Positions 1 to 34,716 of a stretch of DNA of 34,716 nucleotides are shown in pieces. The DNA is from Saccoglossus kowalevskii (taxonomy: Eukaryota; Hemichordata; Enteropneusta; Harrimaniidae): NCBI RefSeq assembly GCF_000003605.2, contig NW_003155244.1, positions 282,264-316,979 on the forward strand, in the 5' to 3' direction. How positions within the stretch are numbered: position 1 is the first letter of the stretch; every line of letters begins with the position of its first letter. The translations under genes were made by a program, and so were the position numbers. The notes under the pieces were generated by a model that did no database searches, was not told where the DNA came from, and saw only the letters and a list, made by a program, of their open reading frames with translations.

Positions 1-1740
1 GGGCTGCACTCTGAAATATTGTAAATCAAGGAGGCATCTCTCTGAAATATCATTGTAAATCAAGGAGGGCTGCACTCTGAAATATCATTGTAAATCAAGG
101 AGGGCTGCACTCTGAAATAGCATTGTACATCAAGGAGGGCATCTATCTGAAATATTGTAAATCAAGAAGGGCTGCACTCTGAAATATCATTGTACATCAA
201 GGAGGGCATTTCTCTGAAATAACATTGTAAATCAAGAAGGGCTGCACTCTGAAATAGCGTTGTATATCAAGGAGGGCTGCACTCTGAAATAACATTGTAA
301 ATCAATGAGGGCTGCACTCTGAAATAACATTGTAAATCAAGGAGAGCTGCACTCTGAAATAACATTGTAAATCAAGGAGGGCTGCACTCTGAAATATCAT
401 TGTAAATCAAGGAGGGCTGCACTGAAATATCATTGTAAATCAAGGAGGGCATCTCTCTGAAATATTGTAAATCAAGGAGGGCTGCACTCTGAAATAACAT
501 TGTAAATCAAAGAAGGCTGCACTCTGAAATAACATTGTAAATCAAGGAGGGCTGCACTCTGAAATATCATTGTAAATCAAGGAGGGCTGCACTGAAATAT
601 CATTGTAAATCAAGGAGGGCATCTCTCTGAAATATCATTGTACATCAAGGAGGGCTGCACTCTGAAATAGCATTGTAAATCAAGGAGGGCATCTCTCTGA
701 AATATCATAATTGTAAATCAAGGAGGGCTGCACTCTGAAATAGCATTGTACATCAAGGAGGGCATCTCTCTGAAATATTGTAAATCAAGGAGGGCTGCAC
801 TCTGAAATAGCGTTGTATATCAAGGAGGGCTGCACTCTGAAATAACATTGTAAATCAATGAGGGCTGCACTCTGAAATAACATTGTAAATCAAGGAGGGC
901 TGCACTCTGAAATAACATTGTAAATCAAGGAGGGCTGCACTCTGAAATATCATTGTAAATCAAGGAGGGCTGCACTGAAATATCATTGTAAATCAAGGAG
1001 GGCATCTCTCTGAAATATTGTAAATCAAGGAGGGCTGCACTCTGAAATAACATTGTAAATCAAGGAGGGCTGCACTCTGAAATAACATTGTAAATCAAGG
1101 AGGGCTGCACTCTGAAATATCATTGTAAATCAAGGAGGGCTGCACTGAAATATCATTGTAAATCAAGGAGGGCATCTCTTTGAAATATCATTGTACATCA
1201 AGGAGGGCTGCACTCTGAAATAGCATTGTAAATCAAGGAGGGCATCACTCTGAAATAGCATTGTACATCAAGCAGGGCATCTCTCTGAAATATTGTAAAT
1301 CAAGGAGGGCTGCACTCTGAAATAGCATTGTACATCAAGGAGGGCATCTCTCTGAAATATTGTAAATCAAGGAGGGCTGCACTCTGAAATATCATTGTAC
1401 ATCAAGGAGGGCTGCATTTTGAAATAGCATTGTACATCAAGGAGGGCATCTCTCTGAAATAGCATTGTACATCAAGGAGGGCATCTCTCTGAAATATTGT
1501 AAATCAAGGAGGGCTGCACTCTGAAATATCATTGTACATCAAGGAGGGCTGCATTTTGAAATAGCATTGTACATCAAGGAGGGCATCTCTCTGAAATAGC
1601 ATTGTACATCAAGGAGGGCTGCACTCTGAAATAGCATTGTACATCAAGGAGGGCATCTCTCTGAAATAGCATTGTACATCAAGGAGGGCTGCACTTTGAA
1701 ATGTGTACATCAAGAAGGGCTGCACTCTAAAATAACACTA
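1..1740. repeat. ~35-bp satellite with higher-order structure
   Basis: About 48 tandem units of ~35 bp begin at the window edge, so the left boundary is not seen. The core is GGGCTGCACTCTGAAAT followed by ATCATTGTAAATCAAGGA. A shorter variant (~31 bp) replaces GCTGCACTC with GCATCTCTC and lacks CATT. Diagnostic variants recur 553 bp apart: the GCGTTG variant at 257 and 810, ATCAATGAGG at 301 and 854, and the CT-deleted ACTGAAAT at 421 and 974 and again at 591 and 1144. This shows a higher-order duplication. A second, ~137-bp period repeats the GCATTTTG variant at 1414 and 1551. Copies decay after about 1690. Confidence 0.97.
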
Positions 1741-1765
1741 CATTAAATAGGGCTTCTTCTAGTCT

Positions 1766-2130
1766 TGACCCCTCCCATTCAGTCCGGACTCCTTCATCCA
1801 GTTCGGACTCCTTCCATCCAGTCTGGACTCCTTCCATCCAGTCTGGACTCCTTCCATCCAGTCTGGACTCCTTCCATCCAGTCTGGACTCCTTCCATCCA
1901 GTCTGGACCCCTTCCATCCAGCCTGGACCCCTTCCATCCAGCCTGGACCTTTCCCATTTAGTCTGACAGCCCCAAATTTAGTCTGAGCCCCCCCCCCCAT
2001 TTAGTCTGAGCCCCTCTCATTTAGTCCGAGCTCTTCCCATTTAGTCTGAGCTCCTCCCATTTAGTTTGGAGCCCTCTAATCTAATCTGGACCCCTCCAAT
2101 CTAGTCTGGACCCCTCCAATCTATTTTGAT
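1766..2130. repeat. 20-bp pyrimidine-rich minisatellite
   Basis: The exact period is 20 bp, with unit CTTCCATCCAGTCTGGACTC, cleanest from 1800 to 1950. It decays rightward into CCCATTTAGTCTGAGCCCCT-like copies and then ATCTAGTCTGGACCCCTCCA copies. A run of C lies at about 1987-1998. Open frames on both strands here arise only from the repeat and are not genes. Confidence 0.95.
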
Positions 2131-2449
2131 CTCCTTCTTCATAGTGCGATTCCAATTCAATCTTTGTCTAGCTTGTCTCATCTTGTCACTGTACATCTCT
2201 TCCTAGTAAATCAAAAATTCCCATCAGTATTACACAATAACCAAAATTCAAAGTTGACATAGAACAAATTAAATATATCATTATTTTTTTTATTTTCAAT
2301 TTTTGTAATCATAAAAAGAGAAAATGTTTTTTTCTTTAAATACAACTCTCAGAGTAGTTTGATTTTTAAGTGCTCCCAGTTATTGTTTTTTTCTAAGAAG
2401 CTTGTTTAGTATGTGTAATATGTTCATCTCATTGTGAGGGTAAAATTCA
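2131..2449. other. AT-rich spacer, no feature seen
   Basis: Low-complexity AT-rich sequence lies between the 20-bp array and the promoter-like segment. I see no convincing coding frame, RNA gene or repeat. Confidence 0.6.
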
Positions 2450-3034
2450 GTGCTAAAAGACGTCACAACTTGCCCTAGCCCTAGCCCTAGTCCTGCCAAG
2501 AAAATGCGGAAGACTGTTGTAAAAAGGGTGATTAGAACTGTCTGTTACCCTAGTCTGAGACATGTCTAGAAATTGCAATTGTAGTGTAGTTCCTCCGGGA
2601 TTGCTAATTAGTATGCAAGGCATGTAGTTCCCCCTTTGCATTTGATGAAGTATATTGGATTGCTTGAGACTGCATCGTTCCATCACCGGCAATCTAACGT
2701 GAAACCGTAGGTGTGTTATTATTATTCATGACCTTTAAGAACTCTCTCTGTGATTGGACCACATGGTGGCAGTATCAGTACGTAGCACAAGCCAAACCCA
2801 GCCCACTTTGAATGTGGCAAAGACAGTGACAACATCTGATAGAGTTCAGTTGCTGTTGCCTCTCCAGGGCTTATTACTGTAGCTGACCAGTGGTGCTATT
2901 TTGTTATTTCGTGTGTTTTTTTTGGGAAAAGACAGCCACACATTTACGTTAATTGTGTACTTAGAAGATATGTGTACATGTAGATATTTGTCTAGAGTTC
3001 TCTTGGCATTGTGATTAACCGTACATCATTTGTA
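2450..3034 (+). promoter_or_regulatory. Putative promoter and 5' UTR of the APBB gene
   Basis: This stretch is richer in GC and CpG than its surroundings. It carries a near-CRE sequence AGACGTCA (about 2458-2465) and an inverted CCAAT box ATTGG (2753-2757). It precedes a short open frame ending at a strong donor (3062). The stop codon TAG at 2993 is in frame with ATG 3035 and limits that frame upstream. No TATA box is obvious and the transcription start cannot be placed. The assignment is inferred from position and composition only. Confidence 0.35.
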
Positions 3035-3062
3035 ATGGGATTGATGCGAGAATTTGATAATG
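3035..3062 (+). CDS. Candidate first coding exon of APBB-like gene
   Basis: ATG at 3035 has G at -3 and G at +4. It opens nine codons (MGLMREFDN) plus one base, then meets the donor G|GTAAGAAT. That leaves phase 1, exactly what the acceptor at 8081 needs: the next exon begins with two bases of a codon, so G plus CC would give Ala. Nothing in nine residues shows homology, so the support is the Kozak context, the donor and the phase match only. An alternative is that this is a 5' UTR exon, with translation starting at ATG 8180 in the next exon, which has an excellent Kozak context (ACC before ATGG). Confidence 0.4.
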
Positions 3063-4220
3063 GTAAGAATTTTATTTTTTGTTTCATGCATTCATAAGAC
3101 AGCAGTAGATAGATAAATTATCCCTTCCTTTTATATTACTTTACATCTTAAGATCCTTTAGATAAAATTATCTGTGACCCAATTTGACTCTATCTCATCA
3201 ATAACATCATAGAGCTGCTTACATGTAATCAGTAGCTGTACTGGTACATGTACCTGTCTTCATTATACCCAGCTTAAGTGCCCATCGTTTGATGAAATGT
3301 ATCCATTTCTCATTTGGGGAGTATTTCCTAGGAAATTTTGCCTTGAAGAGTGAGAAACCCCATAGTGTATCAATGATTTGACTGAAATATTGAAACAACC
3401 ATTTAAATATTATCCATATTTTTTTTTTTCACAGACTTCATTACATTTCTGTGTTGAGTGCTTTTCAGGGAAACAATAATATTTTATCTATGTAATGGAA
3501 TTCCAATGTTTTCCTCGTCTTGGTTTCACTTGACAGCGAATAACTGACTAACTTGTTCACACTCTGTCTAATGTCTGCGCCTTCAAAGAAGAGGCACATT
3601 AATGGGATTTTTCTCATTAACAGGCCACATATACTGGCCTATTGTACTGTTGGTTAGATAGCCATGGTATTATTTGGACATGCATCTCAATATTTCATCC
3701 CAAAGACGCATAATCACTTTCGAATTTAAATATTCTTACATAGTAATATTAAAATTTGTTAATAATTTCTTCTTCTGAGATTCATGTTTAAGTTTTTCTT
3801 TACCATAGCGTTTTCTCATTGACATAGTATTCAGTCAGGCTAGAGTGGAATTTTAGTACATACGGTACAACTTAACATAAAATAGTAAAGTGACAGTTTT
3901 TGTTTTTATTTGCTATGAATTATTCAACTTCTCAGTAGGTCAAACGGACAGCATTTCTATTAAACTGATTTGAAAAATAAAATAAAGGGAGGCATATTAA
4001 TTTATTTTATAAGACTTGATGACAGAAAATAGATATTTGTGTCCGTTTTTATAAATTATCTCCTTTTTTATAAATTATCTCCTTTTTTCTCCAGACAGTT
4101 TAATTGACCATATTCTCTTGTGTAATGGCAATGGTTGGCCATATATCTACTTTCAAAGAGTCTGTGGCTGTACAAAAGTCAACAATTAAATTCTATATTT
4201 GATTTTAGGAAGACCAAAGT

Positions 4221-4540
4221 CACTGTGATTATCTGTCTCATTTGCCCCAGTGAAATGCTCACTGTGTTTCCCTGTCTCATTTGCCCCAGTGAAATGCTCA
4301 CTGTGTTTCCCTGTCTCATTTGCCCCAGTGAAATGCTCACTGTGTTTCCCTGTCTCATTTGCCCCAGTGAAATGCTCACTGTGATTATCTGTCTCATTTG
4401 CCCCAGTGAAATGTTCACTGTGATTCCCTGTCTCATTTGCCCCAGTGAAATGCTCACTGTGTTTCCCTGTCTCATTTGCCCCAGTGAAAATGTTCACTGT
4501 GATTCCCTGTCTCATTTGCCCCAGTGAAAATGTTCACTGA
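4221..4540. repeat. 39-bp minisatellite, ~8 copies
   Basis: The unit begins CTGTCTCATTTGCCCCAGTG and continues AAATGCTCACTGTGTTTCC. Variants end GTGTTTCC, GTGATTATC or GTGATTCCC. The last two copies gain an A (AAAATG) and become 40 bp. Because 39 is a multiple of three, several frames on both strands stay open across the array and read as 13-residue repeats. There is no start context, codon bias or flanking exon signal to make them genes. Confidence 0.96.
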
Positions 4541-6127
4541 TATTAACCTTTCTGATTCTCTAAAAATGAATTAATGAATTTTTAAAACAAACACATGATT
4601 TTTAAAAAGGCAGTCATTATGTATGAAAGATCCAAATTGTTAAGTTTTGTTACAATACAAGTACATGTCGGTTGTTTCTGACTATGCGTAAGTCATCTTT
4701 GTGTAGGATTATCATCCTTCCATATTGAATGAGCTGCTTACTTCATAAAAAAGGGAAATAGTTTAGATTTCTTATTAGATGGTGAATGGCTGGTCCTAAT
4801 TTCTTTTGTTATTACTTGATTAAAGATTTAGAAAATTTCTTGTACTAATGTGAAGTAATCAAAAATTTATTTCCTATGAACATTTCCAATGTTATTTCCG
4901 AAAAATGAATCACACCGATTTCCTTGTTATTGTATTCATTGAATCTATGTGTTAGTACTTTGAACTGTAAAGTTTACTAGTGTCACCTCTCACAACGTAA
5001 ACTAGAATAATTTTGTTGATTCAAAATCGTTGATTAAGTAAGATTTGTAGCACATAGCAAAATTTGTAGAAAAGTACATTCAGTACGTATGCACAAAATG
5101 TTTCACCAAATTTTTAGCGAGGAGGAGGGGGTGATAGCATTTGAAAGGTTAAGGAATGTTTATGGTTGATTAATCTATGCGTGGTACAACTAATGACCTG
5201 TCTTACTTCCCCTAATTAACCTCTTGTAATGATTGCTTTGATAAATTTGGCGGAAATCAAACAGCTGAATTTGAAATGTTGCATTCAGTGTTTATTGTGA
5301 ATATTTTGTAAGTGTTTGTAGCTGTGTCACAGGAATTTTTGTACAAAGGTTATTTGTACATTGTGACAAAATTTTAGTTCATCTTGGGGTGGACATCCAG
5401 GAATTTTCACTGCCTGGCAACCATCATGGTGAAAACAAAGGCAGAAAACTCTCAGAAAACTGTAATTTGTTGATAATAAGATAGTATTTGACCTGAAAAT
5501 ATATATATATATCAGTGTACCCATGTTTTCCTTGAATTACTTGTTATGTAGGATAGAATTATTCCTTTGCTCCTCGTTCAATGGTTCTGTCATATTGCGG
5601 CCGTTTCGCTGTAATATTTATGAACGCTTCCTATTTAATTCCAGCATTTTAGAATAAATTTTGACGGCATTTCAACATTACCTTGTGAATTCTCAAATAA
5701 GTGTAAATAAGACTAGTACGTTATAATGAAACCGAATAAAACATTTATTGTATGAAAAATTGAATTGGAGTGTATGATGCAAGGTCATATAAAAGTGATT
5801 GCGCTTGTAGAATAAAACATGGCTTTGAGTTGACCTGAAACTGTTGGAATTTATTATTAATAAAATTACCTGCCTTTCGCTGTTTAAGTTTTGTTCCCAG
5901 ATCGGCTGACTAGAAGAGATTACCTATAGTTCAAATTTCATTCCCAACAGTAGCATTTTATCTTGCACATATGTTTCAATGCCGAGATGTCGTTTCTGGT
6001 AATAATTGTAATTACTCACCATTTTATGTTGCTATCTTGAATTATGTAGTTTAATTTAAAATTTTTTTAAAAATGTTCATTATAGGTGAGTGTCTGAAAT
6101 GATCTAAATTTGTTCATGGGTCGAATT

Positions 6128-6338
6128 TACTGTAAAATACTTTATTTTCCCTTTGAATTAATTTTCGCTATTTTCGCTGAAAGAACGATTTTGTGAAAAT
6201 AAAATCCAGTGAATATACCTTTTTTCCTATATTTACATTCAACTCGTCAAAAATCAGTGAAAATAAATTCCACACAAAACACCCAATAAGCCTTTTCAGC
6301 GAAAATTAATTCCAGCTAAAATAAAGTATTCTACAGTA
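6128..6338. mobile_element. 211-bp MITE with long terminal inverted repeats
   Basis: The left end TACTGTAAAATACTTTATTT is matched by the reverse complement of the right end (TACTGTAGAATACTTTATTT). The inverted match resumes after a short mismatch as GAATTAATTTTCGCT. If the outermost TA on each side is the target duplication, the repeats begin CTGTA, which fits a TA-targeting, Tc1/mariner-type non-autonomous element. It has no coding capacity. The superfamily is an inference from the TA flanks; the inverted repeats are visible directly. Confidence 0.8.
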
Positions 6339-8081
6339 GTATATGTCCATTGAAAAAATAAACTCATATTTTATAAACATTTTTAACAGTACCCGCTGAT
6401 AATGTAAAATTAAGTTTATACATTCAAAAATTAATGTAGAAATTAGAAAAAAAATCATGGCGTGAGTAAGCAATGATCAAAATGTGTAGGATGTGTTACA
6501 ATTTGTATTGCATTCTGGGTAGCCACACCCTTATATTCAACTGCATGTGTTTCAGGCTTTTAAAAAATAATTTCATGAAATAAAAACAAAAAAATAAATT
6601 GTCTTTTATCATACATACATGTAGTATTTACCAGTTACTTTGAGTATGTGTATGGTTTTTATTACTTTAGAGGTAATTGTGGTTAAAACTTAGATCTGCT
6701 AGCTGGCTAATTAAATCGTATTGCTTGATGCCCTCTGGGCTATGTAACACCATTCTACTAGGCTAAATTAAATGACTCTTGCTAGCCTGCTTAGAAATTG
6801 TGTATCATGCGGTAAACATTATCTCTTTCTAAATGAACTCTGTCGTTTCTAACCTGTTTTGTTTACAGATAGAAGGTTTTTGGTTGACACATGATTGTGC
6901 AACTCTTTGTGGAATATTTTCTAAAAGGAAAATATTTTAGCACAACTCAAAATACAGCAGATTTCTGTGGTCATCGTGAGCATTATACTTTTCAACATGA
7001 GTTTTATGGTGCCAATAGTTTCAGGAATTCATGAATATGATTCTGATGAAGTAATATGTTTAGGGTCTTCTCTTTGAACCCAGCTGGTCATCATGTCAGT
7101 GTTTTTGTCTGTCATATGCGAGTAATACAGTGAAGCTATCAGCAAATTTATTTTTGCCTCATTACTTGTCAATAAATTCAGTCAAATGATGAATGATTAG
7201 TAGAACCTATAGCTTGCTTGAGGTGACGTACTCGTCGATTATACCCACCAACGTTCACTGCGTGATCATAGGTTTCTTATAGTCTAGCTCACTCAATGTT
7301 ACACGCAAGCATTTTTTAATTACACTTAAAACCTCTTAAATGAAAATCCATTTACGTCAGCAAAACCTACATATTTTAAATCCATGCATTAGTCTGTCAT
7401 AATGTATTTTGATGATTTGACCGTCTGTATGAACTTTGACTCGATCAAACCAATGAAACCTATCACCGATTTCCCACACTTGTGAAGGCCTCTTAATTTG
7501 CAGGCTTTGATGTGTTGTTCAGATTGAGTTGTTTTCCTATTAATTTTACGAGTTTCATTCGTGGTAACACCTGCCCTGTTTGATACATATCTCTATAATA
7601 TCTGTATATTTAATTATTCCACGTTGACACAAACGGATATTACAAGGTGTTCAACTTGAGATTGCTTTTTTATTGGTGTTTCTAATTAATTTTTGCAGTT
7701 AAATTTTCATTGGCAATTATAGGCAGTAGTGTATTAGTATTAAAAAAAAATTATATTAACCTGGAAATGAGATGCTGTTATTATTTTTATCACTGTGACT
7801 TGATTTAATATGCTTGGGATGACTAACTTTTCTCAAAAGTAACCATTGTGCCCTCAAAGTCAATATGACAAATCACTGATGCTAACTGATTTTGATATTG
7901 AACAGAATATTGATATTTAAACTAAATAAGAGGTAACATGAGTTTTTTTTCTTGAATATCTTTCTCCAGAAGTTACCAAAATGACCAATTGACTCCCTAC
8001 AATAATCCATACACTGTTGTGTTTTCCATAAAAACTTATGTGCATAAAATTGATATGTCTTAATGTGTTTTTTTTTCACAG

Positions 8082-9490
8082 CCAACCAAGGCCCAGTGTC
8101 GACCATCATAAATCCAAGTTATGTGAACAGTTTGGACTTACAGGCCAATCAACAGTCAAATGGAGAAAAACCAACAACCATGGCCATTGCTACAGATGAC
8201 GCCAATAGGAATTTTTCCTCCTCTGCAAAAGAACATTTCACAGCCGCTTTGGAAAATGATCTTCGAATTATTGCTCTGGAGCAAATTGTGGGCCCAGACT
8301 TGGACTTCCCAAATCTGTATAACCTGGAGAACGCTGCCAATAGCAAACGCAACAATAAGAGCCGAAAAAAGTATGCGACGACTGATTTATCCGCAATGGG
8401 AATCGATTTGACAAAAGATCCCAGCGTTAACTTTCATTCGCCTGATGGTGACACTAGCTCAACGACAACAACTGAAGATGAGAGCGATGATTGTGAGAAA
8501 AAGAAGAAGAAAGCAGACTTGTTTGCTGATATTGACTTTATTGATGATGGAGTTGAGGAGGTAGAAGATTCCGAAGAAGATGAAGAGGATGAGGATGAAG
8601 AGGAAGATGATGACGTAGAGACGGATGAAATTGAAGAAGATGATGGAGGGGATTGTGAAAGTGATGAGACTGGAACAGTTGATGAGGACGATGATAAAGT
8701 TTATTATGAATCTACTGATAGAGACAGTGAACTGGAATGTATTGATCCAGGTACTGAGTCCCTGAATGAGGACAATGACACTGCAACATTAACCAGAAAT
8801 TCTGGTCCAGGATTTCTAAGTTACTACGCTAGCTTAGAATCTTCGGCTGCCAGATACATTGGCATTGGATCTGGCGAGAGCCCGGCATCCTCAAGTGTAC
8901 AAAGTGTTTATTCCGATTCTGAAGTGGACATGAAAGGTGTGATGTACGAACCATTGCAACATGAAACACCTTACTCAGAACAACAAACCACAGATAGCAG
9001 CACGGACTGTGAGTCCACCTATGAAATGCTCTATAAAAGTTTTAGTATGCGGCACAGCCAAGAACGTGAACTTGAGGAAGAGCAAGCCTATCTTGGCAGA
9101 ACATTATCACCTTATGAGGGACAGCCAGACTTTGGCTATGCCAGTGAGACGTCCTACGAGGACAAAACTCCCGGCGACACCATTCGCGATAAGTGTTTGA
9201 GCGGTAACTCTGACCTTTGTACTGTACCAAATAAACAATCTAAAGGTGGATACAATCAACATGGTGCCTCTTCATCCACTTCCGCTATAACTACAAACTC
9301 CACCTGTCTCAGTAAAGGCATCACCAAGAGCCTGTCTCTGCCTCCCGGATGGCGAGAGGTAACGGACAGTTCGGGAACCTATTACTGGCACGTGCCTAGC
9401 GGTACAACACAGTGGAGCCCACCATCTCCAGTGCCACAATCAAAAGCAAAGCATCAGGCAGCTGTACCAAAACGGTGGTCAACGGGACAG
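8082..9490 (+). CDS. FE65/APBB-family adaptor, N-terminal and WW-domain exon
   Basis: This 1409-nt exon, bounded by TTTTTTCACAG and CAG|GTAAGG, carries 469 full codons and starts two bases into a codon. In order it encodes a polar N-terminus with an in-frame, well-placed ATG at 8180; a basic motif [14 protein letters not shown] (about 8359-8400), close to the APBB2 motif RKKYALTN..AMG; a Glu/Asp-rich tract (about 8550-8700); [13 protein letters not shown] (about 8812-8850), close to an APBB2 NYYADLETSA motif; and a full WW domain at 9338-9424. The WW domain has Trp codons at 9350 and 9413, 21 residues apart, with the core [16 protein letters not shown]65 proteins are adaptors that bind the cytoplasmic tail of amyloid precursor protein and act in cytoplasm and nucleus. 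Here the WW domain would bind proline-rich partners. The long acidic tract before the WW domain is a family trait. Intron retention would end the protein 15 codons past the donor. Family confidence is high; the APBB2-like label rests on remembered motifs. Confidence 0.95.
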
Positions 9491-12400
9491 GTAAGGTTTC
9501 TTTTATTGTGTTCTCTGTGTTATTGCTTAAAACTTTGATGAAAGGAAAGAGAGGGTTTAGTAGTTGTGACAGCGTTTATTTGATGTGGTAATGTGAGTGT
9601 CTTTGAGATGTTGCTGTTTGTGTAATTGCTTGGTAATGGTAGCAGAATGGGATTCCTATTATGTTGTCTTATGATACAGGATGGCGTATTGATTATTTTC
9701 ATGGAATGGTTAAGCTGCATTTGGTGCAAACATTAGTGAAATCTGTCTGTCCGTATGTCATTGTTAACTATGTTGCCACAGAGCATGAATTATTTCTTAC
9801 ATGTGCAACAATTAACGGCATCTTTCCAATAAAGTCATGTCTTTTGTACATTGAAATGCTGCTATGATGTGCATTGTGGACAGATGAAAGGAAGGCTTGT
9901 GCTCAGCATCAACAATGTTTTGATGACTAGTCATTCATCGTGTGAAACACACTTTTTAAGAATTTACACTATTGTATTTGTTCTATTAAAGGTGCGTGCG
10001 TAAATGACAGATCCAAATGAGACGTATATTTCAATGATCTAGCCTAGAATAAATGCAGTTTTCAGTTTATATGTACTTCCCTTGGGGATGCATTTCAGAG
10101 CAAATATGCTGTTCTTAATGATGAACAACCGCAGAAACAAAGTTTTCTTGAATGACCTAGCTGTCACACATTTACGTCATTTCTACGTCAAAACAGCACG
10201 TCATTACAAAAGGGCATGACTTATTCGATAGGTGCTTTACAATCTGAACTGGGAATTTGTAACGAAAACCTATATTAATAATTACTAATTGTTTCACAGA
10301 ATAAATATGAATGATACAGATATTGAAGTTATTACTTTACTTATCAATAATTTGGTTGGATAATTGAAACAAGTCTTGGTTTGTGATGTTTCCCTTGTGA
10401 GTGGCAAGCATCCTACATAAAAGGATTCCTTGTCACATTGTTTGCCATGTCTATCTGTCTCTACGTTGATACCTTCATATAATTGAGATGCCCTTACACC
10501 GTATAAATAGAAACCAATTTGGTAGCCTATTTTCTGATAACGTAGTTGTTTCTTTATAACAGACAACAACAGACTTGAAAATTGAATTGTTAGGATATTA
10601 TAAATTAATTTTCCAGCGGTACTTTAATGTCTGATCAAATAAAACTCGTCTTTTGACAGTCAAAAACTTTGTAATATTCAGCATAAATTGGGACCTGATG
10701 GCTGCTATGGAATTGTGGTCTTTTATAAATTGTATGAATATAGGGAGTATTAAAATACAATGAGGGGTGGTCAGTAATTCTAATTCACAGTTAAATAATT
10801 TTGAAGGTAATTTATTGCTAAATTTTAGTACTTAGAGTGAATTTCACATTCCAAGTATACAGTATATCAAATTTGAAATCATTTATAAATAAATTAGGGA
10901 AATACAAGGAGCCTTGACATTTTTCAGTCACTATGTTGAAATTTGTCAACAAATTTATAATTCCAAAACTACCCGTATCCTCTGATTTTGATAATTTGTT
11001 ATAATATTAAATTTGAGTGATTAATAATTCATAGTGGGTTTAGTGTTTGCTCACCGGTAGTGAATGCTGCGTTTGTAGGTTGGTGATATTGAGGAATGTT
11101 GAATAACATTTAGTAGTAGCTGTATGTTGACACCATATCCAGAATTTGTTGATGGTTGCTTGCTGTTTTGTTCATGCTCGTCACCATCACAGTTAATATC
11201 AGATTGTTGTTTTGATAAACAACGCTGATTAAAGTTAGATTTCAGTGATAACAAATTCTAACATTCTATCATCTATAGTATGTGCTTTAATTTGAAAATG
11301 AAATGAAAGAAAATTACAGAAAAAAATTGGCAATGAAATAAAAACTGCGAAACTGCATCCAAATTTTATTTATTTGATACAAGCATGTATAAGTAAGGTT
11401 GAAATCTTCAGCTCAGAAATTGTTGTCATGTTTTATATCATCCATCTGTGTGATATGGAATAAAATCTGTAATTATAAGTTTTCTCCCACTTCTGTTTTT
11501 CTCCAATTTCATTTTTTCCCAGCATTGATATAAATTTCTTTCACTTCCTTATTAACTTAGTGCCCGTGGGACATAAATATGTAAAATTGAGTAGATATTG
11601 AATTTCAAACCAATTTCCATTTGAAAACCTCCTCCTATATGGCAAGTGGTACAAAATGTATAAGCCATTTGAACAGGTCAAGGAGAAACGTAAAAACTTC
11701 AGAGTGAGGAGGAAACAAGGAGAAATCTTCTGTTTATGTGCATTTTATTTTTAAGTAATCAATTTTGCTTACATTGTTTCTGTAATACAAATGAAATGAG
11801 GAATACTTCTTAGGAATGCTTAGAATTAGGTGTAAAATATATTTCTGTTGTGTATTACATAATAAGTTGATACACTATTTGTCCTGCCTTGAGCAAAGCA
11901 GTGTGTTATTTAACAATTAATATTTTGTTAATAAACCTACATAATTATTCAAAACTTTTGATGACTACCTGGAGGCAATGGGAAATTATGTCCATTTAAT
12001 CCAAAATTAGCACAAAAATTATCGAAAAATGTATTAAAATAGGCAATTATTATAGCAAAATGTTTGGTGGGAAAAATTATGGCATTCAAAATATTTAAAA
12101 AAAATCATGCCATTTAGAATTGTGGTAAATAAAAATGGGATTAAAGTTGATAGTTTTGCTTTTAATATAAATTTTAGCATGAAACCTCTATAATGGTATT
12201 ACTTTAACTTATTCAGGAAACTTCTGGTACTTGATTTTTCGAGAACAAAATCATTTCGTTTTAAGAAACCTTGAAATGTAGCATTACCGATTCCATTGGG
12301 AGATCTGCACTTAAATGTAAATGCTGGTTTTTGTTCCATTTGCTCCACGTTCCAATTGTAGAGTTACTAAAACACTTCCGTTGGTTTTGCTCCAATCTTC

Positions 12401-12568
12401 CGAACACCTGAATTGAGTATGAATTTCTCTAAATCATGCAATCTAGATTGTCATGTGCCCCCTTCCCAAATAGAATTAAGCATTTGTGCATCATGACAAT
12501 ATCACCAAATTTAACAGAAATAAAGTGAGTGACTCAAATTTGCATTGAATAATCCGAATTGTAGAACA

Positions 12569-13072
12569 CTAGGTGCTGTTTACATTGCATAGTTAGCTGT
12601 CTAGGTGCTGTCTATATGTAAGTAGCCTGCTGCCTAGGTCCTATTTACATAATGTACATTGTATATCAAGCTGCCTAGGTGCTGTTTACATTGCATAGTT
12701 AGCTGTCTAGGTGCTGTCTCTATGTAAGTAGCCTGCTGCCTAGGTGCTGTTTACATGTGTACATTGTATATCAAGCAGCCTAGGTGCTGTTTACATTGCA
12801 TAGTTAGCTGTCTAGGTGCTGTCTATATGTAAGTAGCCTGCTGCCTAGGTCCTATTTACATAATGTACATTGTATATCAAGCTGCCTAGGTGCTGTTTAC
12901 ATTGAATAGTTAGCTGTCTAGGTGCTGTCTATATGTAAGTAGCCTGCTGCCTAGGTGCTGTTTACATGTGTACATTGTATATCAAGCAGCCTAGGTGCTG
13001 TTTACATTGCATAGTTAGCTGTCTAGGTGCTGTCTATATGTAAGGAGCCTGCTTCCCAGGTCCTGTTTACAT
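12569..13072. repeat. Three-level tandem array (~35, ~105 and ~211 bp)
   Basis: Every subunit begins CTAGGT(G/C)CT. Type A (~32 bp) runs on as GTTTACATTGCATAGTTAGC, type B (~33 bp) as GTCTATATGTAAGTAGCCTG, and type C (~40 bp) contains GTACATTGTATATCAAGC. The order A-B-C repeats about every 105 bp, with A starting near 12569, 12674, 12779, 12885 and 12991. C alternates between a form with CCTATTTACATAATG and a form with GCTGTTTACATGTG, giving a second-order period of ~211 bp. The last copy is degenerate. Confidence 0.95.
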
Positions 13073-13632
13073 TTTACTCGGTGAGTATATTCACAAAGGC
13101 TATGTAGACTCAGTATTATGTAGATTGAAAAATATGTAAATAATGTTACACACTGCAACTCCCGGTCTTTTTATTCACAGTCTAACAATCACAACAAATA
13201 TTGACATACTTCATTTATACTGAGGACTTTCCTGTAATCAGGAAATTCTTTCTTTCTTTGCAGCTTTGTACATTCTCAATATCAATCTAATATAATTTCC
13301 CATTAAAACATATTAGAGTAAAATAGTTACAGTCCTTGAAAAGAATTAATTAGTTCTCATATTCATAATCTAATCAAACTTTGTCATTTTTAGTAGTAAT
13401 TCAATATGTTCTGAAGGACTTATAAATTTATCTATAATTAGGTGCAGCATATAACTTATTTTGCTTTTCATAAATTTGTCTATCTTCTGCTGAAGTCATC
13501 AGTAGTTGTTTTATGGTACTGAATACTTCTTTAAAGTATTATGTACAATTGGTTTTAAATATGCTATTTTTAATAATCACTGAAATTTGCGATTTGTGAA
13601 AAAAAATCTCTCAAAACAAGAGATAAGCTAAT

Positions 13633-13814
13633 ATGCAAATTAGCTGATTAACATGCAAACATGGTATTGCAAATGATATATTCTTCAATACATATTATTG
13701 TTTTGCTTTAGCTTGTAGTTAAAAGGAACTTACATAAAATATTAAAATAATGATGTCATTCATATTTATATCAAAATAGGAAATTCATATGTGGAAATGA
13801 ATTAATATGCAAAT
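13633..13814. promoter_or_regulatory. Two octamer (ATGCAAAT) motifs
   Basis: Exact octamers lie at 13633-13640 and 13807-13814. The first sits inside an inverted repeat, AGCTAATATGCAAATTAGCT. POU-homeodomain factors bind this octamer. Occupancy is not demonstrable from sequence, and AT-rich DNA produces such motifs by chance. Confidence 0.3.
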
Positions 13815-14085
13815 CAGCTATCTTAGATACATATCATTTCAAACTGTTAAATATATAAGAGAATGATTATAATATTTCCCTCTTATTTCATCAAACCAAT
13901 AAAACACATAGCTTTAAGAGCTTCATGTGAAGTATAAGAAATATGAACTTTAGCATTTTTCACTTCTGAATCAGAAAACAAAAATGGCACCAGGTCATAT
14001 CTGTGTTGGAAAGTTTTATTTGAATCAGTAAGAGTTTGTATGAGATTGACAAATTAGAGTATAATGTCAAGTACATTAGTGTACA

Positions 14086-14104
14086 TGTGTGTGTATGTGT
14101 GCGT
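14086..14104. repeat. Short (TG)n microsatellite
   Basis: Imperfect TG repeat, TGTGTGTGTATGTGTGCGTG-like, within the large intron. Confidence 0.7.
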
Positions 14105-15766
14105 GATACAGATGCAAACTGACAGAATACACACTGAATCATTGCAAATTAATGACAGGAGAGCTCCACTAGTGAAAATCCTGAAATGGCCTCTTTTTGA
14201 AAACACCTGAAATCTGGTTCTCATTTTATCCCTGAATATTGTTGTCAATTGATTTTTTTTGAAAACAAATGTTCGATTTATTAAAAGTTGAATTGGAATT
14301 TTCTGACTACCACCTGATGACCTGTAGGTGACCCATTATTATCATTTTGGTTTCATTTCATTACGAGAATAAATATGAATCTTTTTGTTTATCAACTATT
14401 ATCATCATGATCAGCTAGAAATTATAAAACCTGTCATTTTAGTTTCGAAATTATGACTTCATTTTGTGAAAGAATCTTGATTTGAAAAACTAATGTTAGT
14501 GTGATATCAGAACACTCTATTCAGTATATACTTTGATATGTTTTATCTATCACTGATATTGATGAGAAATTAACTGGTCTCAACATTACCAAAATGACCA
14601 TTTTCTTGTTATTTTCAACAATTTTCATTCCATTTTTGTAAAATACTGTAGAAACATTGAATTTCATTTTAATCCTCAATTTTGCATTTCTTTTTGCTTT
14701 GAAGTGTATATAACGTACTGCTGCTGCTGCCTGTTTTAGGCTCACTGTTTTAGTGTGTGGTTATTGAATAATAGCAGATATATAGTGTAGGCAAATTGCT
14801 ATCTGTCTTCTTATTCTGTATTTATGTATTGGAATTTCATAACTTGTATGTTTATGCAAGTGTGTGACAGAACATTTTTAATTTTTCAATTGACAAAAAT
14901 AAGTTTTGATCACAGGAAATTATGTTCATTTTGTTCAAAATATAAAATTTTACACCCAAATATTGACAAAAATCTGTGTCCATGAAATTTTGTAGGAAGT
15001 GGTGTGTTTGTTTTCACGTTATTAGCTATGTGTGTTCATGTACATGGATATTCTGTGCATAATTACCTTGACCCTCTGTTTAACCCTTATTAGTGACACT
15101 GTAATTTCTTTATTATAACAACGCTCTGCCCCTGCTATAGTAGAGAACTCATGATGACCTTAGGTGTAATCAAGCTCTCAATAACCTTGAATACAATTTG
15201 CAGCAATGGCCGGTATTATCCTAATCCAGCGTAGAGGTCCATATCACGCTTTATAGTTTGGATACTGCATATTTTATTGATTCCACCAAGTGCTCATGTT
15301 GATTATTTAAATCATGAAATTTTAAGCGCGATTGAGGCAGGAAATGGGTTTGTGCACGTAGGAAATATTCAAATGGTGCTGAATCTTTAATCATCCGGTC
15401 AGGACAGTTGATCAGGTATAAAATATGGCCAGTCGATAGTGAGAGTGTGCTGTGTCAAATTTCCATCTGTCTTTTTTCATCTGAATCACGCTCAATTTCA
15501 TTCCAAGGCTGTTTTATAATTGAAAAATTATCATTATTAATTAAAGATGGTAATGGATCATCCTGTATGCCATGTTATTTTCTGCTTCTGGAATTGAACT
15601 CTGCTTGTTTTTCCCAGAAGAATTAAACAACGATTGTTACTTTGTACTTATCTATTTAAAAACAATACCTTATACCATGAAAAGTTCCCTGCATATTTCA
15701 GTAGAAATAAATAAATGTCAACCCATTAAGTGCCATAATATTTTCTGTCAACATTTTGCACTTTTT

Positions 15767-16380
15767 AGCTCCGCTGTCGACTTTGTCTAGCGGAGCTGAT
15801 CGTATGAGTGATTGTCCGTCGTCGTCCGTCGTCGATGCTTTGATACTTGGTGTATATGTACCTTGGGTAGATCTTACTTAGGTTTGTTCATTTCAAGTTG
15901 ATATCTTTAATTCTCTAATTTTGGTGAATATTTTTGTCATTTTTGGTAAAAAGTGACATTTTCGACTTCTTGTTAAAAACCACAAGTCCAATTGCTTTGA
16001 TATTACATATATAGGTACTACATGCAGACTTCTCTCAGATTTGTTCATTTTTAATGATATCTTTAATTCTCTAATTTTAGTGAATATTTTTGTCATTTTT
16101 GGCAAAAAGTGATATTTTCGACTTCTTGTTAAAAACTGCAAGTCCAATTGCTTTGATATTACATATATAGGTACTACATGTGGACCTCTTTCAGATTTGT
16201 TAATTTCGTAATGATATTTTCAATTATCTAATTTTGATGATTATTTTTGTCATTGTTGGTGAAAAGTGATATTTTTGACTGAAAACAGCAAGTCCCATTG
16301 CTTTGATACTATACATATTGTTCATTTTCCAATGATATCTTCTGTTCTTCAATTGAAATGTCATTGCTAACAGCGGAGCT
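15767..16380. mobile_element. Hairpin-headed element, AGCTCCGCT arms (614 bp)
   Basis: The left end is a perfect 9-bp stem: AGCTCCGCT (15767-15775) and AGCGGAGCT (15789-15797) around a 13-nt loop. A GTCCGTCGTC run follows at about 15816-15834, then about three degenerate ~156-bp tandem units; the block TTCGACTTCTTGTTAAAAA starts near 15961 and 16117, with a third relic near 16271. The right end repeats the arm once in inverted orientation, ACAGCGGAGCT, ending at 16380, so the outer 11 bp form terminal inverted repeats. No protein is encoded; the open frame across it comes from the internal repeats. The superfamily is unassigned and no clear target-site duplication is seen. Confidence 0.75.
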
Positions 16381-17138
16381 ATCTCAGACCGGATGCTTGT
16401 TTTTTCATTTTATAATTTTTTTTTTACTAAATGGATGTATTTTTTGATTTGAAATATTTAAAACAAAATTATATGGTTTATATGGTAACAGGCAGGATAA
16501 ACTATATACTGTAAATGATAAAACAAGATTCAGTAATTAGATGTTGTTGTCAGATGAACTTACTGTATTATGATGGAACGTTATGGCCTCGGCCTGAATA
16601 GTAATTTTTTTGATAATGTCAAAATAAATGCACATCATTTTTTATTGCCTACATGTCTTGATAAACAGTGTACAAATTCTTCCAAAAAATATGCGCCTTT
16701 ATTTTGTGAAACGTGAATTTTGTGCCAAAAGTTGACTAAAAACATGAGATGCAACGATCACGGTAACAATTTCAGTAGTTGTGCGGCAATACAGCATTTA
16801 CAAAACCCTGTGGAACCACAATAATGTATTGTTATTATTCTTCCATGTTAATTTTGTTATGGTGAGATCAAATTCAAGTCTTTCACTGATAACTACTGGT
16901 GTCTTTTTGTGTTGTATGAATTTAATAAAAATCAGTGGGGGTGGGGGTTGAAGGGGCGAAAAAAAAAGAGTTTCTAGAAGCCATAAAATGACTAAAGCTA
17001 GACATTATGTTTTCCTCTTTGATGGCACCGAAGTGGAAATCCTTCTCTGGATGTCTTACGTCTGTTAGGCATGCATGTTTCCTGTATTTCATGGTTTCCA
17101 TCTAATCCAGCATGGGATGGCTGAGATTGCCTATGTTT

Positions 17139-17254
17139 ATGCAAATCATATGCAAATCATACAAATTATATACAAATGTTACAATGGCATGAAGAATTGA
17201 GCTTGTATGCTAATGTTAATGGAGTTTCAAGTGATTTTTTCAGCTGATTTGCAT
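17139..17254. promoter_or_regulatory. Cluster of three octamer motifs
   Basis: ATGCAAAT occurs at 17139-17146 and 17150-17157, and its reverse complement ATTTGCAT at 17247-17254, with degenerate ATACAAAT/ATACAAATG copies between. This is the densest octamer group in the intron. It could be a POU-factor site cluster or a decayed 11-13-bp tandem repeat. Confidence 0.35.
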
Positions 17255-18447
17255 TTTAAGACTTCTCTCTACTGAACTTATTACATTTTTACTTCCTCAC
17301 TTAAACTTTTCCCTAATTTGGAATAAATTTAATTCACCTTTCTTTGGAAATGAGTAGGCTAATATTTTGTGTAATGTGACAAAAGTTGACGATCATGATG
17401 AATAGATAAATTAACGTTTAAATTGCTGTTAAATTTCATTTTAAATTATTGATGGCACATTCTGCAAAGTTTTATTTATTTTTATTATTCATTTTTTAAT
17501 TTTGGACCAAATGGACACAATTTTGTTTTTGATGATCAATTCTGAGAAATTATGCTAGCTTATGTTGTGAAAGTAAATTATGTTTTGAAAGTAAATAAAC
17601 AAATAAATAAGATAGAATTAATTTCAAAAATAGGTACTAACAAAAATTTCTGAGAATAAGGAAATGCTTTTTTCATAACCATGAGCGATGATATGCGACT
17701 AAAGATATCACAAGAGTTCAGTTATTCCATTATGTATGCATAAATTAAACATATTTCTAGTCAATAGTGTCACAGAATGCAATAGATATTGGAAATGTTG
17801 GATTGTCACATTCAGAAACATATGTATTACATGCTTTGAAAAACGGTATGAGATGAACACGAATCAGTTCTTTCACAGAATCAATGAATCTGCATTAGGA
17901 TTTTGTGTAACTTCTTAAATTCTGTTGAGATCTTTATCACATATCTCACCCTTCATATCCTAAATCTTATAAATTCTTGATATTAATTACTAACAGTACT
18001 GAGAGACTAAAAAAAGATGTGTATATGTATTTAGTAAAAACGATTGCAAAAATTAGTGTAAGATCTATTTCGTGAATGCACAATGTATGTCAAGGTAAAA
18101 TTTCATTGTCTGCAGTAGAGAAAAATGACATCTGATTGCTACCTTTATGGAAGATCACATTCCTATCATAGAAGCATTGACAAGCTGCTATGATGTAACA
18201 AACGCCCTGCTGAGTTGTGTAAGCCTTAGAGAAGTAATGATGAGATCACCATGGCGATAACATCAATCACCGCAGGGAATATGTTTTAATGTTGTCACCC
18301 AGTGGTTTAAAGCAGGCACATGACCTGTAGCAGTCAGGACAAGTGTCTGCATTGAGTGTATGCTGGAATGTCAGGGTTACTCTGATTCATGCAATACTCT
18401 TCAAGGCTTTCATCACTATTTACCATGTAGTGTAATTTCTTTGTGAG

Positions 18448-18650
18448 CCATGGATGATTCCATTATTCAATGGGATGGGTGTTTTCTTCAGCTCTTTGAC
18501 ATGATATTCTCAAAGTCTGTTATACCCATGGATGATTCCACTATTCAGGGAGGGGGTGTTCTCTTCAACTCTTTGACATGATACTAGTATTCTCAAAGTC
18601 TGTCATGCCCATGGATTATTCTATTATTCAACAGGGAGGTGCAGATGGGG
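18448..18650. repeat. ~80-bp tandem repeat, ~2.5 copies
   Basis: CCATGGATGATTCCATTATT begins near 18448, 18526 and 18609. Each full unit continues through CTTTGACATGATA and CTCAAAGTCTGT. The third copy is truncated and runs into a poly-G stretch near 18648. Confidence 0.9.
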
Positions 18651-19948
18651 GGGGGGGTGTCCCACTCTCTGATATAATACACTATGTACACAGTGTGTCA
18701 CAAATGTGGATGAAGGAGGTAGCAATTGTGAGATTAGAACACCTTTTGGTTGGTTGGAGGAAAAATACAAATTTAGAGTTAAAACAAATAAATTTTAATA
18801 TATATTTGAAAAATTGAAAACAAAGCCATACATGTACATGTATCAGTAATTACCAGTACTTTTCGATGTTTTGTCGTTGTCCAAAATCAAATGTGAAATA
18901 ACAAAATAATCACAAAAACATTGATTTAACCAGAGAGTGCAGGTAAATTATCAGGCTATGTTTCATTCAGGTTATTGGTATTCCAGACACTGTTATATTG
19001 CATTAGCATTCTATGTATGTGCATGACATGTGAAAATTCACCAGTGCAGTTGGCATTTTATTACCCTGCCATGAACTAAGTTATTATTTCCATGTCGCAA
19101 TTCGTCTTCAGTAAATTAGATTTCTGGCTGAAGAGAAAAATTAGCAGTTTAAATGGATTTATGGTGAATAAACTCCACTAGAGAGAAGTTTGCTCAAGAA
19201 TGTACAGTCACAGTCATACAGAGATTATTTTTTTTTAAAAAATCTGATATAATTTATACTGCCAATATGTTGGTGCAAAATGTTTGTTAATTTTAGACAC
19301 ATTGGATGTAAATTCCGATTGGCTGCTGGTTTTGGTTAAAATTATTGATAAAATTATGAGTAAAATGAGAAAAAATCTTTTGTGAAAGGTGACACAAAAG
19401 ATAACTTTGGTGTTCAAAGAGTTTGTGATGTGAGGTAATCTAAGCCTGTAATGTACACGTTATGTACTTGTTAGTACCATTCTGATGAACAGTCTGCTGA
19501 AGATTATGATTCAAACAAGGGGTGGATGGGTTCCTGGGTTTGGGGGGCGGGGCACTTTTCTAGTGATGTAATTACAGTGATGTATTTCATTATTGGAAGT
19601 GTCTGCATGAGGAACAAAGATTTCAGAGAAGAACCCCTACATTCCAAATTTTTCTCCGAAAATGCTGAATCAAGTGATTGGTATATTTTGAATTGCTGTT
19701 TTAATTTGCTAAAATATTTTCTTTCTTTGAGGTGCGCAGTGGCATGCTGTTATGTGCATTCCAATCGGTACTTTTTAATCCTAATTTACTCAGAGTAAAA
19801 CTTTATTTGTATAAATTAAGAGCCACTTAATAGAATGACTTCACTGAAGTTTGTGGCAGCTATAATGCTGACAGTACATGTACAACTTATAGCAGTACAA
19901 AACAACATATGGGATTTTAAGTGTAGCTTAAAAAGAAGAATAATTATT

Positions 19949-21164
19949 AGTCCCCGTTCGAATGAAGTCCGAAAACGGGGACTTATAATTCGGTCTCTGT
20001 CCCTCTGTGCATCCGTGCGTCCGTGCGTCTGTGCGTCCGTCCGGAGTCATATCTCAGAATCCCTTGGACCGATTCTGTTCATTCTTCGCATGTGCCTAGT
20101 ACTTTATGTGGGACATATGCACATGCAGTGGTTTAGCGATTCGATTCAAAATGGCCGACTGGCAGCCATCTTGTTTTTTGAAAATGTTGTATTTTGGACA
20201 TGCTTTGTCAGTTTTCATTCAAACTTGGTACATAGATTATACATGTTAGAATACATGTCCATGATGATTTATTTCACAATTGGATCAAAGATGGCCGACT
20301 GGCAGCCATCTTGTTTTTTGAAAATGTCGTATTTTGGACATGCTTTGTCAGTTTTCATTCAAATTTAGTACATAGATCATACATGTTAAGATACATGGCC
20401 CCGACCGTCCGTGAGTTCCTGAGTCCGTCCGTGTGTCCGTGCGTCAGTCTATCCAACGTCATATTTCAGAATCCTGTGCCGATTCCGTTCATTCTTTGCA
20501 TGTGCCTAGTACCTTATGTGGGACATATGCACATGCAGTGGTTTAGCGATTCGATTCAAAATGGCCGACTGGCAGCCATCTTGTTTTTTTGAAAATGTTG
20601 TAATTTGGACATGCTTTGTCAGTTGTCATTCAAACTTGGTACATAGATTATACATGTTAGGATACATGTCCATGACGATTTATTTCGCAATTGGATCAAA
20701 GATGGTCGACTGGCAGGCATCTTGTTTTTTTTTATGCAGTATCTTGGACGTGCTATGTCAGTTTTCATTCAAATTTGGCACATACATGTACTTTATACAT
20801 GTTAGGATGCATGTCCATGACAATTTGTTTCAAAATCTGGTCAAGGATGGTTGATTGACAGCCATCTGACTTTTTGGCCTTACTACTATATTTCCACAAT
20901 TTATGTACCATTTTCATTTGTATTTGGCACATACATCATACGTATCAGCGTGTTTCATAATCAGATCAAAGATGGCTGAATAAAGGCTGTTTTCATTTTG
21001 GCTATATTACTATGACACGAAACACATGTTTTGATGTAAATAAACAATCTGTTGTATACGCCACTTGGAACTCAAGTTTCAAGGACACGCTTGCGACAAC
21101 CCCTCCACTTTAATATGACTAGCACAAAGGGAACTTAACGGGGACTGTGTCATTTTCAATGACA
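19949..21164. mobile_element. Hairpin-headed element, AGTCCCCGTT arms (1.2 kb)
   Basis: The left end is a perfect 10-bp stem: AGTCCCCGTT (19949-19958) and AACGGGGACT (19974-19983) around a 15-nt loop. A GTCCGT/GTGCGTCCGT run and CATATCTCAGAATC follow. The body is a ~410-bp tandem duplication (GTTCATTCTTYGCATGTGCC at 20077 and 20487) made of ~140-145-bp subunits marked by ATGGCCGACTGGCAGCCATC near 20151, 20291, 20561, 20702 and 20847. The arm returns once inverted, AACGGGGACT (21137-21146), followed by a perfect 7-bp hairpin, TGTCATT-TTC-AATGACA (21148-21164). No transposase is present; long open frames here follow the internal repeats. Same plan as 15767-16380 with unrelated arm sequence. Confidence 0.75.
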
Positions 21165-21587
21165 TGTTCATTAAGAACTTAATGACTTGAATTCCATGGA
21201 ATGTTCTTTAGAATGTCTTTGTAGCCAAAAAACGAAGATTGTTAGAAATTTTTAATAGGCATTTGTTACTATGACATCCACAGTACTTATAAGCAGTTGT
21301 TGATAATGATGTCGTGCAGGGGTGATTTCCATGCTATTTGCAAAGATCTTGTTATTCTCCTGTAGAATACACATAATAAATATATGTTCTTATGTCATGT
21401 TAGGAAATCTCAGTAATGTAATAGTTTTGTATTAGAGATTTGCTTCAATGCGATGTACTATACTGAATAGTCACTCTAGCATATGCACTGTGTTCTAGAT
21501 CTCTCAGTAAAATTAGTGATCAAACTTGTTTGTATGTTGAAAATCAGCACAATAATGGAGTTACTTGCAAACAGAAATGATTAACTC

Positions 21588-23340
21588 AGCCTGTCCATCT
21601 TTTCTAGCCAGCCCTATCCTTTCTGTCTGTGTTTCATCTTTCCTAGCCAAGGCNNNNNNNNNNNNNNNNNNNNNNNNNNNNNNNNNNNNNNNNNNNNNNN
21701 NNNNNNNNNNNNNNNNNNNNNNNNNNNNNNNNNNNNNNNNNNNNNNNNNNNNNNNNNNNNNNNNNNNNNNNNNNNNNNNNNNNNNNNNNNNNNNNNNNNN
21801 NNNNNNNNNNNNNNNNNNNNNNNNNNNNNNNNNNNNNNNNNNNNNNNNNNNNNNNNNNNNNNNNNNNNNNNNNNNNNNNNNNNNNNNNNNNNNNNNNNNN
21901 NNNNNNNNNNNNNNNNNNNNNNNNNNNNNNNNNNNNNNNNNNNNNNNNNNNNNNNNNNNNNNNNNNNNNNNNNNNNNNNNNNNNNNNNNNNNNNNNNNNN
22001 NNNNNNNNNNNNNNNNNNNNNNNNNNNNNNNNNNNNNNNNNNNNNNNNNNNNNNNNNNNNNNNNNNNNNNNNNNNNNNNNNNNNNNNNNNNNNNNNNNNN
22101 NNNNNNNNNNNNNNNNNNNNNNNNNNNNNNNNNNNNNNNNNNNNNNNNNNNNNNNNNNNNNNNNNNNNNNNNNNNNNNNNNNNNNNNNNNNNNNNNNNNN
22201 NNNNNNNNNNNNNNNNNNNNNNNNNNNNNNNNNNNNNNNNNNNNNNNNNNNNNNNNNNNNNNNNNNNNNNNNNNNNNNNNNNNNNNNNNNNNNNNNNNNN
22301 NNNNNNNNNNNNNNNNNNNNNNNNNNNNNNNNNNNNNNNNNNNNNNNNNNNNNNNNNNNNNNNNNNNNNNNNNNNNNNNNNNNNNNNNNNNNNNNNNNNN
22401 NNNNNNNNNNNNNNNNNNNNNNNNNNNNNNNNNNNNNNNNNNNNNNNNNNNNNNNNNNNNNNNNNNNNNNNNNNNNNNNNNNNNNNNNNNNNNNNNNNNN
22501 NNNNNNNNNNNNNNNNNNNNNNNNNNNNNNNNNNNNNNNNNNNNNNNNNNNNNNNNNNNNNNNNNNNNNNNNNNNNNNNNNNNNNNNNNNNNNNNNNNNN
22601 NNNNNNNNNNNNNNNNNNNNNNNNNNNNNNNNNNNNNNNNNNNNNNNNNNNNNCTGCCCATGTCTCATCTATCCTAGCCATGTCTTCCTCTCTTCTCGTG
22701 TCTCATCTATCCTAGCCAGGCATATTCTTACTGCCCATGTCTCATCTATCCTAGCCATGTCTTCCTCTCTTCTCGTGTCTCATCTATTCTAGCCAGGCAT
22801 ATTCTTACTGCCCATGTCTCATCTATCCTAGCCATGTCTTCCTCTCTTCTCGTGTCTCATCTATCCTAGCCAGGCCTATTCTTACTGCCCATGTCTCATC
22901 TATCCTAGCCATGTCTTCCTCTCTTCTCGTGTCTCATCTATCCTAGCCAGGCATATTCTTACTGCCCATGTCTCATCTATCCTAGCCATGTCTTCCTCTC
23001 TTCTCGTGTCTCATCTATCCTAGCCAGGCATATTCTTACTGCCCATGTCTCGTCTATCCTAGCCATGTCTTCCTCTCTTCTCGTGTCTCATCTATCCTAG
23101 CCAGGCACATTCTTACTGCCCATGTCTCGTCTATCCTAGCCATGTCTTCCTCTCTTCTCGTGTCTCATCTATCCTAGCCAGGCATATTCTTACTGCCCAT
23201 GTCTCATCTATCCTAGCCATGTCTTCCTCTCTTCTCGTGTCTCATCTATCCTAGCCAGGCATATTCTTACTGCCCATGTCTCATCTATCCTAGCCATGTC
23301 TTCCTCTCTTCTCGTGTCTCATCTATCCTAGCCAGGCCTA
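21588..23340. repeat. 77-bp array of paired ~38-bp subunits, split by a gap
   Basis: Right of the gap, about nine units of exactly 77 bp run from 22654 (CTGCCCATG recurs at 22654, 22731 and 22808). Each unit holds TCTCATCTATCCTAGCCA twice, so the monomer is ~38-39 bp. Copies are nearly identical, with few substitutions (CATATT/CCTATT/CACATT, CATCTA/CGTCTA). Left of the gap (21588-21653) the units are diverged, for example TTTCATCTTTCCTAGCCA. Confidence 0.95.
21654..22653. other. Assembly gap (1000 N)
   Basis: Exactly 1000 unknown bases lie inside the 77-bp array. The round size suggests a placeholder or rounded estimate, so the true array length is unknown. Confidence 0.99.
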
Positions 23341-25765
23341 TCCTCTCTGTTCCATTCTACATCTTTGCTTAGCATCGCCTGTCCAGCCCCTTATTCCAAT
23401 ATTCCATCTATCCAAACCAGACCTATATAGCACAGATTATACCACACAAAGACATCACTCTTAAACTTAAGTACAACTTTCTCTGGTGTGTTTGCCTATA
23501 TAGCCTGGAAATACTAATTATTAAAAAATTATTAAAATTATTAAATTTAATAAAATTATTTAAAAATAAAACCAGTACCTCAAGATTTCATGTAATACCT
23601 GGATTGAAAAAAAAAACTTTAAATTTTAACTCTCACACATTCAGCAAGTCTTACTTGCTTACACACCCATTGTAGTTTTACAGAAGTGTTGTAAAATGTG
23701 TGGTACATCACAAAAAAGTAGTCAAGCATTGTGTTTGATGTATGAATTACTCTGCACATGATTCTTTATATTCTTTTTCTCCTTTAGTAACAGGCACATA
23801 ATGTAAAACAGATTGAAATACTAGTCTTTTTTTCATCAGCTACTGCTGTAAAGAAAAATTGTAGGAAAATCGTTTAATATTTTTTTTATTCTATAGCATT
23901 CCCTGAATGTTATGTATTTCTTAGACTCTCCCTTGGTTGTATATAAATTGAAAACTAGGATATCATAGAAATACCTTCCTCTGAAGAGACTTAGTCAATA
24001 ATAGGAGTGATGGGAGGGCTGTATGTATGTTCTCACTGTCCATACATGTATGTCTCTCACAATATCCTTTGATTATTAGCATACAAATTCTCAAATATGC
24101 AAGGCCACAGAATCTAACAGCGGCTGAAATATAGTACAAACAAAAGTTCAGTATTTCATTGTGGTTTATGTGATTTTATTTCCAGGGTAACGACAGGGCT
24201 AGACAAGAGACAATTTACTCCTGAAAAAAAGGTTTTTCATATTACCATGTTTTGACGCAGGGGTATTTTTACAGGAAAAGGGTTTTTAAATTGACTTTTG
24301 TGAAAAAAAATCCAATTTTCTCTGAATAATTTATGGTTTCAAAATGAACCATTGCTGGTGAAAGTGCCATGAATTCTTGTCACCGTTGGCAACTGGCAAA
24401 GGGTAAGTGGAAGCGCAGTGAAGACAGTTGACAAATAAAGTATCACATTCCATTCTTTTCCTACCTCAGTGGTAGTAAATTATAGATTACATTTGAAGGC
24501 ATTTTACTGCTAAACATGTGTATTTGTGCAGTATTTGTGTTATAAGCACCAAATGATGTTTTGTGGGATTTTTAAATAGACCATACTTACACTGCTACAT
24601 AATGACTGTTTTTTTAATATTTCATTTACGTACAATGTAAGCACACGCTTCTTTTACCCAATAGAGCAAATATATGTTTTTGGTTTGATTTATGCTGCTA
24701 CTGTACTATCATTTGCATATCTGTGATAAGACAAATTTGTTGGTGGTTAAACCAAAACCGCTGTTGTGGTTTTCACACAATCTGTAAACCGCTTTAAATA
24801 TGACCTCTGTCTGTTTTAAATGGAGCTTACTCTGTGATTAAACCTTCTTAGGTATGTATGAACTACCCTATGACATTTGCAGTCATTATTGATTGATTTA
24901 ATCTCCTGGTGTTGTCATGGACACAGGAAGGAGAAGACTGGGCTTAAATAGATTTTGGTCACTCTCAATGTTAAAAAGGCTATTAATGTTAACGAGAAGT
25001 TGGTTGCCTTCAAAGATCTGTTTAGAATTATAGAATTTCTAGGTGATTTCATTTTGCATGTTATGACTTTCACTAAGGAAAGAAGAAAAGGATTTTTTAG
25101 GGGAATAGATAGGTATTCTTTTGCTCCCTTTCCTACCCTTTATTTATTGATTATTTTCAAGACAATGATAAGTGAACCCTGCTAAATTAAATCTATGTGA
25201 ACATGTGAATGCAACTGTTTGTTTTTTTTCAAATTAATTGACCCAAATGTTAAAATAGTGAAATTAATTACAATATATTGAATGTATGTATGTTTGTTTG
25301 TTGATGTCTTTCTGATTTCCTCCAGTTCTGTATTGTTGCCTTTATTGTGACTGTTTACTGATCTTTTAAGTTACAGGACTCAATTTGAATGGCATGGCTT
25401 GAATGGCACAAAATATTGAGGGCATTAACTCCCTCTCTCATGGTCTTTAGCTATTCTACTCCCAATATTTGTGAAAATCTGTTTCTCAGGAAAAAAAAAT
25501 AACGGTTTACTATCTGATATTTTTTTGCAATCAATCAAATGAACTTATTACTGTATTACTATTAAAAATGTATCGCAATAATTGTACGTTTCCATCCATA
25601 TTTTTGATACTTTGATAGTGATAGATGCGGCTAGATACATTTATTGTCCATCGTGGCTGAACTGCATATAAGGTTAATTCAAATAAAAAAAGCATACTAC
25701 TTATAATTAATACACATACATAGAAGAATTTATGTGATCTATTGAACTTAAACAGACTCTCATAG

Positions 25766-25779
25766 GTTGTCATGGCAAT
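25766..25779. promoter_or_regulatory. Degenerate X-box-like motif
   Basis: GTTGTCATGGCAAT is close to the palindromic RFX site GTTGCCATGGCAAC, with two differences. Weak on its own; noted because two better matches follow. Confidence 0.2.
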
Positions 25780-28044
25780 GAAAATTCAGCTGCAATGTTG
25801 TTTTCTGAGATATTGAGAAAATATAAGATTGATGTCTATTCCTGTTTCCCTGTCTAGATTTGTGCATTCGGCATTGTTTGTTCTTGGCAATTCTTTGATT
25901 GCATTGCTTTGAATTCTTTACTACTGAGGGTACGTCTATTTCTATCGCTTTAAACCTCAATAGCTCCTGTATGATATGTTGACAGGTTGTTAATGGTTGT
26001 GCGTGGGTCTTTGGGTGAAAGGATCGTATGTGATTGCCACTTTGTGTTTACGTCAGGATGTGGGAGTGAACTTCTTTAATCATTCTTATTTCCATCAAAT
26101 ATCTCTTATAATCAGGATAAAAACAATCCGGACTGTCAAATATTCCTACAATTATAATCTCCAATCTCTATATTTCATGAACTGGGCACTGCTACATTTT
26201 ATATTTTTTTCATAGATTTCAAATCAAACTCGTAACCATACCTACCATATTAGAAGCACTTCTCCAATAATTATTGCATTTTTGTATATGGAATTATCGA
26301 AATAAGACTTTTTATGATCATAGACACATCTTTGCCGTTTACGTAAGCATATGTGCTACTACTAGAAGACGTATGTTATTTCTTTTCAAATCTTTGTGTT
26401 GTCATGCAGTGGTTTAACATGCACTCACACCAGTGAGGTTTGCTTCGCACAAAAGGATTGCCTCAAATCTAGGCGGGGGGGTGATACCCCAGGCCTAGTA
26501 GTGAGTAATAAATAAATAAGTCTGGGACTAGATCTCCCCAAGGTGAGAGAAGTCTTGTGAATCTGGCCAACATTAAAAGTTTAAATGATGACATGATTTA
26601 TTTTTTACATTTCAAATACTTACCCAAACTGCTTCATTGAAATGAAGTCAGTGACCAACTGACTATCATGTTGAAATAAACTAAAGTACATAGGTATATA
26701 ACATTGAAGTGAAATGACGATGCTGAGTAGCTCCTTGAATTATCAAATACTTTGTAAATTATCATGGACTTATTTAATTCAATCTGGGCCAATGCGCTGA
26801 ATTGTGTCGTAGATCGCGGTAGTTGTGATGTCAGACGGAAATCCCATGGTAGACGGTCGTGAATGCGTGCTAGAATTTGCCAATTTAGTAAGGCGCCAAA
26901 CTTTAACTAAGGGGCCAGTGTAGAGTTAACCTAGTCAGTCAGTTGGAATACGCTGAAAAATGTGGAATGACTAGGAAAAGAAATATTGGAGGAGACCATT
27001 AATTTAGCGGGGGAGAGAGACCTAGTGTATTACGATGGGATCCTTTTATACCTTGCTTTAATAAGTTTCAGTTATCAACAAATTATTATTCACACTTTGT
27101 TGTATATTTTTATTTATAACAAATACTGATTGCATTTCTAGCTGGCCATGCATAGTGATACCCCGCCCAATGACGCTTCCTAAAATTTGACAGTTGTTGG
27201 TTCCTGTATAACAAGATTATACTTGTCAGCTTACATTGCAAGTCTTACTAGTTGATACCCAGCTCTGCAGCTGTTCGGGATAATGTTAAAGTAAATAGTG
27301 CCAGTGTACATTTCCTTAGGTAGATTTCAACTCCTTGCAAATGTGAATTAAAATCTCAGTGGTGGCAGACAGTCAGATTACAGGCAATCATCGAGTCTCG
27401 GTTGTGTTTGTTAGATTAATGGCACAAGTCTACAGGGCAGACGGTTAGTTGCAAGAGAAATGATCTAAAGTAATATTTAATCATTAAGTTGAGATGCCTG
27501 AATTACCACATGTGGATCGGTGGCTGTATCATTAAAAATTCAATATTTTGAGTACAAACATCAGTGCAAATAAGTTTTTTAAAATTTTCAGTAATTTCCA
27601 TCACCATTTTGGTCCATACAGACAGTTTCAAGAATTGCTTTTAAGTTTTTGATCAATAGGTTTGTTAGTTTTTATCAACATTTCATGTTGGGAGTAGTGG
27701 ACTATACAAAATTATTTTGTAACATGTCGCCAAATATTGACAATGGCACTATAGTTCTTGCCTGGGAAATTTATCGTTTATATTTCTGATAAGCAAATAT
27801 GAGGAACTAATTCAAATTCTTCCATACTATAAATACTAAAATTGCTTTACTTGTGGTTTCTTCATTTTGATTGGTCAAATTGCAATCAAACACCTGGCAT
27901 CCGATATGCTGCTCCAATCGAATTTACTTTTACATATAGCACGATCACAGTTTCACTATATATTCATGGAGAAACAATTATTCTTCCCCATTATTACTGT
28001 TTAATTGGTTTTTTACAAGCGACTGAGTTTCAGTGCAAACACTA

Positions 28045-28172
28045 GACAACCATACGACTGACCATCAATGTCTTGCATATCAATCAATAATCCCATCGTG
28101 TTGCCATGACAACCATCTAACTGACCATCAAGACTACTGTTGAAAAGTGTCTTGCATGAGTAATTATCCCAT
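28045..28172. repeat. Imperfect tandem duplication (~62 and ~66 bp)
   Basis: GACAACCAT, CTGACCATCAA, GTCTTGCAT and AATTATCCCATC-like blocks occur in the same order twice. The second copy has an extra ~18 nt before GTCTTGCAT and lacks part of the AT-rich tail. Confidence 0.75.
28100..28113. promoter_or_regulatory. Near-perfect X-box-like motif
   Basis: GTTGCCATGACAAC differs by one base from the palindromic RFX X-box. It spans the junction of the tandem duplication at 28045-28172. Confidence 0.35.
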
Positions 28173-28428
28173 CCTCTTTCTCTCTAAGGAAATAAAGTAC
28201 ATTTCCTCAGTGCTTTGGGGATATAAGGTCACAAGGTTTACTGTTATTTCCTTATATGGGCATTGTTTCTTCATCATTGATTATACATACTGTCTGTCCC
28301 ATGTCATCAGTGTCCTGTACTGCTATATTGATTGCACTCAATTTGCCCATGTCATCAGTTTTATATTTGTGGCAGTTCTTGCTTTTAAATTTATAATAAA
28401 TCAGCAGGAAAATATTCACAATCCACAA

Positions 28429-28449
28429 GTTGTTGTTGTTGTTGTTGTA
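28429..28449. repeat. (GTT)n microsatellite
   Basis: About seven GTT units, 44 bp upstream of the candidate cassette exon acceptor. Confidence 0.9.
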
Positions 28450-28492
28450 TTTACGCTTAGTATTTTCATTCTTCAATCGTCTGTTTCCCCAG

Positions 28493-28579
28493 GCAGCTCC
28501 CCTTAGTACGGTCTGTAGAAAACCTCTCACTGACCCCTGCAAGTATCACAAGGGCCTTGCATATTTTACAATTCATGAG
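28493..28579 (+). CDS. Candidate 87-nt cassette exon in the linker
   Basis: A strong acceptor (TCGTCTGTTTCCCCAG) opens 29 stop-free codons ending GAG|GTGTGT. The phase is 0 at both ends, matching the flanking exons, so inclusion would keep the frame. The peptide begins AAPLSTVCRKPLTDPCKYHK. It resembles no known part of the FE65 linker that I recognise, and the donor is mediocre. It lies in a locally GC-richer stretch. Supported only by splice signals, phase and openness; it may be chance or an exon of another transcript. Confidence 0.25.
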
Positions 28580-28627
28580 GTGTGTTACCCAACAGAATAC
28601 TGATATCAAATTTAGAAGTCTTCTTAA

Positions 28628-28760
28628 AGAGCGGCAGTCGTCGTGCCACGCTCTGTTCGATATGGGACTTATAGCGACGTATATAGCACATGTAAAATAC
28701 ATTGTTTGTTTACATGAAATTCGAACACGCGCTTGGCGACAACCACCGCGTTTTAAAATA
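28628..28760. other. GC-richer segment with imperfect hairpin, possible element relic
   Basis: AGAGCGGCA-GTCGTCG-TGC-CA-CGCTCT (28628-28654) can fold with a 2-nt bulge. About 65 bp later, 28720-28760 shares CACGC, TTG and CGACAACC in order with the distal part of the hairpin-headed element (21078-21117). This may be a decayed relative of that family. The open frame on the minus strand across it shows no recognisable domain. Confidence 0.25.
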
Positions 28761-28834
28761 AAGAGGACATGATTGATTATAACAATGATTACAACAGTAC
28801 TGACTAGTTTCAGTCCTCCAATAATGCAGGATTT

Positions 28835-28848
28835 GTTGCCATGGCAAC
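28835..28848. promoter_or_regulatory. Perfect palindromic X-box (RFX-type) motif
   Basis: GTTGCCATGGCAAC is a perfect 14-bp palindrome matching the RFX X-box consensus (GTNRCC, short spacer, RGYAAC). RFX factors control ciliary and some neuronal genes. It lies about 1.1 kb upstream of the linker exon, so it could mark an intronic enhancer or internal promoter. Function is an inference. Confidence 0.45.
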
Positions 28849-29520
28849 TGATTTTATAATTTTTCATGATGATCACAATAATCAGTGAGGAAGGTTCTGC
28901 ATATCATACAACTGTAATCTAAAGATAGATGGAAAATGATGTATATTAAAAGTGATATATTTGTAAGGTATTGTTTATAGATAACATACACTACAAACTT
29001 CTTCAATGATAACAAATCCTAATTTGTCTGAATCAAAGTAGATACTGTTTAGTGGTTCCCGTAAAGCATGACATGTCTGTTACAATTTCACTCCTTGCAA
29101 GTAACCAATTCAGTTTCAGCGTGACTGCCCGGAATAGCTCCATGATCATTAGGTGGACTGTCGTTCTACTTTTCAATACTTTGATTGAGGTAGTTGTGAG
29201 GCACAATAAATTTGATTGACTACAATCTGATATCTTTGTTAGTATTCCACTGGAAAGGTTACCCCACACTTGGTCATATCAAATTGACTCTATTGTCGCA
29301 TACAAATTTTGTTAAATGTAATTTGTCTCAAATGTGTATTTTACTGTATTTGCCATCGCTTGATAGGCGGTTGACGTACGTTTACTCCCCGGCTGTGTCA
29401 CTTCTTTAGACTGAGTATTACCGGTGTTTTCACAGGCTGGCATCATTGAGTATTAAATTTAATGTATTTCCACCAGTTTGAGTCATTTATTAGGTATTCT
29501 TGAGTGATGTTACATTTCCA

Positions 29521-29573
29521 AAGTGTGTGTGTGCATGTGTGTGCTTGCTACTGTTTTTTTTCCTATGTGTGTG
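29521..29573. repeat. Interrupted (TG)n tract
   Basis: GTGTGTGTGTGCATGTGTGTG followed by a second short TGTGTGTG run; simple repeat only. Confidence 0.75.
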
Positions 29574-29965
29574 CTGGATAGATACAGTGTGTGCAACATT
29601 ATAAATTTCTCTCCATCATTATAACAAATCATTCCATGTTTTACAGCTTTACTTGTACATTTTGTAGTATAGTACAGAAAAATGGAAAAGCTGTTAAAAA
29701 GGATAAACAAAACCTTCCCCCAAATATTGATCACATGATCCAATAATTATAAATACACTATTTTCTATTTTAATTCAGTTTTTATCATTCAATCTATTTA
29801 TTTTCTAAATAAGGAAAGTCTTAATTCCATATTTACGAGTTGATCTGACATAAACCTCGTCATGAATGCTTTGCTGTATATATCTGAAAAAACATTCAAA
29901 GATGGAGTAGTGTATCTTTTTATTTATATCCATCATTTCACCTTTGTTCATTTCATACTTTACAG

Positions 29966-30121
29966 AACTATTCACATCTCAATGTGGCTCAACCAGGTGG
30001 AGGAACGTCCTCCGATCCAGACCACAGTCTGCAAGATTTTCAAGCATCCACTCTCAGATATGCTTCTCTTAACATGACATCTAGTACAGGAAAACCAGAA
30101 AGTCCAATTCATGGCAAGAAG
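29966..30121 (+). CDS. APBB linker exon before PTB1
   Basis: 156 nt, 52 codons, phase 0 at both ends, bounded by CTTTACAG and AAG|GTAAGACT. The N-terminal half is Gly/Ser/Pro-rich and probably disordered. The second half includes DHSLQDFQASTLRYASL, which matches the LRYASL-containing linker just before PTB1 in vertebrate APBB2 (DPSLKEFEGATLRYASL). It follows the WW exon directly in frame (Gln|Asn). It would connect the WW domain to the first PTB domain; no fold of its own is expected. Confidence 0.9.
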
Positions 30122-30209
30122 GTAAGACTTCCTGACATCAACTCTTAGATATGCTCCATTTAAAATGGTGTCTTGTATTGAATAACAAACTTTCATATGC
30201 CTGTTTCAG
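30122..30209 (+). other. 88-nt intron
   Basis: GTAAGACT donor, CTGTTTCAG acceptor, phase 0. Much shorter than the other introns. Confidence 0.9.
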
Positions 30210-30362
30210 GTGATCCGATTCCATGTCCGATCATTGGGTTGGGTTGAGATGGACGAAGTTGACCTTTCACCTGGTAAAAGCAGCGTTGCTGTCAATAACT
30301 GTATAAGACAACTGTCATACAGAAAGAATGATATCCGAGACACAGCTGGTATTTGGGGAGAG
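30210..30362 (+). CDS. APBB PTB1 domain, first part
   Basis: 153 nt, 51 codons, phase 0 to 0. It encodes VRSLGWVEM, then [14 protein letters not shown] and [10 protein letters not shown], which are hallmark FE65 PTB1 segments: the first strand, the following helix region and the loop ending in WGE. The match to remembered APBB2 (IRDTVGIWGE) is nearly exact and nearer than to APBB1. PTB1 of FE65 proteins binds partners such as the acetyltransferase Tip60/KAT5, while PTB2 binds amyloid precursor protein. Donor GAG|GTTAGTG is moderately strong. Confidence 0.97.
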
Positions 30363-30764
30363 GTTAGTGTGAAAATAAAATAATGGACACTCTTAGAAAA
30401 ACTAGAACTTTCACTCATTAGCAGTGTACCAGGTGACAACACAGATCAATTATTAACCAATTAACAATTAAACGAGTAATGAAAAATGATATCCTCAGAG
30501 AGAGAGAGAGAGAGAGAAAAAGAAAGAAAAAGCAGCTTTGCACATTGATGATTTTTGATGCAGCATTTTGTTTTTACCTCAGATTTTTTTGTGTGTTTCT
30601 TCATTCTTGCCAAATATTTGTTGTGTGTATGATGTTACGCATTGGTATTTATTTTCTAAATATGGATAGTTTTACATGCCTACAGAACTTGATGACAATT
30701 TGCTGTTTTGTGTGTGTGCGCGAGTGAAATTGACTTTCAGTTGTTCTAATGTTATGCCTTGCAG
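30363..30764 (+). other. 402-nt intron
   Basis: Phase 0 intron containing a pure (GA)n run at 30497-30517. The acceptor is GTTATGCCTTGCAG. Nothing else of note. Confidence 0.9.
30497..30517. repeat. (GA)n microsatellite
   Basis: About ten AG units inside the 402-nt intron. Confidence 0.9.
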
Positions 30765-30892
30765 GGGAAAGATATGTACATGGTATTGGAAGAAGATTTC
30801 TTGAAGTTAGTTGACGTGTCTGATGGTAGTGTTCTCAATTCCCAGCCTGTGTGTGATATCAGAGTATGGGGAGTTGGTAGAGATAACGGAAG
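30765..30892 (+). CDS. APBB PTB1 domain, second part
   Basis: 128 nt encoding 42 codons plus two bases (AG), so it ends in phase 2 inside an Arg codon. It reads GKDMYMVLEEDFLKLVD and ends IRVWGVGRDNG-R, the conserved PTB1 core strands of the family. In vertebrate FE65 this Arg is where splicing either joins directly to DFAYVARD or inserts Arg-Glu from a 6-nt mini-exon. Donor AAG|GTAAGACG is strong. The exon continuing the domain (DFAYVARD-like) is not found in this window and must lie further right. Confidence 0.97.
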
Positions 30893-32556
30893 GTAAGACG
30901 TGACGTTATTCTTTCTATCCTTTTGTGTAGATTTTTAGGGAAAATAGTGAGATAAGAATAATTACTTGCCATCCATCTAATTCAAGTATCTTAGCGTAGT
31001 CAAAGGATAAAACTAGATATACTAAGTGAATTCCCATGCATATGATGTGAATAATGTACTCGGTAGAGTTGGTCATGTGATGTGCCCTGGGTGTGACTGT
31101 CTATGTATGTGTTGGCATCAGATTGGTGAGTTTAAATTAATAGTGACTCTAATAACATAGGGGGAATTGGAATTCATTTCGCAGGTGTGAATAATTATAA
31201 AGTTACATAACATGTAAACGTGACTGTTGAAAATTGCATTGCCCATGGCAATATAGTAATAGGATACAGCAGTCTTTAAGGGTGGTGCCATTGTTAGGAA
31301 GGTGGGATAGGTGGTGTACTCAGGGGTGTATTTATTGAAATGATGGCAAATATAAATTACTCAGTATATAAGGCTTTTATTTTGAAAAAAAAATGTTGAT
31401 GATGCTGGGGAAATAATTGTTTCAAGGGTTTCAATTTCAACCATCCACTCACCACCTCAAATATAAATTTTCGACAATTCCATAATTCTACTGCAAGTCA
31501 TCTAGCAAACAAATAAGGCAATTTATGTGGCTTATATAATTGAAGCTGTTCAAAGAAATTAATGGCAGATTGTAAATTCAGATTGTTGCATCTCTTACAT
31601 CACTTTGTTATTTGTAAGTCTACGCACATATTTTCCGTCTGGAAATTGACGTGGTCAATTCAGCCAATGTGATGGGGAGTTGATTACAAAGGAAATAGAA
31701 TCAGTTGTGTCTATATCCATCTTTATGTGAATGACAATTTAAAGTGTATATATACACCACTTTTTGTCGATCAGCAACATTTATGATGAACGTAAACGAA
31801 GATACCATAGCAAGGAACATTTGCAACCTATTACTGAGGGTTGATAGAGGTAGCACCTATTGAGATTTCTGTTAATAACATGGTGTGTATCACTGCATTA
31901 ATAGCATCTTTTAATAGTCTTCAATGACAATGTGAAGTAAAAATAGCAGTAAATGATTTGATTGTATTCCCTTGTTTGCATGAATCGTATTGGAGTGTAA
32001 ATTTGATGACAGTACTGAATATTGCATTTGCTATCAAACAAAATAGACAAAACATCTTTTCAATGAAATCCTGTTTAATTATCTTAAATATGAGGGATAC
32101 TTGAAATTTGAGTCTGTATCATTTAACTATCTTATTATTATGCTGCTTTACAAAATACATGAAGCTTACTCAGTGTCTATCATTGATAGAATATTCACTC
32201 TCACAAAAGCTCATAGAAAACATGATTTCCAATGAAAGTACCAGTATAGCGTGGTCACGCAATTCAACATAGAAAACCAGAGAGAAATTATTTCGATACC
32301 TGTCACGCGATATTTAAGTAAAATGGTTCTGTTTTGTTGAAAAAAAAGTTTCACAAAATTATTACTTGATCATAGGGCACCTCATGTTAAGCCTAATAAT
32401 CTTATCGCAAATTTGCTATAAATTACAATGGAAAACAATAAGCAGATTAATTGTAGAAAAATATGATTCCCTGCGATTGACAGGTTATTCTTTAAGATGT
32501 TCAGTCTACTATACATAAACCGTACTCCATGGTTTTCTCCACATATCCATTCAAGC

Positions 32557-32888
32557 GTAAATTATTCCACAGTACTCTGTCTGTCTACTCTCTTACTATT
32601 CCATTCTAGTGAACATAAATTATTCCACAGTACTCTGTCTGTCTACTCTCTTACTATTCCATTCTAGTGAACATAAATTATTCCACAGTATTCTGTCTGT
32701 CTACTCTCTTACTATTCCATTCTAGTGAACATAAATTATTCCACAGTACTCTGTCTGTCTACTCTCTTACTATTCCATTCTAGTGAACATAAATTATTCC
32801 ACAGTACTCTCTGTCTACTCTCTTACTATTCCATTCTAGTGAACATAAATTATTCCACAGTACTCTGTCTGTCTACTCTCTTACTAAT
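32557..32888 (+). repeat. 58-bp CU-rich array abutting the microexon
   Basis: Six units, with ATTATTCCAC near 32561, 32619, 32677, 32735, 32793 and 32847 (one copy is 54 bp). Each contains ACTCTGTCTGTCTACTCTCT and ends TTACTATTCCATTCTAG|TGAAC. On the transcribed strand every full copy offers a pyrimidine tract followed by CTAG or CCACAG, that is, decoy 3' splice sites. It also has repeated UCUGUCUGUCU and CUCUCUU tracts of the kind polypyrimidine-tract-binding proteins recognise. The final copy is altered to TTACTAATCCATCCATG, losing its AG. Confidence 0.95.
32882..32888 (+). promoter_or_regulatory. Consensus branch point TACTAAT
   Basis: TACTAAT matches the optimal branch-point consensus. 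The likely branch adenosine at 32887 is 45 nt from the last base of the acceptor AG (32932). No AG lies between them, so the AG exclusion zone is intact. In the preceding array copies the same place reads TACTATT, so a single T-to-A change created the consensus. Confidence 0.6.
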
Positions 32889-32913
32889 CCATCCATGTTT
32901 GTTTTATCTCCTT

Positions 32914-32932
32914 TGCTTCCAATGGTGCACAG
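32914..32932 (+). promoter_or_regulatory. UGC motifs before the microexon 3' splice site
   Basis: TGC at 32914-32916 and 32926-32928 lie within 20 nt of the acceptor AG (32931-32932). Intronic UGC next to a microexon acceptor is the known signature of activation by SRRM3/SRRM4 (nSR100) proteins through their eMIC domain. Motif position is observed; regulation is inferred. Confidence 0.45.
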
Positions 32933-32938
32933 GGAAAG
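32933..32938 (+). CDS. 6-nt microexon (GGAAAG) of APBB PTB1
   Basis: The acceptor GTGCACAG is followed by GGAAAG and the donor GTAAAAAT. The previous exon ends AG in phase 2, so inclusion reads AGG GAA AG|N, adding one Arg-Glu step (…NGR-E-R…) and keeping phase 2. That is the position, length and encoded change of the neuron-specific mini-exon of vertebrate FE65 (GR-ER-DFAY versus GR-DFAY). The donor lacks G at +5, as expected for a regulated exon. Inclusion in this animal's RNA is not shown by the sequence. Confidence 0.8.
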
Positions 32939-34716
32939 GTAAAAATCACCATAATTTATCACTCCATATTAAAGTAATGTCACGTGTTGTGTTGTTAATA
33001 TGTCTATCAATCACAAGTGTATGTCAGAGTATGGTGAATACGGTTTTGTGTTTTACATATCTTCTGTTATTTAATTCTGTTTATTTTTTATCATCTATTG
33101 TCAAACTTGCTTGGTGATTTACAGTGCCTTTTCTGACAAATGCATCACAGAAGGTGACCATTAGATTTTTTCTTCAAACACATTGAATACAAAATAATAA
33201 TGTAACACAACCTGCTACATGCACTGTGTATAATGTTTAGCATATACTTGTATTTATATTCGATAAAGCCCTTTAAGTAAAAAAAAGTTGAGTTGAGTAA
33301 AATTAATTTGTGTGACACCCAAATGTCCTTGCATTCTACTTATATGCGTACTAAGAGATATTCATTTCATTCACCTGGCCACTTGAATAATTAAGATACC
33401 AGACATGCACGTACATGTATCGCTACCATAGTAACATTAATCAAGATTACATTCCTCAAAATTATTAAAAACCCAGCAACACAAATTGATATTTTTCTTA
33501 TGCTGAAAAAAAGATATTAAAAATGGCATCCAGACGAAGAGTAGAAGAATTGTTTGCAATACGTTTCCCATCATATTGAGTTTCCTTGGAATTGTGCAAA
33601 CTAGATAATAATGTATTTTTACATCGACTCTCAATTCTTTCTGTTAGAAAATGAAATCTCATAGTAATTTTGTTCAGTATTTACAAGATGCTGCAGAATA
33701 ATACTCAAAACCATAAATGTTAGATTGAAATATTTCACTTCTGAATCTTATTTATTGGTAGACTATGTGTATGCCTTTTCTAGAAAACCTGAACGAAATA
33801 TAGAATATAAATTACTATTTTTTACTGGATAACATCTAAACCATCTGCCACACTGTTATCCCTATCTCATTCTTTTTATCTTGAAATTAAAATGATACTG
33901 TTCTCTGTGGACTGTTATTTAAATATAAAAGAGAAGCAAGCTGACTTGTGTAAAGATCCTCAATAAATGTACTGTGAAGTTGTTTTATGAGGTTGATTTT
34001 ATCATTATCAAAACTATTAATTATTGCAGTCCAGGTTGTCTTATTCAAAATAACTTTTTGTCATGTTGTGATGAAATCCTGTCACTGTTTTGCTATGTCA
34101 AACAGATATGATGTAATAGATATTTGCTTCTGCTGCAATCTCCTTTCAAATTAAAAGGTTTCCCGTGTTAAACGTCATTTTTTTTTTACAAACAAAATTT
34201 TGCTGAAACCATCAAAGGCCATACTCGGTTAATAGTATCTCTACCTCCTTCACAGTAAGCAAATAAAATTACTTGGTGGAAAATGTACCTTAGACCAAAC
34301 ATTTGGTATTTTATTAACTTTAATATTGATGTATCAAAAATAACCAAATGCAATCTATGCAACATATGCTTTATACAGACTAAGCCAGTTTGCAGATTAT
34401 TGTTCAATACATGGATGAAAAGATGTTCAGATTTACATCATCATGTCGATTATAAAATGTTACTACTTGCACATTACATAATTCATCATTTCAGACATGT
34501 TGACGGGGGTAGAAAGACGACGTCTTTGCATTTTATTGGCTGCATGTTGAGCCAATATGGACACAGGCGACTCAATGATAGCAGTGATTTATCGATTATC
34601 GTTAAAATGTCCCGTACCTTACATATAGTCAGGATGTCACATCCATCATATAATTCTTTATCATCTCGTCTTCTTATGGTTAATAAATCTGATTTTGCTT
34701 CAAGTCAAGTCTGGTC
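32939..34716 (+). other. Intron after the microexon (partial)
   Basis: AT-rich sequence to the window edge. I searched for a phase-2 acceptor followed by a DFAYVARD-like reading and found none, so the next PTB1 exon is outside. An acceptor at 34494 is followed by a stop-free frame to the edge, but its translation does not resemble PTB1. Confidence 0.7.

Follow-up and report, generated by a model that had tools for sequence, protein, structure and literature searches.

A candidate six-nucleotide FE65 microexon in a probable hemichordate gene

The question raised by this locus is whether six bases, GGAAAG, lying within an intron of an FE65 gene, are the counterpart of a microexon known from vertebrates and, if so, how old that microexon may be. 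According to Li et al. 2015 (PMC4317164), APBB1, APBB2 and APBB3 each have a 6-nt microexon, at places that correspond between the paralogues. Its splicing is alternative in fishes, in chicken and in mammals, and the authors conclude that it has outlived the duplication of the genes by more than 400 My. An origin before the vertebrate APBB genes duplicated – a point made by the original prediction – was thus already in print and is not new. The further statement that the vertebrate mini-exon affects partner binding stands: in mammals, inclusion of the APBB1 microexon increases binding of Kat5 (Tip60) and, less so, of APP (PMC8911335). The vertebrate PTB1 beta-turn that receives the insertion lies near the bound partner, and the insertion alters binding (PMC8911335, PMC4317164).

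An FE65 gene and the hexamer in its PTB1 domain

The window – the whole stretch of 34,716 nt analysed here – covers the 5′ portion of a gene from the FE65 (APBB) family; its features are collected in Table 1. When the two PTB1 exons were joined they matched the Pfam PID model with an E value of 1e-18, and a 94-aa PTB1 query matched the solved FE65 PTB1 domain (PDB 3d8d) with an E value of 1.6e-34. Among the best candidates scored in the genome from which the window comes, each PTB1 exon has one locus, and both loci are in the window. The exon that precedes PTB1 presumably resembles the same stretch of human FE65L1. FE65/APBB genes encode a WW domain and, behind it, PTB1 and PTB2: WW and PID were found in the window and an exon for the end of PTB2 on a second contig, C51. 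At the level of sequence, this domain content identifies the gene as FE65 (APBB family).

The assembly (572 Mb in 4,830 contigs) interrupts the gene at a critical place. Contig C4448 stops at the last base of the window, inside the intron that bears the hexamer, and the exon that follows the microexon is absent from the window for this reason. The exon encoding RDFAYV was not found in the genome, whether the query was 300 aa or 52 aa long or took the form of a degenerate pattern; of the six PTB/PID matches in the genome one is the window, and the remaining five, inspected by eye, do not read as the RDFAYV exon. The exon for the end of PTB2 lies on the minus strand at G000:C51:351825-351995, 235 bases from the contig end at 352230, and has 51% identity to the human query. 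Its position near the end of C51 means that the FE65 gene probably crosses an assembly gap, and we infer that C51 carries the continuation of the same gene.

Table 1. Features of the FE65 gene and of the microexon-bearing intron (positions in the window; negative numbers are offsets from the microexon)
Feature	Position	Strand	Remark
Large FE65 exon with acidic region and WW domain	8082..9490	+	start set by acceptor 8080-8081
WW domain in the large exon	~9338-9424	+	Pfam WW E 4e-8
FE65 exon preceding PTB1, translation includes LQDFQASTLRYASLNM	29966..30121	+	
First PTB1 exon	30210..30362	+	Pfam PID over both joined PTB1 exons
PTB1 exon ending VWGVGRDNGR, phase 2	30765..30892	+	
Microexon-bearing intron, runs off contig end	30893..34716	+	3,824 nt available
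58-bp minisatellite	32558..32892	+	5.8 copies (TRF)
Microexon acceptor region	32862..32932	+	70 nt without AG upstream of the acceptor AG
UCUC motifs in acceptor region	-56 and -26	+	
CTAAT, putative branch point	-49, 32884-32888	+	
UGC motifs in acceptor region	-19 (32914-32916), -7 (32926-32928)	+	
Candidate 6-nt microexon GGAAAG, phase 2, Arg-Glu within PTB1	32933..32938	+	
Microexon donor GTAAAA	32939..32944	+	moderate strength

The PTB1 exon upstream of the intron closes with AAC GGA AG, followed by GTAAGA, so that its last base (30892) leaves phase 2. The hexamer starts 2,040 nt into the intron, in the context ...GGTGCACAG, GGAAAG, GTAAAA, the bases just 5′ being CACAG. Read in phase 2 (AGG GAA AG.) it encodes Arg-Glu plus two bases of the following codon. 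The same Arg-Glu insertion is present in the solved FE65 PTB1 chain, in GRERDFAYV: the chain letters of PDB 3d8d, as printed in the alignment, are GRDSGRERDFAYV, and the stretch bearing the insertion prints as WGVGRDSGRERDFAYVARDK. In this comparison the tail of the query from RDFAYV on was added by us and the chain letters are alignment output; in-frame continuation into RDFAYV is an assumption, because the next exon was not found in the assembly, and the last arginine of the insertion site requires that exon to begin in phase 2. An APBB microexon has 6 nt, phase 2, a place in PTB1 after VGRD.GR, and Arg-Glu before RDFAYV: length, phase and place are those of the candidate, its Arg-Glu is present, and the following exon lies beyond the contig.

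The central structural claims of the original prediction are therefore upheld. GGAAAG is flanked by an acceptor and a GT donor at the coordinates and with the sequence proposed, the acceptor being credible and the donor moderate; its place after VGRDNG-R, its phase and its Arg-Glu insertion, which had been likened to those of the vertebrate FE65 mini-exon, are borne out, the Arg-Glu being that of PDB 3d8d. The juxtaposition of AG and GT at 32938 raised a recursive splice site as another reading, and this was set aside on the ground that the hexamer is preceded by a complete acceptor. Exons of six bases are easily missed by standard annotation.

The source animal

Evidence as to the nature of the animal came from the mitochondrial contig of the same assembly (C4830; 17,037 bp). 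The 17 AUA codons of COX1 and CYTB face Ile in eight cases, Val in four, Met in one and other residues in four, as read from the top PDB chains; AUG codons face Met in 20 of 23 cases, and the five AAA codons face Lys four times and Glu once. A single PDB chain was used for each of the two proteins, both of which we take to be mammalian. The anticodon of tRNA-Lys is TTT (UUU), and cytochrome b (cob) stands directly behind ND5; gene names, except those of COX1 and cytochrome b, were assigned from translations.

Published work has AUA=Ile in both echinoderms and hemichordates but in neither Xenoturbella nor chordates; in Saccoglossus AAA is Lys and tRNA-Lys has the anticodon UUU, and nd5-cob adjacency is found in hemichordates and Xenoturbella (PMC2697986, PMC3121625). 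The combination of AUA=Ile, AAA=Lys, tRNA-Lys UUU and nd5-cob adjacency thus indicates, on sequence characters, that the source is most probably an enteropneust hemichordate that is Saccoglossus-like. Echinoderms are ruled out by AAA, which is Lys here and Asn there; Xenoturbella is ruled out, being without the change of AUA to Ile, and cephalochordates likewise on AUA. For a protostome, the AUA=Met of the usual invertebrate code was not found, and gene order also argues against it. Flatworms that likewise read AUA as Ile read AAA as Asn.

The same mitochondrial characters contradict the original prediction where it took the animal to be a probable protostome. With them goes its suggestion that the microexon might be older than the protostome-deuterostome split, which finds no support here: given a hemichordate source, the sequence has no bearing on that split. 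Two further observations concern contig C4830 itself: COX1 is on the minus strand and the other large genes are mostly on the plus strand, which tells against a simple gene-order match, and repeated stretches occur near the contig end (~16,243 to 17,037).

Splice signals and competing explanations

According to a study of fly and mammal exons, those that depend on eMIC share a layout in which the AG exclusion zone is long, UGC lies close to the acceptor, tracts are rich in UCUC and the branch point is of the form CUAAY (PMC8797185), and this is the layout displayed by the microexon acceptor (Table 1). Ten AG-N6-GT sites occur in the available intron: the microexon acceptor is the sole one with more than 58 AG-free nucleotides and the most pyrimidine-rich (0.68 versus 0.45-0.55). 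Comparison with four further FE65 acceptors in the window gives UCUC within 100 nt at none of the four, UGC within 40 nt at two (twice in one of them), CTAAT at one (at about -20) and AG-free zones of >96, 53, 59 and ~23 nt; for the PTB1b acceptor the position used was late by one base, and its offsets shift by one. Since all features but UCUC recur at these other acceptors, the combination is distinctive and the features taken singly are less so. On a weight matrix the donor scores 7.0, below the 7.6-11.4 of four other FE65 donors in the window; its score is equalled or exceeded at 33 of the window's 2,063 GTs.

UGC near the acceptor, UCUC, CTAAY and a long AG-free zone are thus common to the candidate and to neuronal microexons governed by eMIC (Srrm3/4, Srrm234). 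A difference is that the eMIC domain was not located in this genome with the queries used: a search with PF15230 gave no match – the same family model was also without a match in any control genome – and neither of two motif patterns matched. In C. elegans, where the SRRM proteins are without eMIC, conserved microexons nevertheless occur (PMC7706725), and an eMIC-free route is therefore possible for the candidate.

The reading that we prefer is that the hexamer is probably the hemichordate orthologue of the 6-nt APBB/FE65 microexon, and that it may be of eMIC type. It shares with APBB1, APBB2 and APBB3 (FE65, FE65L1 and FE65L2) the place in PTB1 after VGRD(S/N)GR, the length of 6 nt, the phase and the Arg-Glu; it differs in that its gene is probably that of a hemichordate and has a single matching locus, and in that a minisatellite adjoins the exon. 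A mechanism of the Srrm2/3/4-eMIC type would splice the microexon in by way of UGC, the distant CTAAY, UCUC and the long AG-free zone, and the cis layout together with homology suggests that this would happen in part of the transcripts, mainly in neurons. Inclusion would produce GRERDFAYV and skipping GRDFAYV; the Arg-Glu would add a charged pair to the PTB1 beta-turn and so tune the binding of partners.

Against this reading stands the possibility of a chance AG-N6-GT match that is no exon, which the intron, with its ten such sites, might be thought to invite. Phase-2 Arg-Glu, however, is encoded at one of the ten, the candidate itself (five of the remaining nine are copies inside the minisatellite), and across 54,716 bases – the window, its 1,000 N counted, together with 20 kb of upstream sequence – Arg-Glu AG-N6-GT sites number one on the plus strand and none on the minus strand. 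Dinucleotide shuffles of the intron returned a bare match in 104 of 20,000 cases; the count fell to 13 of 20,000 with GTRA and to 1 of 20,000 with comparable splice signals (GTRA and a preceding 38 nt without AG and at least 60% pyrimidine), the GTRA and splice-signal thresholds having been chosen post hoc, with the site already seen. The hexamer is real as a sequence feature, beyond chance, its phase and residues being exactly those of the vertebrate exon, and a fortuitous match that is never spliced is very unlikely.

An exon of the same ancestry could also be constitutive here, regulated skipping being a later gain of the vertebrate lineage. Its place and phase match the vertebrate ones, and our analysis, confined as it is to DNA, shows no skipping; but the eMIC-like layout of the acceptor and the moderate donor suit a regulated exon, an exon of 6 nt preceded by 2 kb of intron is difficult to define constitutively, and Li et al. 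report both isoforms in all three vertebrate paralogues (PMC4317164). We consider constitutive splicing unlikely. Least credible in our judgement is a true microexon of independent origin, the product of convergence at a hotspot of splicing in PTB domains. Precedent comes from the PTB domains of Tensin, which have microexons at the homologous turn (PMC4317164), and from a comparison of fly and mouse, in which convergence was preferred to common ancestry for three of the four eMIC exons that the two share; yet phase, length and encoded Arg-Glu are all the same here, and in a gene of the same family. The fly-mouse convergence does count against orthology, as does the weak conservation of microexons outside vertebrates: neuronal microexons are reported to be largely shared within vertebrates, with conservation dropping fast outside, even in amphioxus (PMC8797185).

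Age of the microexon and the array at its acceptor

If homologous, this ambulacrarian copy of the FE65 microexon would be of stem-deuterostome age, and it may be new: nothing on the microexon outside vertebrates was found in the literature among the matches listed, though earlier reports are possible. As to relatives elsewhere, 18 stretches in viral contigs fit the peptide pattern, none of which was confirmed, and none was found in plasmids. FE65 itself was lost in arthropods, and C. elegans has feh-1, according to a review (PMC8304848).

On balance we lean towards the view that the common ancestor of hemichordates and vertebrates already had the FE65 microexon and regulated it, that the exon is perhaps older still, and – with less certainty – that its acceptor region seeded the decoy-like minisatellite. 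Were this so, the exon would be one of few neuronal microexons whose length, phase and residues have stayed the same beyond the vertebrates. A hemichordate copy of an exon that is known to affect protein binding would be a rare case of such depth, one that makes the age and the ancestral regulation of a single microexon testable; should RNA data confirm it, the origin of the microexon moves back to the common deuterostome ancestor.

The array deserves description in its own right. A MINISATELLITE stands at the acceptor, where a tandem array with a 58-bp unit and about six copies adjoins the microexon; the pyrimidine-rich starts of the copies are at 32574, 32632, 32690, 32748, 32806 and 32862. 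Copies 1-5 have TACTATT and TTCTAG, continuing TACTATTCCATTCTAG. The last copy is diverged: it has TACTAAT, is without that AG, and runs as TACTAATCC straight into the acceptor of the microexon, the putative branch point of which sits in this copy. The acceptor region may therefore have given rise to the array, and so to five upstream tracts that resemble branch points and bear AG. A minisatellite of decoy-like copies at an acceptor would, if borne out, be an unusual regulatory layout.

Tandem repeats occur elsewhere in the window. Exactly 1,000 N, which may mark an assembly gap or a withheld stretch within a repeat array, occupy 21654-22653; tandem repeats follow that have a period of 77 bp and contain long open frames; at 1731-1986 and 4126-4527, tandem repeats give rise to overlapping open frames in several frames.
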